From assembly GCF_000718785.1 (NCBI RefSeq), contig NZ_JOCA01000001.1, positions 372,001 to 436,000 of the forward strand: a stretch of DNA of 64,000 bases. The letters are read 5' to 3'. The stretch comes from Streptomyces sp. NRRL WC-3626 (GTDB lineage: Bacteria; Actinomycetota; Actinomycetes; Streptomycetales; Streptomycetaceae). Shown piece after piece: positions 1 through 64,000 of this stretch (positions are counted from its first letter, which is position 1; each line of letters begins with the position of its first letter). The notes under the pieces were generated by a model. It did no database searches, was not told the DNA's origin, and saw nothing but the letters and a program-made list of their open reading frames with translations. The translations under genes and the position numbers were made by a program.

Positions 1-569
1 TCGGTGAGCGCGATCGCCGCCGGCCGGGCGTCCAGTCCGCCGCCGCGCAGGTCCTCCCACGCCCGCCACTTGCCGTTCGGGGCCTCGCGCCGCAGGACGA
101 GACCGCCGTCCGCGCCCCGCAGGAACACATGCACCGTGCCGTCTTCGGCCACCGCCCCGACCGGAGCGGCGAGCACGCCGGGGTCGTCCCGGTCGCGGTG
201 GGGGTTGCCGAGGGACCGCCAGTCGCTGAGGGCGAGTCCGGTCTGGTACTGGACGGCGTGCACGACGTCCGCCCCGGTCGTGCCGTCGGCGCCCTCGCGT
301 TCCCTGCGGCCGAGGAAGTGGACGTAGCCGTTGGCTCCCTGGGCCACCGACAGATGCGTCAGCCCGGCCACCGGTACGAAGTGCGGCCCGCTCCACCGCG
401 GGCCGCCGACGGCGGTCTCCGTCCAGCGCAGCAGACCCCCGCCGGTGGGGGCGTACAGCGTCAGCCGGCCGTCCTTGCCGCGGGTGAGCCACTCTCCGTG
501 GGCCACGCCGGACGCGGTCCGTCGGTCGTCGACGGGGCCACCCGTGGAACCTGTCGGCCTTCTCCGCAT
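1..569 (-). CDS. Partial lectin-like beta-propeller protein (DUF346/PLL-like), N-terminal 189 residues
   Basis: Minus-strand gene that starts at an ATG at 569 and runs off the left edge of the window, so only the first 189 codons are seen. AGGAAGG lies about 10 bases before the ATG. The protein shows repeated blade-like units with the spacing W..W..LGG, e.g. LSDWRSLGNP and GKWRAWEDLRGGG, each followed by a DG-V-H-F/L-R strand. This is the pattern of DUF346 / PLL-type sugar-binding beta-propellers common in Streptomyces. No signal peptide is visible in the first 40 residues (Arg-rich MRRRPTGSTG, no hydrophobic core), so this part may be cytoplasmic, or the true start may differ. No partner enzyme is visible. 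Family assignment is by repeat pattern only. Confidence 0.6.
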   Translation of the reverse strand, partial: MRRRPTGSTGGPVDDRRTASGVAHGEWLTRGKDGRLTLYAPTGGGLLRWTETAVGGPRWSGPHFVPVAGLTHLSVAQGANGYVHFLGRREREGADGTTGADVVHAVQYQTGLALSDWRSLGNPHRDRDDPGVLAAPVGAVAEDGTVHVFLRGADGGLVLRREAPNGKWRAWEDLRGGGLDARPAAIALT

Positions 570-713
570 CGCCTGGTGAACCTTCCTGCAGCCCGCCGCA
601 TCACCGACACGGGAACCCCGAAACTCGGCACATCATATGTCGATCGTTCGCCGATGCCCCGGGCTCCTCCCCGCCGGCCCCCGGGTCCGCCCCGTGCGTG
701 GGACGCTGGCCCG

Positions 714-1085
714 ATGAACGACACCTCCGCCCTGCTCGTGATCGTCGACGCCGCGAATGTCGTCGGGTCGGTGCCCGACGGATGGTGGCGGGACCGGCGG
801 GGTGCGGCGGAGCGGTTGCGGGACCGGCTCGCGGCCGACGGCGTGCCGGGGCGTTCGGGAGCGGTGGAGATCGTGCTGGTCGTCGAGGGGGCGGCGCGCG
901 GGGTGGAGTCGGTGCCGGGGGTGCGGGTGGAGTCCGCTCCGGGGAGCGGTGACGATCATATGGTCGCCCTGGTGGCGGACTCGGTGGGCCGGTCGGTTCT
1001 CGTCGTCACGGCCGATCGTGAGCTGCGCCGCAGGGTGACGGCGCTGGGGGCGGAGGTCGCCGGTCCGCGGTCGGTGCCCCGCTGA
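714..1085 (+). CDS. Small NYN/PIN-like domain protein
   Basis: 123-residue protein. It opens with LLVIVDAANVVGS, the first acidic strand of NYN/PIN-type nuclease folds. It continues with an acidic pair in SGDDHMVALV and ends with the strand VVTADRELRRRV, where the T-x-D motif is typical of the last catalytic acid. Homologues in Streptomyces are often named NTP pyrophosphohydrolase, but the acidic motifs fit a PIN/NYN nuclease-like fold better. Substrate unknown. The ATG at 714 is chosen because the fold begins at once; a longer reading upstream would run through the divergent gene. It is divergent from the lectin-like gene and convergent with the PKS gene, 21 bases away. No link to the PKS cluster is evident. 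Confidence 0.65.
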   Translation: MNDTSALLVIVDAANVVGSVPDGWWRDRRGAAERLRDRLAADGVPGRSGAVEIVLVVEGAARGVESVPGVRVESAPGSGDDHMVALVADSVGRSVLVVTADRELRRRVTALGAEVAGPRSVPR

Positions 1086-1106
1086 GACCGGCGGCCTCCG
1101 TCCCGG

Positions 1107-4100
1107 CTACGCCTCCGGGTCCAGCCGCTGGTGGATCAGGCGGGCGAAGTGGGCCGGGGTGCGGCCGGTGGCCAGGTCGGCCGGGCCGAGGCGGATGTCG
1201 AAGAGGTCCCGGGCCTGGACCAGGAACTGCATGCCCAGCAGCGAGTCCAGGCCGTGGTCGGTGACGTTGAGCGTGGGGTCGAGGCCGGCCGGGTCGGTCT
1301 GCAGGACGGCCGCGAGGAGCCGGGTGATGACGTCGGTGATCCTGCGGACCGCCTCGTCCGCCGGGAGGTCCGCGAGGGTGGCGAGGAGTGCGTTGCGGGC
1401 GTCCGGGGAGGGCGTGGCGGAGGCCGGGGCCAGGAGGGCGAACCGGGGGGTGGCCAGGGCCGGCAGCAGGGGGCGGGCGGTTCCCCAGCGGTAGCGGCCC
1501 GCTCCGGCGACATCGGTGCCGGCCGCGAGGAGACGGTCCGTGGTGGTCAGGACCTCGGCGGGGGTGAGCGGTTCGAGGCCGCGGGCCGCCATGGCGGACT
1601 CCATGCCGCCGCGCGCCACATAGCCGGTTTCGCCGATCGGGCCCCAGGCCAGTGCCGTGCCCGTCCGGCCGGCGGCGCGCCGGGCCCGCACGAGCGCTTC
1701 CAGGTGGGCGTTGGCCGCCGCGTAGGCCGACTGGCCCGGGTTTCCGATGGCGGCGGAGACGGAGGAGCAGGTGAGGAACAGGTCCAGGTCGCGGTCGGTG
1801 GTGAGGCGGTCCAGTACGGCCGCGCCCTGGGCCTTCGGGGCCAGTACGGCGGCGAAGCGGTCGTCGGACACATCGGCCAGTGCCGCGTCGTCCATGTGCA
1901 TCGCCGCGTGCACGACGCCGCGCAGGGGGTGTCCGCCGGCGTCCACGGTGTCGAGGACCCGGCGCAGCGCGGCCTCGTCGGTGACGTCGGCGGCGTGGGC
2001 GGTGGCGTGCACTCCCCGCTCGGTGAGGGCCTGGAGGAGGGCGGGTGCGCCGGGGGCCCCGGGTCCGCTCCGGGAGAGCAGGGCCAGGTGGCGGGCGCCC
2101 CGGTCGGCGAGCAGGTGGGCGGTGGCGGCGCCGAGACCGCTCAGTCCGCCGGTGATCAGGTAGGTGCCGTCGCCGTCGAGGCGGAGGGTGCGGGGCGCGG
2201 GTTCGACGGGGACGGGTTCGTCGAGGGGGTCGAAGGTGACGACGACCTTGCCGGTGTGCCGGGAGTGCTGCAGGAGGTGGAAGGCCTCGTCGACGCGGGC
2301 GGCGGGGTAGGTCGTGTGGGGCAGGGGGCGGTAGGTGCCGGCCACGGCCTCCGCCTCGAAGGCGGCGAGGAGGCGGGCGGACGCTTTGGGGGCGTCGATG
2401 ACGGCGTCGAGGTTGAAGCCGATGAAGGTGAGACTGCGGTGGAAGGGGCGCAGTGTGACGGGGTTGTTGAGGAAGATGTCCTTCTTGCCGAGCTCGATGA
2501 AGCGGCCGCCCGGCGCCAGCAGGTCGAGGCCCTGGGCGATGGCCTCGCCGCTGAGGGAGTTCACCACGACGTCCACGCCCCGGCCGCCGGTCAGCTCCCG
2601 CACCCGGGGCACGAAGTCCAGGCTGCGGGAGTCGAGGACGTGCTCGACGCCGAGGGTGCGCAGCAGGTCCCGTTTGGTCTCCGTGCCGGCGGTGGCGATG
2701 ACGCGGGCGCCCTGGCGGCGGGCGCACTGCAGGACGGCGAGGCCCACCGCCCCCGCTCCGCCGTGTACGAGCACGGTCTCCCCGTCGTCGAGGCCGGCCT
2801 GGTGGACCAGGGTCTGGTGGACGGTGAGGAAGGCGACGGGGAAGGTCGCCGCCTCCGCGAAGCTCATCCCCTCGGGGATGCGGAGGAGGGCGGTGGCGGG
2901 GGTCGTCGCGTGGGAGGCGAGGGCGGCGGGTACGAGGCCGCAGACCCGGTCGCCCGGCTTCAGGTTCCGTACCCCCTCCCCCACGGCGCGTACGACGCCG
3001 GCCCCGTCGGTGCCGAGGCCGCGGCCGATGGGGCTGTTCTCCACGGCCTCGGGCGGCAGCAGGCCGTTGGCCCGCATGGGGTCGCGGTAGTTGAGGGCCA
3101 CGGCCCGCATCTCGAGGGCCACTTCACCCGGTCCCGGCCCGGCGGGTTCGGTCTCCCGCCAGATCAGGCGCCGGCGCAGGCCGGGGTCGCGGGCCTCCAG
3201 GATGTACGGCGTGTCTGCGGGGGTGGCGGGCGGTTCGCCGGTGTGCCGTGTACCGGCCGGGGCGGCGGGGGAATCGTCGCCGTACGGCCTGCCGACGGGG
3301 ATCGCCGGTGGCTCGTCCGCCGGGTGCTGTAGCTGCCGGGGGACGAAGCGGCCCCCGGCGGTGAGGACGATCTCGTCCTCCTGGTCGGCCGGGGCGAGGA
3401 GTTCCGCGGCGAGACGGCGCGCGTCGGTGGCCGGGTCCCCGGTGCGGTGGCAGGACAGGCGGCGCAGGGCCAGGTCGGGGCGCTCGTTGGCGAGGGTGCG
3501 GCAGGCCGCCCAGACGGCGGCGTCGGCCGGGTGGGACGGCGCCTCCGGCGCGGGGAAGAGGCCGGTCGGGCGGGTGACGAGCCACATCCTGGGGACGGTA
3601 CGGCCGTCGAGGTCGTCGCAGGCGGCGGCGAGGGAACGCAGGGTGGCCGCGCGGCGGGTGGTCCGCTCGACGGTGTCGTACGGGGCGGGTTCGGCGAGCA
3701 GCAGGACGATGTGCGGTTCGGAGCCCGTGGGCGGGGCGGTGCGCCGGCCGGGCGTGGTGACGACGGTGGCCTCGCCGAGGTGGGCGGCCAGGGCCCGCGC
3801 GGCCGCCGTCTCGGTGTCGTCCTCCGCGACGATCACCCAGGAGGCGGCCGACCGGGGCAGCCCGGGCGCCGGTCCGGGCTCCTGGTCCGCCGCCGCGTGG
3901 AGTACGGAGCGGTCCTCGGGGCCGGTCAGCGCCACACCGGTGAAACCGCATCGCTCCAGCAGCGGTGCCCACCGGTCGCGGGGGAGGATGCGGGACGCCG
4001 GGCGCAGGGTGTGGTCGGCGCGCTCCCAGAAGTCGTGGGACGTGCCGGACAACAGGGCCTGGAGCGGCGCGTGATGGGGTTCGGTGGCCAGCAGGTGTCC

Positions 4101-7100
4101 GCCGGGGGCCAGTACGGTGCGCAGTCGGCGCAGGGTGGCGGCGAGGTCGGTGGTGGCGTGCAGGGCGTCGCCCGCGAGGACGAGGTCGAAGCCGCCCGGA
4201 GGCAGGCCCTGGCCGATCAGGTCGGCGTCCGGGTCGAGGACGCGGCGGTCGACGAAATCGTGGGCTGCGAAACGGTGTTCGGCGCGGGTGAGGACACCGG
4301 CCGTGGCCGCCGTGCAGGTGTAGCGGGTGCGGTCGGCCGGGAGCAGGGGCAGGACGGCGGCGGTCAGGGCGGTGGTGGTCGCGCCGAACTCGAGGACGCG
4401 CAGCGGGCGGTCGGCGGGCCAGCGGGCGACGATGTCGCCGAGGAGTGCCTGTACGGCGCGGTGGGTGAAGCGGTGGGCGGGGTCCGTCTCATGGAGCTGT
4501 TCGTGGGCGCCGTCCCCGGCCGGCAAAAGTGCGTGGCCCCGCAGCACGTCGGGCAGGTGGCGCAGTTGCCGGTTGAGGAGCAGGGTGCGGGCGCCGTAGG
4601 CGGGATGGTCCTCGACCAGATTGCGCAGGAGCGCCCCGGAGCGGGTCTCCGCGTCGGTCAGCCTCCAGTTCTCGTCCTCCTGTCGGACGAGGCCGTGTTC
4701 GGCGAGCAGGGGCAGCAGCAGCCGTACGAGCCGCCGGTGCCGGGGCTGCGTTCCGCCGGTCACCAGATCGGCCATGGTGAAGGGGGCGGTGGGGTCGGTG
4801 AGGAGGCCGCGCAGGGTCTCGGCCCAGCGGTGGGCGCCCGCCTGTGCGGCGGTGGCGGTGAACCGGCGGTGGCCGGTGTCGTCGAGGGCGGTGCGGGCGG
4901 CGGCGATGCGTGGCCCGGCCGCGCGGGCCACCTCGGTGGGCGCGGGGAGCGGGGAGGGCGCGGCGGGGCTCCCAGGGTGGGGTGCGGCGCGCAGGACGGT
5001 GCGCTGGACGGTCAGCGGGGTGCGTTCGGTCAGGTGGCCGCGGCGGGTGCGGCAGCCGTCGATCTCGACGGTGACGGTTCCGTCGGGGTCGGCGTAGGTG
5101 ATGTCCCAGCAGATCTCGTTGGCGCCACGGCTGCGGCGGCGCAGGTGGACGACGCCGGTGGGCGCGGGGGTGCGCCAGACGCGTACGGCGCCGAACACGG
5201 TCGGCAGGAACGCGGCGGACTCCGCCCGCTCACCGGCGAGGGCCACGGTCGCCTGCAGCGGCGCGTCGATCAGGACCGGGTGGGCGGTGTAGTCGTCGGC
5301 GGGGTGGGTCAGCCGGTAGCCGACCAGCACCTCGCCGTCGCCGGCGTCGATGCGGTCGATGAGCTGGAAGTCCGGGCCGCAGTTCAGGCCGATGCCGTGA
5401 CAGGTGCGGTAGAAGCCGGGGCCGTCGATGCGGCGGTCGCAGCGTGCCCGGACCGCGTCGACGTCGAGCGGGGCGGGGGCCGTGCCGAGGAGGGTGCGGA
5501 CCTGGGCGCGTACGACGGGCAGGCACGCGCCGCCGTGTTCCTCGCGGACGCTGATGGTCAGGGCGCCGTCGTCGGGGGTGACCGCCGTCTGCAGGGCGAG
5601 CGGCGTCGGGTCCGGCCACGGCACGGACAGCGGCCGGCCGATCTCCAGATGCCGTACCTCGACCGGGCGGTCCAGGGCCCGCCGGCCGGCGCTGAGCGCC
5701 ATCTCCACGTAGGCGGCGGCCGGCATGAGGACGTCGTCCCCGATCCTGTGGTCGCCCAGCCAGGGCACCAGCTGGGGTTCGACGGTGCCGTGCCAGACGT
5801 GGTGCGGGGCGGGCATCCGCTCGCCCACCAGGGGGTGGTCGAGGAGGCCGCTGCCGCTGGTGTGGGCGACCAGGTCCTGTGCGGTGCCGTGCCAGTACCG
5901 TTCGCGCTGCCAGGCGTAGGCGGGCAGGTCGGCCACCCGGCCGGGGCGGGGGAAGTGGTGGCGCCAGTCCGTGGCGGTGTCGGCGGCGAGCACGGCGGCG
6001 ACGGCCGACGCGGTCTCGCGGGGGCCGTTCCCGTCGCGGCGCAGGGTGGGGACGCAGGTGGCGCCGGTGTGGCGGAGATAGGGGCGCAGGACCGGGTGCG
6101 GGCCGATCTCGACCAGGACACCGGCGTGTCCGGCGGCGAGCTGGGCGGCCTCGGCGAACCGGACGGGCTCGCGGACGTTGCGCCACCAGTGGCCGGCGTC
6201 GAGTTCGGGCCCGGCGAGCGGGGTGCCGGTGACGGTGGAGAGGAACGGGACGCGGGCCGGGGCGGGTTCGAGTCCGGCGAGGGCGTCCAGGAGGGGTTCC
6301 CTGATGGGGTCCATGGCCCGGCTGTGGAAGGCGTAGTCGAGGTCCAGTTCGCGGAAGAAGACGCCGCGGGCGGTGAGTCCGGCTCCCCAGGCCGCGAGCG
6401 CGTCGGCGTCGCCGGCGATGGTCACATCGCGGTCGCTGTTGATGCCCGCGAGCTCCAACGCGCCGTCGTGGGCCCGCAGTTCCTCGCGCGCCTGGGCTTC
6501 GGGGAGGCCTACGGCGGCCATGCGGCCCCGGCCCGCCGTGGCGCCCTGGGTGCGGCTGCGCGCGGCGATCACCAGGGCCGCCTGTTCGAGGGTGAGGACC
6601 CCGGCGGTGTGGGCGGCGGCGACCTCGCCGACGCTGTGCCCGGTCACCGCCCGTGGGCGGATGCCGTGGGAGGCGAGCAGTGCGGTGAGGCCCACCTGTA
6701 CGGCGAACAGGGCGGGTTGGGCGATCTCGGTGCGCGGCCACTTCCCCGGGGACGGGTGGGCCAGTTCCTTGGCGACCGACCAGCCGAGGTGGGGTGCCAG
6801 GGCCGCGTCGGCCTCCTCGACGGCCCGGCGGAAGGCCGGTTCGCGCTCCAGCAGGTCGGCGGCCATGCCCGGCCACTGGGAGGCGTTGCCGGAGTACACG
6901 AACGCGGTACCGTCCCGCTCGGCCGTGCGTACCGTGGCCCCGTGGGCGGGCCGGCCGGCCGCCAGCAGGTCCAGCTGCCGGGCGGCGTCCCGCGGGTCGG
7001 CGGCGAGTACGGCGGCCCGGTGCGGGTGTGCGGTGCGCCGTACGGTGCTGGTGCGGGCCACGTCGTAGAACTCGCCCGGCCCGGTGTGCCGCAGCCGCTC

Positions 7101-8498
7101 CGCCATGCGGGCGGTCAGCTGCTCGAGGGCCTTGGGTGAGCGGGCGGAGACGACGACGGGCAGCGGGCGTCCGTCCGGCTCCGGGTGCGGGTCCGTCCGC
7201 CGGGGAGCGGGCGGCGGGGTGACGACGGCGTGGGCGTTGGCACCGCCGAAGCCGAAGGCGCTCACCCCGACGGCGGCCCGCTCCCCCACCTCCAGCGGTA
7301 CGGGGTCGACGGCGGGGGCCAGGCCCAGGCCGTCGAAGTCGATGCGCGGGTTGAGGGGAAGGGCGTGCAGGGTCGCCGGGACCAGCCCGTGGCGCAGCAC
7401 GAGGATCGCCTTGAGCAGACCCGCCATGCCGGAGGCGGGCTCCAGATGGCCGACGTTCGACTTCACCGAGCCGATCGGCAGCGGTCCGCCACGGCGGCGC
7501 CGGCCGAGCGCCCGGCCGATGGCCTCGGCCTCCGCCGGGTCGCCGACCTGGGTGCCGGTGCCGTGGGCCTCGACGTAGACCAGGTCGTCGGCGCCGATCC
7601 CGGCCTCCGCGTAGACGGTGTGCAGCAGCGCCTCCTGGGTCTCGGCGCTGGGCACGATCATGCCGGTGCTGCGGCCGTCGGTGTTGTTGCCGGTGGCGGC
7701 CAGGACGGCGTGCACCCGGTCGCCGTCCGCCAGCGCGTCCGCGAGGCGCTTGAGGACGAGTACGGCGCCGCCCTCCGCGCGGACGAACCCGTCGGCGTCG
7801 GCGGAGAACGCCGCGCAGCGTCCGCGCCGCGACAGCATGCCCGCATAGGAGAACCCGGCGAACGAGTAGGGATTGCTCAGCACGTTGACCCCGCCGGCGA
7901 GGGCGACCCGGCTGGAGCCCTCGCGCAGGGTGCGGCAGGCGCGGTCCAGGGCGACCAGGGCGGAGGAGCAGGCCGTGTCGACGGCCATGCTCGGCCCGCG
8001 CAGATCGAAGGCGTACGACATGCGGTTCGCCGTGATGGACAGGGTGGCGCCGGGCATGGTGTGCGGGCTGGTGTGGTCCTGCATCATCGACAGGTTCACG
8101 CCGTAGCCGGGGTCGGAGACGCCGACGTACACACAGGTGTCGGAGCCGGCCAGTGATCCGGCGGGGAGGGCGGCGTCGTCCAGTGCGTCGGCGGTCATCT
8201 CCAGCAGCAGGCGCTGCTGCGGGTCGATGTGCCGGGCCTCCGCGGGCGACATGCCGAAGTACGCGGCGTCGAACGAGGCGACGTCGTCGAGGAAGCCGCC
8301 GGCGGCGGTGTAGCTGCGGCCGGGCCGTACGGTCCCCGGGTCGACCGTACGGTCGCGGGGCAGCCGGTCGGCGGGCATCTCGCCGACCATGTCCCGCCCG
8401 TCGCGCAGCACCGACCACAGGCCGTCCAGGTCGGTGATCCCTCCGGGCAGTCGGCACCCCACGCCCACTACCGCCACGGCCCGTTCATGCTGCTGCAT
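1107..8498 (-). CDS. Highly reducing iterative-type type I polyketide synthase, KS-AT-DH-MT-ER-KR-ACP
   Basis: Single-module PKS of 2463 residues. Rough positions: KS 8-425 (active Cys near 176 in DTACSSA; His in VEAHGTGT and NVGHLEPA); AT 535-830 (GHSVGEV near 619); DH 890-1180 (His in GDHRIGDDVLMP, Asp in LIDAPLQ); methyltransferase-like 1270-1570; ER 1790-2090 (VHGGAGAVG near 1914); KR 2115-2290 (GGLSGLG, and the S/Y/N set in SSVSAAIGNPGQSAYAAAN); ACP with Ser near 2417 in HGLDSLL. No thioesterase or reductase terminus is present. The AT carries YAFHS, a hybrid of malonyl (HAFH) and methylmalonyl (YASH) signatures; I lean to malonyl-CoA. The SAM-binding motif reads LEFGATTTAL instead of a Gly-rich loop, so the MT may be dead. 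ATG 8498 follows a GGGGA site; a TTG six bases upstream is less likely. Divergent from the ole-like operon. Confidence 0.93.
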   Translation of the reverse strand: MQQHERAVAVVGVGCRLPGGITDLDGLWSVLRDGRDMVGEMPADRLPRDRTVDPGTVRPGRSYTAAGGFLDDVASFDAAYFGMSPAEARHIDPQQRLLLEMTADALDDAALPAGSLAGSDTCVYVGVSDPGYGVNLSMMQDHTSPHTMPGATLSITANRMSYAFDLRGPSMAVDTACSSALVALDRACRTLREGSSRVALAGGVNVLSNPYSFAGFSYAGMLSRRGRCAAFSADADGFVRAEGGAVLVLKRLADALADGDRVHAVLAATGNNTDGRSTGMIVPSAETQEALLHTVYAEAGIGADDLVYVEAHGTGTQVGDPAEAEAIGRALGRRRRGGPLPIGSVKSNVGHLEPASGMAGLLKAILVLRHGLVPATLHALPLNPRIDFDGLGLAPAVDPVPLEVGERAAVGVSAFGFGGANAHAVVTPPPAPRRTDPHPEPDGRPLPVVVSARSPKALEQLTARMAERLRHTGPGEFYDVARTSTVRRTAHPHRAAVLAADPRDAARQLDLLAAGRPAHGATVRTAERDGTAFVYSGNASQWPGMAADLLEREPAFRRAVEEADAALAPHLGWSVAKELAHPSPGKWPRTEIAQPALFAVQVGLTALLASHGIRPRAVTGHSVGEVAAAHTAGVLTLEQAALVIAARSRTQGATAGRGRMAAVGLPEAQAREELRAHDGALELAGINSDRDVTIAGDADALAAWGAGLTARGVFFRELDLDYAFHSRAMDPIREPLLDALAGLEPAPARVPFLSTVTGTPLAGPELDAGHWWRNVREPVRFAEAAQLAAGHAGVLVEIGPHPVLRPYLRHTGATCVPTLRRDGNGPRETASAVAAVLAADTATDWRHHFPRPGRVADLPAYAWQRERYWHGTAQDLVAHTSGSGLLDHPLVGERMPAPHHVWHGTVEPQLVPWLGDHRIGDDVLMPAAAYVEMALSAGRRALDRPVEVRHLEIGRPLSVPWPDPTPLALQTAVTPDDGALTISVREEHGGACLPVVRAQVRTLLGTAPAPLDVDAVRARCDRRIDGPGFYRTCHGIGLNCGPDFQLIDRIDAGDGEVLVGYRLTHPADDYTAHPVLIDAPLQATVALAGERAESAAFLPTVFGAVRVWRTPAPTGVVHLRRRSRGANEICWDITYADPDGTVTVEIDGCRTRRGHLTERTPLTVQRTVLRAAPHPGSPAAPSPLPAPTEVARAAGPRIAAARTALDDTGHRRFTATAAQAGAHRWAETLRGLLTDPTAPFTMADLVTGGTQPRHRRLVRLLLPLLAEHGLVRQEDENWRLTDAETRSGALLRNLVEDHPAYGARTLLLNRQLRHLPDVLRGHALLPAGDGAHEQLHETDPAHRFTHRAVQALLGDIVARWPADRPLRVLEFGATTTALTAAVLPLLPADRTRYTCTAATAGVLTRAEHRFAAHDFVDRRVLDPDADLIGQGLPPGGFDLVLAGDALHATTDLAATLRRLRTVLAPGGHLLATEPHHAPLQALLSGTSHDFWERADHTLRPASRILPRDRWAPLLERCGFTGVALTGPEDRSVLHAAADQEPGPAPGLPRSAASWVIVAEDDTETAAARALAAHLGEATVVTTPGRRTAPPTGSEPHIVLLLAEPAPYDTVERTTRRAATLRSLAAACDDLDGRTVPRMWLVTRPTGLFPAPEAPSHPADAAVWAACRTLANERPDLALRRLSCHRTGDPATDARRLAAELLAPADQEDEIVLTAGGRFVPRQLQHPADEPPAIPVGRPYGDDSPAAPAGTRHTGEPPATPADTPYILEARDPGLRRRLIWRETEPAGPGPGEVALEMRAVALNYRDPMRANGLLPPEAVENSPIGRGLGTDGAGVVRAVGEGVRNLKPGDRVCGLVPAALASHATTPATALLRIPEGMSFAEAATFPVAFLTVHQTLVHQAGLDDGETVLVHGGAGAVGLAVLQCARRQGARVIATAGTETKRDLLRTLGVEHVLDSRSLDFVPRVRELTGGRGVDVVVNSLSGEAIAQGLDLLAPGGRFIELGKKDIFLNNPVTLRPFHRSLTFIGFNLDAVIDAPKASARLLAAFEAEAVAGTYRPLPHTTYPAARVDEAFHLLQHSRHTGKVVVTFDPLDEPVPVEPAPRTLRLDGDGTYLITGGLSGLGAATAHLLADRGARHLALLSRSGPGAPGAPALLQALTERGVHATAHAADVTDEAALRRVLDTVDAGGHPLRGVVHAAMHMDDAALADVSDDRFAAVLAPKAQGAAVLDRLTTDRDLDLFLTCSSVSAAIGNPGQSAYAAANAHLEALVRARRAAGRTGTALAWGPIGETGYVARGGMESAMAARGLEPLTPAEVLTTTDRLLAAGTDVAGAGRYRWGTARPLLPALATPRFALLAPASATPSPDARNALLATLADLPADEAVRRITDVITRLLAAVLQTDPAGLDPTLNVTDHGLDSLLGMQFLVQARDLFDIRLGPADLATGRTPAHFARLIHQRLDPEA

Positions 8499-8647
8499 CG
8501 CCAAGTCCCCGCCCCTTCACACCAGTTACCGGTCCTCTTGCGGATTGAAAGGGACAACTGGGCGGAAAATCCAGCTCAAATCACTCGTTGGGGTGGAGAA
8601 CACCATGTAATCGTCATTCCGGTCGGGCGGCTGGCTACGGTGACGCA
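8499..8647. promoter_or_regulatory. Divergent promoter region between PKS and oleA-like operon
   Basis: 149-base non-coding gap between the PKS start and the oleA-like start. It is markedly AT-richer than its flanks (for example 8545-8620), as expected for a shared promoter zone. I could not assign convincing -35/-10 pairs and see no clear inverted repeat. Co-expression of the two sides from this region is inferred from layout only. Confidence 0.55.
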
Positions 8648-9676
8648 GTGCCCGAAGCCCTCCGTGCCCGTATCGCCGCCGTCTCCGCCCACCTTCCCTC
8701 CCGTTACCGGACGTTGGACGAAATCCGCGTCAAGATCACCGAGACGGGTGGCCATGCGCCGCCGCCAGGACTGCTGGAGGATCTCACCGGAGTGCGCGGG
8801 GTCCATGTCCACGAGGACGGGGAGAACGCGTCCGATCTCGCGGTGACGGCCGCCCGCAGCGCGCTCGGCGACGCCGGACTGAAGATCGGCGAGGTGGATC
8901 TGCTGGTGTTCGCGTCGACCTCACAGGATCTGGTCGAACCCGCCACGGCCCATCTCGTGGCCACCAAACTGGGCGCCTCCTGCCCGGTGTTCGACATCAA
9001 GAACGCCTGCAACAGCTTCCTCAACGCCATGGAGGCGGCCGCGTCGTTCATCGAGACCGGCCGCTACCGCACGGTCCTCATCGCCTGCGGCGAACCCTCC
9101 ACCCTGGCCACCCGCTGGCACGCCCCGGACCGGGAGGACCTGCTGCGGGCCCTGCCCGGCTACACCGCCTCCGACGCCGGCGCGGCGATGGTGCTGACCG
9201 CCGGCCCGGCGGGCGACGGCGACCCCGGCATCCTGTCGCTGCGGTTCGTCAGCAACTCCGCGGCCTGGGAGGCCTGCACCGTGTCCGGCGGCGGAAGCAT
9301 GCACCACCTGTCCGTCCACGACGACCACACCACCCTGCGCCTCAACGGGGACCTGCGGCAGGCCGGTCTCGACGTGCTGCCCCGGATCCTGGAGACCGCC
9401 GGAAAGGAACTGGAGGCGGCGCGGGCCGGGGCCTTCTCCTTCATCGCCTTCCACCAGATCGCGATGCCGCAGTACCGCGAGGTGATCGAGACCTTCTCCC
9501 TCCCCGAGGACCGCTGCATGCCCGCCGTGGCCGAGCACGGCAACTGCGCGGCGGCCTCGCTGCCGCTGCAACTGGTCAAGGCGCGGGAGGCCGACCGGGT
9601 CGAGAGCGGGGACCTGGTGGCGATGATCGGCCTGGCCAGCGGTTTCAGCTTCGGTCTGGCGGTCGTCCGGTGGTGA
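8648..9676 (+). CDS. oleA: OleA-like head-to-head acyl condensing enzyme (thiolase/KAS III family)
   Basis: 342-residue thiolase-fold enzyme. OleA enzymes join two acyl thioesters by a decarboxylation-independent Claisen condensation to give a 2-alkyl-3-keto acid. Visible catalytic residues, numbered from GTG 8648: Cys121 in NACNSFLNAM, His269 in AFHQI, Asn299 in EHGNC, and Glu98 in DLVEPATAH. The Glu in an LEP-S/A-TA context, plus a GE motif near 148-149, is diagnostic of OleA rather than FabH. GTG 8648 follows GGTGA and removes a non-homologous leader that a TTG start would add. It is the first gene of an operon whose next three genes match OleB, OleC and OleD in that order. Lipstatin LstA/LstB are related enzymes. 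Whether it uses acyl-CoA or the PKS-bound chain cannot be told from sequence. Confidence 0.88.
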   Translation: MPEALRARIAAVSAHLPSRYRTLDEIRVKITETGGHAPPPGLLEDLTGVRGVHVHEDGENASDLAVTAARSALGDAGLKIGEVDLLVFASTSQDLVEPATAHLVATKLGASCPVFDIKNACNSFLNAMEAAASFIETGRYRTVLIACGEPSTLATRWHAPDREDLLRALPGYTASDAGAAMVLTAGPAGDGDPGILSLRFVSNSAAWEACTVSGGGSMHHLSVHDDHTTLRLNGDLRQAGLDVLPRILETAGKELEAARAGAFSFIAFHQIAMPQYREVIETFSLPEDRCMPAVAEHGNCAAASLPLQLVKAREADRVESGDLVAMIGLASGFSFGLAVVRW

Positions 9677-10608
9677 CCGCACGAGCGGGGGGCGCCCCGG
9701 TTCCCGCCGCGCCGCACCAACTGCTGCCGGGCTACCCCGCACCCCGGCACTGGCGCCGGGTGCCGGTCACCGGGCAGCACTACGTCGATCTCGGCTCCGG
9801 GCGGCCGGTGCTGTTCCTGCACGGCAACCCGTCGTGGAGCTATGCCTGGCGGGGACTGCTGCGCCAACTCGCCCCGCACGCCCGCTGCGTGGCCCCCGAC
9901 CTGCCCGGGTTCGGAATGTCCCGGCAACTGCGGCCGGCGGACGGGGTGCCCGACCCGTACGAGGCACAACTGGAGGGCCTGGACAGCCTGTACCGCCACC
10001 TGGTGCGGGACGGGGGGCTGCCCGAGCGGGGCTGGACGTTCGTGCTGCACGACTGGGGCGGCCCGCTCGGTACCGCCTGGGCGCTGCGCAATCCGGGGGT
10101 CGTGGCCGCGATGGTCGTCTGCAACACGGTGGCGTTCCCGTTCCCGGACGGTTTCCGGCTTCCGTTCTTCCTGCGCTGGATCCGCGACCACCGGCCGGTC
10201 GCCGAACTCGTCCACGTCACCAACGCGTTCGCCCGTATCGCCGTACGGAAAGGGGTGCACCGCCCGCTCCTTGCGGCCGAGCGGCGGGCCTTCCTGCGGC
10301 CGTACGCCCGCCGTGCGGAACGCCGGGCGGTCACCGACGCCGTACGGGCGATCCCCCGCGGGCCCGCGGACCCCTCGTGGCGGCTGCTCGAACCCGCCGG
10401 GGCCGGGAGCGGCCTGGCGGACCTGCCCCTGCTCGTCGGCTGGGGCATGCGCGATCCCGTCTTCACTCCGGCCCTGGCGGCGGAGTGGGAGCGCCGGTAT
10501 CCGCACGCCGCCGTCCACCGCTTCCCCGACGCCGGGCACTTCGTGATGGAGGACGCCACGGCCGAACTGGGCGACCTCATCCGCGACTTCCTCCAGGGGA
10601 CCCCATGA
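9673..10608 (+). CDS. oleB: OleB-like alpha/beta hydrolase (beta-lactone decarboxylase / haloalkane dehalogenase family)
   Basis: 311 residues, alpha/beta-hydrolase fold of the haloalkane dehalogenase branch. It has the oxyanion-hole motif LFLHGNPSWSYAWR, the nucleophile elbow VLHDWGGPLG with Asp127 as nucleophile, a likely acid Asp261 in GMRDPVF, and His289 in DAGHFV (numbering from GTG 9673). In the olefin pathway OleB removes CO2 from the beta-lactone made by OleC to yield a cis-alkene. An intact triad therefore favours an alkene end product over a stable lactone. Its start overlaps the oleA stop (GTGA); an adjacent GTG at 9670 is also possible. The stop overlaps the oleC ATG (ATGA). The enzyme class alone could be a dehalogenase; the call rests on gene order. 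Confidence 0.83.
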   Translation: MTARAGGAPVPAAPHQLLPGYPAPRHWRRVPVTGQHYVDLGSGRPVLFLHGNPSWSYAWRGLLRQLAPHARCVAPDLPGFGMSRQLRPADGVPDPYEAQLEGLDSLYRHLVRDGGLPERGWTFVLHDWGGPLGTAWALRNPGVVAAMVVCNTVAFPFPDGFRLPFFLRWIRDHRPVAELVHVTNAFARIAVRKGVHRPLLAAERRAFLRPYARRAERRAVTDAVRAIPRGPADPSWRLLEPAGAGSGLADLPLLVGWGMRDPVFTPALAAEWERRYPHAAVHRFPDAGHFVMEDATAELGDLIRDFLQGTP

Positions 10609-12182
10609 GCACGAGCCTTCCGGGCCTCGCCGCACGCCTGGCCGGGCGGCCCGGCGCCGTCGCCCTCGTCGAAAGCCGCAAGGGGCTCTCCCGGGCGACC
10701 CGGCGCGGGGAGCTGCTGGGGCACTGCCATCACATCGCGCGGGCCCTGCACGACGCCGGGGTCCGGCCCGGTCACAAGGCCGTCGTGATGACCCGCGACG
10801 CCCACGACCTCACCGCCGTCTGCTACGCGCTGGGTCTCCTCGGCGCCGTACCCGTGCTGATCGAACCGCGCGCCGAGGTGGGCCGCTGCCTCCAGGACGT
10901 CGCCCCGGACGTGTTCATCGGGGAGCCGCCGGCCCAGTGGGGACGCCGGGCGCTGGGATGGGGGCGCCCGCATGTGCGGATCACCCTGGTCACCGGGGAC
11001 TCGCCCCTCCCGGCGGGGCGGCGGCTGACCACACGGACGCCCGCCGACGGCATCCCGCTCCCCCGCTCCGGCGGGCCCGACGGTGACGGGCCGGCGCTCA
11101 TCGCCTTCACGTCCGGCTCCACGGGACGGCCCAAGGGCGCCGAGTACCGCCACTCCACCCTGGCCGGTCAGCTCGACGCGCTGACGACGCTGATGGACCC
11201 GGGGCCCGACGACGTACTCCTCGCCGGGTTCCTGCCGGTGGCGCTGCTCGGTCCGCTGCTGGGCCTGACCACCCTCGCCCCGGCGGTGAACCACCTCGCC
11301 CCGGCCCGCACCCCGCCGGAGGAACTCGTCGGACCGCTGCTGGAGCACCGGGCGAGCATCGTCCTGGCCTCCCCGGCCGTCCTCACCCTGATCGCCCGGC
11401 ACTGCGCCCGGCACGGCATCACCCTGCCCTCGGTCCGGCAGATCCTGTCCTTCGGCGCCCCGCTGCGCACCGCGCTCGCCGCCGCCCTGCGCGGGGCCGT
11501 ACCGCAGGACGCCGAACTCCTCAGCGTGTACGGCGCCACCGAGTGCCTGCCCGTCTCCGCGATCGGCGACCACGAACTGCGGGCCTCGCGCGCCGCGCCG
11601 CCCGCCGGACACGCGGGCACCTGCCTGGGCCGGCCGCTGCCCGGTGTCCGCGCCCGCGTCCTGGACGCCGACGCCACCGGCCTCGGGGAGATCGCCGTCA
11701 GCGGAGCCACCGTCAGCCCCGCCTACCACGCGCGCCCGGACGCCGACGCCGTCACCAAGAGCGACACCGACGACGGTGTGCTGCACCGCACCGGCGACCT
11801 GGGCCGGCTGGACGACGAGGGCCGGCTGTGGTTCCTCGGCCGCCGGGCCCACCTGGTCACGGGCACCGGGTTCGGCCTCACCACCGAGGACATCGAGGCC
11901 ACGGCGGACACCGCGCGCGGGGTCCGCCGTACCGCCCTGGTCGGGGTCGGTCCGGCCCTGTGCCAACTGCCCGTGCTGTGCGTGGAACCCCTCCCGGGTA
12001 CGTCCCGCGCCGCCGTCCTGGCAGCCGTGCGGGCCGTGCTGAAGGACCATCCGGAGGGACATCGTGTCGGCGCCCTGCTGATCCGCCGCGGCTTCCCCAC
12101 CGACCCCCGGCACAACTCCAAGATCGACCGGCTGCGACTGGCCGGCTGGGCCGCCGGAAGGCTCCGCGGGAGGGGACGATGA
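10605..12182 (+). CDS. oleC: OleC-like beta-lactone synthetase (ANL superfamily adenylating enzyme)
   Basis: 525-residue ANL-family enzyme. Motifs: P-loop FTSGSTGRPKG at 168-178; SVYGATECLPVS, where the YGATE-LPV form is characteristic of OleC; HRTGDLGRLDDEGRLWFLGR (hinge region); and a C-terminal PRHNSKIDRLRL holding the probable catalytic Lys506, matching the RHN-K-I motif of OleC. Characterised OleC proteins turn a 2-alkyl-3-hydroxy acid into a cis-beta-lactone with ATP. LstC (lipstatin) and NltC (nocardiolactone) are relatives. The ATG overlaps the oleB stop and the stop overlaps the oleD start (both ATGA), so these genes are translationally coupled. A generic acyl-CoA ligase is the main alternative, but the motif variants argue against it. 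Confidence 0.87.
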   Translation: MSTSLPGLAARLAGRPGAVALVESRKGLSRATRRGELLGHCHHIARALHDAGVRPGHKAVVMTRDAHDLTAVCYALGLLGAVPVLIEPRAEVGRCLQDVAPDVFIGEPPAQWGRRALGWGRPHVRITLVTGDSPLPAGRRLTTRTPADGIPLPRSGGPDGDGPALIAFTSGSTGRPKGAEYRHSTLAGQLDALTTLMDPGPDDVLLAGFLPVALLGPLLGLTTLAPAVNHLAPARTPPEELVGPLLEHRASIVLASPAVLTLIARHCARHGITLPSVRQILSFGAPLRTALAAALRGAVPQDAELLSVYGATECLPVSAIGDHELRASRAAPPAGHAGTCLGRPLPGVRARVLDADATGLGEIAVSGATVSPAYHARPDADAVTKSDTDDGVLHRTGDLGRLDDEGRLWFLGRRAHLVTGTGFGLTTEDIEATADTARGVRRTALVGVGPALCQLPVLCVEPLPGTSRAAVLAAVRAVLKDHPEGHRVGALLIRRGFPTDPRHNSKIDRLRLAGWAAGRLRGRGR

Positions 12183-13213
12183 GGGTCCTGGTCACCGGCG
12201 GGAGCGGATTCCTCGGCCGGGAGATCTGCCGGCAGCTGACCGCGCGCGGCGACGTCGTCTCCTCCCTGGGCCGTCGCCCGAGCGCGGCGCTGGAACACCT
12301 GGGCGTCCACCAGCACCTGGGCGATCTCGCCGACGAGGCCGCTGTCGCCCGCGCGGTCGCCGGGTGCGACGCGGTGGTGCACAACGCCGCGCTCGCCGGT
12401 GTCAGCGGCCCGCCGAGGCCCTACTGGGCCACCAACGTCGTCGGCACCCGCCATGTGATCGGGCAGTGCCGCGCCCACCGGGTGCGCACCCTCCTGCACA
12501 CCTCGACCGCCAGCGTCGCCTTCCGGCCCGGCGGCCTGGAGGGCGTCGACGAGAGCCTGCCCGTCACGCCCTGCCACCTGCCCGCCTACCCCGCCACCAA
12601 GGCCCGCGCCGAGGCCCTGGTGCTGGCCGCCCACGGCCCGGAGCTGGCCACCGTGTCGCTGCGCCCGCACATCATCTGGGGGCCGGGCGACCCCCACTTC
12701 GCCCCCGCCCTCGTACGCGCCGTGCGGGCCGGGCTGCTGCCGATGCCCGGCGACGGCGGCAACCTCGTCGACACCACCCACGTCCGCACCGCCGCCCACG
12801 CCCATCTGCTCGCCCTGGACAGTCTGCGGCGGTCACCGCGGACGGCGGGCGGCCGCGCCTACTTCATCGCCCAGGACGACCCGCGTCCGCTGCGCGAGCT
12901 CACCCGGCACTTCCTGCGGGCCGCCGGCGTCGACGCCCGCTGGTGCGCCGTACCGCCCCGGCTCGCCACCGCCGGGGCCGCCGCCGCCGAGGCGCTGCTG
13001 CGCGCGGCCCGCAGCACCCGCACCCACGCCCTGAGCCGCTTCCTGGTCGCGGAACTGCTCCACCCGCACCACTTCGACCTCACCGCCGCACGCCGCGACC
13101 TCGGCTTCGAGCCGCCGGTCGGATTCGACGCCGGCATCGCGGAGCTCACCCGATCGAACGACAGCGAGGACCCACCGTGCCGGACAGCTACGACACCCTC
13201 CGCTCCATCCTGA
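12179..13213 (+). CDS. oleD: OleD-like NAD(P)-dependent 3-keto acid reductase (extended SDR, 3-beta-HSD family)
   Basis: 344 residues. It has an N-terminal nucleotide-binding GGSGFLG, the active-site Ser in TSTASVAF, and Tyr137-x3-Lys141 in AYPATKARAE, i.e. an intact extended-SDR triad of the NSDHL/3-beta-HSD type. OleD reduces the 2-alkyl-3-keto acid from OleA to the 2-alkyl-3-hydroxy acid used by OleC; LstD does the same in lipstatin. The ATG overlaps the oleC TGA by four bases. The last 37 bases overlap the next gene (ACP) in another frame, which is unusual and suggests tight coupling. The C-terminal tail after about residue 330 (EDPPCRTATTPSAPS) is low-complexity and lies in the overlap. 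Confidence 0.87.
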   Translation: MRVLVTGGSGFLGREICRQLTARGDVVSSLGRRPSAALEHLGVHQHLGDLADEAAVARAVAGCDAVVHNAALAGVSGPPRPYWATNVVGTRHVIGQCRAHRVRTLLHTSTASVAFRPGGLEGVDESLPVTPCHLPAYPATKARAEALVLAAHGPELATVSLRPHIIWGPGDPHFAPALVRAVRAGLLPMPGDGGNLVDTTHVRTAAHAHLLALDSLRRSPRTAGGRAYFIAQDDPRPLRELTRHFLRAAGVDARWCAVPPRLATAGAAAAEALLRAARSTRTHALSRFLVAELLHPHHFDLTAARRDLGFEPPVGFDAGIAELTRSNDSEDPPCRTATTPSAPS

Positions 13214-13416
13214 CCGGCTCCTTCCGCGTCCCCGAGGACGAGATCCGGCCCGAGCTCACCCTGGAACAACTCGACCTGGACTCCCTGGCCCTGACGGAAC
13301 TGGTGCTCGTCCTGCACGAACGCCTCGGGGTCAGGATCGACGGCGAGTCCGTCTCCCGCACCGCGACCGTCGGCCAGGTCGCCGGCCACCTCGACGCACT
13401 GCGCGCGAGCGCGTGA
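13177..13416 (+). CDS. Stand-alone acyl carrier protein
   Basis: 79-residue discrete ACP with the phosphopantetheine site Ser36 in LDLDSLALTEL and a typical four-helix pattern (residues 4-12, 36-48, 55-60, 67-77). It starts at GTG 13177, 37 bases inside the oleD gene, preceded by GCGAGGA. Its stop overlaps the start of the next ketosynthase (GTGA). Classical olefin operons act on acyl-CoA and carry no ACP, so a dedicated carrier suggests that at least one acyl partner here is carrier-bound. It could carry a chain between the FabF-like KS and OleA or the PKS. It may also be a branch primer; the partner is not determined. Confidence 0.9.
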   Translation: MPDSYDTLRSILTGSFRVPEDEIRPELTLEQLDLDSLALTELVLVLHERLGVRIDGESVSRTATVGQVAGHLDALRASA

Positions 13417-14639
13417 CCGGGCCCGTCGCCGTCACCGGAGTCGGCCTGCTCACCCCCGGCGGGGAGGACGCCGACGCCACCTGGGAGACGGTCCGCCTCG
13501 GCGCCCGCACCGCGGCCGCCCACGATCCGGCGCTGGCCGGCCTGCCCGTCGACTTCTCCTGCCATGTGCCGCTGTCCCGCGACGAACTGGACCGGCGCGT
13601 CGGACGTGCCGCCTGGCGCATGTCACGCAACGCCGTGCTGGCCGTGCTGGCCGCCCGCGAGGCGGTACGGGACGCCGGGCTCGACCCCCGCACCTGGGAC
13701 GGGGACCGCGTCGCCGTCGTCATCGGCTGCGGGCTGGGCGCGGACGAGGTGCGCGAGGAACAGGGCGGACGGCTGGAGGAGCGGGGCGCCGGCCTGGTCT
13801 CCGCGCTCACCGTCCCCCAGATGATCCCGAACATGGCGGCCGGTGAGGTCTCCATCGACCTCGGGGCCCGGGGCCCCGGCCTCGCCTGCGCGACCGCGTG
13901 CGCCTCCGGCGCCACCGCCGTGGCCGTCGCCCGTGATCTGCTCGCCGCCGGACGGTGCGACATCGCCGTGGCCGGGGCCACCGAAGCCGCCGTCACCCGG
14001 CTGACGACCGCGGGCTTCTGGCGCGCGGGCGTCCTGTCCCGGCGCGTCGACGCGCCCGCCGCCGCGTCCCGGCCGTTCGCTCCCGACCGGGACGGCTTCG
14101 TCATGGCGGAGGGCGCCGGGATGCTCGTACTGGAGCGGCGGGCGGACGCGTTCGCCCGCGGTGCGCGTGCCCGTGCGCTGCTGGTGGGCTGCGGCAGCAC
14201 CTCGGACGCGTACCACCCCACCGCGCCCGCCCCGGACGGCCGGGGCGCGGAGGCGGCCCTGCGGTCCGCGCTGGCGGACGCGGGCCTGTCGCCTCACGAC
14301 GTCGACCACGTCAACGCCCACGGCACCTCCACCCGGGCCAACGACGCCGGGGAGGCGGCCCTGATCGCCCGGGTGCTTCCGCACCGGCCCAGCGTGACCG
14401 CGCCCAAGGGCGTGCTCGGCCACGGGCTCGGCGCGGCGGGCGCCGTCGAGGCGGCGCTGACCGTGCTCACCCTGCAGCACGGCACGGTGCCGCCGGTCGC
14501 GAACCTGGACGCCGAGGCGCCCGGGTCCGGCATCGACTGCGTCACCGAGGAGCCGCGCCGGCAGGACGTCCGGGTCGCCGTGAGCCACTCCTTCGGCTTC
14601 GGCGGGCACAATGTCGTCCTCGCCCTGGCGAGGGCCTGA
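13413..14639 (+). CDS. FabF-type beta-ketoacyl-ACP synthase (KAS II)
   Basis: 408-residue condensing enzyme with a complete Cys-His-His triad: Cys163 in TACASGATA, His303 in NAHGTSTRAND and His337 in LGHGLGAAGA, plus the family Lys332. The C-terminal HSFGFGGHN motif is present. It belongs to the KAS II/type II PKS KS-alpha family; no chain-length-factor partner or AT gene is adjacent. It is coupled to the ACP gene (GTGA), so the pair probably makes or extends an acyl-ACP. It is the last gene of the ole-like operon and converges with the permease gene nine bases beyond. It may supply a beta-keto or extended starter for OleA or the PKS (inference). Confidence 0.9.
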   Translation: MTGPVAVTGVGLLTPGGEDADATWETVRLGARTAAAHDPALAGLPVDFSCHVPLSRDELDRRVGRAAWRMSRNAVLAVLAAREAVRDAGLDPRTWDGDRVAVVIGCGLGADEVREEQGGRLEERGAGLVSALTVPQMIPNMAAGEVSIDLGARGPGLACATACASGATAVAVARDLLAAGRCDIAVAGATEAAVTRLTTAGFWRAGVLSRRVDAPAAASRPFAPDRDGFVMAEGAGMLVLERRADAFARGARARALLVGCGSTSDAYHPTAPAPDGRGAEAALRSALADAGLSPHDVDHVNAHGTSTRANDAGEAALIARVLPHRPSVTAPKGVLGHGLGAAGAVEAALTVLTLQHGTVPPVANLDAEAPGSGIDCVTEEPRRQDVRVAVSHSFGFGGHNVVLALARA

Positions 14640-14648
14640 GCGGCCGGC

Positions 14649-16172
14649 TCAGCGGGAGCCCGGGCCGCCGGACGATGCCGGCGGCGTCCCGGGTTCCGCC
14701 TCACCGCGGGCCAGCCGGCTGTGGGTGCGGCTGTAGAGGAAGTAGACGACGACACCGATCGCCATCCAGACGCCGAAGCGGATCCATGTCTCGGTGGGCA
14801 GGTTCAGCATCAGCCACAGCGACGCGGCGACCGACACGATCGGCAGCACCGGCACCCACGGGGTGCGGAACGCGCGGTGCAGGTCGGGCCGGGTCCGGCG
14901 CAGGATGATCACGCTGATCGCGACGATGACGAAGGCGAACAGGGTGCCGATGTTGACCAGCGCGGCCAGCTCGTTCAGCGGGGTGAAGCCGGCGACGATC
15001 GCGATGATGACACCGAGCAGGATCGTCGGCCGGTGCGGGGTCCGGAACCGGGGGTGGACCCGGGAGAAGAACCGGGGCAGCAGTCCGTCGCGGCTCATCG
15101 CGAAGAACACCCGGGTCTGCCCGAGCAGCAGGATCATGCATACGGTCGTCAGGCCGACGGCGGCTCCGAAGCTGATGAAGCCCGCGAACCACGGGTGTCC
15201 GGTGGCCTTGAAGGCGTCTGCCAGCGGGGCGTCCACGGACAGCTCGGTGTAGTGCTGCATACCGGTGACGACGATCGACACCAGCACGTACAGCACCGTG
15301 CAGATGAGCAGGGAGCCGAGGATGCCGCGGGGCATGTCGCGCTGCGGGTTCCTGGTCTCCTCGGCGGCCGTGGCGACGATGTCGAAGCCGATGAACGCGA
15401 AGAACACCACCGAGGCGGCGGTGAAGATGCCCATCACACCGAAGTTGGCCGGGGCCCAGCCGAACATCAGCTGGATGAGCGGCGCATCGAGACTGTCCCC
15501 GGCGGGGACCGGCTTGGAGTCCGGGATGAACGGGTCGTAGTTGTCGCCCGTGATGAAGAAGGCACCCGCGATGATCACCACGAGGACCACGGTCACCTTG
15601 ATGGCGACGACCACCGAGGTGACCCGGGCGGACAGCTTCATGCCGAGGACGAGGATGCCGGTGAGCACCAGCACCAGGGCGGCGGCGAGGATGTCGAACC
15701 CGAACACGTCGGAGCCCTCGCGGCTGCCGAGCGCGGCGGGCATCTGCCAGCCCGCGTTGTCCATGAGCGACTGGATGTAGCCCGACCAGCCGACGGCCAC
15801 CACCGCCGTGCCGAGCGCGAACTCCAGGACGAGGTCCCAGCCGATGATCCAGGCGGGCAGTTCGCCCAGGGAGGCGTACGAGAAGGTGTAGGCGGAGCCC
15901 GCCACCGGCACGGTGGAGGCGAACTCGGCGTAGCAGAGCGCGGCGAGCGCGCAGACGACACCGGCCACCACGAACGCCAGGGCCGTGGCCGGCCCGGCGT
16001 TGTCCTTGGCGACCGTGCCGGTGAGGACGAAGATGCCGGTGCCGATGATGACACCGACACCGAAGACGGTCAGATCCAGCGCGGAGAGGGACTTCTTGAG
16101 CGCATGCTCGGGTTCCTCGGTGTCGCGGATGGACTGTTCTACCTTCTTCGTCCGGAAGAGGGGGCTTGTCAC
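14649..16172 (-). CDS. Cationic amino acid permease (APC superfamily, CAT type)
   Basis: 507-residue membrane protein with about 12 predicted hydrophobic segments. It starts with a short cytoplasmic leader (RTKKVEQSIRDTEEPEHALKK), then the APC signature GVGVIIGTGIFVLTG in the first helix, and PVAGSAYTFSYASLGE in the third-helix region. Such CAT-family carriers import or exchange amino acids, often Arg/Lys/Orn or branched-chain types; the substrate cannot be read here. GTG 16172 is preferred because GGGAGG lies just upstream and the longer reading adds a basic non-homologous leader. It lies beside dxs, as in S. coelicolor SCO6013/SCO6014 (recalled, not searched), and no functional link is evident. 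Confidence 0.87.
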   Translation of the reverse strand: MTSPLFRTKKVEQSIRDTEEPEHALKKSLSALDLTVFGVGVIIGTGIFVLTGTVAKDNAGPATALAFVVAGVVCALAALCYAEFASTVPVAGSAYTFSYASLGELPAWIIGWDLVLEFALGTAVVAVGWSGYIQSLMDNAGWQMPAALGSREGSDVFGFDILAAALVLVLTGILVLGMKLSARVTSVVVAIKVTVVLVVIIAGAFFITGDNYDPFIPDSKPVPAGDSLDAPLIQLMFGWAPANFGVMGIFTAASVVFFAFIGFDIVATAAEETRNPQRDMPRGILGSLLICTVLYVLVSIVVTGMQHYTELSVDAPLADAFKATGHPWFAGFISFGAAVGLTTVCMILLLGQTRVFFAMSRDGLLPRFFSRVHPRFRTPHRPTILLGVIIAIVAGFTPLNELAALVNIGTLFAFVIVAISVIILRRTRPDLHRAFRTPWVPVLPIVSVAASLWLMLNLPTETWIRFGVWMAIGVVVYFLYSRTHSRLARGEAEPGTPPASSGGPGSR

Positions 16173-16320
16173 GGGAACCTCCCACGCTTGTCGTCCTCGA
16201 CATGATCGAGAGGGGGCGTACCTCGTATGCCCCGGCGCGGGCGCTTTCACGCGGATGGGCCGCGCGCGCCACTCTTCACGGTGGCGGGGGCGGCCCATCC
16301 GGGCGACGTGTGTCGCGAGG

Positions 16321-18252
16321 TCAGTCGCGGGCGGGTTCCACCGAGTCGACCGCCTCGGCGGCGGAGCGTCCGTAGCCGCCGTCGAGCTTCGCGACCAGAC
16401 CGGTGACCTGGCGGGCGATGTCGGGGGCGGTCAGCCCGATCTCGGCCATGACCTCGGCGCGGGAGGCGTGGTCGAGGAAGCGCGGCGGGATGCCGAAGTC
16501 GCGCAGCGGCACGTCCACGCCGGCGTCGCGCAGCGCCTGCGCGACGGTGGAGCCGACGCCGCCGACGCGCGAGTTGTCCTCGACGGTGACGACGACCCGG
16601 TGCTTCGCGGCGAGCGGGGCCATGGCCTCGTCGACGGGCTTGACCCAGCGCGGGTCGACGACGGTGGTGGAGATGCCCTGCCGGTCGAGCAGCGCGGCGA
16701 TCTCGAGGCACATCGGCGCGAGGGCGCCCACGGACACCAGCAGCACGTCCGGGGTGTCGGTGCCGGGTTCGCGCAGGACGTCCATGCCGCCGACGCGTCC
16801 CACGGCGGGTACGGCGGGGCCGACGGCGCCCTTGGAGAAGCGCACCACGGTGGGGGCGTCCTCGACGGCGACGGCCTCGCGGAGCTGGGCGCGGACCTGG
16901 TCGGCGTCGCGCGGGGCCGCGAGCCGCAGGCCGGGGACGACCTGAAGGATCGACATGTCCCACATGCCGTTGTGGGAGGCGCCGTCGGTGCCGGTGACAC
17001 CGGCCCGGTCGAGCACGAACGTCACACCGCACCGGTGCAGGGCCACGTCCATGAGCACCTGGTCGAAGGCGCGGTTGAGGAAGGTGGCGTACACGGCGAA
17101 GACGGGGTGCACCCCGGCGTGCGCGAGGCCGGCCGCGGAGACCGCGCCGTGCTGCTCGGCGATGCCGACGTCGTAGACCCGGTCGGGGAAGCGCTTGGCG
17201 AACTTGTCCAGGCCGACCGGCTGGAGCATGGCGGCGGTGATGGCCACGACGTCGTCGCGCTCCTCGCCGAGCTTCACCATCTCCTCGCCGAAGACGCTCG
17301 TCCAGTCGGCGCCGGAGCTGGCGATCGGCAGGCCCGTGTCGGGGTGGATCCTGCCGACGGCGTGGAAGCGGTCGGCCTCGTCCTGGAGGGCGGGCTGGTA
17401 GCCGCGGCCCTTCTCGGTGAGGCAGTGCACGATGACCGGGCCGCCGAACCGCTTGGCGCGGGTGAGGGCGGACTCCAGGGCCTCGATGTCGTGGCCGTCG
17501 ATCGGGCCGACGTACTTCAGACCGAGGTCCTCGAACATGCCCTGCGGGGCGATGAAGTCCTTGAGGCCCTTCTTGGCGCCGTGCAGGGTGTCGTAGAGGG
17601 CCTGGCCGACGACCGGGGTGCGCTCCAGGAGGTCCTTGGTGCGGGTCAGGAAGCGCTCGTAGCCGTCGGTGGTGCGCAGGGTCGCCAGATGGTTGGCGAG
17701 GCCGCCGATGGTGGGCGAGTAGGAGCGCTCGTTGTCGTTGACGACGATGACGAGCGGGCGGTCCTTGGCGTCGGCGATGTTGTTCAGCGCCTCCCAGGCC
17801 ATGCCGCCGGTGAGCGCGCCGTCGCCGATGACCGCGACGACGTGGCTGTCGCGCTTCTTGATCTGGTTGGCCTTGGCGATGCCGTCGGCCCAGCCGAGCA
17901 CCGTGGAGGCGTGGCTGTTCTCGATGACGTCGTGCTCGGACTCCCCCTGCGAGGGGTAGCCGGACAGGCCGCCCTTCATCTTCAGCTTGGAGAAGTCCTG
18001 CCGGCCGGTCAGCAGCTTGTGGACGTAGGACTGGTGGCCGGTGTCCCAGAGCACTTTGTCCGTGGGCGACTCGAAGACCCGGTGCAGGGCGAGGGTGAGC
18101 TCCACCACACCGAGGTTGGGGCCGAGGTGGCCGCCGGTCTTGGAGACCGCTTCGACGAGGAAGGTCCGGATCTCCCCGGCCAGCTGGTCGAGCTCCTCCA
18201 GGCTGAGCCGGTCCAGATCGCGCGGTCCCCTGATGCGGGTCAGCAGCGGCAC
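16321..18252 (-). CDS. dxs: 1-deoxy-D-xylulose-5-phosphate synthase
   Basis: 643 residues, the normal DXS length. It condenses pyruvate and glyceraldehyde-3-phosphate in a TPP-dependent reaction, the first step of the MEP isoprenoid pathway. Visible features: [12 protein letters not shown] near the N-terminus (active-site His), the TPP motif [17 protein letters not shown] near 145-162, the pyrimidine-domain [14 protein letters not shown], and a C-terminal transketolase domain with [10 protein letters not shown]. It starts at GTG 18252 with GGAGG upstream. Streptomycetes often have a second dxs elsewhere. In this window it is the only MEP gene; the crtE-like gene at 55 kb could use its product, but they are far apart. 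Confidence 0.97.
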
Positions 18253-18396
18253 CCGTGCCTCCTTGCAGTAGAGCTGATCGAGCTATTGCCGGGCGGGACG
18301 AGTCTAATGTTCCGTTGAACCGATCGACCCCCGGGCCATGCGTCGTACATCACCCGATCGGCAGTACCCACAATCCGTACGTTCTACGACACGACT

Positions 18397-18427
18397 GTTG
18401 CCCGGCGCCAGGAAGGCACCGGGCAAC
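18397..18427 (-). terminator. Stem-loop downstream of xylH
   Basis: Perfect nine-base inverted repeat GTTGCCCGG (18397-18405) and CCGGGCAAC (18419-18427) with a 13-base loop, 65 bases past the xylH stop on the minus strand. No U-tract, as usual for Streptomyces. It probably ends the xylFGH transcript before the dxs promoter. Confidence 0.65.
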
Positions 18428-18437
18428 AGCGACGTAC

Positions 18438-18470
18438 TTCAGGGGCGCGGGGAACTGCGCGACGAGCCAC
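18438..18470. repeat. Streptomyces-type GC-rich extragenic repeat
   Basis: The segment around GGGGCGCGGGGAACTGCGCG (18442-18461) is, from general familiarity with Streptomyces genomes, a short extragenic sequence found in many intergenic spacers. It lies between the xylH stop and its stem-loop. Only one copy occurs in this window, so its repetitive nature is not shown by this sequence itself. Confidence 0.5.
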
Positions 18471-18491
18471 AGCGCACCCGCGGATACAGCG

Positions 18492-19784
18492 TTACGCGCG
18501 ACCCGCGGTCTTCTGCGTCTTGCGCGTCACCGCGTCGATGACCACGGTCGCCAGCAGAACACCACCGGTGATCATGTACTGCACCGGCGAGGCGATCCCC
18601 TCGAGCGCCAGCCCGTACGTGATCGAGATGATCACCATCACACCCAGCAGCGCGTCCCACGTACGGCCGCGCCCGCCGAAGAGCGACGTACCGCCGATGA
18701 CCGCCGCGGCGATGACGTTCATCAGGAACTCACCGGTGCCCGCGCCCTGGTTGGCGGAGGCGATCTTCGACGCGACGAACAGACCGCCGATCGCGGCGAA
18801 CGTACCGGCGATCGCGAAGACCGAGATACGGACCATCTCGACGTTGATACCGGCACGGCGGGACGCCTCGACACTGCCGCCGAGCGCGAAGACCTTGCGG
18901 CCGTACGCGGTGCGGCGGAGCACGAAGTCCGTGAACACCAGGAACACGAGGAAGATCACCACGGCCAGGGGCAGGCCCTTGTACTGGTTGAAGACGATCG
19001 CGGCGGCGAACGCCAGGATCGCGAGCAGTACGGTCCGCACGATGATCTCGTTCAGCGGACGGGACGGCACACCGGCGGCCTCGCGGCGGCGGTTGTCGAA
19101 GAACGCGAGGAGGAAGTACCCCACGGTCGCGACGACCGCCAGGCCGTAGGCGGCGGCCACATCGCTGAAGTAGTAGCTGGTCAGCTTGACGACGATGCCC
19201 TCGGAGTCGAGGTTGATCGTGCCGTTGCTGCCCAGGATCTGCAGCATGAAGCCCTGCCAGAACAGCAGGCCGGCCAGGGTCACGGCGAAGGCCGGGACGC
19301 CGATGCGGGCGAAGATGAAGCCGTGGACGGCGCCGGCCACCGTGCCGGTGAGGATCGCCAGCACCAGGGCCAGGATCTCGTTCATGCCGTGGGTGACGTT
19401 CATGACCGCGAAGGCCGCGCCCGCGACACCGCTGACCGAGCCGACCGACAGGTCGATCTCGCCGAGCAGCAGGACGAAGACGATACCGACGGCGATCATG
19501 CCCGTGCCGACCATGGCGACGGACATGTCGGAGAAGTTGCCGGCGGTGAGGAAGTTGGAGTTCAGGCTGGTGAAGATGGCCCAGATGATCAGCAGGCCGA
19601 CCACGACGGGGATGGAGCCGAGGTCACCGGCCTTCATCTTCCGCTTGAACTCGTTCCAGTAGCCCGCGAGCCCCTGCTCGCGCACCAGCAGCCGGGGGTC
19701 GACCACGGTGACGGCCGCGGCGGCCGCCTCGGGGTTCTCGACTGCGTGGTCCCCGGTGGGGGTGGAGGTCTTTTCGGTGCTCAC
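18492..19784 (-). CDS. xylH: Sugar ABC transporter permease, XylH-like
   Basis: 430-residue integral membrane protein of the RbsC/XylH permease family, with about ten hydrophobic segments. Characteristic motifs are LLLGEIDLSVGSVSG, GVPAFAVTLAGLLFWQG, the cytoplasmic-loop EASRRAGIN and VIGGTSLFGGRGRTWDALLG. It forms the channel with the XylG ATPase and the XylF binding protein, probably for xylose. The GTG start overlaps the xylG stop (GTGA), so the two are co-translated. The first 35 residues are hydrophilic and variable. Order xylF-xylG-xylH next to rok7B7 matches the S. coelicolor arrangement (recalled). Confidence 0.92.
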   Translation of the reverse strand: MSTEKTSTPTGDHAVENPEAAAAAVTVVDPRLLVREQGLAGYWNEFKRKMKAGDLGSIPVVVGLLIIWAIFTSLNSNFLTAGNFSDMSVAMVGTGMIAVGIVFVLLLGEIDLSVGSVSGVAGAAFAVMNVTHGMNEILALVLAILTGTVAGAVHGFIFARIGVPAFAVTLAGLLFWQGFMLQILGSNGTINLDSEGIVVKLTSYYFSDVAAAYGLAVVATVGYFLLAFFDNRRREAAGVPSRPLNEIIVRTVLLAILAFAAAIVFNQYKGLPLAVVIFLVFLVFTDFVLRRTAYGRKVFALGGSVEASRRAGINVEMVRISVFAIAGTFAAIGGLFVASKIASANQGAGTGEFLMNVIAAAVIGGTSLFGGRGRTWDALLGVMVIISITYGLALEGIASPVQYMITGGVLLATVVIDAVTRKTQKTAGRA

Positions 19785-20563
19785 TTCTTGATCTCCCCAT
19801 TGGTGCGCGCCGCACGACGGGTCACGGCGTTGTCCGTGGCGCCCGTGATGGCGGAGATGATCTCTTCCTGCGAGGTCGACTTGACCTCGAAGACGCCGTT
19901 GTTGCGCCCGAGGCGCAGGACGGCGACCTTGTCCGCCACGGCCTTCACATCGGCCATGTTGTGGCTGATGAGGATGACGGCGTGGCCGCGCTCGCGCAGC
20001 CGCTCGACGAGGTCGAGGACCTGTGCGGTCTGCTCGACGCCGAGGGCGGCGGTGGGCTCGTCCAGGATCACCAGCTTCGGCTCGCCGAGCATGGACCGGG
20101 CGATGGCCACGACCTGGCGCTGACCGCCGGAGAGGGAGGCGATCGGGATGCGGACGCTGGGGATGCGGATCGACAGGGTGTCGAGGAGCTCGCGGGAGCG
20201 GCGCTCCATCTCCACCTCGTCCAGGACTCCGCGCCTGCGGAGCTCCCGGCCCAGGTAGAGGTTGCCGACGACATCGATGTTGTCGCACAGCGCGAGGTCC
20301 TGGTAGACCGTCGCGATGCCCAGGTTCTGGGCGTCGTGCGGCCTGCTGATCTGGACGGACTCGCCATCCCACTCGATGGATCCCTCATCGATGGGATGCA
20401 CGCCGGCGATCGTCTTGACCAGCGTGGACTTTCCGGCGCCGTTGTCGCCCACCAGGGCGACCACCTCACCGGCGTGGACCTCAAGCTCTACGTCGGTGAG
20501 CGCCTGGACGGCACCGAAACGCTTGGAGACCCCGCGCAACGCCAGCACGGGCGTAGCGGACAC
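19781..20563 (-). CDS. xylG: Sugar ABC transporter ATP-binding protein, XylG-like (single-domain)
   Basis: 260-residue ATPase. Walker A GDNGAGKS, Q-loop in TVYQDLAL, signature LSGGQRQ, Walker B KLVILDEPTAAL, switch His in ISHN. RbsA/XylG proteins in enterobacteria have two ABC domains; this one has a single domain, as is usual for actinobacterial versions. Start choice: an ATG at 20572 sits directly against AAGGAG with no spacer, so GTG 20563, nine bases after that site, is the likely start (VSATPVLAL). The stop overlaps xylH (GTGA). A 192-base gap with strong hairpins separates it from xylF upstream. Confidence 0.92.
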   Translation of the reverse strand: MSATPVLALRGVSKRFGAVQALTDVELEVHAGEVVALVGDNGAGKSTLVKTIAGVHPIDEGSIEWDGESVQISRPHDAQNLGIATVYQDLALCDNIDVVGNLYLGRELRRRGVLDEVEMERRSRELLDTLSIRIPSVRIPIASLSGGQRQVVAIARSMLGEPKLVILDEPTAALGVEQTAQVLDLVERLRERGHAVILISHNMADVKAVADKVAVLRLGRNNGVFEVKSTSQEEIISAITGATDNAVTRRAARTNGEIKK

Positions 20564-20633
20564 GTGAACCATCTCCTTCGCCGCCTGACCCGGCGGGAGG
20601 TTGTGCAGAGAAACTGGGGGGGGTGTTCCGTCC

Positions 20634-20675
20634 GGCGCCCCGCGTAGCTTGCGGGGCTGGTGTGTGCGGGGCGCC
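20634..20675 (-). other. Long stem-loop in the xylF-xylG spacer
   Basis: Perfect ten-base inverted repeat GGCGCCCCGC (20634-20643) and GCGGGGCGCC (20666-20675) with a 22-base loop. It lies between xylF and xylG on the same transcript, where such structures often protect the binding-protein mRNA or reduce read-through to the permease genes. Confidence 0.6.
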
Positions 20676-20704
20676 GGCGGAGCGTGTGGCAGTCGGTCCC
20701 GTGC

Positions 20705-20729
20705 GGGGAGTCCGGGTCACGGACTCCCC
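20705..20729 (-). terminator. Stem-loop just after xylF, probable partial terminator
   Basis: GGGGAGTCC (20705-20713) pairs perfectly with GGACTCCCC (20721-20729) across a seven-base loop, 27 bases past the xylF stop. Fits an attenuator that keeps the binding protein in excess over the membrane parts. Confidence 0.7.
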
Positions 20730-20755
20730 CGTGTGTCACGGGAGTCGAGGACTGC

Positions 20756-21868
20756 TTACTTGAGGCCGATCTTGTCGCAAGCGGCCTTGTACTTGTCCGT
20801 GCAGATCTCCTGGACGGTGTAGATGCCGTCCTTGATCACGGTGTCGTTGATGTTCTCGCTGGTCAGCGAGACGACCGGGACGAGCACGGAGGGGACGGCC
20901 TTGGTGGTGGGGCTGTCGACCTTGTCCTTGGCGATGGAGTCCAGCGACTTGCCCTGGGCCAGCAGCACGGCCATCTCCGCGGCCACGTTGGCCTCCTGCG
21001 GGTACGGCTTGTAGACGCTCATGTACTGCTCACCGGTGACGATGCGCTGCACACCCGCGAGCTCGGCGTCCTGGCCGGTGACCGGGATGTCGTCGATGCC
21101 GGCGGCCTTCAGGGCGGTGATGATGCCGCCCGCCATGCCGTCGTTGGCGGAGTAGACGCCGACGATCTTGTCCTTGCCGATGGCGGAGATGGCGCCCTCC
21201 ATGTTGGAGTTGGCGTTCTCCGGCTTCCACTCCTTGGTGTCGTACTCGCGGCCGACGTTCACCTTGCCGTCGAGGACGGAGTGCGCGCCTTCCTTGAAGA
21301 GCGCGGCGTTCGGGTCGGTGGAGGACCCGTTCATCATGACGATCTGGCCGTCCTTGGCCTTGTTGCCCAGGGCCTTGAGGAGGGCCTCGCCCTGCGTCTT
21401 GCCGACGGTCACGTTGTCGAACGAGGTGTAGGCGTCGATCGGACCCTCGGCGAGGCGGTCGAAGGCCACGATCGGGATGCCCGCGTCCTTGGCCTTCTTC
21501 ACCGAGCCGGCGATGGCCTTGGCGTCCACGGCGTCGATGATGAGAACGTCCACCTTGTTGGTGATCATCGTCTCGACCTGCTGGTTCTGCAGGCTGGCGT
21601 CCTGCTTGGCGTTGTTGTAGACAACCTCGCCCTTGTTGTTCGTGAGCTCCTTGACCTTCTTCTCGATCAAGGGCTTGTCGAACTTCTCGTACCGCGCGGT
21701 CTGGTTCTCCGGCAGGAGCAGACCGACCTTGATGTCATCGCCCTTCGCGGCGGAGTCGCCGGAGTCGCTCTTGTCGCCGGACTCGGCGGCGCTGCCACAA
21801 GCGGCGAGCGAGACGGCCATCGCACCGGCGGCGATGGCAAAGGCAGCACGACGCATACGCGTGTTCAC
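20756..21868 (-). CDS. xylF: Sugar-binding lipoprotein of ABC transporter, XylF-like
   Basis: 370-residue periplasmic-binding-protein type 1 lipoprotein. The signal peptide ends in the lipobox LAAC with Cys24. Mature motifs include VGLLLPENQTARYEKFD, VDVLIIDAVDA, IPIVAFDRLA and VYSANDGMAGGIITALK, all typical of XylF/RbsB proteins. Substrate is most likely xylose by gene order. GTG 21868 is chosen because GGGAGG lies nine bases upstream; longer readings add a non-signal leader. The gene follows rok7B7 by 122 bases on the same strand, with its own probable promoter in that gap. Confidence 0.92.
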   Translation of the reverse strand: MNTRMRRAAFAIAAGAMAVSLAACGSAAESGDKSDSGDSAAKGDDIKVGLLLPENQTARYEKFDKPLIEKKVKELTNNKGEVVYNNAKQDASLQNQQVETMITNKVDVLIIDAVDAKAIAGSVKKAKDAGIPIVAFDRLAEGPIDAYTSFDNVTVGKTQGEALLKALGNKAKDGQIVMMNGSSTDPNAALFKEGAHSVLDGKVNVGREYDTKEWKPENANSNMEGAISAIGKDKIVGVYSANDGMAGGIITALKAAGIDDIPVTGQDAELAGVQRIVTGEQYMSVYKPYPQEANVAAEMAVLLAQGKSLDSIAKDKVDSPTTKAVPSVLVPVVSLTSENINDTVIKDGIYTVQEICTDKYKAACDKIGLK

Positions 21869-21966
21869 TTCTAGGAACCTCCCTGACGAGGCCGCGTCGT
21901 TGCGGCCGAGGTGGCTGGAAGTCAACTCGGCCACACGTGCGACGTCAAGAAGTAAATCCTTAACGA

Positions 21967-21984
21967 GATGGCAACGGTGCCATC
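21967..21984. promoter_or_regulatory. Palindrome in rok7B7-xylF spacer, candidate operator
   Basis: Perfect seven-base arms GATGGCA (21967-21973) and TGCCATC (21978-21984) around ACGG, seven bases from the rok7B7 stop and about 100 bases upstream of the xylF GTG. Position suits control of xylF; which regulator binds is unknown, ROK7B7 being the nearest candidate. Confidence 0.5.
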
Positions 21985-21990
21985 CGTTCT

Positions 21991-23202
21991 CTAAGTGAAG
22001 GCAGGGGTCGCCACGGTGAGGGACCCCGTCGCGGTTCCGTCCAGAAGGGTCGAATCGCCCATCTCGCTCAGTGCGAGGGCGAGCGCTCCGAGCACCTCCG
22101 CACGGCCCCCAAGTGCCCCGGGGAGAACGGACAGTTGACGTGCCGCGCTGGGGATGGCGTAGCGGCCGACGGACTCCCGTATCGGTCCGAGCACCAGCTC
22201 ACCGGCCTCGGCGAGATCGCCGCCGAGGACCACCCGGCTCGGGTTCAGCAGGTTGCAGAGATTGGCGACCCCGCTGCCGATGTGGCGGCCCACGTCGGCG
22301 ATCACCCGGCGGCAGCCGGGGTCTCCGTCCCGTGCCAGCCGTACGACGCCCTCCATGGTGAGGTCGGTGCCGTGACTGGGCTGGAGCAAGGGAAGCACAT
22401 AACGCGCGGCCGTGAAGGTCTCCAGGCAGCCCCGGTTGCCGCAGCGGCAGACGGGACCGGACTCGTCGAGCGTGATGTGCCCGATCTCCCCGGCGGTGCC
22501 GCCGGGACCGCGATAGATCTTCCCGCTGATCACCAGGCCCGCGCCGACACCGCTCGCGACCTTGATGTAAGCAAGATCACGCACGCCCCGGCCGCTGCCC
22601 CAGACCATTTCGCCGAGGGCGCCGAGGTTGGCGTCGTTGTCCACGTGCACCGGCACGCCGAGCCGCCCCCGCAGCTCCTCGGCGGGCCTGGTGCCGGTCC
22701 AGCCGGGCAGGATCGCGGTCGAGCCCAGGGTCCCGGACTCCACGTCGATCGGCCCCGGTACGCCGAGACCGACTCCGGCGACCTTGGACGGGTCCACACC
22801 GGTGGCCTCGATCAGCCGTTTGACCAGCTGTTCCGCCCGGTCGAAGCCCTGGTCCGCGGAGGCGTCCACATCCAGCGGCTCGGACTCCTCGGCGAGCACC
22901 TGATGGGCGAGGTTCCCGACCGCGACCCGCAGATGGGTGTGCCCGAAGTCGACCCCGATCACGATGCCGGCGTCCCCGCTGAGCGAGACGCTGCGCGCCC
23001 GGCGGCCGCCCGCCGAGGTGGGGGTGACCTCGACCGTCCCGCCGTCCTTCAGTTCCCGGACGATGTTGGAGACCGTGGCCGCGGACAGACCGGTGGTCCT
23101 CGCGATCTCGGCCTGGGTGAGGGAACCCGCAAGACGTACTGCCCGGACGACCCGCTCCAGGTTGGCTCGGTGCAGCGACGACTGCGACCCCGGAGTCTCC
23201 AC
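21991..23202 (-). CDS. rok7B7: ROK-family transcriptional regulator, Rok7B7-like
   Basis: 403 residues. The N-terminal winged helix-turn-helix (about 15-65) contains LTQAEIARTTGLSAATVSNIVREL. It is followed by a sugar-kinase-like ROK domain with GVDFGHTHLRVAVGN, the zinc motif CRCGNRGCLE, GGTAGEIGH and VVLGGDLAEAGE. In S. coelicolor, Rok7B7 links xylose/carbon status to development and antibiotic production (recalled). It starts at GTG 23202 with AGGAGGT six bases before. It is placed between the xylFGH and ngcEFG transporters, so it may control either side. The ROK zinc site looks intact. Confidence 0.93.
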   Translation of the reverse strand: METPGSQSSLHRANLERVVRAVRLAGSLTQAEIARTTGLSAATVSNIVRELKDGGTVEVTPTSAGGRRARSVSLSGDAGIVIGVDFGHTHLRVAVGNLAHQVLAEESEPLDVDASADQGFDRAEQLVKRLIEATGVDPSKVAGVGLGVPGPIDVESGTLGSTAILPGWTGTRPAEELRGRLGVPVHVDNDANLGALGEMVWGSGRGVRDLAYIKVASGVGAGLVISGKIYRGPGGTAGEIGHITLDESGPVCRCGNRGCLETFTAARYVLPLLQPSHGTDLTMEGVVRLARDGDPGCRRVIADVGRHIGSGVANLCNLLNPSRVVLGGDLAEAGELVLGPIRESVGRYAIPSAARQLSVLPGALGGRAEVLGALALALSEMGDSTLLDGTATGSLTVATPAFT

Positions 23203-23331
23203 GACGACCTCCTGCGCGCGGGGGCCGCTTCGGTGAGGCCCCTCATGTCCAACTAGTGAACTCTAAGATGAGCCGTTCGGGTTGCCTCCCGTCAAGAGGT
23301 TGAACCGTTTCCGGGTCCACGCACACAGCGG

Positions 23332-23365
23332 CACGCGCCGCTCCCAGGGGCGGGAGCGGCGCGTG
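23332..23365 (-). terminator. Strong terminator downstream of ngcG
   Basis: Perfect 14-base stem CACGCGCCGCTCCC (23332-23345) with GGGAGCGGCGCGTG (23352-23365) and a six-base loop. It lies past the ngcG stop on the minus strand and isolates the ngc operon from the rok7B7 promoter. Confidence 0.85.
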
Positions 23366-23431
23366 TGCGAGGCGTTCCGGTGTGTCACTTCAAGGCCGTA
23401 CCGATCGGCCGTCGCGCGGCGGTACCGGTCG

Positions 23432-24367
23432 TCACTTCAGGGTGGCGGAGGTGAGTCCTGCCTGCACCTGCCGCTGGAAGGACAGGTAGACCACCAGCAT
23501 GGGCACCATGGCGATGGTCACGCCGGCGAAGAGCACCGGGAGGTCCGAGGCGTAGCCCTGCTGCTGCTGGAGCTGGATCAGTCCCTGGGTCAGCACATAG
23601 CGTTCCGGATCGTCTCCGCTCTGCGGCTGCATCAGCACCGTCGGCAGGATGTACTGGTTCCACTGGCCGAGGGTGTTGAAGATGCCGACGCTGAGCAGTC
23701 CGGGCTTGGCCATCGGGAGCATGACCTGGAAGAAGGTCCGGGTGTGCGAGGCGCCGTCGAGGATCGCCGCCTCGAAGACCGCCGAGGGCAGGGTCCGGAA
23801 GAAGGCGTGCATGAAGAACACCGTGAACGGCAGCGAGTAGGCGACGTAGACCAGCGCCAGGCCGTGGTAGGTGTTCAGCATGTCGAGCCGTTTGACCATG
23901 AAGAACAGCGGCACCAGGGCGAGGAAGACGGGGAACATCGCGCCCGCGACGAAGAAGAAGTACAGCAGGCGGTTGCCCCAGAACTCGTAGCGGGCCAGTA
24001 CGTACGCCGCCATGGAGCCGAGCAGCATGGTCAGCGGCACGGACATGACGAGGACGATCACCGTGCTGGTGAAGTAGTCCCCGATGCCCTTGTCCCAGGC
24101 GCGGGAGAACACACCCAGGTCCCAGTTCTGCGGCCAGCCGAAGGCGGACGCGCCGATCTGTGTGTCGGTCTTGAAGGAGCTGAGCACCAGCCACAGCAGC
24201 GGCAGCACGATCAGCACCGCCCACACGACGAGGAAGCCGTGCGAGAAGACGTTCAGCACGACGCCTTCGCCGCGCCGGTCGCCGGGGCGGACGGTGCCCT
24301 TGGCCACCGGCGGCGGGGGCGGGGTGGGGCCCCCGGTGGGGGCGGATTCCTTGAGGGGTGCGCTCAT
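23432..24367 (-). CDS. ngcG: Carbohydrate ABC transporter permease, NgcG/MalG-like
   Basis: 311-residue permease of the MalG family with about six membrane helices after a proline-rich cytoplasmic leader (residues 1-35). The ATPase-contact EAA motif is seen as FEAAILDGASHTRTFFQVMLP. Last gene of ngcE-ngcF-ngcG, 15 bases after ngcF. The system has no ATPase gene here, as usual in Streptomyces, where MsiK serves many sugar importers. In S. coelicolor the orthologous SCO6005-6007 system takes up N,N'-diacetylchitobiose or GlcNAc (recalled). Confidence 0.9.
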   Translation of the reverse strand: MSAPLKESAPTGGPTPPPPPVAKGTVRPGDRRGEGVVLNVFSHGFLVVWAVLIVLPLLWLVLSSFKTDTQIGASAFGWPQNWDLGVFSRAWDKGIGDYFTSTVIVLVMSVPLTMLLGSMAAYVLARYEFWGNRLLYFFFVAGAMFPVFLALVPLFFMVKRLDMLNTYHGLALVYVAYSLPFTVFFMHAFFRTLPSAVFEAAILDGASHTRTFFQVMLPMAKPGLLSVGIFNTLGQWNQYILPTVLMQPQSGDDPERYVLTQGLIQLQQQQGYASDLPVLFAGVTIAMVPMLVVYLSFQRQVQAGLTSATLK

Positions 24368-24382
24368 CGTCGTTACTCCGCC

Positions 24383-25312
24383 TCAGAACTCGATGCGCTC
24401 GCGACGGGTGGCGCGCAGCATGACCACGGACACGATCAGGGTGAGGAGCAGCATGACCACGCCCATGGCGCAGGCGTAGCCGCTCCGGCCGTACAGCAGG
24501 AAGTTCCGCATCATCACGGTCGACATGACCTCGCTGTGGTGGTCGGGGCCGCCGCCGTAGTCCCCGGCGGTCATGGTGGAGACCAGGATGAACATGTCCA
24601 TGGCAGCGATGCCGAGGTAGACCCAGGCGGTCTGCACGGAGTCCCACAGCAGGGGCAGGGTGATGCGGAAGAAGGACTGGGCGCGGCCGGCGCCGTCGAT
24701 CAGCGCGGCCTCGTAGATGTCCCGGGGAATGGACTGCATGGCGGCGGAGAACAGCACCAGATAGAAACCGACGCCGTGCCAGACGACCACCGCGACGAGT
24801 GCCCACAGCACGAAGTTCGGCTCGTTCAGCCATTCCACCGGACGGTCCGGGTCGACGAGCCCGAGTTTGATCAGAACGCCGTTGAGCATTCCGCCGCCGT
24901 CGCTGCGGTACACCGCTCCGAAGAGCACCGCCATGATGGCGAGCGACAGCACCTGCGGGAAGAAATAGACGACCCGGTAGTACTTCGATCCGGCGACTCC
25001 CGAGACACCTCCGGAACGTCCGCGTCCGCCCGCGTTCACCATGAAGGCGAAGAACAGCGCGAGCAGAATGGTGATCACCGGGATGAACACCAGGAACAGG
25101 ATGTTGTGCCAGATGGCACCCATGAAGACGTCGTCCTTGAACAACGCCGTGTAGTTGTCCAGGCCGACGAAACTGAAGGTCTGCGACTGGCCCTTCCAGT
25201 CGGTCAGTGAATAACCGAACGTCTGGATGTACGGCCAGATCACGAAGATCAGATAGAGCACCACGGGAAAGAAGAGGAATCCCGCGACGAACCGGTGCTG
25301 CCCTTTGCGCAT
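24383..25312 (-). CDS. ngcF: Carbohydrate ABC transporter permease, NgcF/MalF-like
   Basis: 309-residue MalF-type permease with six hydrophobic segments; EAA loop YEAALIDGAGRAQSFFRITLP. Start ATG 25312 (MRKGQHRFVAGFLFFP). It sits 77 bases after ngcE, and that gap holds a strong hairpin. It forms the translocation pore with NgcG. The substrate is inferred from the ngcE family and gene order, not from this protein itself. Confidence 0.9.
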   Translation of the reverse strand: MRKGQHRFVAGFLFFPVVLYLIFVIWPYIQTFGYSLTDWKGQSQTFSFVGLDNYTALFKDDVFMGAIWHNILFLVFIPVITILLALFFAFMVNAGGRGRSGGVSGVAGSKYYRVVYFFPQVLSLAIMAVLFGAVYRSDGGGMLNGVLIKLGLVDPDRPVEWLNEPNFVLWALVAVVVWHGVGFYLVLFSAAMQSIPRDIYEAALIDGAGRAQSFFRITLPLLWDSVQTAWVYLGIAAMDMFILVSTMTAGDYGGGPDHHSEVMSTVMMRNFLLYGRSGYACAMGVVMLLLTLIVSVVMLRATRRERIEF

Positions 25313-25340
25313 GGCGTTCCTGCCCCTGGGTGTGGCCGTT

Positions 25341-25368
25341 CCGGGCCGGGAGTCTCCTCCCGGCCCGG
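25341..25368 (-). other. Hairpin between ngcE and ngcF
   Basis: Perfect 12-base stem CCGGGCCGGGAG (25341-25352) and CTCCCGGCCCGG (25357-25368) with loop TCTC, in the ngcE-ngcF spacer. It probably attenuates or stabilises the message, raising NgcE over the permeases. Confidence 0.75.
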
Positions 25369-25389
25369 AGTGCGGTCGGTCGAGCGAGA

Positions 25390-26853
25390 TCAGTCGCGGT
25401 GGTTCTGCTTCGAGGCCGGGTCCTTGGCCTGCTTGTCGACCGCGGCCTGGGCGCGCTTGAGCCATTCCTTGGGCTGGATGCGCTTGGCCATCAGCTCGTT
25501 GGAGGCGTTCTCGATGGCGGTGCCCATCTCGCTGTACCACTCGGTGTACAGGAAGCGGAAGGTGTTGTCGCCGGCCGCCTTGGATGCCTCGACGGTGGAC
25601 TGGGTGCCCGGACGCAGCTGGACGTTCGGGTCGACGCCGTCCTTGAGGATGGTCAGCGAGTTCGCCTCCTTGGCGAACAGCGTGGACCACTCCTTGGAGA
25701 GCATCCTGCGCATGAACTCCTTGGCCGCGGGGAGGTTCTTGGCCTTGGACGGGATGATGAAGGGCTCACCGGAGCCGGCCCGGATCGCCTCGAACGGCAG
25801 CGCGCTGTCCGGCAGCAGCGGCATCGGCAGGAACTTCATGTCGAAGTCCTCCGGTGTCGTCTTGAGCTGCTCGTTCTCGAGCCAGGAACCGCTGGTGATG
25901 AAGGCGGCCTTGTACTGGTTCCAGCGGGTCTGCGACTCGGTGTGGGTCAGGCCGTTCGTACCGGGCATCAGATAGCCCTTCTCGACGACCTCGTAGACCG
26001 CCTCGATGGCCTCCTGCGCGGCGTCGGAGCCGACGAACGCCTTGGGGTCGAGGTTGTCGATCGCCTTCATGGCGTCCAGGCCGCCCTTCTTGGCGATCAG
26101 GTCCATGATGGCGACGTTGATGTAGTACGGGTACTTGCCCTGGTGGGCGAGGCCGCCGATGCCCTCGGACTTGGCGTCCTTGCAGATCGCGAGGAAGTCG
26201 TCCCAGGTCTTGGGCGCCTCCCAGCCCTTCTCCTCGAAGAGCTTGCCGGAGTACCACAGACCCCACACCGTGTAGATGTAGTTGAGGGCGACGACCTTGC
26301 CCTCCTGCATGCCGGCGTCGAGCGTGCCGGGGATGAGGGTGTCGCGGACCTTCGTGTCCGGGTCGTCGACCGACGGCGCGTCCAGTACCTCGGCGAGGTC
26401 GAGGAGCTGGCCGTTCTTGTGCAGGACGTCGATCGGGATCTGCTGGGCGCCGGAGTCGTCGACGATGTCCGGCGGGTTGCCCGCGTTGAACCGGGGCTGG
26501 AGCTTGCCCGTGATCTCCTGCGTCCCGGTGTGCACGGAGGTGACGTCCCACTGCTTCTTGAACGCGGCTTCCCACGCCTTGGCGTAGTCGTCGCCGTAAC
26601 CGCCCTTGAAGATGACGACGTCGAGTTTGCTGCCCTTTTTGACGCCGAACGGGTTGGACTCGGACGTCTTGCCCTCGTTGTCACCGGAGTTGTCGTCCCC
26701 GCCGCCACTGGCACACGCGGACAGGAAGCTCATCGCCGGTACGGAAACCAGGCCGAGCGCGGCGGACCGCTTGATCAGTGCGCGGCGCCCGACGCCGGCC
26801 GTGCTGTTCTCGGTGGAACCGGTGCCGTCGTTCTCGGCGGAAGTGGATCCCAT
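25390..26853 (-). CDS. ngcE: N-acetylglucosamine/chitobiose-binding lipoprotein, NgcE-like
   Basis: 487-residue extracellular solute-binding protein. The N-terminus has a twin-arginine-like stretch VGRRALIKRSAALG and a lipobox LSAC with Cys47, so it may be a Tat-exported lipoprotein. Mature sequence KLDVVIFKGGYGDDYAKAWEAAF and the downstream NPPDIVDDSGAQQIPIDVL are typical of the NgcE family. ATG 26853 is preferred to a TTG two codons upstream. It is the first gene of ngcEFG and diverges from the GH92 gene over 376 bases. In S. coelicolor the protein binds diacetylchitobiose (recalled). Confidence 0.9.
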   Translation of the reverse strand: MGSTSAENDGTGSTENSTAGVGRRALIKRSAALGLVSVPAMSFLSACASGGGDDNSGDNEGKTSESNPFGVKKGSKLDVVIFKGGYGDDYAKAWEAAFKKQWDVTSVHTGTQEITGKLQPRFNAGNPPDIVDDSGAQQIPIDVLHKNGQLLDLAEVLDAPSVDDPDTKVRDTLIPGTLDAGMQEGKVVALNYIYTVWGLWYSGKLFEEKGWEAPKTWDDFLAICKDAKSEGIGGLAHQGKYPYYINVAIMDLIAKKGGLDAMKAIDNLDPKAFVGSDAAQEAIEAVYEVVEKGYLMPGTNGLTHTESQTRWNQYKAAFITSGSWLENEQLKTTPEDFDMKFLPMPLLPDSALPFEAIRAGSGEPFIIPSKAKNLPAAKEFMRRMLSKEWSTLFAKEANSLTILKDGVDPNVQLRPGTQSTVEASKAAGDNTFRFLYTEWYSEMGTAIENASNELMAKRIQPKEWLKRAQAAVDKQAKDPASKQNHRD

Positions 26854-27123
26854 GCTCAAGTCCTCGCCTTCTCCAGGACTCAGGCGGTGAACCGGATCCT
26901 CCCCGGCACCGCGTTCGGGTCAAGCTGGGTCGTGCAGGAAGTGCGGCTGGTACGTGGTCGGGTGCGGTGAAGATGCCCCGGAGTGCCGACAGGTATAGTC
27001 CACTTCCCGCCGACGGAGCAAGATCGAATGCAAGGTTCACCTCCGGTCTTTTCCGAGTTGAGACCTCGCGGAAATATCCGGCTCCGCCGTGTTCACCGGC
27101 GGAAGAATCATTGCCGTTGGACC

Positions 27124-27138
27124 TGAATGCCGCATTCA
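27124..27138. promoter_or_regulatory. 15-base palindrome upstream of ngcE/GH92
   Basis: TGAATGC (27124-27130), centre C, GCATTCA (27132-27138): perfect seven-base arms with an odd centre, about 270 bases upstream of ngcE and 90 upstream of the GH92 gene. Candidate operator; regulator unknown. Confidence 0.45.
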
Positions 27139-27193
27139 ACCCCCTTGACACCACGCAGCACTTGACGCACTACTAGACCTTGCGCATCTCATT

Positions 27194-27205
27194 GACAACG
27201 TTGTC
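27194..27205. promoter_or_regulatory. GACAACGTTGTC palindrome upstream of GH92
   Basis: Perfect 12-base palindrome with central CG, 24 bases before the GH92 ATG. The form (AACGTT core) is that of a LacI/GalR-family operator, and at this position it would block initiation when bound. Confidence 0.65.
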
Positions 27206-27229
27206 CGGCGCACGGGAGGGTGCTCACGC

Positions 27230-30200
27230 ATGCGAAGCAGGGTTCGGCACAGATGGGGAAGGGCGGTCGTCGCGGCGACCGCCTTCGCTTTGGCCGCGGG
27301 TTCACAGGGCGTCGCGGTGGCGCTGCCCGAGGCGCCGCCGAAGGCGGACCGCGGGTTCGCCTCGTCGTTCGAGTCCGGGGATCCCGCCCCGGACTGGCTC
27401 AACACCGTCGACACCACGCGCGGCGGGAAGAAGCGCGCCTCGGGGGTGGACGGCGGCTTCACGTCCGGCATTCCGGGCAATGTCACCGACCATGTCACGG
27501 GCGCCCGCGCGAGCGCGGAGAACACCAACGGCAAGGAGGTGAAGGGCAACCTCTTCGACGGCGAGTCGTCCACCAAGTGGCTGACCTTCGCGCCGACGGG
27601 CTGGATCGAGTTCGACCTGGACGAGCCGGCGAAGATCGTCAAGTACGCCCTCACCTCGGCCAACGACCACGACGAGCGCGACCCCGTGGACTGGACGCTG
27701 AAGGGCTCGACGGACGGCGAGAACTGGCAGACGCTGGACACCCGTTCGGGAGAGTCCTTCGAGGAGCGCTTCCAGACGAAGACGTACGACCTCGCCGAGA
27801 CGGCCGAGTTCCAGCACTGGCGGCTGGACTTCACCAGGAACAACGGGGCGGGTGACGCCCTCCAGCTGGCCGACATCCAGCTGTCCACCGGCATCGCCGA
27901 CCCCATACCGGAGGACATGCTGTCGCTCGTGGACAGCGGTCCGGCGGGCTCGCCGACGGCGAAGGCGGACGCCGGCTTCACCGGTACGCGGGCGCTGCGG
28001 TACGCCGGCCGGCACACCGCCGAGGGCCGGGCGTACTCCTACAACAAGGTCTTCGACGTCAATGTGAAGGTCGACCGGCGCACGGAGCTGTCGTACAAGA
28101 TCTTCCCGTGGATGTCGGACCGTGAGCTCGACTACGACGCCACGAACGTCTCCGTCGACCTCGCCTTCACCGACGGCACCCATCTGAGCGACCTCAGGGC
28201 GACGGACCAGCACGGGTTCCCGCTGAGCCCGCGCGGGCAGGGCGACTCCAAGGTGCTGTACGTCAACCAGTGGAACAGCGTGCGCTCGTCGGTCGGTTCG
28301 GTGGCCTCGGGCAAGACCGTCGACCGGATCCTGGTCGCGTACGACTCCCCCAAGGGTGAGACCAAGTTCCGGGGCTGGCTGGACGACGTGGTGCTGAAGC
28401 AGGCGGCGCCCGAGCGGCCCGAGGCGCATCTCTCCGACTACGCCCTGACGACCCGGGGCACCAACTCCAGCGGCGGCTTCTCGCGCGGCAACAACTTCCC
28501 CGCCACGGCCGTGCCGCACGGGTTCAACTTCTGGACCCCGGTCACCAACGCCGGCTCCACGAGCTGGCTGTACGACTACGCGAGCGGCAACAACGACGAC
28601 AACCTGACGACGATCCAGGCGTTCAGCGCGAGCCACGAGCCCAGCCCCTGGATGGGCGACCGGCAGACCTTCCAGGTGATGCCCTCGGCGGCCTCCGGCA
28701 CCCCGGACACCGGCCGCGAGGCACGCGAACTCCCGTTCCGGCACGAGAACGAGACGGCACGGCCGTACTACTACGGGGTGCGGTTCGAGAACGGCGTGAA
28801 GGCCGAGATGGCGCCGACGGACCACGCGGCGATGATGCGCTTCACCTACCCCGGTGACGACGCGAGCGTGCTCTTCGACAACGTCACCGACCAGGCCGGT
28901 CTCACCCTGGACCAGGAGAACGGCACCTTCACCGGCTACTCGGACGTCAAGTCCGGGCTGTCCACGGGCGCCACCCGCCTCTTCGTGTACGGCGAGTTCG
29001 ACAAGAAGGTCACCGACGGCGCCGCGAACGGCGTCAAGGGCCATCTGCGCTTCGACGCCGGCAAGGACCGCACGGTCACGCTGCGTCTGGCCACCTCCCT
29101 GATCAGCGTCGACCAGGCGAAGGACAACCTGAGCCAGGAGATCGGCGAGCGCACCTCCTTCGACAAGGTCAAGCGGGACGCCCGCAAGCAGTGGGACCGG
29201 ATCCTCGGCAAGGTCGAGGTCGAGGGCGCCACGCGCGACCAGCTGACCACGCTCTACTCCAGCCTCTACCGGCTGTACCTGTACCCGAACGCGGGCCACG
29301 AGAAGGTCGACGGTACGTACCGGTACGCCTCGCCGTTCTCCAAGGCGGTGGGCGCCGACACCCCGACGCACACCGGTGCGAAGATCGTCGACGGCAAGGT
29401 GTACGTCAACAACGGTTTCTGGGACACCTACCGGACCACCTGGCCGGCGTACTCCTTCCTGACGCCGTCCAAGGCCGGTGAGCTGGTCGACGGGTTCGTG
29501 CAGCACTACAAGGACGGCGGCTGGACCTCGCGCTGGTCCTCCCCCGGCTACGCCGACCTGATGACCGGCACCTCCTCGGACGTCGCGTTCGCCGACGCGT
29601 ACGTCAAGGGTGTCGACTTCGACGCGGAGGCCGCGTACGACGCGGCGGTGAAGAACGCCACCGTCGTGCCGCCGTCGTCGGGTGTGGGCCGCAAGGGCAT
29701 GGCGACCTCGCCGTTCCTCGGCTACACCAGCACCGACACGCACGAGGGCCTGTCGTGGGCGCTGGAGGGCTACCTCAACGACTACGGCATCGCGAAGATG
29801 GGCGAGGCCCTCTACAAGAAGACGGGCGTCAAGCGCTACAAGGAGGAGTCCGCGTACTTCCTCAACCGCGCCCAGGACTACGTGAACCTGTTCGACTCCG
29901 AGGCCGGCTTCTTCCAGGGCAAGAACGCCAAGGGCGACTGGCGGGTCGAGTCGTCGAAGTACGACCCGCGCGTGTGGGGTTACGACTACACGGAGACGAA
30001 CGGCTGGGGCTACGCCTTCACCGCCCCGCAGGACAGCCGCGGTCTGGCCAATCTGTACGGCGGCCGGGACGGTCTCGGTGACAAGCTCGACGAGTACCTC
30101 TCCACGCCCGAGACGGCCTCTCCGGAGCTCAAGGGCTCCTACGGCGGTGTCATCCACGAGATGATCGAGGCGCGGGACGTCCGGCTGGGCATGTACGGCC

Positions 30201-31027
30201 ACTCCAACCAGGTCGCCCACCACGCCCTGTACATGTACGACGCGGCCGGCCAGCCGTGGAAGACGCAGGCGAACGTGCGCGAGGTGCTGTCCCGCCTCTA
30301 CACCGGCAGCGAGATCGGCCAGGGCTACCACGGTGACGAGGACAACGGCGAGCAGTCGGCCTGGTACCTCTTCTCCTCGCTCGGCTTCTATCCGCTGGTG
30401 ATGGGCAGTGGCGAGTACGCCATCGGCTCCCCGCTGTTCAAGAAGGTCACCGTGCACCTGGAGAACGGCCGCGAGCTGGTCGTCAAGGCGCCGAAGAACA
30501 GCGCGAAGAACGTGTACGTGCAGGGTGTGAAGGTCAACGGCAAGCGCTGGAACTCGACTTCTCTGCCGCACTCGGTCGTCTCCCGGGGCGGAACCGTGGA
30601 GTTCGACATGGGCCCGCGTCCGTCGTCGTGGGGCACGGGCGAGAACGCCGCGCCCGTGTCGATCACCCGGGACGACGAGGTGCCGACGCCCCGCGAGGAC
30701 GCGCTGAAGGGCGCGGGCGCCCTGTTCGACGACACGTCGGCGACGAACGCCACGGTGTCCACCGTGGAGCTGCCCGTCACCGGGAACACCGAGGCGGTGC
30801 AGTACACGCTGACGTCCTCGGACCACACCAAGGCGCCCACGGGCTGGGTGCTGCAGGGCTCGGCCGACGGCACGACGTGGACGGACCTCGACACGCGAGC
30901 CGACGAGTCGTTCCGCTGGGACCGGCAGACGCGCGCCTTCACGGTCGACAAGCCGAAGGCCTACGGCCACTACCGGCTGGTGCTGACCGGTGAGGCGACG
31001 CTGGCGGAGGTGGAACTGCTGAGCTGA
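27230..31027 (+). CDS. Secreted GH92 alpha-1,2-mannosidase with discoidin-like domains
   Basis: 1265 residues. Signal peptide about 1-32 (RAVVAATAFALAAG). An F5/8-type C (discoidin) sugar-binding domain follows at about 80-225 (ENTNGKEVKGNLFDGESSTK), a beta-sandwich to about 400, then the GH92 catalytic region about 410-1110 with the family hallmark GYHGDEDNGEQSAWYLFSS near 1033-1051 and GFYPLVMGSGEYAIGSPLF. A second discoidin-like segment ends the protein (GWVLQGSADGTTWTDLDTR). GH92 enzymes are calcium-dependent exo-alpha-mannosidases acting on alpha-mannans and N-glycans. The ATG at 27230 has GGAGGG just upstream, and a palindromic operator lies 24 bases before it. Linkage specificity cannot be read from sequence. 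Confidence 0.93.
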   Translation: MRSRVRHRWGRAVVAATAFALAAGSQGVAVALPEAPPKADRGFASSFESGDPAPDWLNTVDTTRGGKKRASGVDGGFTSGIPGNVTDHVTGARASAENTNGKEVKGNLFDGESSTKWLTFAPTGWIEFDLDEPAKIVKYALTSANDHDERDPVDWTLKGSTDGENWQTLDTRSGESFEERFQTKTYDLAETAEFQHWRLDFTRNNGAGDALQLADIQLSTGIADPIPEDMLSLVDSGPAGSPTAKADAGFTGTRALRYAGRHTAEGRAYSYNKVFDVNVKVDRRTELSYKIFPWMSDRELDYDATNVSVDLAFTDGTHLSDLRATDQHGFPLSPRGQGDSKVLYVNQWNSVRSSVGSVASGKTVDRILVAYDSPKGETKFRGWLDDVVLKQAAPERPEAHLSDYALTTRGTNSSGGFSRGNNFPATAVPHGFNFWTPVTNAGSTSWLYDYASGNNDDNLTTIQAFSASHEPSPWMGDRQTFQVMPSAASGTPDTGREARELPFRHENETARPYYYGVRFENGVKAEMAPTDHAAMMRFTYPGDDASVLFDNVTDQAGLTLDQENGTFTGYSDVKSGLSTGATRLFVYGEFDKKVTDGAANGVKGHLRFDAGKDRTVTLRLATSLISVDQAKDNLSQEIGERTSFDKVKRDARKQWDRILGKVEVEGATRDQLTTLYSSLYRLYLYPNAGHEKVDGTYRYASPFSKAVGADTPTHTGAKIVDGKVYVNNGFWDTYRTTWPAYSFLTPSKAGELVDGFVQHYKDGGWTSRWSSPGYADLMTGTSSDVAFADAYVKGVDFDAEAAYDAAVKNATVVPPSSGVGRKGMATSPFLGYTSTDTHEGLSWALEGYLNDYGIAKMGEALYKKTGVKRYKEESAYFLNRAQDYVNLFDSEAGFFQGKNAKGDWRVESSKYDPRVWGYDYTETNGWGYAFTAPQDSRGLANLYGGRDGLGDKLDEYLSTPETASPELKGSYGGVIHEMIEARDVRLGMYGHSNQVAHHALYMYDAAGQPWKTQANVREVLSRLYTGSEIGQGYHGDEDNGEQSAWYLFSSLGFYPLVMGSGEYAIGSPLFKKVTVHLENGRELVVKAPKNSAKNVYVQGVKVNGKRWNSTSLPHSVVSRGGTVEFDMGPRPSSWGTGENAAPVSITRDDEVPTPREDALKGAGALFDDTSATNATVSTVELPVTGNTEAVQYTLTSSDHTKAPTGWVLQGSADGTTWTDLDTRADESFRWDRQTRAFTVDKPKAYGHYRLVLTGEATLAEVELLS

Positions 31028-31045
31028 GCCGACCGGCTCTCACAC

Positions 31046-31076
31046 GGCGGGTCCGGGCATCGCCCGGGCCCGCCTT
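31046..31076 (+). terminator. Terminator downstream of GH92
   Basis: GGCGGGTCCGGGC (31046-31058) pairs with GCCCGGGCCCGCC (31062-31074) with one U-G pair and a three-base loop, followed by TT, 18 bases past the GH92 stop. Confidence 0.75.
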
Positions 31077-31193
31077 CGTGTCCGGATCTCCGCAGGCCGG
31101 GCGGGTACCTCCCGGGTCGGGGGTGGACCAGAATGGGGGCCTGCCCCCGGTGCTCTCCGGGCGGCGCCCGCCAAGCGAGGGGAGAGCACGGGG

Positions 31194-33128
31194 ATGGATG
31201 TCGACGCGGCCTGGCTTCCGGCGGAGGCGTTCCGGGCGGTCGGGAGGCGGCGGTCGCTGGTCCCGGCGGGCGGACCGCTCGTCGACACCGTGCGCCGCGA
31301 ACTGGAGGACGCCTGCGAGCGGTTCGGCGGCCGGGTCGTACGCGAGGACGCCGAACTGGTCTTTGAGCTCACCGGGGGGCTGGGCGAGGAAGGCTTCGCG
31401 CTGACCCGCCGCGACGGCACCACGACCGTCGCCGCGTCGGACGAACACGGGCTGCTGTACGGCCTGTTCCACGTCGTACGGCTCGAGGAGGAGGCCTTCG
31501 CCGGTGACCGGCCCCGCGAGGAGCACCGTCCGGCGTACGCCCGCCGCATGCTGGACCACTGGGACAACGTGGCCGTGCACCCCGTCATGGGACAGGTCGA
31601 ACGGGGTTACTCGGGAGGCTCGTTGTTCTGGGCCGACGGGCGGGCGCGCGGGGACTTCGAGCGGGTGCGGGCGTACGGCAGGCTGCTCGCGGCCTGCGGG
31701 ATCAACGCCGTCGCCGTCAACAACGTCAACGTGCACGCGACCGAGGCACGGCTGCTCACCGACCGGATCGGTGAAGTCGCCGCGATCGCCGACGTGTTGC
31801 GTCCGTACGGCATCCGCACGCATCTGTCGGTCACCTTCGCCGCGCCGATGGTGCTGGGCGGACTGCCCACCGCCGACCCGCTGGACGAGGCGGTGCGCGG
31901 CTGGTGGGCGGAGGCGACGCGGCGGGTGTACGAGGAGATCGGCGACTTCGGCGGGTACGTCGTCAAGGCCGACTCGGAGGGGCAGCCCGGCCCGTTCGCG
32001 TACGGCCGTTCGCACGCCGACGGGGCGAACATGCTGGCCGCGGCGCTGGAGCCGTACGGCGGCACGGTGCACTGGCGGGCGTTCGTCTACGACCACCACC
32101 AGGACTGGCGGGACCGCGGCACCGACCGGGCGCGGGCCGCGTACGACCATTTCACCCCGCTGGACGGGCGGTTCGCACAGAACGCGGTGCTCCAGGTCAA
32201 GCACGGCCCGATGGACTTCCAGGTGCGCGAGCCGGTCTCCCCGCTGATCGGCGCGATGCCTCAGACCCGGCTGGCGGTGGAGCTGCAGGTCACGCAGGAG
32301 TACACGGGCCAGCAGCGGCACGCGTGCTGGTTGGGCCCGATGTGGAGCGAGGTACTGGGTTTTTGTCCGGACGGCGAGGTGAGCACCGGCCGGCTGGCGA
32401 ACGGACTGGTGGCCGTGTCGAACGCCGGCGACGACCCGTTCTGGACCGGCCATCCGCTCGCCCAGGCCAACCTGTACACCTTCGGACGCCTGGCCTGGAA
32501 CCCGGCGGCGGAGCCGAGGGCGATCCTGGACGAGTGGATCGCGCTGACCCATCCGGGAGCCGACGACCGGCTGACGGCCGGCCTCCACACCGTCCTGGAC
32601 GGCTCCTGGTCGACCTACGAGAAGTACACCGCCCCGCTCGGCGTCGGCTTCATGGTGCAACCGGGCCACCACTACGGCCCCGGCGTCGACGGCTACGAGT
32701 ACAGCCCCTGGGGCACCTACCACTTCGCCGATCGCGACGGCGTGGGCGTCGACCGCAGCACGGCGACCGGCACGGGCTACGCCGGCCAGTACGCCACACC
32801 GTGGTCCGGACTGTACGACTCCCCCGACACCTGCCCCGACGGACTCCTGCTGTTCTTCCACCACGTGCCGTACACCCATGTGCTGCACAGCGGGAAGACG
32901 GTGATCCAGCACATCTACGACACCCACTTCGAAGGCGTGGCGGACGTGGAGGAGGCCCGCCGGGTGTGGACGGGCCTCGCCGGCCTGGTGGAGCCCGCCC
33001 GCCACGCCCGCGTCGCCGAGCGCTACGAGGAACAGCTCCGCGGCGCCCGCGAGTGGCGCGACCAGATCAACAGCTACTTCTTCCGCAAGTCCGGGGTGCC
33101 CGACGAACGGGGGCGGACGATCTACTGA
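31194..33128 (+). CDS. GH67 alpha-glucuronidase
   Basis: 644 residues with no signal peptide, so intracellular. GH67 enzymes release (4-O-methyl)-glucuronic acid from the non-reducing end of aldouronic acids taken up from glucuronoxylan. Family motifs: VVKADSEGQPGPFAYGRSHA with the probable acid Glu262, the segment AVLQVKHGPMDFQVREP with Asp341, and ELQVTQEYTGQQ with Glu369, the latter two matching the Asp/Glu base pair of known GH67 enzymes. The ATG at 31194 follows GGAGAG. It converges with the GH42 gene, the two stop regions overlapping by seven bases. Its job fits the neighbouring xylan transport operon and acetyl-xylan esterase. Confidence 0.95.
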   Translation: MDVDAAWLPAEAFRAVGRRRSLVPAGGPLVDTVRRELEDACERFGGRVVREDAELVFELTGGLGEEGFALTRRDGTTTVAASDEHGLLYGLFHVVRLEEEAFAGDRPREEHRPAYARRMLDHWDNVAVHPVMGQVERGYSGGSLFWADGRARGDFERVRAYGRLLAACGINAVAVNNVNVHATEARLLTDRIGEVAAIADVLRPYGIRTHLSVTFAAPMVLGGLPTADPLDEAVRGWWAEATRRVYEEIGDFGGYVVKADSEGQPGPFAYGRSHADGANMLAAALEPYGGTVHWRAFVYDHHQDWRDRGTDRARAAYDHFTPLDGRFAQNAVLQVKHGPMDFQVREPVSPLIGAMPQTRLAVELQVTQEYTGQQRHACWLGPMWSEVLGFCPDGEVSTGRLANGLVAVSNAGDDPFWTGHPLAQANLYTFGRLAWNPAAEPRAILDEWIALTHPGADDRLTAGLHTVLDGSWSTYEKYTAPLGVGFMVQPGHHYGPGVDGYEYSPWGTYHFADRDGVGVDRSTATGTGYAGQYATPWSGLYDSPDTCPDGLLLFFHHVPYTHVLHSGKTVIQHIYDTHFEGVADVEEARRVWTGLAGLVEPARHARVAERYEEQLRGAREWRDQINSYFFRKSGVPDERGRTIY

Positions 33129-35140
33129 AGGCGCAGGACCGCCACGCCGAGCGGGCCGAGGGGGAAGGGCCGGTCCCGCTCGGTGTGCTTGCCGGTGAGG
33201 AGGTCGGTGGCAGGGGCCGGCGCCGTCACGTGGGCCTCCGCGGGTGCGTGGTTGAGGAGGAAGAGGAGGCGGGTGCCGTCGGGGGCGACGCGGGTCGCGG
33301 TCTCGACGGCTGGGTGGCTGGTGCGGGGGCCGATCAGGTCGTGGCGGGTCAGGATGCGGCGGATGATGTGGGCGGTGCCGGGGTCGTCCAGGGCCGTGGC
33401 GATGTACCAGGCTTCGCCCTCGCCGACGTGGTGGCGGGTGACGGCCGGGGTTCCCGCGTAGAAGTCGGTGGTGTAGGTGCCGATGGGTTCGGCGCCGCGC
33501 AGCCGCACGATCTCGAAGATCAGACGGGCTTCGGCGGTGACGTCGCCCAGGCGGACGGGGTTCGTGGTCCTCTCCGGGCGGGCGTCCCACTCGTCGACGC
33601 GGATGCCCATCAGCGGGGCGAGTGGGCCCGGAACGTCGGTGAGGAAGGCGCGGTCGTGTTCGTCCACGCGGCCGGAGAGGAACGTGGCCAGTACCGTGGC
33701 GCCCCTCGTGGCCGCCGCCTCCAGGCGCGCTGCCAGGTCGTCCTTGATCATGTGCAGGGCGGGGGCGAGGATCACGTCGTACGGGGTGAGGTCGGCGGTG
33801 ACCGGGACGACGTCCACGTCGGCGCCGGCCTCGCGGGCGGCGCGGTAGTGGGTGTGGACCACCTCCTGGTAGCGGACGAGCCGGGAGGGGCCGTCGGACA
33901 TCTCCAGGGCCCACCAGCTGTCCCAGTCGAAGAGGAGGGCGGTACGGGCGGGTGTGCGGGCGCCCAGGGTCGTGCCGCCCAGGAGTTCCAGCTCCTTCCC
34001 CAGCGCGGCGACCTCCCGGAAGACGCGGGTGTCGTCGCGGCCCGCGTGGCCGATGACGGCGCCGTGGTACTTCTCGCAGGCGCCGCGGGAGGCGCGCATC
34101 TGGAAGTAGAGGGCGGCGTCCGCGCCGTGGGCGATGGCCTGGAAGGTGGCGAGGCGCAGTTCGCCGGGGCGGCGCAGCGGGTTGACGTCACGGCAGGCGG
34201 TGGTGGACGGGGTCTGTTCCATCAGCCAGAAGGGGGCGCCGTCCTTGAGCCCGCGCATCAGGTCGTGGGCGAGGGCGGCGACGGTCGGCGGAGCGTCCAG
34301 GGGCGGGTAGCTGTCCCATGAGGCGAAGTCGAGGTGGGGCGCCCAGCGGTGGTAGTCGAGGGGGCGGAACAGGCCCATGAAGTTGGTGGTGACGGGCGTG
34401 TCCGGGTCATGGGCGCGGATCGCCTCCTTCTCGGCGAGGAAGCAGCCGAGCAGGGCGTCCGTGGTGAAGCGGTGGTAGTCCAGGGTGATGCCCTGGAACG
34501 CCGTGTGGTCGGGGCCGCGCCAGTGCTCGGTGAGGGCGCTGGGCGGTTCGATCTGGTCCCAGCCGGTGTAGCGGTGCGACCAGAAGGCCGTCCACCAGGC
34601 GTCGTTGAGGGCGTCGAGGGTGCCGTGCCGGTCACGGAGCCAGGCGCGGAACGCCTCGGCGCACAGGTCGCAGTAACAGACGCCGCCGTACTCGTTGTTG
34701 ATGTGCCAGGCGAGTACGGCGGGGTGGCCGGCGTACCGTCCGGCGAGGCGGCGGGCCAGCCCGGCGGCGGCGCTCCTGTACGCCGGTGAGCTGGGGCAGA
34801 AGTTGTGGCGCTGGCCGTAGCGGTGGCGCCGGCCCTCGAAGTCGGTGCGGTTGACCTCCGGGTACCGCTTCGCCAGCCAGGGCGGGAGGGCGGCGGTGCC
34901 GGTGGCGAGACAGACCTGCCGGCCCTCGGCGGCGGCGCGGTCGAGGATCCGGTCCAGGACCGGGAAGTCGTAGGTGTCCTCGACGGGTTGGGTGAGGGAC
35001 CAGGCGAAGACGCCGACCGTGAGGGTGTCGATGCCGGCCGCGGTGAAGAGCCGGTGGTCCGCGTCCCACACCTCCTCGGGCCATTGCTCGGGGTTGTAGT
35101 CGCCGCCGTACGGGATCTTCGGGGTGCGGGGCGGGGTCAT
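33122..35140 (-). CDS. GH42 beta-galactosidase (or alpha-L-arabinopyranosidase)
   Basis: 672-residue cytoplasmic enzyme. GH42 TIM barrel begins at once with IPYGGDYNPEQWPEEVWDAD; acid/base Glu150 in HINNEYGG; nucleophile Glu308 in WLMEQTPS; a trimerisation domain and beta-sandwich follow. A Cys cluster around 115-160 (NFCPSSPAY; CYCDLCAEAF) resembles the zinc-binding Cys of thermophilic GH42 enzymes. The ATG at 35140 overlaps the DUF624 stop (ATGA). It is the last gene of the six-gene transport operon. GH42 members cleave beta-galactosides or alpha-arabinopyranosides; beside xylan genes, removal of galactose or arabinopyranose decorations is plausible (inference). Confidence 0.93.
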   Translation of the reverse strand: MTPPRTPKIPYGGDYNPEQWPEEVWDADHRLFTAAGIDTLTVGVFAWSLTQPVEDTYDFPVLDRILDRAAAEGRQVCLATGTAALPPWLAKRYPEVNRTDFEGRRHRYGQRHNFCPSSPAYRSAAAGLARRLAGRYAGHPAVLAWHINNEYGGVCYCDLCAEAFRAWLRDRHGTLDALNDAWWTAFWSHRYTGWDQIEPPSALTEHWRGPDHTAFQGITLDYHRFTTDALLGCFLAEKEAIRAHDPDTPVTTNFMGLFRPLDYHRWAPHLDFASWDSYPPLDAPPTVAALAHDLMRGLKDGAPFWLMEQTPSTTACRDVNPLRRPGELRLATFQAIAHGADAALYFQMRASRGACEKYHGAVIGHAGRDDTRVFREVAALGKELELLGGTTLGARTPARTALLFDWDSWWALEMSDGPSRLVRYQEVVHTHYRAAREAGADVDVVPVTADLTPYDVILAPALHMIKDDLAARLEAAATRGATVLATFLSGRVDEHDRAFLTDVPGPLAPLMGIRVDEWDARPERTTNPVRLGDVTAEARLIFEIVRLRGAEPIGTYTTDFYAGTPAVTRHHVGEGEAWYIATALDDPGTAHIIRRILTRHDLIGPRTSHPAVETATRVAPDGTRLLFLLNHAPAEAHVTAPAPATDLLTGKHTERDRPFPLGPLGVAVLRLQ

Positions 35141-35820
35141 GCGGTGAACTCCTCCTGGGTCTCGGCGATCACCGGGCGGCCGCTGTGCAGCAGGGAGAGC
35201 AGCAGCGGGGCGGCGAGGAGGGCGGGCAGGGCCTCGGTGAGCAGGGCGGTGCCGGCGGCGGTGAGGATCAGCAGGGAGAGGGCGCCGAGGGTGACGCGGG
35301 GGTGCCGGAGCAGGAAGTAGGCCGCGAGGCGGGCGGTGTCGCGGGCGCGGAAGGTGAACAGGGTGGTGAGGAGCAGGGCGTGCGCGCCCCACAGGAGGGA
35401 GCCGGTGCCGATGACGGCGAGGAGCGCCGCCCACCAGCCGGGGAGCCCCGTGGCCGCGAAGTGGGTGAGGGTGAAGGCGATCACCGTGAGCCAGGCGAGC
35501 AGCGGCGCCCACAGCTTCAGCACGGGTACGGCGTTCAGGCGCCAGCCGCGCAGGAAGGCGCGGGCGGGGTGGAGTTCGGTGAGGTCGCGGCCGCGGTGGT
35601 GCAGGGAGTAGAGGGCGGCGGAGACGGCCGGGCCGAGCGGCAGCAGGCAGAGGGCGGCGATCGGGAGGTTGGCGGGGTCGGGGGCGAGGAGGAGGAGCCC
35701 GGCGAGGCCCGGCGCCGCGGTGAGCAGCAGCAGGGCCTCGACGGTGACGAGCGTGTGGATCAGCGCGGCGGAGCGGGACAGCGGGCCGGTGCCGAAGGCG
35801 GCCGCCCGTACGGTGCTCAC
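35137..35820 (-). CDS. DUF624/YesL-family membrane protein
   Basis: 227-residue polytopic membrane protein with about six hydrophobic segments, matching DUF624 (YesL). These proteins almost always sit in operons with LplABC/YesOPQ-type sugar transporters and glycosidases, as here, but their function is unknown. It starts at GTG 35820 overlapping the GH39 stop; its stop overlaps the GH42 ATG. Both overlaps imply strict co-translation. Confidence 0.85.
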   Translation of the reverse strand: MSTVRAAAFGTGPLSRSAALIHTLVTVEALLLLTAAPGLAGLLLLAPDPANLPIAALCLLPLGPAVSAALYSLHHRGRDLTELHPARAFLRGWRLNAVPVLKLWAPLLAWLTVIAFTLTHFAATGLPGWWAALLAVIGTGSLLWGAHALLLTTLFTFRARDTARLAAYFLLRHPRVTLGALSLLILTAAGTALLTEALPALLAAPLLLSLLHSGRPVIAETQEEFTA

Positions 35821-37334
35821 GGCGACTCCCGGCCCAGCAGCCGCCGTTCGTCCCACCAGGGCGGGGCCTCGTCGTGGACGGGGGTGAGTTCGACGAGGGT
35901 GATCTCGTGCCGGGCCAGGGTGAGTGCGAGGTCCGTGCGGCCGTCCTCGACCGGCAGCCGGTGGTGGGCGCGGGCGGGTTCGGAGGCGTCGTGGAGGATG
36001 TCGAGCTGTCCCGGCCTGGGCGAGCGGGGGCTGCCCATGTGCCGCCAGGCGGTGTACGCGTTGCCGCGCTCCTCGTCGACGGAGGAGCGGCGGACGAACG
36101 CCGTGCCGCGCGGTGCGGTGCCGACCGGCAGGGACAGCCGCAGGGTGTGCCGGTCCGGGCCGGGTGTCTCCCCCGTCGGGTCGACGGGCGCCCAGGCGAG
36201 CACGGTGACCCGGCCGTCGGCGTGCCGCGTCACCAGGTGGTCGTCGCCCCGGGCCAGTTGCCGCTCGCCCATGCGGGCCATGAAGGCGTACAGGTGGTAC
36301 GTCGGCTTGCGCAGCTGCCGGTGGGTGAGCAGGCCGAAGCCGCCGTGGAAGAGGGCGGTGGGAATGCCGGACTCCTCGAAGACGTCGCTGAACGTCCAGT
36401 AGGAGTACGAGTCCGCGTGGTCACCGCCCGCCGTCACCACCGGGGCGAGGTAGGCGGCGTGGAAGGCGGTGTCGTGGACATGGTTGTCGGGCCGGTAGGA
36501 GGAGTTGAACTCGGTGATGTGGACGGGCAGCCCCTCCAGCCGGGTGCCCTCAAGCGTCCGGCGTGGCTCGGCGAACTGGGCGAGGAGGTCGCTCGCCGGG
36601 GCAAGGGTCTGGTGGGCGCCGAACGGGACGTGCTGGGCGGGGCCGGAGCTGTAGGCGTGCCGGGAGACGAAGTCGACGGGCACGTCGCGGCGTTCGGCGA
36701 ACTCGGCGAACCGACCCATCCAGCCGTCCGCGCCGGGCGAGAGAGCCGGACCGCCGACCTGCAGCCCGGCGTCCACCTCCTTCACGGCGTACGCGGTCGC
36801 CTCGTACAGCCGGTGGTACGCCGCCTCGTCGGCGTTCAGCCAGAAGTCGGGCAGGTCGGGCTCGTTCCACACCTCGACGGGCCAGGTGCGCACCTCGTCG
36901 GCGCCGTAGCGGTCGATCAGGTGGGTCAGGGTGGCGCGGACCAGGTCCGTCCACTCCTTCTCGTCGGCGGGCGGGGTGACGTTGCCCTTCCACCAGAACA
37001 CCGTCTTCTCCCCCGAGGCGAGCCCGCCCGGCATGAAGCCGAGTTCGAGGAAGGGGCGGACACCGAGGCCGAGGCAGGCGTCGAGGACCTGGTCGAGGTA
37101 GGTGAACGCGTGGTGGGTGCGGCGGGTGCCCTGCCACTCGTAGGGGCGGTGGATGCCCAGGCCGTCGCTGAGCAGACCGTGGCCCCGCAGATACCGGAAG
37201 CCGATGTCGCGCTGGAGCAGGGCGAGGGAGTCCTGGTAGTCGCGGCGCAGGGCGAGGTCGAGCCGGCCGGTGCCGACGCAGCCGCGCCAGGCGGCGGACA
37301 GGGGGCCGGACGGCTCCCCGGGGACGCTGATCAC
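35817..37334 (-). CDS. GH39 beta-xylosidase-like glycosidase
   Basis: 505-residue GH39-type TIM-barrel enzyme without signal peptide. Acid/base Glu158 in VEVWNEPDLPDFW and nucleophile Glu275 in HITEFNSSYRP are in the positions typical of beta-xylosidases (clan A). The barrel begins near residue 15 and a beta-sandwich lies beyond about 380. It would cleave xylo-oligosaccharides imported by the adjacent transporter. The GTG at 37334 overlaps the binding-protein stop (GTGA), and the stop overlaps the DUF624 start. An alpha-L-iduronidase-like activity is the main GH39 alternative; xylosidase is favoured by context. Confidence 0.88.
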   Translation of the reverse strand: MISVPGEPSGPLSAAWRGCVGTGRLDLALRRDYQDSLALLQRDIGFRYLRGHGLLSDGLGIHRPYEWQGTRRTHHAFTYLDQVLDACLGLGVRPFLELGFMPGGLASGEKTVFWWKGNVTPPADEKEWTDLVRATLTHLIDRYGADEVRTWPVEVWNEPDLPDFWLNADEAAYHRLYEATAYAVKEVDAGLQVGGPALSPGADGWMGRFAEFAERRDVPVDFVSRHAYSSGPAQHVPFGAHQTLAPASDLLAQFAEPRRTLEGTRLEGLPVHITEFNSSYRPDNHVHDTAFHAAYLAPVVTAGGDHADSYSYWTFSDVFEESGIPTALFHGGFGLLTHRQLRKPTYHLYAFMARMGERQLARGDDHLVTRHADGRVTVLAWAPVDPTGETPGPDRHTLRLSLPVGTAPRGTAFVRRSSVDEERGNAYTAWRHMGSPRSPRPGQLDILHDASEPARAHHRLPVEDGRTDLALTLARHEITLVELTPVHDEAPPWWDERRLLGRESP

Positions 37335-38986
37335 GCGTTCTCCTTCTTGAACCGTTCGTAGGCCTGGTTGTGCAGCTCGATGAACCGGTCCATGTTCTTG
37401 GCCTTCAGCTCCTTGACGTAGTCGTCCCACTCGGACAGCGGGCGCTTGCCGAGGACGAACTGGAGGGCGTTCTGGGTGACGTGGTCCTTCAGCGGGGTGT
37501 CCCAGAGGGTGGCCTGCTCCTGCTCCTCGGCGCGCAGCGGGTGCGGCGGGTCGGTGGGCAGCGGCTCGCGCCGGGCCATGGCGTCGGTGAACTTCTTCTC
37601 GTCGGGGCCGAAGGAGGAGGAGACCAGGGCCCAGCTGCCGCCGTAGGTGAACACACCGTTGAAGAAGCCGAAGTCCTTCTGGAGGTCCTTCGGGGCGTCC
37701 GGGTCGGAGCCCATGAGGCTGATGCCGGGCCCGAGTGCGTACGCGCCGGGCCCGGAGCGGGTGAACGTGGTGTTCTCCACGCCCCACTTGCAGAACTCCT
37801 GGCCGGCGTCGGAGTACCAGAGCCAGTCCACGAACTGCATCAGCGCGACGAAGTCGTCGCCCTCCAGGGCCTTGCTGGAGATCATCATGCCGTTCTCCAG
37901 GCGGGAACCGCCCAGCACGACCGGCCCGGCGGGGCCCAGCGGTACCGGGATCATCTCGATGGTGGCGCCCTTGACCTGCTTCTCCAGGTTGTAGCGGTAG
38001 TTCTGCACCAGCTCCTGAGGATTGGCGCTGATCGCGAAGGACTTCTCCCCCAGCAGCTTCCTGACCGCCTCGTCGTCGGTCTGGGTGAAGCTCTCCGGGT
38101 CCATGAGCTTCTCGGCGACCAGTTTGCGCAGATACTCGACGACCTGGCGGAAGGCGTCCCTGGCACCGGTGAAGACGAACGTGCCCGCCTTGGCGTCCCA
38201 GCTGGTGTTCAGGTACGACCAGCCGGCCCGGACGCCGTGGGCCTGGCCCAGATACTGGAACAGGGCACCCGCGGGGAAGGGGGTGTTGGTGCTCCAGCGG
38301 TCGGTGAACGGGTAGCGGTCCGGGTACTCCTCCTTCAGCGCCCTGAAGGTCGTGTACACCTCGTCCCAGGTGGTGGGCAGGCTCAGACCGTGCCGGTCGA
38401 GGACGTCCGTGCGGAAGGACAGCGAGTAGCCCTGTTTGACCTTCTCGTGCAGTCCGGGCAGCAGATAGTAGTTGCCGTCGGACTGGCGCAGTGAGTCGAC
38501 CTCCGGCTGGAGGTTCCATCTCTTCACCTTGTCGCGGAAGTTGGGCATCAGATCCACGTACTCGCTCACCGGGAGGATCGCGCCCGAGGAGACGAACGCG
38601 GTCTCCGCGCCCGGGTAGGTCTTGGGGATGAGGAGGGGGGCGTCGCCCGCGCCGATGAGGAGGCTGCGCTTCTTCTCGTAGTCGCTCAGCGGGACCGGGG
38701 TGGCCTTGAAGGTGACGCCGGTGCGCCGGGTGAGCTCCTTCCAGAACAGCCAGTCGTCCTTCATCGGGTAGACCGGGTTGTTGTTGTGGAGGAGGGAGAA
38801 GGTGAGCGGCTCGGTGGCCTTGAACTGCTGGCCGGCCCGGTAGTTCTTCATGGCGCCGTCGCGCTTCTTCGACAGGTCCTTGCCGTCGCCGCCGTCACCG
38901 CCGCCGCAGCCGGTGAGGGCGGCGAGGCCGATGAATCCGGCGGCACCGAGGATCTGGCGGCGCGACAGCTGTCCGGTGTTCTTCAC
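37331..38986 (-). CDS. Sugar-binding lipoprotein, LplA-type
   Basis: 551-residue solute-binding lipoprotein with a Tat-like leader LSRRQILGAAGFIG and lipobox LTGC (Cys27). It belongs to the large LplA/YtcQ-type binding proteins that pair with LplB/LplC permeases, just as found upstream. Probable ligand is a substituted xylo-oligosaccharide, inferred from the enzymes in the same operon. GTG 38986 is preceded by AAGGGAG. A 55-base gap separates it from the permease upstream. Confidence 0.9.
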   Translation of the reverse strand: MKNTGQLSRRQILGAAGFIGLAALTGCGGGDGGDGKDLSKKRDGAMKNYRAGQQFKATEPLTFSLLHNNNPVYPMKDDWLFWKELTRRTGVTFKATPVPLSDYEKKRSLLIGAGDAPLLIPKTYPGAETAFVSSGAILPVSEYVDLMPNFRDKVKRWNLQPEVDSLRQSDGNYYLLPGLHEKVKQGYSLSFRTDVLDRHGLSLPTTWDEVYTTFRALKEEYPDRYPFTDRWSTNTPFPAGALFQYLGQAHGVRAGWSYLNTSWDAKAGTFVFTGARDAFRQVVEYLRKLVAEKLMDPESFTQTDDEAVRKLLGEKSFAISANPQELVQNYRYNLEKQVKGATIEMIPVPLGPAGPVVLGGSRLENGMMISSKALEGDDFVALMQFVDWLWYSDAGQEFCKWGVENTTFTRSGPGAYALGPGISLMGSDPDAPKDLQKDFGFFNGVFTYGGSWALVSSSFGPDEKKFTDAMARREPLPTDPPHPLRAEEQEQATLWDTPLKDHVTQNALQFVLGKRPLSEWDDYVKELKAKNMDRFIELHNQAYERFKKENA

Positions 38987-39041
38987 GGGGACTCCCTTGG
39001 TACGTCGGCGCGTTGCGGGGACGGCGGGGCGGTGCGGGGGA

Positions 39042-39920
39042 TCAGCCCTTGACCGCGCCGAGCATCACGCCCGAGACGAAGTAGCGCTGCACGAACGGGT
39101 AGAGGCAGAGGATCGGCAGCGAGGTCAGCACGATCGTGACGGCCTGGATGTTCGCCGAGACCTGGGTGAGCTGCTCGGTGGCCGCGCCGGCGCCGGCGCC
39201 TCCGGTGGCGCCGGCCAGAAGGTTGCGCAGATAGACCGTGACCGGCATCAGTTCGGTGCGGTCCATGTAGAGGAACGCCGAGAACCAGGAGTTCCAGAAG
39301 GACACCGAGTAGAAGAGCACCATCGTCGCCACGACCGCCTTCGACAGCGGCAGCACGATCCGCAGCAGGACGCCGTACGTACTGAGGCCGTCGATCTGCG
39401 CGGCCTCCTCCAGTTCGGACGGCAGGCTCTCGAAGAAGGCCTTCATCACCAGCAGGTTGAAGACACTGATCGCGTTCGGCAGGGCGATCGCCCACACGCT
39501 GTTCTTCAGCCCGAGGCTGGTGATCAGGACGTAGTGGGGGATCAGACCGCCGGTGAAGAACATGGTGAAGACGGCGATCCCGACCAGGGCGCCGCGCCCC
39601 TTGAGGTTCTTCTTCGACAGGACGTAGGCGTAGCAGGTGGTCAGCACCATGGCGACGGCGGTGGAGACCACCGTGTAGAAGACGGTGTTGCCGTAGTTGC
39701 GCCAGAACATCGAGTCGTGGAACACGATCTCGTACGTGGTGAGGCTGAACCCCTTGGGCCACAGGGTCACCTCACCGGCACGGATCTGCCGCTCCCCGCT
39801 GAACGAACGGGCGATGATGTTGAAGAAGGGGTACAGCGTCAGCAGGACGACCAGCGTGAGGATCACCCCGTTGACGCGCTGGAAGACGCGGTGGCCGCGG
39901 GTCGGCCGGACGGTGCTCAC
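39042..39920 (-). CDS. Carbohydrate ABC transporter permease, LplC-type
   Basis: 292-residue permease, six membrane segments, with the EAA loop LEEAAQIDGLSTYGVLLRIVLP. GTG 39920 overlaps the preceding permease stop (GTGA); an adjacent in-frame GTG at 39923 is possible. Typical LplC end FVQRYFVSGVMLGAVKG. Forms the pore with its upstream partner; no ATPase gene is present, so a shared MsiK-type ATPase is assumed. Confidence 0.92.
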   Translation of the reverse strand: MSTVRPTRGHRVFQRVNGVILTLVVLLTLYPFFNIIARSFSGERQIRAGEVTLWPKGFSLTTYEIVFHDSMFWRNYGNTVFYTVVSTAVAMVLTTCYAYVLSKKNLKGRGALVGIAVFTMFFTGGLIPHYVLITSLGLKNSVWAIALPNAISVFNLLVMKAFFESLPSELEEAAQIDGLSTYGVLLRIVLPLSKAVVATMVLFYSVSFWNSWFSAFLYMDRTELMPVTVYLRNLLAGATGGAGAGAATEQLTQVSANIQAVTIVLTSLPILCLYPFVQRYFVSGVMLGAVKG

Positions 39921-40909
39921 CACAGGCTCGTCCCCACCGTGCGGCGCGACAGCTGATTGGCCGAGGTGATGAGCACCAGGCCGATGACCGCCTCGAACAG
40001 GCCGATCGCCGCCGCGTAGCTGAAGCTGTTGGACTCCACACCGGTCCGGTACAGATAGGTGGAGATCACGTCGGCGGTCGGATAGGTCAGCGGGTTGTAG
40101 AGCAGCAGGACCTTCTCGAAGCCGACGGCCATGAACGTGCCGATGTTGAGGATCAGCAGCGTGATCATGGTGGGGCGGATGCCGGGCAGGGTGACGTGCC
40201 AGATCTGCCGCCAGCGGCCCGCGCCGTCGATGCGGGCGGCCTCGTACAGGTCCTCGTCGATGGTGGTGAGCGCGGCGAGGTAGAGGATCGTGCCCCAGCC
40301 GGCGGTCTGCCAGATCTCCGAGCCGACGTAGACGGTGCGGAACCAGCCGGGTTCCTGGATGAACCGGATCGGATCGTGCCCGAACCAGCCCAGGACATGG
40401 TTGACCGGGCCGTCCGTGGCGAGCATCTGCAGCGTGATACCGGCGACGATCACGATCGACAGGAAGTGCGGCAGATACGACACCGACTGCACGAACCGCT
40501 TCAGCGACTTTTGGCGCACCTCGTTCAGCAGCAGGGCGAGGACGATCGGGATCGGGAAGCAGAAGACGAGCGTGAGTCCGCCCATCCACAGGGTGTTGTG
40601 GAACACCTGCCAGAAGGTCGGGTCGGACAGGAACATCTCGACATAGCGCAGCCCCACCCAGTACTCGCCGAGGATCGAGCCGCCCGGCTCGAAGCGGCGG
40701 AACGCGATCACATTGCCGATCATCGGCAGATAGCGGAACACCAGGAAGAACAGCAGCGGCAGCACCGCCAGCGAGTACAGCTGCCAGTCCTTGCGCAGCG
40801 CGCGCCGCCGGCCGGTGCGCGCGGGGGAACGGGTGCGCCGCGGGGGTCTCTTCGTCGGCGGCGGGTCCTGCGTGCCCGGCGGTTGAGCCGACGTGGTGGA
40901 GGTGCTCAT
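39917..40909 (-). CDS. Carbohydrate ABC transporter permease, LplB-type
   Basis: 330-residue permease, first gene of the six-gene operon. It has a long basic, proline-rich cytoplasmic N-terminus (1-40), then six hydrophobic segments and EAA loop YEAARIDGAGRWRQIWHVTLP. ATG 40909. Its upstream region carries a CGAAA-C-TTTCG inverted repeat. LplB proteins import oligosaccharides with LplA and LplC. Confidence 0.92.
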   Translation of the reverse strand: MSTSTTSAQPPGTQDPPPTKRPPRRTRSPARTGRRRALRKDWQLYSLAVLPLLFFLVFRYLPMIGNVIAFRRFEPGGSILGEYWVGLRYVEMFLSDPTFWQVFHNTLWMGGLTLVFCFPIPIVLALLLNEVRQKSLKRFVQSVSYLPHFLSIVIVAGITLQMLATDGPVNHVLGWFGHDPIRFIQEPGWFRTVYVGSEIWQTAGWGTILYLAALTTIDEDLYEAARIDGAGRWRQIWHVTLPGIRPTMITLLILNIGTFMAVGFEKVLLLYNPLTYPTADVISTYLYRTGVESNSFSYAAAIGLFEAVIGLVLITSANQLSRRTVGTSLW

Positions 40910-40941
40910 TGCTCGGGCCTCCCGTGCCGATGACGCGGAAC

Positions 40942-40952
40942 CGAAACTTTCG
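40942..40952. promoter_or_regulatory. CGAAA-C-TTTCG operator upstream of xylan-oligosaccharide operon
   Basis: CGAAACTTTCG, five-base arms around one base, 33 bases before the lplB-type ATG. The motif CGAAA-N-TTTCG is known from actinomycete xylanase and beta-xylosidase promoters (GAAA-S-TTTC element, LacI-type repressors such as BxlR). It supports xylan-inducible control of this operon; the divergent esterase gene may share it. Confidence 0.75.
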
Positions 40953-41173
40953 AGCTCTTACCGATAACTTCGCGGCAACCTATGAGCAGTGGTAAGCGCT
41001 GTCAATGGGTGGTGCGCGGGGAATTCCAGAGGTCGGGACGGTGGTCGGATCCGGTGCGTACGGCTGTGGAAGGGGGCCCTGATCTGTTAACGTCCCCGGA
41101 ACTTTCCGCGTCTCGTCCGCAACGATCGGCCGTATCGCTCATTCGACTCCGCTTCGACTCCGCGAGGTGTCCC

Positions 41174-42166
41174 GTGCCCGCGTTCGACCTGCCCCCGGCT
41201 GAACTGGAGCGCCACCGCCCCGACATCGAGGAGCCCGCCGACTTCGACGCGTTCTGGGAGCGCACGCTGGAGGAGGCGTCGGCGCAGGGGGATCCGCTGG
41301 TGTCGGTACGGCCGGTGGCGAACGGGCTGCGGCTGACGGAGTCCTGGGACGTGACGTTCCGCGGCTTCGCCGGCGACCCGGTGCGCGCCTGGTTCAGCCG
41401 CCCGGCGGGCGTGACCGAACCCCTCCCGGCGGTCGTGGAGTTCGCGGGTTACGGTCGCGGGCGGGGCCTGCCGCACGAGCGGCTGACGTGGGTGAACGCC
41501 GGGTACGCGCATCTGCTGATGGACAACCGGGGGCAGGGCGACCAGTACGGCTGCGGCGGCGGCACCCCCGACCCGCACGCACGGGCGCCGGGCGGCCCCG
41601 GTCCGGCGGTGCGCGGGCTGCTGGACCCGCGGGACTACCACTACCGCCGGCTGATCGCCGACGCGGTGCGTGCGGTGGCCGCCGTACGCGCGCTGCCCGG
41701 GGTCGACGCCCCGCGTGTCGCCGCCGTGGGCAACAGCCAGGGGGGAGGGCTCGCGCTGGCGGTCGCCGGACTCGTACCGGATCTGGCGGCGCTGCTGGTC
41801 ACCGCTCCCCTGCTCTGCGGCATCCGCCGCGCCCTGGACCTCACCGACGTGCCGCCGTACGGCGAGATCAGCGCCTATCTCTCGGTGCACCGGGGCGCCG
41901 AGCAGGCCGCCTACCGCACGCTGTCCTATGTGGAGGGCGTGTCGTTCGCCCGCCGGGCACACGCCCCGGCCCATTTCGGGGTCGGGCTGCGCGACACGGT
42001 CTGTCCGCCGAGCGGGGCGTACGCGGCGTTCAACCGGTACGCGGAACGCGCGGACGGGGACCCGGCCAAGGTGCTGCACGCCTATCCCTTCAACGGGCAC
42101 GAGGGCGGGGACGCCGTGCATGTACGGCGGCAACTGGACTGGCTCGCGGCGCTGTCGGGCGGCTGA
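41174..42166 (+). CDS. CE7 acetyl-xylan esterase / cephalosporin-C deacetylase
   Basis: 330-residue cytoplasmic esterase of carbohydrate esterase family 7. Triad: Ser188 in VGNSQGGG, Asp274 in LRDTVCPPS, His309 in FNGHEGG. Also RGQGDQYG, a family signature (RGQ). CE7 enzymes remove acetyl groups from short xylo-oligosaccharides. GTG 41174 is five bases after GAGGTG. It diverges from the xylan-oligosaccharide operon over 264 bases holding the CGAAA-C-TTTCG element, so co-regulation is likely. Confidence 0.93.
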   Translation: MPAFDLPPAELERHRPDIEEPADFDAFWERTLEEASAQGDPLVSVRPVANGLRLTESWDVTFRGFAGDPVRAWFSRPAGVTEPLPAVVEFAGYGRGRGLPHERLTWVNAGYAHLLMDNRGQGDQYGCGGGTPDPHARAPGGPGPAVRGLLDPRDYHYRRLIADAVRAVAAVRALPGVDAPRVAAVGNSQGGGLALAVAGLVPDLAALLVTAPLLCGIRRALDLTDVPPYGEISAYLSVHRGAEQAAYRTLSYVEGVSFARRAHAPAHFGVGLRDTVCPPSGAYAAFNRYAERADGDPAKVLHAYPFNGHEGGDAVHVRRQLDWLAALSGG

Positions 42167-42228
42167 GCGCGGGTGCGGGCGGCACCGATGACGACCGGAC
42201 ACGCCATCGGGGCCGCCCACGGGGCGGT

Positions 42229-43317
42229 TCAGCCGACCCGGCAGGGCAGGGTCGTCGTACCGTCACCGCCCGAACCGGTGACCACGTAGCCGAACGTCGC
42301 GCTCTCCCCCGGATCGAGGGAGCCGTTGTGGCCGGCGTTGTGGACCATCACGTTCTGACCGTCGTAGGTGGCGTCGCCGTTCCACAGGCTGGCGACGCTC
42401 TGCCCGGCCGGGAGGGCCCAGTCGACCATCCAGCCGAGCATCGGCACGTCGCCGCTGTTGGTGACGGTCACCTCGGACTGGTGGCCGCCGTTCCAGCTGC
42501 CCGTCGTACGGCGGGTGGCGGAGCATTCGCCCGGAACGGGTTCGGCCGGGTTGCCGGGGTCCTTGATCCCGGTCACCTCGCCGTTGCCGCCGTCGAAGAC
42601 GACGTCCGAGCAGGAGTAGAAGGTCTCCGCGCTGTCCGAACGCTGCCAGACCATATAGATGATGTGCCGGCCGGACTTGCCGTCCGGAAGCTGTCCGCTC
42701 CAGCGGTAGTCGGCCTCGACACTGCCCGGGGACCCGTTGAGCGGCGGGTGGTCGACGGAGAGGAAGGGCTGCTCCTCCATGTCGTCCCAGGTGAGCGTGG
42801 CCGTCGGGTCGAAGCCGTCCTTGGTGATGTAGACGTGGAACCAACCCGGGTGCGCGGCCCAGGCGTTGTAGGAGAAGTCGACGGTCGCACCCGAGGTGAG
42901 ATGGGTGACCGGCCAGTCGGCGCCGGGCGTGTTGAAGCCGCTGAAGTTGGTGTTGCCGCCGCTGCACAGCTGCCCGTCGGGCACGAAGCCGCTGGTGCGG
43001 CCGGCACCGTCGGAGCGCAGCACCGAGAACCAGTTGTAGAAGGCGGTGGTGCCGCTGACCTGCGCGGCGGTCCTGCAGGCCGGGTTGACCGGCTTGATCT
43101 CGCCGGTGTCGGACAGCGCGTCCTGCCAGCACAGGAAGGTGCGGCTGCCGGGCTTCATGGGGGTGCCGTGGGCCTCCGCGTCGCCGCCCGCCGTCACGAC
43201 CAGGCCGATGGCCGGGATGGTGGCGAGCAGGGAGACCAGGACGAGGAAGAGGGCTCGGGTACGGGTGGGAAGCGGCGAGTGGGGAGCGGTATCACTCCTG
43301 GATCTTGATGTGATCAT
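42229..43317 (-). CDS. Secreted AA10 lytic polysaccharide monooxygenase with CBM2
   Basis: 362 residues. Signal peptide ends at DAEA; the mature protein begins with His50 (HGTPMKPGSR), which with His156 in NAWAAHPGWF forms the copper histidine brace. The AA10 domain spans about 50-240 and a CBM2 about 262-360 (WNGGHQSEVTVTNSG... WNGDATYDGQN). Domain make-up and a perfect CebR box 93 bases upstream point to oxidative attack on cellulose rather than chitin. ATG 43317 has only a weak ribosome site (ACAGG). It converges with the CE7 esterase gene. Confidence 0.95.
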   Translation of the reverse strand: MITSRSRSDTAPHSPLPTRTRALFLVLVSLLATIPAIGLVVTAGGDAEAHGTPMKPGSRTFLCWQDALSDTGEIKPVNPACRTAAQVSGTTAFYNWFSVLRSDGAGRTSGFVPDGQLCSGGNTNFSGFNTPGADWPVTHLTSGATVDFSYNAWAAHPGWFHVYITKDGFDPTATLTWDDMEEQPFLSVDHPPLNGSPGSVEADYRWSGQLPDGKSGRHIIYMVWQRSDSAETFYSCSDVVFDGGNGEVTGIKDPGNPAEPVPGECSATRRTTGSWNGGHQSEVTVTNSGDVPMLGWMVDWALPAGQSVASLWNGDATYDGQNVMVHNAGHNGSLDPGESATFGYVVTGSGGDGTTTLPCRVG

Positions 43318-43409
43318 GACATACCTGTCCGTGGGGTGAACGGTCGTCGCAGGCGGGTGGCCGGGCGCGGCGGGAGGACCTCGACGGCGGGTTCCGGTCC
43401 ACCGAAATA

Positions 43410-43423
43410 TGGGAGCGCTCCCA
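43410..43423. promoter_or_regulatory. CebR box
   Basis: TGGGAGCGCTCCCA, the exact 14-base CebR operator of cellulose/cello-oligosaccharide genes in Streptomyces. It lies 93 bases upstream of the LPMO start and 13 bases from the caspase gene's far flank is not reached, so the LPMO is the clear target. Confidence 0.93.
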
Positions 43424-43499
43424 CCACGCCCGTGAGGGGACCGTAGCGCGGAGCGACGCTCTTGTAAACGCTTACTGCGCCGCGGAGTTGTGGGGTGGG

Positions 43500-44753
43500 T
43501 CAGCCGATGTCGTTGATCACGCGTCGGAGGTTCTGCGCGACTTCGCCGCCTTCGAGGAGGAAGACCAGCCTTGTCAGGTGGGTGTCCCCGCGTGGCGTAT
43601 TCCGGACGGCGTGGGCGATCGCGACGGCGTCCTCACGCATGCGGACACCCCGCAGGTCGACCTGGCGGCCCAGCTTCTCGCTCAGGAGGATCGCGAACCG
43701 GATCCGGGACTGGGGGTCCTGTACGCACGGGAGGGTGATGAGGGCCTCGGTGAGGCGGACGAGGGGGTCGAGGGAGCTGTCGTCGTCCGATGCGGCGTCC
43801 GGGTGCGCGGGCGGGGGCTCCGCGGGCGGGAATCCCACGGGCCGGGACGAGCGAGGCGGCGGCGCGGGGGCCGGGACGAGCGAGCGCGGCGGAGGCGCCG
43901 GGGCCGGACCGAGCCGGGGCGAAGCCCGGTAGGAAGGTGACATCCGAGCCGACACGGGCGGTGCCGGGGCCGACGCGGGCGGTGCCGAACCCGACGCCCC
44001 CGGGTTCAGCACCGAGCGGGCGATCACCACCCGGCGTTCCAGCTCCGCCCACATCTGCGGGCGTTGCCGTACGTCCGCGCCCTGCAGTTCCTCGTACACG
44101 TAGTCGTACAGTTCGTGGACGCCGATCCAGCCGTCGCCGTCCCGGTCCGCCTCGCCGGTGCTCAGGCCCTTGATCACGGCCCGGGTGAACCGGGACGACT
44201 CGGTCTCCGGCTCCAGCCGCGTGACCGGGTCGCCGCCCTCCCAGGCATACTCCGTGCGGTTCGTCGCGGTGAGCACCGCGCGGCCGTGTCCGGCGAGTTC
44301 GTCCTCGAGGTGGACCGCGCCGTCACCCTTGCTGCCGGTGAGGAAGGCTCCGCTGTAGCAGCAGTCCAGCAGCAGGACGACCGACCGGGCCCGGCACTCG
44401 CTGATCCGCTGCCGTACGAACTGGGCGGAGACGGAGGTGGAGGCGAGCCATCGCGCGTCGGTGTCGGTGGCGGCGAAGTGCAGCTCGCCGTTGTGGTTCT
44501 TGAGGCCGTGGCACGAGATGTGCAGCAGCAGCACATCGTCCCTGCGCCGGTCCTGGAAGAAGTGCTCGATGGCGAGGGCGACTTCGTGGTGCGGGGCGTC
44601 GACGACCATCCCCACCTCGAAATCCCCGATCCGCGAGTCCTCGAGCACGTCCGCCAGCGCCTGGGCGTCATGGGCGGGTGAACGCAGCTGCCTCAGGGGC
44701 TGGTTGTCGTACGTACCCGTCGCGACGAGCAGCGCGTACCGTCGTGCGGCCAC
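43500..44753 (-). CDS. Caspase-fold protease with EF-hand-like loop and EAD2-like C-terminus
   Basis: 417 residues. C14 caspase/metacaspase domain about 1-245 with catalytic His82 in LHISCHGL and Cys132 in LLLDCCYSGAF. A 12-residue loop DRDGDGWIGVHE (203-214) matches an EF-hand calcium loop. A Pro/Ala-rich linker (about 250-325) leads to a helical tail (330-417: LVRLTEALITLPCVQDPQSR...) resembling effector-associated domain 2 (EAD2). EAD-linked caspases are predicted effectors of actinobacterial conflict systems; the substrate is unknown. GTG 44753 is 13 bases after the EACC1-like gene, so the two form an operon. The EAD2 match is by recall and should be treated as probable. Confidence 0.87.
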   Translation of the reverse strand: MAARRYALLVATGTYDNQPLRQLRSPAHDAQALADVLEDSRIGDFEVGMVVDAPHHEVALAIEHFFQDRRRDDVLLLHISCHGLKNHNGELHFAATDTDARWLASTSVSAQFVRQRISECRARSVVLLLDCCYSGAFLTGSKGDGAVHLEDELAGHGRAVLTATNRTEYAWEGGDPVTRLEPETESSRFTRAVIKGLSTGEADRDGDGWIGVHELYDYVYEELQGADVRQRPQMWAELERRVVIARSVLNPGASGSAPPASAPAPPVSARMSPSYRASPRLGPAPAPPPRSLVPAPAPPPRSSRPVGFPPAEPPPAHPDAASDDDSSLDPLVRLTEALITLPCVQDPQSRIRFAILLSEKLGRQVDLRGVRMREDAVAIAHAVRNTPRGDTHLTRLVFLLEGGEVAQNLRRVINDIG

Positions 44754-44766
44754 GGTCGTACGGCCC

Positions 44767-45177
44767 TCAGTCGCCCTGGCCGGCGGCCGGCTCCGGCTCC
44801 GCCTGCGGACCGTGTGCGGCCAGGAAGGCGTCGACGATGCGCCGCTGGTCGGCCGAGGACACGGCCTCCAGCTCCAGGCTGTCGTCGCCGAGGGTGACGC
44901 TGACCGTGCGCACCGGGCGGTTCTCGATCCAGGTCCGTACGAGGTCGAGCACGGAGCGGAGCGCGATGGGGGCCAGAGTCAGGGCGAGCGCGCCGACCGC
45001 GATGGCGTCCACGGGCTTGGCCCCGTCGGGGACGTCCCCGGAGCGGACGGTCTCCACGGCCTCGACGTCCAGTTCGAGCAGCCGCTCGCGCAAGAGCAGT
45101 GTCAGTTCGTCGAGTTCTTCCTGGTCACTGTCCTGACGTCCCGTCAGTTCCAGTCGCATGCGCCGTGTGCCGCCCAC
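44767..45177 (-). CDS. EACC1-like small membrane-associated protein (effector-associated constant component)
   Basis: 136 residues: a ferredoxin-like acidic N-terminus (MRLELTGRQDSDQEELDEL), one hydrophobic segment (AIAVGALALTLAPIALRSVL, roughly 60-80), and a C-terminal beta/alpha piece VSVTLGDDSLELEAVSSADQ. This matches EACC1, the constant partner of EAD-bearing effectors, found beside caspases, trypsins and kinases. GTG 45177 is taken (GGGGG six bases upstream); GTG 45183 and ATG 45159 are alternatives. The gene pair with the caspase supports the assignment. Confidence 0.78.
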   Translation of the reverse strand: MGGTRRMRLELTGRQDSDQEELDELTLLLRERLLELDVEAVETVRSGDVPDGAKPVDAIAVGALALTLAPIALRSVLDLVRTWIENRPVRTVSVTLGDDSLELEAVSSADQRRIVDAFLAAHGPQAEPEPAAGQGD

Positions 45178-45225
45178 CGCCACCCCCGTCGTCCGGTGAG
45201 ATGTCAGCGTACAACGGGGCGACGG

Positions 45226-45265
45226 CGAGGGCCGCGCCCCCGGTCGCCCGGGGACACGGCCCTCG
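45226..45265 (-). terminator. Terminator downstream of acnA
   Basis: CGAGGGCCG (45226-45234) pairs perfectly with CGGCCCTCG (45257-45265) across a 22-base GC-rich loop that can itself fold, 19 bases past the aconitase stop. Confidence 0.7.
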
Positions 45266-45283
45266 ATCGCTGTGCCGTACCGC

Positions 45284-48073
<2,790 letters not shown>

Positions 48074-48074
48074 T

Positions 48075-48093
48075 TAAGGTAAGGCTAAGTTAG
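48075..48093. promoter_or_regulatory. Iron-box-like site (DmdR/DtxR type) upstream of acnA
   Basis: TAAGGTAAGGCTAAGTTAG matches the DtxR/DmdR consensus TTAGGTTAGGCTAACCTAA at 14 of 19 positions by eye, 68 bases upstream of the aconitase start. Iron control of an Fe-S enzyme is plausible. The right half-site is poorer than the left. Confidence 0.5.
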
Positions 48094-48135
48094 GTAGCCC
48101 TTACCAGGGTGGCGGCTGCGGTGCGCCTCGGCAGA

Positions 48136-48153
48136 TATCTCGATGTCGAGATA
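48136..48153. promoter_or_regulatory. 18-base palindrome upstream of acnA, MarR/TamR-type candidate
   Basis: TATCTCGA (48136-48143), TG, TCGAGATA (48146-48153): perfect eight-base arms. TamR, a MarR-family regulator, is reported to bind the aconitase promoter of S. coelicolor at an 18-base palindrome of related form (recalled), so this is its likely site. Confidence 0.6.
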
Positions 48154-48302
48154 ACTCTAGTACACGAGGGCCGAATGGTCATGCCCCGGACCCATCGCAC
48201 CACCGCCACGCCCCGACCGCATCGCGACCGGGAGTCATCAGCACGCCCGGCCGGGGTAGGCGACTGATACGAAGTCAGTTCCGGACGGGAAGGGACACGG
48301 GC

Positions 48303-48503
48303 ATGCCGCTCACGTTTCGCAAGAGCTTTCGGATCCTTCCGGGGGTGCGGCTGAACATCAACAAGCGGTCGTGGTCCATCACCACGGGCAGCAAGAACGG
48401 CCCCCGGTACACACGGAGCAGTACGGGGCGTCGTACGACATCGATGGATTTGCCGGGACCTTTCGGCTGGCGCCGGACTCGCCGGACGCGCCGCACCGGG
48501 TGA
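48303..48503 (+). CDS. DUF4236 small basic protein
   Basis: 66-residue protein MPLTFRKSFRILPGVRLNIN... matching DUF4236, whose N-terminal F-R-K-S-F-x-I-x-P-G-V-R-L-N signature is clear. Very basic, no signal peptide or membrane segment; function unknown. AAGGGA lies nine bases before the ATG. It sits between the divergent aconitase promoter and the murA gene and is probably its own transcript. Confidence 0.82.
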   Translation: MPLTFRKSFRILPGVRLNINKRSWSITTGSKNGPRYTRSSTGRRTTSMDLPGPFGWRRTRRTRRTG

Positions 48504-48545
48504 CACTGACGTCACGTCACCCGAATGGACCCCCCAGGATGTGCC

Positions 48546-48561
48546 ATCTCATATCTGAGAT
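48546..48561. promoter_or_regulatory. Palindrome just upstream of XRE-MurA gene
   Basis: ATCTCA (48546-48551), TATC, TGAGAT (48556-48561): perfect six-base arms, 12 bases before the ATG, in the leader. Its size suits an XRE/Cro-type dimer, so autoregulation by the gene's own N-terminal helix-turn-helix is a fair guess. Confidence 0.5.
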
Positions 48562-48573
48562 AACCTCATCCTC

Positions 48574-50103
48574 ATGTCAGACGACTACCTCGTACGCATC
48601 GGCAAGCTCATCCGTGACGCCCGTCAGCATCGCGGGTGGACGCAGACGCAGCTGGCCGAGGCGCTCAACACCAGTCAGAGCGCCGTCAATCGGATCGAGC
48701 GCGGAAACCAGAACATCAGCCTTGAGATGATCGCCCGGATCGGCGAGGCCCTGGACAGCGAGATCGTCTCGCTGGGCTATGCCGGACCGATGCATCTGCG
48801 CGTGGTGGGCGGCCGCCGCCTCTCCGGCGCCATCGACGTCAAGACGAGCAAGAACGCGTGCGTGGCCCTGCTGTGCGGCTCGCTGCTCAACAAGGGGCGC
48901 ACCGTGCTGCGCCGCGTCGCCCGCATCGAGGAGGTCTACCGCCTCCTGGAGGTGCTGAACTCCATCGGCGTACGCACCCGCTGGATCAACGACGGCGTGG
49001 ACCTGGAGATCGTGCCGCCGGCCGAGCTGGACCTCGCGTCCATCGACGCGGAGGCCGCCCGCCGCACCCGCTCCATCATCATGTTCCTCGGCCCGCTGCT
49101 GCACCGCCTCGACCGCTTCATGCTGCCGTACGCCGGCGGCTGCGACCTGGGTACGCGCACCGTCGAGCCGCACATGATCGCGCTGCGCCGGTTCGGCCTG
49201 GACATCGCCGCGACCGAGGGCCAGTACCACGCGGTGGTCGACCGCTCCGTCGCCCCCGACCGTCCGATCGTGCTCACCGAGCGCGGGGACACCGTCACCG
49301 AGAACGCGCTGCTGGCCGCCGCGCGCCACGACGGTACGACCGTCATCCGCAACGCCTCCTCCAACTACATGGTCCAGGACCTGTGCTTCTTCCTGGAGGC
49401 GCTGGGCGTCAAGGTCGACGGCATCGGCACCACCACGCTCACCGTGCACGGCGTGCCGAACATCGACGTCGACGTGGACTACTCCCCCTCCGAGGACCCG
49501 GTCGAGGCGATGAGCCTGGTGGCCGCGGCCGTGGTGACGGAGTCCGAGCTGACGGTCCGCCGGGTGCCCATCGAGTTCCTCGAGATCGAGCTGGCGGTCC
49601 TGGAGGAGATGGGCCTCGACCACGACCGCTCCCCCGAGTACTTCGCCGACAACGGCCGTACGCGCCTGGTGGACCTGACCGTGCGCCCCTCCAAGCTGGA
49701 GGCGCCGATCGACAAGATCCACCCGATGCCCTTCCCGGGCCTGAACATCGACAACGTCCCGTTCTTCGCGGCGATCGCGGCGGTGGCCCAGGGCCAGACC
49801 CTCATCCACGACTGGGTCTACGACAACCGCGCCATCTACCTCACCGACCTCAACCGCCTCGGCGGCCGTCTCCAGCTCCTCGACCCGCACCGCGTCCTGG
49901 TCGAGGGCCCGACCCGCTGGCGCGCGGCCGAGATGATGTGCCCGCCGGCACTGCGACCCGCGGTCGTCGTCCTCCTGGCGATGATGGCGGCGGAGGGCAC
50001 GTCCGTACTGCGCAACGTGTACGTCATCAACCGCGGTTACGAGGACCTGGCGGAACGCCTGAACTCGATCGGGGCGCAGATCGAGATCTTCCGGGACATT
50101 TGA
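48574..50103 (+). CDS. murA: UDP-N-acetylglucosamine 1-carboxyvinyltransferase with N-terminal XRE helix-turn-helix
   Basis: 509 residues: Cro/C1-type HTH at about 8-63 (RDARQHRGWTQTQLAEALNT, then SQSAVNRIERG) fused to a MurA/EPSP-synthase domain from about 72. MurA adds enolpyruvate to UDP-GlcNAc, the first committed step of peptidoglycan synthesis. Active-site residues are present: Lys93 in TSKNACV, Cys190 in YAGGCDLGTRTVEPH (the fosfomycin-target Cys), Asp in GLNIDNVPFF and Arg in INRGYEDL. The sequence is divergent from housekeeping MurA, and Streptomyces usually has a second copy. The HTH may make it a trigger enzyme that regulates as well as catalyses (inference). It corresponds to SCO5998 by recall. 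Confidence 0.92.
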   Translation: MSDDYLVRIGKLIRDARQHRGWTQTQLAEALNTSQSAVNRIERGNQNISLEMIARIGEALDSEIVSLGYAGPMHLRVVGGRRLSGAIDVKTSKNACVALLCGSLLNKGRTVLRRVARIEEVYRLLEVLNSIGVRTRWINDGVDLEIVPPAELDLASIDAEAARRTRSIIMFLGPLLHRLDRFMLPYAGGCDLGTRTVEPHMIALRRFGLDIAATEGQYHAVVDRSVAPDRPIVLTERGDTVTENALLAAARHDGTTVIRNASSNYMVQDLCFFLEALGVKVDGIGTTTLTVHGVPNIDVDVDYSPSEDPVEAMSLVAAAVVTESELTVRRVPIEFLEIELAVLEEMGLDHDRSPEYFADNGRTRLVDLTVRPSKLEAPIDKIHPMPFPGLNIDNVPFFAAIAAVAQGQTLIHDWVYDNRAIYLTDLNRLGGRLQLLDPHRVLVEGPTRWRAAEMMCPPALRPAVVVLLAMMAAEGTSVLRNVYVINRGYEDLAERLNSIGAQIEIFRDI

Positions 50104-50131
50104 TGTGCGGATGCCGCCGCACCCTGTTCTG

Positions 50132-50147
50132 CCCGCTGCTCAGCGGG
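50132..50147 (+). terminator. Small hairpin after murA
   Basis: CCCGCT (50132-50137) and AGCGGG (50142-50147) with loop GCTC, 28 bases beyond the murA stop. Short but well placed. Confidence 0.4.
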
Positions 50148-50557
50148 TCAGGACGGGGGCGGCGGCATCCGTCCCGGTCCGGCGCTCGTGCGCTGTGGGC
50201 GCGGTGAGCATGCGCGGCCCGTTTCACGGGGACGGCAGCGCGGACTCCGGGAAGAAGTAACGCGCCCGGGAGTTCACGGACGCCACGGTTCTGATCGCAC
50301 ATCCCAAGATGCGACGCGGATACGCTGAAGCTAGTTTGGACATGTGCTGATCGGGGCCGGATCGTCGAACCTGGTCGAGCCCCAGCCCGCTCCGTTCGGT
50401 TGAGAAGCCGGACCATTCCCGTATTGCCTTCTTCACGCTCGCACTGGAGTGCGCCGCTGTGCCCGTCGCTCACTTCCTGTGGGTGAGAGCGCGGCAGAGA
50501 GGGCGGTGAGCGAGTCTCTCGCGACATCCCGCGCCCTGCTCGAGAAGGAATGTCTTC
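50148..50557. other. Non-coding stretch before the M4 protease gene
   Basis: 410 bases with no supportable gene. Short readings on either strand lack codon bias, ribosome sites and family features. It is relatively AT-rich around 50280-50420 and probably holds the M4 protease promoter. GAAGGA lies just before that ATG. I see no clear operator. Confidence 0.5.
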
Positions 50558-52264
50558 ATGCCCGATCAACAAGCCGCAGACAATGGTCTGAGCAACTTCT
50601 CCTTGCACACGTTCGACGAGTCGTCGTCCCGCACCGTCGCGCAATTGCAGGAGGAGCAGGCTGAACGTCCAGGGATCAGGCCGGAGGGACTGGTAAGCGA
50701 GCGCGACCTCGATCCCGAGACGGCGGCGCGTCGCTACCTCGAACAGGCCCTGGCAAGCGCGACGGTGCCGTCCTTCAACGCTCCGGTGGCGAACGGAGTC
50801 ACCAGCCGGTTCAAGACGATCGGCACGGAAACACTCCCGCTCACCGACACCCGCACGGTGAAGTTCCGTCAGACACTGAACGACATCCCGGTCTACGGCT
50901 CACTGGTGACTGTGGAACTCGACAAGGACAACGACCTGATCGGCATCGACTCGGCTCTCGGCGATCCCCGGGAGGTCGACCCGGTCGCCACCGTCTCGGC
51001 GGGCGACGCCCTGGCGGCGGCCGCCGCCGGGCCGCATGGTTACGTACCCGTCCTGGCCGGTGTGGTTCCCCACCTGAACCACTACTTCGACGCCACCGCG
51101 TCTCGCTGGCGGCTCGTGTACATCCTCGAAGACGTGCCGGTGACCCTGGACCACACGATTGAGCCTCGGCCGGGCGAGGAAAGCACATTCGAGCCGCCCA
51201 GGTTCGTCGACTACGTGGTGGACGCCCACGACGGGCACGTCGTAGCCGTCCTGCCGCGCACACCCAGCATGGCCACTGGTGAAGAGCAGACGGCGGCCGA
51301 CAGCTTCGGCGTCGCTCGCACCTTCCTCGTCTCACGGCAAGGCGAACGCCTGGTGATGGACGACCCCATCCACCATGTGCAGACCTTCGGCTTCGCTTTC
51401 GGTGACCCCTCCGTCGACCATGACCGGCTGCCGGGTTCCCTCATCACCGATCCGCCGAGCTGGACACCGAGCGCCGTCAGCGCCCACGTCAACGCCGTCG
51501 CGGTGTCCGAGTTCCTGCGCGATGTGCTGCGCCGGGACAACATCGACGGTCGAGGTGGTTCCATGCGGTCGACCATCGACTGCGTCGTCGCCGACAGCAG
51601 TCCCGGCCCCAGGCAATGGGTCAACGCCTTCTGGGACGGCCGGCAGATGGTCTACGGCCAAGTGCTGCGCGGGGACGAACTGCTCTCTCTTTCCGCCAAC
51701 ATAGACGTGGTGGCGCACGAGATGTTCCACGGCGTCACGGACCACACCTCACGTCTGGAATACGCCTTCCAGCCAGGGGCCCTCAACGAGTCCTACTCCG
51801 ACATCTTCGGAACGATCGTCGCCAACTCGGGGAAGGAGGATCCCCGCACCTGGGACTGGCTGCTGGGTGAAAACCTCCTGCCCGGGGACAAGCCGTTCCG
51901 GGACCTGTCGGACCCGCCTCGATTCGGGCAGCCGGCACACATGGACCAGTTCCGCGTGCTGCCCAACACCCGGGCCGGTGACTGGGGCGGGGTGCACGTC
52001 AACAGCGGGATACACAACAAAGCGGCCTTCCATCTGCTCACCGCACAGGCCGACGACGGCTCACTCGAAATGAGCCCGGCCGAAGTGGCGGCCGTGTTCT
52101 ATCTGGCCCTCACGCAGCGGCTGTCGCGGACCTCGCAGTTCACGGACAGCCGACGCGCGGTCGTGGCCGGCGCGCGGACGCTGTTCCGAACACTGCCCGC
52201 AAACCGGCTGACCTCCAAGGTCGCCGCAGTCGAAGCGGCCTTCACCGCGGTCGGGATCCCTTGA
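50558..52264 (+). CDS. M4 (thermolysin-family) metalloprotease lacking a visible signal peptide
   Basis: 568 residues with an FTP/PepSY-like propeptide region (about 60-240) and an M4 catalytic domain. Zinc motif HEMFH gives His387, Glu388 and His391, the third ligand is Glu411 in NESYSD, and the catalytic His480 is in HVNSGIHNKA. M4 peptidases are normally secreted, yet the first 30 residues (MPDQQAADNGLSNFSLHTF) are polar with no hydrophobic core or twin arginine. Either export is unconventional, the protein works inside cells or after lysis, or it is delivered by a secretion system such as a contractile or type VII device (inference). ATG 50558 has AAGGA eight bases upstream and no better upstream start exists. 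Codon use is slightly less GC-rich than the neighbours. Confidence 0.93.
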   Translation: MPDQQAADNGLSNFSLHTFDESSSRTVAQLQEEQAERPGIRPEGLVSERDLDPETAARRYLEQALASATVPSFNAPVANGVTSRFKTIGTETLPLTDTRTVKFRQTLNDIPVYGSLVTVELDKDNDLIGIDSALGDPREVDPVATVSAGDALAAAAAGPHGYVPVLAGVVPHLNHYFDATASRWRLVYILEDVPVTLDHTIEPRPGEESTFEPPRFVDYVVDAHDGHVVAVLPRTPSMATGEEQTAADSFGVARTFLVSRQGERLVMDDPIHHVQTFGFAFGDPSVDHDRLPGSLITDPPSWTPSAVSAHVNAVAVSEFLRDVLRRDNIDGRGGSMRSTIDCVVADSSPGPRQWVNAFWDGRQMVYGQVLRGDELLSLSANIDVVAHEMFHGVTDHTSRLEYAFQPGALNESYSDIFGTIVANSGKEDPRTWDWLLGENLLPGDKPFRDLSDPPRFGQPAHMDQFRVLPNTRAGDWGGVHVNSGIHNKAAFHLLTAQADDGSLEMSPAEVAAVFYLALTQRLSRTSQFTDSRRAVVAGARTLFRTLPANRLTSKVAAVEAAFTAVGIP

Positions 52265-52440
52265 ACCTGGTGACGGAGCCGGTGAGCGGCCGGCCGCGTG
52301 CCATCAGTTGCGGCTCCCGGTTCCTCCGGTACCGGAGCCGGGCCGGGCCGGGTCGGGTCGGCAGGGAGCGGCTGACGTGCCCCCTTACCGGAAGGCGTCT
52401 AGCGTGGGCCGGGCAGACCCACCGCGGAAAGGGGCCAGCC

Positions 52441-53337
52441 ATGCCGGTCGTCCGTAGCCCTCTGGCCGGTCGCGTCGCCGTCGTGACCGGGGCCGCGCGG
52501 GGCCTCGGGGCGGCGATGGCGGAGGTACTGGTCGAGCGGGGCGCGCGGGTGGCGCTGCTGGGCCGGGAGGAGCGCACGCTGGCCCGGGTCCGGGACTCGC
52601 TGCCGACAGGGAGCTCCGCGTGCTGGGAGGCGGATGTCACCGACGACCGCGGCATGCACCGGGTCGGCGCCGAGATCCGTGCCCGGCTCGGGCCTGTCTC
52701 GGTGGTCGTCGCGAACGCCGGGGTGGCGGAGGGCGGTCCGTTCACCGAGTCGGATCCCGCCGTCTGGCGCCGCGTCGTCGAGGTGAACCTCATCGGCAGC
52801 GCGATCACCGCGCGCACGTTCCTGCCCGACCTGATCGACACGCGCGGTTACCTCCTGCAGGTGGCGTCACTCGCGTCGATAGGCGCGGCACCGATGATGA
52901 GCGCCTACTGCGCGTCGAAGGCGGGAGTGGAGTCGTTCGCCCACGCGCTGCGGGCCGAGGTCGCCCACCGGCGGGTGGGCGTGGGGATCGCCTACATCAA
53001 CTGGACGGACACCGACATGGTGCGCGACGCCGACGAGCACGCGGTGCTGCGGGAGCTGCGCGGGCACATGCCGGCTCCGGCGCGCAAGGTGTTCCCGGCC
53101 GCGTACGTGGCGGGGCGGCTGGTCACCGCCGTCGAACGTCGCCGTGCGTCCGTGTACGTCCCCCGTTGGCTGCGCTCGACCCAGTTCGTACGGGCCGCGA
53201 TGCCGCCCGTCGTCACCTGGCTGTCCCGGCGCGAACTGCCGCGGCTCGCGGCGGCGGAGCCGTTCTCGGCGACGGGGCTGCTCGGCGCCGGCGGCCGGGC
53301 CGACCACGCGGCGCACCACGGCGGTCCGTCCGGTTGA
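52441..53337 (+). CDS. Short-chain dehydrogenase/reductase
   Basis: 298-residue classical SDR: cofactor motif TGAARGLG at about 17-24, NAG motif in VVANAGVAEGG, catalytic Ser in LQVASLASIG, and YCASK (Tyr-x3-Lys). Substrate unknown. The C-terminal extension VYVPRWLRSTQFVRAAMPPVV suggests membrane association, common in SDRs acting on lipids. ATG 52441 is preceded by AAAGGGG. It is followed by the photolyase gene 169 bases on, possibly in the same light-response locus. Confidence 0.88.
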   Translation: MPVVRSPLAGRVAVVTGAARGLGAAMAEVLVERGARVALLGREERTLARVRDSLPTGSSACWEADVTDDRGMHRVGAEIRARLGPVSVVVANAGVAEGGPFTESDPAVWRRVVEVNLIGSAITARTFLPDLIDTRGYLLQVASLASIGAAPMMSAYCASKAGVESFAHALRAEVAHRRVGVGIAYINWTDTDMVRDADEHAVLRELRGHMPAPARKVFPAAYVAGRLVTAVERRRASVYVPRWLRSTQFVRAAMPPVVTWLSRRELPRLAAAEPFSATGLLGAGGRADHAAHHGGPSG

Positions 53338-53407
53338 GCGTTCGGGCCACGCGGGAGCCGGCCCGGCCGGCACGTGTTCACGGCCCGCGGGAGTGATCAG
53401 CGGCCCG

Positions 53408-53424
53408 CGACGCATCCGGCGTCG
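53408..53424. promoter_or_regulatory. CGACGC-N5-GCGTCG inverted repeat upstream of photolyase
   Basis: Perfect six-base arms CGACGC (53408-53413) and GCGTCG (53419-53424), 83 bases before the photolyase ATG. The half-site equals that in the litR-litS operator (59118-59144), though the spacer is shorter. Possible LitR site; chance matches are common in such GC-rich DNA. Confidence 0.35.
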
Positions 53425-53506
53425 GCGTCCCCGGCGAAACGTGGAGCACGAGGCACCCGTTCCCGTAGCAACGCGTACCACTGCCCACTGCGCCAGGAGT
53501 GATGCC

Positions 53507-54880
53507 ATGACCGTCGCGGTCGTCCTGTTCACCTCGGACCTGCGTCTGCACGACCATCCCCCGCTGCGCGCCGCGCTGAAGGCGGCGGACGAGGTGGTGC
53601 CGCTGTTCGTACTCGATCCCGGCATCCACGCGGCAGGCTTCGACTCGCCCAACAGGAGTGCCTTCCTCGCCGACTGCCTGGACGACCTCGACGCCTCGCT
53701 GCGCCGCCGCGGTGGCCGGCTGCTGATCCGGAACGGGCCGGTCGTCCGTGAGGTCCGCGAGGTCGCCGCCGAGTGCGGGGCCACCGAGGTGCACATGGCC
53801 GCGGGCGTCACCGCGTACGCCCACCGCCGGGAGGAGCGGCTGCGCGAGGAACTCCGCGGCGGTGGTGCCGTACTGCGTGTGCACGAGGCGGTGATCACCG
53901 CTGTCGCCCCGGGGGCGGTGACGCCCTCCGGCTCCGACCACTTCGCCGTGTTCACCCCGTACTTCCGCCGCTGGTCGCAGGAGCCGCTGAGGGAGCCGCT
54001 CTCCGCGCCGCGAAGCGTGCGCGTCCCCGGCGGGATGCGCGGCGAGCCGCTGCCGGACCGGGCGAAGGCGGCCGGCGCCTCGCCCGGTCTGCCGACCGGT
54101 GGGGAGTCGGCCGGACGCGACCGGTTCTCCCGGTGGACGCGTTCCGGACTGTCCCGTTACGAGGACCGGCACGACGACCTGGCGGGTGACGCCACGTCCC
54201 GGCTGTCGCCGTACCTGCACTTCGGAGCGCTGTCACCCGTGGAGCTGGTGCACCGCGCCCGGAAACACGGCGGGCCGGGCGCGGAGGCGTTCGTACGGCA
54301 GCTGTGCTGGCGGGACTTCCACCACCAGGTGCTGGCCGCCCGGCCCGGTGCGTCGGCCGAGGACTACCGCACGCGCCACGACCAGTGGCGGAACGAGGAG
54401 GACGCCGCCGAGGACATCGCCGCATGGCGGGACGGCCGGACGGGCTATCCGGTCGTCGACGCGGCCATGCGCCAGCTGCGCCACGAGGGCTGGATGCACA
54501 ATCGCGCGCGCCTGCTGGTGGCGAGCTTCCTGACGAAGACGCTGTACGTCGACTGGCGGATCGGCGCCCGGCACTTCCTGGACCTCCTCGTGGACGGTGA
54601 CATCGTCAACAACCAGCTGAACTGGCAGTGGGTCGCCGGCACCGGCACGGACACCCGCCCCCACCGTGTCCTCAACCCCCTCGTCCAGGCCAGGAGGTTC
54701 GACCCGGACGGCAGCTACGTACGCCGCTGGGTTCCCGAACTCGCGGGCGTGGAGGGGAGGAAGGTGCACGAGCCCTGGCGCCTCCCGGCGGACCGGCGCG
54801 ACGCACTGGACTATCCGGAACCGGTCATCGACCTCGCGGACGGGCTCGCGCGGTTCAAGCACGCCCGCGGCCGCGACTGA
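53507..54880 (+). CDS. phr: Deoxyribodipyrimidine photolyase (class I, cryptochrome/photolyase family)
   Basis: 457 residues. An N-terminal photolyase alpha/beta domain (VAVVLFTSDLRLHDHPPL) is followed by the FAD-binding helical domain with TSRLSPYLHFGALSP, RQLCWRDFHHQVLA, and GYPVVDAAMRQLRHEGWMHNRAR, then the conserved DGDIVNNQLNWQWVAGTGTD. It repairs UV-induced cyclobutane dimers using blue light. ATG 53507 follows AGGAG by eight bases. Photolyase genes are common members of the LitR regulon, and litR/ECF genes lie 4.5 kb downstream. Confidence 0.95.
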   Translation: MTVAVVLFTSDLRLHDHPPLRAALKAADEVVPLFVLDPGIHAAGFDSPNRSAFLADCLDDLDASLRRRGGRLLIRNGPVVREVREVAAECGATEVHMAAGVTAYAHRREERLREELRGGGAVLRVHEAVITAVAPGAVTPSGSDHFAVFTPYFRRWSQEPLREPLSAPRSVRVPGGMRGEPLPDRAKAAGASPGLPTGGESAGRDRFSRWTRSGLSRYEDRHDDLAGDATSRLSPYLHFGALSPVELVHRARKHGGPGAEAFVRQLCWRDFHHQVLAARPGASAEDYRTRHDQWRNEEDAAEDIAAWRDGRTGYPVVDAAMRQLRHEGWMHNRARLLVASFLTKTLYVDWRIGARHFLDLLVDGDIVNNQLNWQWVAGTGTDTRPHRVLNPLVQARRFDPDGSYVRRWVPELAGVEGRKVHEPWRLPADRRDALDYPEPVIDLADGLARFKHARGRD

Positions 54881-55077
54881 GGAGCCCGCCCTCTCGCACC
54901 CCGGCTCTCCGGGCGGCCGGCCCGGCCCTGCGCCGTCCGGGTACCCGGGCCGGTGAGCCGCTGAGGTGAAGTTCGTCCGGCACCGGCGCGTAACCGGGCA
55001 GGAATCAGCGCATCCGTACGAGGGCCCTCGGCCGAAGCACTGCCGTGCGGATGACCGAGAGCGAGAAGGGGTCGTAC

Positions 55078-56232
55078 ATGCCTGGACTGCCGCCGATGGT
55101 TGCCCCGTCGGACGAACTCGTCGACGGCCCGGTCACCGCGCCCGGCGCCACGGAATCCGTCCGCACCGTGCTCGAGCAGGTCCTCGACGAACGGCTGCGG
55201 CGTTCCCGGGCCGTCGACCCCGTCTTCGCCCGGGAGCTGGCCGCCCGCCTGGTCGCCCTGATCGCGCGGGGCGGAAGACGGCTGCGTCCGGCGTTCACGG
55301 ACTGCGGCTGGCGTGCCGCGGGCGGCTCGGGCGACACCACCGGGGTCCTGCGCACGGGAGCAGCCCTCGAACTGCTCCAGGCCTGCGCCCTCGTGCACGA
55401 CGACGTGATGGACGGGTCCGTGCGGCGCAGAGGCGGTCCGGCCCTGCACGTCGAACTGGCCCGCCGTCACTGGGCCGGGGGCATGCACGGCTCCGCCGAG
55501 GAGTTCGGGACGTCGGCCGCCGTGCTCGCCGGTGACCTGGCGCTGGCCTGGGCGGACGACCTGCTGACGGAGACGGCGCTCGGTACCCCGCACGGCCGGC
55601 GTCTGCTCGAGGAGTGGCGGGCGATGCGCACCGAGATGGTCGCCGGGCAGTACCTCGACCTGCGTGCCCAGGCCGCTCGTTCGTCGGGGGCGGACGAGGC
55701 GCTGGCCATCGCCACCCTGAAGAGCGCGATGTACACCGTCGCCCGGCCCCTGGCCCTCGGAGCGCTGCTCGCCGGAGCGGACGATCACGTGCTGGACGCG
55801 CTGCGGGCGGCCGGCCGGTGCGCCGGGCTGGCCTTCCAGCTCCGTGACGACGTCCTGGGCGCCTTCGGCGACCCCGCGCGGACCGGCAAACCGGCCGACG
55901 ACGACCTGCGCTCCGGCAAGCTCACCTATCTCCTCGCCGTCGCCCTGCGGCTCGCCGACGCCGCCGACGGTCTCCAGGCCGCCGCGGCGCCGCCTCCGCA
56001 CCCGGACCCGGACCCGGACCCCGGTTCCGGGCACGCCGTCGAACGGATGCGGGCGGCGCTGCGGCGCACCGGAGCCCGGGACCTGGTGGAGGCGAGGATC
56101 GAGGAGCTGACGGACATGGGCATCGCGCACTTCGAGGCCACGGGCGCGCCCCCGGCCGTGCGGCGCGAGTTCGCCGCACTGGTCCGGCACGCCACGGGCG
56201 TGGCCCCCCGCCGGGCCGAGGAGGTCGCGTGA
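55078..56232 (+). CDS. crtE: Polyprenyl diphosphate synthase, CrtE-like (geranylgeranyl diphosphate synthase)
   Basis: 384-residue trans-prenyltransferase. First Asp-rich motif in LVHDDVMDGSVRRRG; second in FQLRDDVLGAFGD, which is DDxxxFGD-like; also GGRRLRP near residue 65. It builds C20 (GGPP) chains for carotenoids. ATG 55078 is selected because AAGGGG lies seven bases before it; ATG 55051 and GTG 55045 lack such a site. The stop overlaps a GTG that begins a crtI remnant, so the gene was once translationally coupled to phytoene desaturase. With crtI/crtB missing here, its product may now feed another pathway. A proline/aspartate-rich insert (PPPHPDPDPDPG) near 310 is unusual. Confidence 0.88.
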   Translation: MPGLPPMVAPSDELVDGPVTAPGATESVRTVLEQVLDERLRRSRAVDPVFARELAARLVALIARGGRRLRPAFTDCGWRAAGGSGDTTGVLRTGAALELLQACALVHDDVMDGSVRRRGGPALHVELARRHWAGGMHGSAEEFGTSAAVLAGDLALAWADDLLTETALGTPHGRRLLEEWRAMRTEMVAGQYLDLRAQAARSSGADEALAIATLKSAMYTVARPLALGALLAGADDHVLDALRAAGRCAGLAFQLRDDVLGAFGDPARTGKPADDDLRSGKLTYLLAVALRLADAADGLQAAAAPPPHPDPDPDPGSGHAVERMRAALRRTGARDLVEARIEELTDMGIAHFEATGAPPAVRREFAALVRHATGVAPRRAEEVA

Positions 56233-56310
56233 AGGGAGTGCCCGGGCCGACCGGCGGCCATGTCGTCGCGGTGGGCGCCGGGCTGTCCCGGCCGGCCTGC
56301 GCCCTTCGTC
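56229..56310 (+). pseudogene. crtI: N-terminal remnant of phytoene desaturase (crtI)
   Basis: Starts at a GTG overlapping the crtE stop (GTGA). Reads VKGVPGPTGGHVVAVGAGLS, the FAD-binding N-terminus of Streptomyces CrtI, then loses homology after CALR at about 56310. The open reading continues to 56546 but with no CrtI character. Only about 27 codons survive; the rest is deleted. Confidence 0.68.
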
Positions 56311-56315
56311 CGCCG

Positions 56316-56516
56316 CACGTCCGCCGCGCCAAAGGCCGCGGCTCCGGACGCGCTGACGACGGCGTCCAAGCCTCCGAGTGCGGCGTGGGCCGGGCGGCCC
56401 GGGTCGCGTCCGGCGCGGGCCACCCGCGCGCCCCGGCCGGCCGGTTAGGCGGTGATCGCACCGCCCGGCACTCCGGTGGCACCGGCCACCAGGACTCGGG
56501 CGTCCGTCGGTTCCAC
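56316..56516 (-). pseudogene. Broken short-chain dehydrogenase gene (N-terminal part)
   Basis: GTG 56516, with GGAGGAGG just upstream, begins VEPTDARVLVAGATG, an SDR Rossmann N-terminus. A TAA at 56445-56447 then interrupts the frame. The same frame goes on with RGARVARAGRDP and ALGGLDAVVSASGAAAFGAA, typical SDR sequence, after an apparent in-frame loss of about 45 codons, and stops matching at about 56316, next to the crtI remnant. A working gene is ruled out. Confidence 0.72.
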
Positions 56517-56611
56517 GCCCTCCTCCGCACGCGGACGACGGGTTGATCCACGCGTCCCCGCTTCGGCGGCGGGGCGCTGGGGGATGCGGCCCTCGCGGCG
56601 CACTCCCGGCG

Positions 56612-57862
56612 TCAGCTCCCCGGCCCGAGGTCGGCGGACACCTCTCGCGCGGCGCGTGTGCCCGAAGCCAGGGCACCCTGCACCGAGCCGGTCGCCCGGT
56701 GGTCCCCGCACACATACCTGCCCCGGGCGAGGCGGGTGGTGCGGCTCAGCGGCCAGGGGGGCGGCATCGCCGGCAGCGCGCCCTCGACGGTGCGGGCGGC
56801 GACCTGCTGCCAGCCGCTCGTGCCGGTCCCGTACAGCTCGGCCAGGCGCCGGAGCACCGCCCGCGCCCTGCCGGGGAGATCCGTTCCCAGTACGGAGGTG
56901 GAGATCAGCGCGGTGCCGGGGGGCGCGTAGGTGGGAGCGACCGCGCTGATCACGCAGGTGTTCAGGACGGTGCCGGTGCTGTCCGTCATCAGGGTCGGTC
57001 CGGCCATGGGTGTGCTGTCGGTGGCGTGGTAGTAGGTGGTGACGGTGCGTGTGTCCGGCACGGTCAGGTCCGGCAGCAGGCGGGCGGCGGCCGCCGGTTC
57101 CGTCGCCACCACGACGGCCCGGGCGGGCACCTCGCCGCCGTCGCCCAGCAGCACTCCGGCGTCGGTCACCTCCGCGACGGGTGTGCCGAGGCGCAGGACG
57201 CCGTCGGGCAGGCCCTCGGCGAGCTGCGCGGGTACGGCGCCGATGCCCTCCGCCGGCAGGCACAGAGACCCGCGGACCATGCTCCGCCAGACCAGGTGGA
57301 AGAACCGCGCGGAGGTTTCCAGCCGGTCCTCCAGGAACACACCGGACAGGAACGGCCGCAGAATGCCGGCGATCACGGCGTCCGACAGTCCCGCCCGGGC
57401 GAGGGCTTCCGAGGTGGGGCGGTCCCGGCGCCGTCTGGTGGCGGACACGGGCAGCACGGCGTCCCGTGCGGTGAGTGCGGCCAGCGCGGCCAGGTCCCGG
57501 GCCGGCAGGACCCGCCCCGGCAGCAGGGTCCCTGCCGCACCGGGCTCCCTGGTCGGATCGAAGAGGCGGACAGGCCCGCCCGGAGTATGCGCGACGACAC
57601 CCGCGGTGAACGGGCGCAGCCGCAGGCTCCTCAGCTCCACGCGCCGCTTCACCTGCGGATACGAGGTGTTGAACACCTGGAATCCGCGGTCCAGCAGGAA
57701 TCCGTCCCGCCGGTCCGTGCGCATCCGGCCGCCCACACCGTCGGACGCCTCCAGCAGGGCCACCCGCCATCCGGCGCGGCACAGGTCCAGGGCGCACGCC
57801 AGGCCGGCCAGGCCCGCACCGACGACGACCACGTCAGGTGCCCGGCGATGTTCGTCGCTCAT
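56612..57862 (-). CDS. FAD-dependent amine-oxidase-like oxidoreductase
   Basis: 416 residues with an N-terminal dinucleotide fold VVVGAGLAGLACALDLCRAG and an ALLEASDGVGGR segment, and a C-terminal FAD motif YVCGDHRATGSVQGALASG. It belongs to the phytoene-desaturase/protoporphyrinogen-oxidase/amine-oxidase superfamily but is shorter and distinct from CrtI. Substrate not known; position beside litR suggests a light-linked role, perhaps on isoprenoids. ATG 57862 has GAGGAG five bases upstream. It is preceded on the same strand by litR after 224 bases with no visible gene. Confidence 0.85.
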   Translation of the reverse strand: MSDEHRRAPDVVVVGAGLAGLACALDLCRAGWRVALLEASDGVGGRMRTDRRDGFLLDRGFQVFNTSYPQVKRRVELRSLRLRPFTAGVVAHTPGGPVRLFDPTREPGAAGTLLPGRVLPARDLAALAALTARDAVLPVSATRRRRDRPTSEALARAGLSDAVIAGILRPFLSGVFLEDRLETSARFFHLVWRSMVRGSLCLPAEGIGAVPAQLAEGLPDGVLRLGTPVAEVTDAGVLLGDGGEVPARAVVVATEPAAAARLLPDLTVPDTRTVTTYYHATDSTPMAGPTLMTDSTGTVLNTCVISAVAPTYAPPGTALISTSVLGTDLPGRARAVLRRLAELYGTGTSGWQQVAARTVEGALPAMPPPWPLSRTTRLARGRYVCGDHRATGSVQGALASGTRAAREVSADLGPGS

Positions 57863-58086
57863 CCGTCTCCTCGGGGTCGACGCCGTACACGTGGCGCCCG
57901 GAGGCCGGAGCCGTCCGCTCGGCCTCCGCCATTGCCGGTACCCGCGACCGGACGGCACAGACCGGTGCCGGACACGCGCGGGAGCACGCGCCGGCGAGCG
58001 GCGCGGCCGTGACCACAGGTCCAGCGGACCACGTCCCCCGGCCGGCAGCCAGGCGCCACGGCCGAGAGGCGTCGGACGACAACCCC

Positions 58087-59091
58087 TCACGGGGACCCCG
58101 GCGCCTCCAGGGCGGCGACCGCTTCGGCGAGCCCCGACGGACGCGCCGCACCGGCCACCGCCTGCCCGGCCCAGCCGGGTCCCAGGGTCAGGACGACCGG
58201 TCCGCGACGGGCGCCGCGCACTCCCCACTCCATCGCGGCCACGTGCCGGGCCAGCGGCCGGCTCGCGGTGGTACGGGACTGCGCCCACAGTCCCACCGCG
58301 GCCGGCCCGGTCCTGCGCACCGCCGCGACGAGCGACTCGACGGGCAGGGCACCGCCGAACATCCGCACCGGGACGCCTCGCTCCGTCAGTGCCGCGGACA
58401 GCACCTCCAGCGGCAGGGTGTGGTGCTCCCCCGGCACACAGGCGAGGACCGTGGTGGCGCCGGGACGGTCCGCGACCGTGTGGGGCGTGGCGCGCCGAAG
58501 CGCGCCGGAGACATGCCAGGACAGGAAGTGCTCGACCTCGACGTACCTCTCGCCCGAGGTCTCCCATTTGCGGCCGACGGCTTGGAGCGTCGGCACGACG
58601 ACCTCGGTCCAGGCGGCGACCAGTCCGTGTTCGGTGATCGCGGCGAGCAGCAGTTCGTCCAGGGCGGCGGCGTCCAGACGCAGGGCGGCACGGGCGATTC
58701 CCCTGCACTCCTGACGTACGTCGCCGAGTTGCAGGCCGCTCCCCGCCCGGCTCCGGCGCGGAGCCGGGGCCTGTGGCGATCCGGCGGCGCGAGGAGACCG
58801 GGAAGCCGCGGCCGGCGGCTTCCCGCTGCGCGCGAGCCGTGCTGCCTCGGCCGGCGGCAGCCCGGTCGCCGTCAACGCGCACATCCGCTCCAGCCGCGCC
58901 ACGTCCGCCGCCGTCCAGCGCCGGTGCCGGCCGCCCGTGTGCGCGTCCGGGCCGAGTCCGTACCGGCGGTCCCAGGTGCGGACCGTGGTGGGGGCCACCC
59001 CGAGACGCCGGGCCACCTCGCCGGTGGTCAGCCCGGCCGCGCCCTGCGGACCGCCGTCGCCGGCCCGGTCCTCACCGTTGTCCCTCCGCAC
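58087..59091 (-). CDS. litR: MerR-family light-responsive regulator with B12-binding domain, LitR/CarH-like
   Basis: 334 residues. MerR-type HTH near residues 20-85 (LTTGEVARRLGVAPTTVRTWDRRYG), a helical B12-cap domain with W-E-T-S... followed by VEVEHF (the W and EH motif), and a cobalamin-binding Rossmann domain with PGEHHTLPLEVL and the FGGALP loop. In LitR/CarH, adenosylcobalamin acts as light sensor; darkness favours repressor tetramers. The Gly normally after H-x-x in the cobalamin loop is Pro here, as I recall for Streptomyces LitR. Start: ATG 59097 touches GGAGG, so GTG 59091, seven bases beyond, is chosen. Divergent from the ECF sigma gene across a strong inverted repeat. Confidence 0.87.
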   Translation of the reverse strand: MRRDNGEDRAGDGGPQGAAGLTTGEVARRLGVAPTTVRTWDRRYGLGPDAHTGGRHRRWTAADVARLERMCALTATGLPPAEAARLARSGKPPAAASRSPRAAGSPQAPAPRRSRAGSGLQLGDVRQECRGIARAALRLDAAALDELLLAAITEHGLVAAWTEVVVPTLQAVGRKWETSGERYVEVEHFLSWHVSGALRRATPHTVADRPGATTVLACVPGEHHTLPLEVLSAALTERGVPVRMFGGALPVESLVAAVRRTGPAAVGLWAQSRTTASRPLARHVAAMEWGVRGARRGPVVLTLGPGWAGQAVAGAARPSGLAEAVAALEAPGSP

Positions 59092-59117
59092 GCTCATACC
59101 TCCACCGTACGACGCAC

Positions 59118-59144
59118 AAACGACGCATGTTGCCTGCGTCGTTT
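59118..59144. promoter_or_regulatory. Inverted-repeat operator between litR and litS
   Basis: Perfect ten-base arms AAACGACGCA (59118-59127) and TGCGTCGTTT (59135-59144) with a seven-base spacer. A third ACGACGCA lies at 59109-59116 and a fourth at 59234-59241. The repeat overlaps a possible TTGCCT -35 (59130-59135) for the sigma gene, whose -10 might be GACACT (59154-59159). Likely LitR operator. Confidence 0.72.
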
Positions 59145-59258
59145 CGCGCATTCGACACTGGGAGCACGCGCACGGTGGGGATGCGAGCCGGACCGGCGGA
59201 TCCGCCGTCCGGCGGACGGCCCTCCGTCCTCGTACGACGCACGGCAGGAGGAACGGCC

Positions 59259-59885
59259 ATGGACACGCACCCTCGACCGGCCACCGCCCCCGTTCCGCCC
59301 GGGGAGGAGAAGCGGTACGAGGAGGACCTGGCCCGCCGCCTCGTCGGCGCCGACGAGGTCGCGTTCGCGGCCATCTACCGGCGCTGGGGCTCACTGGTGC
59401 ACACCATGGCCACCCGGTCCCTCGGCGACACGCACGAGGCCGAGGACGTCACCCAGCAGGTGTTCATCGGCGCCTGGCGCGGGCGGCACGGCTTCCGGCC
59501 CGAGCGGGGCGCGCTCGGCGCGTGGCTGGTCGGCATCGCGCGCCGCAAGATCGTCGACGCGCTGGCGGCTAGGACCCGGCGCCTGTCCCTGATCGAATCG
59601 GCCGCGCGGGACACCGCGCCGGCCGGACTCGTCCAGCAGGCGCCGGACGTGGTGCTCGACCGCGTGCTGCTCGTCGAGGCCATGTCCCGGCTGCCGCGCA
59701 CCCAGCGCGAGGTGCTGTGCATGGCCTTCTACGAGGACCTGACGCAGGTCCAGATCTCGGAACGCACCGGAGTGCCCCTGGGCACGGTCAAGAGCCACAC
59801 CCGCCGCGGCCTGCACCGGTTGCGTACGGCCGTCGGTCAGGGCGACGCGCACGGCACCCGGCGTGCGACCGCGTCGAAGAAGTGA
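59259..59885 (+). CDS. litS: ECF RNA polymerase sigma factor, LitS-like
   Basis: 208-residue ECF sigma factor. Region 2 (about 30-95) has FAAIYRRWGSLVHTMATRSLGDTHEAEDVTQQVFIGAW; region 4 (about 135-190) has LPRTQREVLCMAFYEDLTQ and SERTGVPLGTVKSHTRRGLHRLR. In S. coelicolor LitS lies beside litR and directs light-induced carotenoid genes (recalled). No anti-sigma gene follows. ATG 59259 has AGGAGGA upstream. The gene right after encodes a DUF4397 protein 91 bases on. Confidence 0.88.
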   Translation: MDTHPRPATAPVPPGEEKRYEEDLARRLVGADEVAFAAIYRRWGSLVHTMATRSLGDTHEAEDVTQQVFIGAWRGRHGFRPERGALGAWLVGIARRKIVDALAARTRRLSLIESAARDTAPAGLVQQAPDVVLDRVLLVEAMSRLPRTQREVLCMAFYEDLTQVQISERTGVPLGTVKSHTRRGLHRLRTAVGQGDAHGTRRATASKK

Positions 59886-59976
59886 CGCCCCGGGCGCATC
59901 CACGGCGCCGCCCGCCCGCGAAACCCCTGTGAGACTCCGCGACAGGCGGAGACTCCCTACGAAGGGATGATCCCCC

Positions 59977-60816
59977 ATGACTTCCCGGACCACCATCGCC
60001 GTCGCCGCCTCCGCCGGGGCCTGCGCCCTGGTCCTCGGCATGACCGCACCCGCCATGGCGGCGGCCCCCGCCCAGGCGCAGGACAAAGCCATGGTGTCCG
60101 TCTTCCACGGCATCCCCGGCATGACGGTCGACGTCTACGCCAACGGCGACAAGCTGCTCGGCGACTTCGAGCCGGGCACGGTGACCGACCCGCAGTCCCT
60201 CGACGCGGGAACCTACGACATCCAGATCTTCGAGGCGGGCCAGGGGCCCGACGGAACACCCGCCCTGGAGAAGCAGGTGAAGGTGCCCGAAGGCGGCAAC
60301 GCCACGGTCGCCGCCCATCTCTCCGCCGACGGCGAACCCCGGCTGACGGCATACACCGACGACGTCTCCGAGGTGGACGCGGGCAAGGCCCGTCTGACCG
60401 TTCGCCATGTCGCGGCCGCGCCCGCCGTGGACGTCCGGGCCGGCGGACAGCCCGTCTTCACCGACCTGACGAACCCCGGCGAGGACACCGCGGCGGTCGA
60501 CGCGGGCAGCGTGAACGCCGACGTCGTCCTCGCGGGCACGGACACCGTGGCCATCGGACCGGCCGAACTCGACCTCAAGGAGGGCACGAGCAACGTCGTC
60601 TACGCCTGGGGCAGCGCCAAGGACAAGAACCTGGCCCTGGCCACCCAAACGCTCAGCGGCATGGAGACGACGCCCAACGCGGTGCACGCGGGCGGCAGCG
60701 GTGCCGCCGTCACCCCGAACTCCTCGGACCAGTGGCCGGCCTGGGCCGCGGCGGCCGGAGCGATCACGCTGACGGGTGTCGTGGTGGCCCGGCGGATGGC
60801 CGGCCGGCGTGGCTGA
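59977..60816 (+). CDS. Secreted DUF4397 protein with C-terminal membrane anchor
   Basis: 279 residues. Signal peptide about 1-30 (TIAVAASAGACALVLGMTAPAMA), two DUF4397 repeats (VSVFHGIPGMTVDVYANG; LTVRHVAAAPAVDVRAGG), and a C-terminal hydrophobic segment followed by RRMAGRRG. The tail looks like a sortase substrate anchor, but no LPxTG-type motif precedes it (NSSDQWPAWAA). Function unknown. It overlaps the sortase gene by eight bases. Cell-surface role inferred. Confidence 0.88.
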   Translation: MTSRTTIAVAASAGACALVLGMTAPAMAAAPAQAQDKAMVSVFHGIPGMTVDVYANGDKLLGDFEPGTVTDPQSLDAGTYDIQIFEAGQGPDGTPALEKQVKVPEGGNATVAAHLSADGEPRLTAYTDDVSEVDAGKARLTVRHVAAAPAVDVRAGGQPVFTDLTNPGEDTAAVDAGSVNADVVLAGTDTVAIGPAELDLKEGTSNVVYAWGSAKDKNLALATQTLSGMETTPNAVHAGGSGAAVTPNSSDQWPAWAAAAGAITLTGVVVARRMAGRRG

Positions 60817-61447
60817 CGCCGCGCGCCGGCTGATCCGACCGGCGATGGCGGCTGCTGCTCTGGCGGCCGTCCTCGCCGTTTCGGGCGGGCCGTCGGAGCA
60901 CGCGCCCGCCCCCGCCGACTTCGGATCCACGCCCTCGCAGCGAGCGGTGGCGGCCCCGTCGCCCGGCGGTACGGAGTCACCGACCGGCACCGCCGCGACC
61001 GCGCCGCCCGAACGTGTCCGGGTCCGCGACGTGGGTCTCGACGCGCGTGTGCGACCGGTCGGCGTGACCGGACGGGGAGCCATGGCCGTCCCCGACGACC
61101 CCTCCGTCGCCGGCTGGTACCGCTTCGGACCGGTCCCCGGAAGCCCTCGGGGCTCGGCCGTACTCGTCGGACACGTGGACGGGGAAACGGGCGCCCTCGG
61201 CGAGTTCGCCGCCCTCTACGACGTACGGCGCGGTGACCGCGTCGAGGTCCTGCGGGCGGAGGGTGCGCCGGTCGTCTACCGCGTCGTCTCGCGCACCACC
61301 CTGCCCAAGGACGAGCTGCCGCCCTCCGTGTTCCGCCGGACGGGAGACCCGGTCCTCACGCTGATCACCTGTGCGCCCCCGTTCGAACCCGAGCACGGGG
61401 GCTATCTCGCCAATCTCGTCGTCACGGCGGAGCCGGTGCGCGAGTGA
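60809..61447 (+). CDS. Class F sortase
   Basis: 212 residues with an N-terminal hydrophobic anchor (about 8-26), a low-complexity linker and a sortase beta-barrel: His122 in VLVGHVDGETG and Cys188 in LTLITCAPPF. The Arg usually placed after Cys in class F enzymes (Y-R-D-N context) is not seen; the matching place reads GGYLANLVV. GTG 60809 lies inside the end of the DUF4397 gene. It is coupled to that gene, yet that protein has no LPxTG motif, so the pair may work on other substrates or have lost sorting activity. Confidence 0.85.
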   Translation: MADAARRLIRPAMAAAALAAVLAVSGGPSEHAPAPADFGSTPSQRAVAAPSPGGTESPTGTAATAPPERVRVRDVGLDARVRPVGVTGRGAMAVPDDPSVAGWYRFGPVPGSPRGSAVLVGHVDGETGALGEFAALYDVRRGDRVEVLRAEGAPVVYRVVSRTTLPKDELPPSVFRRTGDPVLTLITCAPPFEPEHGGYLANLVVTAEPVRE

Positions 61448-61451
61448 CAGC

Positions 61452-62228
61452 TCAGCAGGAGAGCGCCGGGACCGCTGTCGCGGAGTTCGGGCCGCTGACG
61501 TCCTGGACGGGCCGGGTGAAGCGGTAGCACTGGGCGGTCGTCGCTTCCGGGGCCGTGACGAGGACGGAGACGGTCGCCGTGTCCTTCTCGTGTGCCGCGC
61601 TCCTGACGTCGTAGGTGCGTCCCCGGCCGGTGGGGTCGAGGGCCTTTCGCACTCCGGCCCGCGTCAGGTCCTCGGTGTGCAGGTTCGCGATGCGGGTGCG
61701 CGCGAGGTTGACCGCGCCGCTGATGCCGGTGCCCGGACGGCACGCGTCGGCGGCCCGCTCGGACACGCGCGACGTCCACGCCCGGCCGGGGTGTCGGGTG
61801 TAGGCGACGACGAAACACCGGGTCACCATGTCCGGCCCGCCGCCGTGGAGCAGGGCCTTCCTGGGGTATTCGGCGTGGCTCGTGGCCGTGGCCGTGAACG
61901 CCTGGCGGGACGCGTCGTAGGTGATCACGGGAGCCTCGGAGTGCCGCCAGATCACTTCCGTGAGCGCGTCGGCGTCGGTGGTGCCGGCCGTGCCGAGGGC
62001 GCGGGCCGTATCGTCCGCCGTGTCACGGGCCTGTTGGCGGATCGACACGTACGCCGCTTCCCTGCGCTCGTCGTTGACCTTCCCGTCGTGCCAGGCGCGG
62101 TACCACAGCCAGGAGGCCACGGTGCCGAAGACGACGATCAGCACGGCCAGTACGGTGAGACAGCCGGTGGTCACGAGGCCGGTCGCCCGACTCGTGACCA
62201 CCGCACTGCCGTTTGTTTCAGAGCCCAC
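61452..62228 (-). CDS. Uncharacterised membrane-anchored protein
   Basis: 258 residues: short cytoplasmic leader, one transmembrane helix (about 17-40: GCLTVLAVLIVVFGTVASWLW), and an extracytoplasmic domain with four Cys. I recognise no family. The GTG start at 62228 overlaps by one base the TAG of the upstream esterase gene, so the two are co-translated and probably act together at the cell surface. It converges with the sortase gene five bases away. Confidence 0.75.
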   Translation of the reverse strand: MGSETNGSAVVTSRATGLVTTGCLTVLAVLIVVFGTVASWLWYRAWHDGKVNDERREAAYVSIRQQARDTADDTARALGTAGTTDADALTEVIWRHSEAPVITYDASRQAFTATATSHAEYPRKALLHGGGPDMVTRCFVVAYTRHPGRAWTSRVSERAADACRPGTGISGAVNLARTRIANLHTEDLTRAGVRKALDPTGRGRTYDVRSAAHEKDTATVSVLVTAPEATTAQCYRFTRPVQDVSGPNSATAVPALSC

Positions 62229-64000
62229 TAACTGCCTTTGTATCCGATGTCGGCCAGCTTCTGGTTCATCACCCCGGCGTAGCCCGTGGTGCCGGCGTTC
62301 TTCGGGTGGAACGACTCGAGGCTGGCACAGATGTTCTCCCCGGGCCAGGGCAGGCACGGGGCCTGGTTGGCCGGGTCGCCGTCGTGGAAGTCTCCGTCAC
62401 CGTTCGGGCCGGCGACGACGCCGTTGATCCACTCGTCGGAGTCACAGACCCCGTGGCCCCGGAACGCGGGGATCGCGTCGGCGAACTCCACCTTGACGCC
62501 CGCCTTCTTCAGCTCCTCGACCTTGGCCTTCTGCTTGTCCCGGACATAGTCGGCCAGCTCGTTCAGCGCGGAGTTGACCGCGGTGCACTTCTCCTCGCTG
62601 ACCAGACGGGGATAGCCCATGAGCACGATCTGCGCCTTCGACGCGGCACCGGCGATCTGGTAGATCACCGACTCGGTGTCCTCGACCGCCGTGTCGACCT
62701 TGCCCTTGTAGTCGTCGGGGTCGCACACCCCGATGACGTAGCAATTGGTCACGGCGTTGGTGAAGTTGTCGCCGTCGTTGCCGCCGATGGTCAGCATCAC
62801 CAGGGTGGTGTCGTCGCTGAGGACGCCGGAGTCGAGCTGGCTCTTCTCGTGGTAATTGCCGATCTTCCCCCACGGTGTGGGGTCTCCCGAGGTCAGCTGC
62901 CAGGTGTGCGCGCCCGAGCAACTGACGTCCAGGTAGTCGACGGCGGTGCTGCTGCCGTCCGAGAGGGTGCCGATGCTGGAGCTCTGACCGGGCAGCTTCA
63001 CCTTGCGCGGCCAGGAGTTGTCGCCGCGCCGGCACGCGTTCCAGCTGGTCTTGCCGTGGCCCCGGTCGGACTCGGGCGAGTAACTCCCGGAGCCCTCGCC
63101 GGAGGTGTAGGAGTCGCCCATGGCGACGACCATGTGCTTCGGCTTGCCCGACAGCGGCTGGAAGGCGACCGCGTCCCAGGCGACGTCCTCGTCCGCGGTG
63201 CCGTCCTCCGTGGTGTTCGTCAGCTCCACCCGCGGGGTGCCGGTGAAGCGGTAGACGCCCAGCTCCACCCAGGTGTTCTCACCGAAGCGGGTGTTGATGT
63301 AACGGTCGCGGTCGCCGCCCTCGACCCCCTTGATGACGTAGTGGGCCTGCTGGGTGTGCGCCCCGGTGTCCGGCATGTGCGCGTAGACGCGGGCCCATTC
63401 GACGCTGCTGCCGAGGGTCCAGGTGCCGTCGATGGTCATCCGGCCGCCCGAGCCGCCGAGGTGGGCGGTGTCGCGGGTGTGCGTGTACCAGAAGTGGCCG
63501 CCGTGTCCGCCGCCGATCTGGTGGAGGTCGCCCTTGGCCTCGTACGGGCCGAGCCCCGGTCCGGTCGCCGCCGGGTTGGGATGGAACGTGAACTGGAAGC
63601 TTCCGGAGTCGGTGCCCGACGACCCGCAGTCACTGTAGGTCTGGATGCCGTCCGGGACGGAGTCCACGATCAGCGCCCCGGCCGGGGCGGCGCCGCACTC
63701 CGAGTTGCCGTACTGCAGCCGGAAGCCGCGCCCCGGTTCCTCGCGCAGCGTCACGTACTTGATGTTCTCGTTGCCGCAGTCGGCGTCGCAGTTCGCCTTC
63801 CACGTCACGTTCGATCCACGCCACCAGTACTTCTCGTAGCACTGCGCGTCGGGGCAGTCCGGCGGGTTGGCGGAGTCGCAGTTGTTCGTGGAGTTGCAGA
63901 ACGCGTCCAGCGGCGGCTTCACCCGGTCGCGCTGCCCCGGGTTGACCCACCAGGCGGGCCGGAAGCCGGCACTGGCGAAACCGGACTCGCCGGGCCAGTC
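62228..64000 (-). CDS. Partial secreted SGNH/GDSL esterase with golvesin-like domain
   Basis: The reading is open to the right edge; at least 590 C-terminal residues are seen. A Cys-rich stretch (CNSTNNCDSANPPDCPDAQC) precedes a golvesin-like/xanthan-lyase-type carbohydrate-binding region (VIKGVEGGDRDRYINTRFGE). Then the SGNH hydrolase: Ser in VVAMGDSYTSGEGSG, TIGGNDGDNF with the block Asn, and His in ESFHPKNAGTTGY. Family members hydrolyse esters of lipids or polysaccharides outside the cell. The start and signal peptide lie beyond the window. It is coupled to the membrane protein downstream. Confidence 0.87.
   Translation of the reverse strand, partial: DWPGESGFASAGFRPAWWVNPGQRDRVKPPLDAFCNSTNNCDSANPPDCPDAQCYEKYWWRGSNVTWKANCDADCGNENIKYVTLREEPGRGFRLQYGNSECGAAPAGALIVDSVPDGIQTYSDCGSSGTDSGSFQFTFHPNPAATGPGLGPYEAKGDLHQIGGGHGGHFWYTHTRDTAHLGGSGGRMTIDGTWTLGSSVEWARVYAHMPDTGAHTQQAHYVIKGVEGGDRDRYINTRFGENTWVELGVYRFTGTPRVELTNTTEDGTADEDVAWDAVAFQPLSGKPKHMVVAMGDSYTSGEGSGSYSPESDRGHGKTSWNACRRGDNSWPRKVKLPGQSSSIGTLSDGSSTAVDYLDVSCSGAHTWQLTSGDPTPWGKIGNYHEKSQLDSGVLSDDTTLVMLTIGGNDGDNFTNAVTNCYVIGVCDPDDYKGKVDTAVEDTESVIYQIAGAASKAQIVLMGYPRLVSEEKCTAVNSALNELADYVRDKQKAKVEELKKAGVKVEFADAIPAFRGHGVCDSDEWINGVVAGPNGDGDFHDGDPANQAPCLPWPGENICASLESFHPKNAGTTGYAGVMNQKLADIGYKGS

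What the first reader, a model, noticed from the sequence alone, without database searches (positions are those of the whole stretch)
1107..14639. Highly reducing PKS joined to a complete oleABCD set with a private ACP and FabF-type KS
The sequence shows four consecutive, start-stop-overlapping genes with OleA, OleB, OleC and OleD motifs in canonical order, followed by an ACP and a KAS II, all divergent from a thioesterase-less KS-AT-DH-MT-ER-KR-ACP synthase. Known head-to-head systems (bacterial olefin operons, lipstatin, nocardiolactone) use fatty acyl-CoA. Here I infer that the PKS chain, or a chain made by the ACP/KS pair, is released by OleA through condensation with a second acyl chain, then reduced (OleD), closed to a beta-lactone (OleC) and decarboxylated (OleB). 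The product would be a long alkene with a polyketide arm, or a beta-lactone if OleB is slow. I know of no characterised pathway with this exact combination.
Basis: partly seen in the sequence, partly recalled or inferred. Interest (0 to 1): 0.93.

Follow-up and report, generated by a model that had tools for sequence, protein, structure and literature searches.

The report
Polyketide synthase wired to olefin-making enzymes
A small, recurring Streptomyces gene cluster pairs a chain-building polyketide synthase with relatives of the enzymes bacteria use to join two fatty chains head to head, so it probably makes an unusual hydrocarbon or lactone, though no product has been shown.

Summary
In detail: window 1107-14639 holds a thioesterase-less PKS divergent from OleA-, OleB-, OleC-, OleD-like genes, an ACP and a FabF-type KS. 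It is a real unit. Of 392 genomes of the window's genus, 18 (its own included) gave an OleA relative at 58-100% identity, all 18 with the PKS beside it. The twelve loci seen with all seven genes form one OleA clade. OleB, C and D fall with canonical actinobacterial OleB, C and D (B weakly); OleA belongs to another, NACN-motif clade. Catalytic residues checked are kept, except the PKS methyltransferase motif, degenerate in the window. The ACP/KS pair is optional, and recurs with ole genes in PKS-free clusters. Best reading, by inference: OleA releases the PKS chain by joining it to a second acyl chain, perhaps built on the private ACP; OleD, C and B make an internal alkene. A PKS-type synthase feeding OleABCD has a precedent (Pfa/Ole, PMC6463001), so this is a new variant, not a new kind.

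The parts
1107..8498 (-). Iterative-type reducing PKS (iteration inferred), KS-AT-DH-MT-ER-KR-ACP, no thioesterase; ATG start at 8498 (the longer TTG frame reaches 8504)
   Evidence: KS, AT, DH, ER, KR and ACP motif residues 25 of 25 full-length PKS; best PDB match mycocerosic acid synthase
8499..8647 (.). Divergent intergenic region; weak conserved stretch around CACTCGTTGGGGTG, no long shared operator seen
   Evidence: alignment of 34 loci, 18 of them printed
8648..9676 (+). OleA-like ketosynthase (NACN clade) with the Glu117/Cys143/His285/Asn315 set
9673..10608 (+). OleB-like alpha/beta hydrolase (beta-lactone decarboxylase lineage), Asp/His/Asp kept
10605..12182 (+). OleC-like beta-lactone synthetase (AMP-binding)
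12179..13213 (+). OleD-like 2-alkyl-3-oxoalkanoate reductase
13177..13416 (+). Discrete acyl carrier protein with attachment Ser (DSL)
13413..14639 (+). FabF-type ketosynthase with Cys-His-His

Best explanation
A compact biosynthetic unit for head-to-head joining of two acyl chains. Shown by sequence: gene content, intact catalytic residues (methyltransferase excepted), PKS/OleA inseparability, kinship of B, C and D with canonical OleBCD. Inferred: (1) the PKS builds a reduced chain on its terminal ACP and cannot release it alone; (2) the discrete ACP and KS, borrowing FAS enzymes as RedQ/RedR do, build a second chain; (3) OleA takes one chain onto its Cys and condenses it non-decarboxylatively with the other, both probably ACP-bound, giving a 2-alkyl-3-keto acid; (4) OleD reduces, OleC closes a beta-lactone, OleB decarboxylates it to an internal alkene. 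In clusters without ACP/KS the second chain would come from the FAS pool or from another PKS chain.
Confidence: 0.55

Rival explanations
1. The ACP/KS pair makes the starter of the PKS, not the second chain; OleA then joins the finished PKS chain to a cellular fatty acyl-CoA, or two PKS chains to each other.
For: The KS of a PKS + putative acyl ligase + ACP + KS locus without ole genes in the 20 kb fetched (L177) is the nearest relative of the seven-gene KS group (99*). PKS+ABCD loci without ACP/KS exist.
Against: ACP+KS accompany ole genes with no PKS in the fetched stretches L180, L181 and a related set in L179, where they cannot be priming a neighbouring one.
Confidence: 0.25
2. [quoted passage not shown]
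For: OleA groups (90, SH-aLRT) with the OleA of GT2/P450 clusters in which I saw no OleB-like gene near OleA and which resemble the proposed beta-lactone cluster of Actinoplanes.
Against: OleB Asp/His/Asp and the HGNP and HDWG motifs kept in 22 of 22; OleB groups with canonical OleB, though the split from the hydrolase outgroups is weak (66).
Confidence: 0.2
3. OleA releases the PKS chain as a ketone or an alpha-pyrone (PpyS-like); OleBCD act on something else or are partly dispensable.
For: PKS+OleA with no clear OleC or OleD in G006 or S. netropsis; Glu is shared by OleA and PpyS.
Against: OleB is directly downstream of OleA in 13 of 18 genus genomes, and B, C, D are beside a PKS or on the same contig in 4 of the other 5.
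Confidence: 0.15
4. Two unrelated neighbours: an ordinary oleABCD for fatty acyl-CoA beside an independent PKS.
For: No expression data; weak intergenic conservation.
Against: 18 of 18 linkage, changing genomic neighbourhoods, two gene arrangements around such a PKS.
Confidence: 0.07

Closest known systems
Pfa synthase plus OleABCD (Shewanella, Photobacterium; hentriacontanonaene)
   Same: PKS-type synthase feeds OleA, inferred to be from its ACP domains; loci sometimes adjacent (PMC6463001, abstract and passages)
   Different: Pfa is a multi-protein PUFA synthase whose chain is joined to itself; no discrete ACP/KS pair is mentioned in the passages read. Here one polypeptide with a single ACP, an OleA of another clade and an ACP/KS pair
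Canonical OleABCD of Actinobacteria (Micrococcales, often with oleBC fusion)
   Same: OleB, C, D lineages; same gene order A-B-C-D
   Different: OleA clade differs (NACN, not the NACL of the published search pattern); PKS present; B and C not fused here
OleACD-type beta-lactone clusters (lipstatin, nocardiolactone; Actinoplanes GT/P450 type)
   Same: OleA, C, D functions; the OleA clade is nearer to the GT/P450 type
   Different: OleB present and intact here; a single OleA; PKS instead of GT/P450; OleC and OleD of the GT/P450 type lie apart
MxnB/CorB and PpyS alpha-pyrone ketosynthases
   Same: Stand-alone KASIII-like enzyme joining two chains (PMC4578411, passages)
   Different: MxnB/CorB lack the Glu; no OleBCD (recalled)
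RedP/RedQ/RedR (undecylprodiginine)
   Same: A private ACP and KS build a dedicated acyl-ACP (PMC12654105, passages)
   Different: No FabH-type initiator in this cluster apart from the OleA-like protein, whose residues are OleA-type
Mycocerosic acid synthase (MAS)
   Same: Best PDB match of the PKS (885.7 bits over residues 7-1169); iterative and released by a partner, PapA5 (both recalled, from no call)
   Different: The PKS here has an MT domain (motif degenerate) and no Pap partner seen in the cluster

Membership tests
OleABCD head-to-head olefin pathway | OleA Glu117/Cys143/His285/Asn315 | tested here: met
   34 of 34 PKS-linked rows; alignment to PDB OleA
OleABCD head-to-head olefin pathway | OleA inside the canonical olefin OleA clade | tested here: not met
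   Six canonical OleA form their own group (100*); the PKS-linked OleA groups with GT/P450-type OleA (90, SH-aLRT only); NACN instead of NACL
OleABCD head-to-head olefin pathway | OleB, OleC and OleD in the lineages of canonical operons, apart from dehalogenases, CoA ligases and other SDRs | tested here: met
   SH-aLRT only: C 99*; D 81; B joins the two unfused canonical OleBs at 81, but its split from the two hydrolase outgroups is only 66, so B is the weakest
OleABCD head-to-head olefin pathway | Catalytic residues of OleB, C and D | tested here: met
   OleB and OleC residues, OleD Tyr/Lys and STASV 22 of 22; OleD glycine motif in 19, 3 rows cut at the N-terminus by my gene calling. Which residues count is recalled
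OleABCD head-to-head olefin pathway | NCBIfam equivalog cut-offs for OleC and OleD | tested here: not met
   but 0 of 246 phylum genomes reach the OleD cut-off, canonical operons included
OleABCD head-to-head olefin pathway | Olefin product | not testable with these tools
   no chemistry available
Pfa-Ole coupled system | PKS-type synthase genetically linked to oleA | tested here: met
   18 of 18 genomes with OleA >=58%
Pfa-Ole coupled system | PfaA-type synthase (tandem ACPs, separate subunits; recalled) | tested here: not met
   One PP-binding stretch, single polypeptide; PfaA model 248 bits against cut-off 1010
OleACD beta-lactone clusters | No oleB | tested here: not met
   OleB-like gene at 9673-10608 with its residues kept
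PpyS pyrone synthases | Placement in the PpyS branch | not tested
   No PpyS sequence was brought into the tree
RedP/Q/R-type acyl supply | Private ACP + FabF-type KS with intact residues | tested here: met
   12 of 12 ACP Ser and KS Cys-His-His
RedP/Q/R-type acyl supply | Phylogenetic kinship with RedQ/RedR | not tested
   No named RedQ/RedR sequence in the KS tree

The most novel reading that the evidence does not exclude
Streptomyces own a modular olefin line in which an OleA of a distinct clade joins two chains delivered on two dedicated carriers, the ACP of a single-chain iterative PKS and a private ACP loaded by its own ketosynthase, giving a hybrid polyketide/fatty-acid alkene. The donors are swappable: PKS only, ACP/KS only, or both.
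Probability: 0.4. Interest if true: 0.78.

Novelty: new variant of a known kind. Interest (0 to 1): 0.62.

Why it matters
It would make a second case of PKS chain release by an OleA-type ketosynthase, in a single-polypeptide PKS, with a route to unsymmetrical alkenes. The natural variants (PKS only, ACP/KS only, both) let the source of each half be tested by comparison. It also shows oleABCD-like sets in Streptomyces, whereas a survey of ole clusters found them among Gram-positive orders only in Micrococcales (PMC7158056, passages).

Tried and rejected
'PKS + OleA alone is the ancestral core': first suggested by 5 of 18 loci without OleB downstream. Dropped after finding B, C, D on the other side of the PKS in G240, beside a PKS end on another contig in G218, about 42 kb away next to a PKS remnant in G257, and a second B-A-C-D operon about 22 kb away in G212. 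G006 and S. netropsis remain without clear OleC or OleD; OleB was searched in G006 (best 34%) but not in S. netropsis.

'MT adds methyl branches': doubtful. The GxGxG motif is intact in 4 of 25 PKS, not in the window.

Shared operator between PKS and oleA: no strong one seen. No Rfam match at gathering thresholds in the window. The neighbouring gene at 714-1085 (no Pfam family), amino acid permease and dxs are not part of the unit.

Literature: searches of the open-access library returned 0, 10, 9, 14, 6, 0 and 0 papers; judged by titles and abstract openings, none describes this combination. Passages or sections were read of PMC4578411, PMC6463001, PMC7064751 (sections 10, 11), PMC7158056 and PMC12654105 only. 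Subscription journals are not covered.

Limits: six of eleven fetched loci served as canonical references (L136-L138, L141-L143); L145 and L146 were outgroups for D; L139, L140 and L144 were left out. Support there is SH-aLRT only. The one search set dropped duplicates (102 to 74) and would drop rows with internal stops. The 25 PKS leave out L009 (run of N inside), L031 (fragments), L091 (contig-cut), L093 (two frames), loci cut by short contigs, and L114, fetched later. L021's contig ends about 320 bases after OleD, so it is not counted as lacking ACP/KS, although the tree labels it ABCD; that tree also labels as 'A-only' loci later found to have B, C, D elsewhere. One search scored five candidates per genome. 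Names of organisms come; G genomes bear none, so 'Streptomyces' for them and for the window is inferred.

Full report
WHAT IS THERE. The window is part of a 7.9 Mb genome whose nearest named OleA relatives are Streptomyces. From 1107 to 14639 lie seven genes. On the minus strand is a 2,463-residue PKS with KS, AT, DH, MT, ER, KR and ACP and no thioesterase family. Divergent from it, with each gene overlapping the next, are OleA-, OleB-, OleC-, OleD-like genes, a 79-residue ACP and a 408-residue FabF-type KS. None of the seven contains a TTA codon; GC3 is 0.90-0.94.

IS IT A UNIT. A search of 392 genus genomes with OleA found 18 with 58-100% identity, the window's own genome included; all 18 have the PKS immediately divergent. 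The eight next-tier loci fetched (L077-L084, 45-47% by tblastn) have no such PKS within their flanks; three show partial 35-37% matches that overlie a KS gene. Among 52 named loci, 22 are of this type (L007-L027, L031), all 22 with the PKS beside OleA; L031 (S. tuirus) appears in fragments. In the OleA tree the PKS-linked rows are separated from the outgroup at 99/100, and the 12 loci seen with all seven genes are one clade (100/100); in one of them, L009, the PKS is interrupted by a run of N. The window's flanking genes are shared by 4 of the 11 other seven-gene loci and not found in the flanks of 7, which delimits the cluster.

VARIANTS. (i) Seven genes: 12 loci, the window included; contigs of L007, L010, L011 and L013 end too soon to tell. 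(ii) PKS + ABCD without ACP/KS in the flanks fetched: L019, L020, L022, L023, L094-L097 and L114, 9 loci. (iii) OleB not downstream of OleA: 5 of 18 genus genomes. In G240 B, C, D lie across the PKS; in G218 on contig C19 beside a PKS end, the PKS being apparently split by the assembly (inference); in G257 about 42 kb off, beside a PKS remnant; in G212 there is a separate B-A-C-D operon about 22 kb off; in G006 no OleC match at E<=1e-25 and OleB and OleD at 36% or less. S. netropsis likewise has OleC matches of 73 bits at most and OleD of 37% at most. (iv) PKS-free sets of OleA-ACP-KS divergent from B-C-D (L180, L181), and a related set in L179. The seven-gene KS are nearest to the KS of a PKS/ligase/ACP/KS locus (L177, 99*), then, with weaker support (90), to a group holding the KS of the PKS-free ole clusters and of L178, which has no ole genes.

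MECHANISM. Shown: architecture, residues, linkage. Inferred: the PKS chain stays on its ACP; OleA accepts it and condenses it with a second chain, perhaps from the private ACP; OleD, OleC and OleB follow in the known order (as given in PMC6463001). In that paper OleA and the PKS-type Pfa synthase together gave a 31:8 ketone in an E. coli fadD mutant, and the authors infer an ACP-bound substrate. RedQ/RedR show how a private ACP and KS can build a dedicated acyl chain (PMC12654105, passages). The least certain step is the role of the ACP/KS pair: second chain or PKS primer. An intact OleB favours an alkene over a beta-lactone; clusters lacking oleB are the ones linked to beta-lactones (PMC7064751, section 11).

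NOVELTY. The enzymology is a recombination of known kinds with a close functional precedent, so: new variant of a known kind. What is new here, as far as the searches show, is the single-polypeptide PKS with the NACN-clade OleA, the swappable donors, and oleABCD-like sets in Streptomyces. Absence from print rests on searches of an open-access library, judged by listings.

Noticed in passing
L180:3975-10313, L181:4439-10808: PKS-free clusters: OleA-ACP-KS divergent from OleB-OleC-OleD, perhaps a type II form of the same logic.
   Followed up: partly
L101-L105, L189, L192, L194, L196-L202: Many genus loci carry OleA with GT2-type glycosyltransferase-like, OleC-like, P450-like and often OleD-like genes, resembling the Actinoplanes beta-lactone-type cluster (family scan only for L101).
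   Followed up: partly
L106, L107, L186-L188, L191, L193, L203: A recurrent set with two OleA/FabH-like genes flanking an ACP-sized gene (ACP match weak or missing in some) and a FabF-type KS, without OleB, C or D seen nearby.
   Followed up: no
L177:2-10689: PKS (49% identical, cut by the contig end), a gene that looks like an acyl-activating ligase (recalled, no family scan), ACP and KS (74%) in G212: another context of the same ACP/KS pair.
   Followed up: no
L031:1432-13492: PKS/ole cluster of S. tuirus appears only as fragments; decay or sequencing errors not told apart.
   Followed up: no
L117:7020-10113 (own genome, C1 about 580 kb): KASIII-like gene, AMP-binding-like gene and an ACP-like gene side by side: a separate likely biosynthetic locus.
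   Followed up: no
L042-L044, L046-L049, L051-L055, L057: OleA-like proteins, mostly of gut Clostridia by record title, that keep Glu, Cys and Asn but show Ser or Thr at the position aligned with His285.
   Followed up: no
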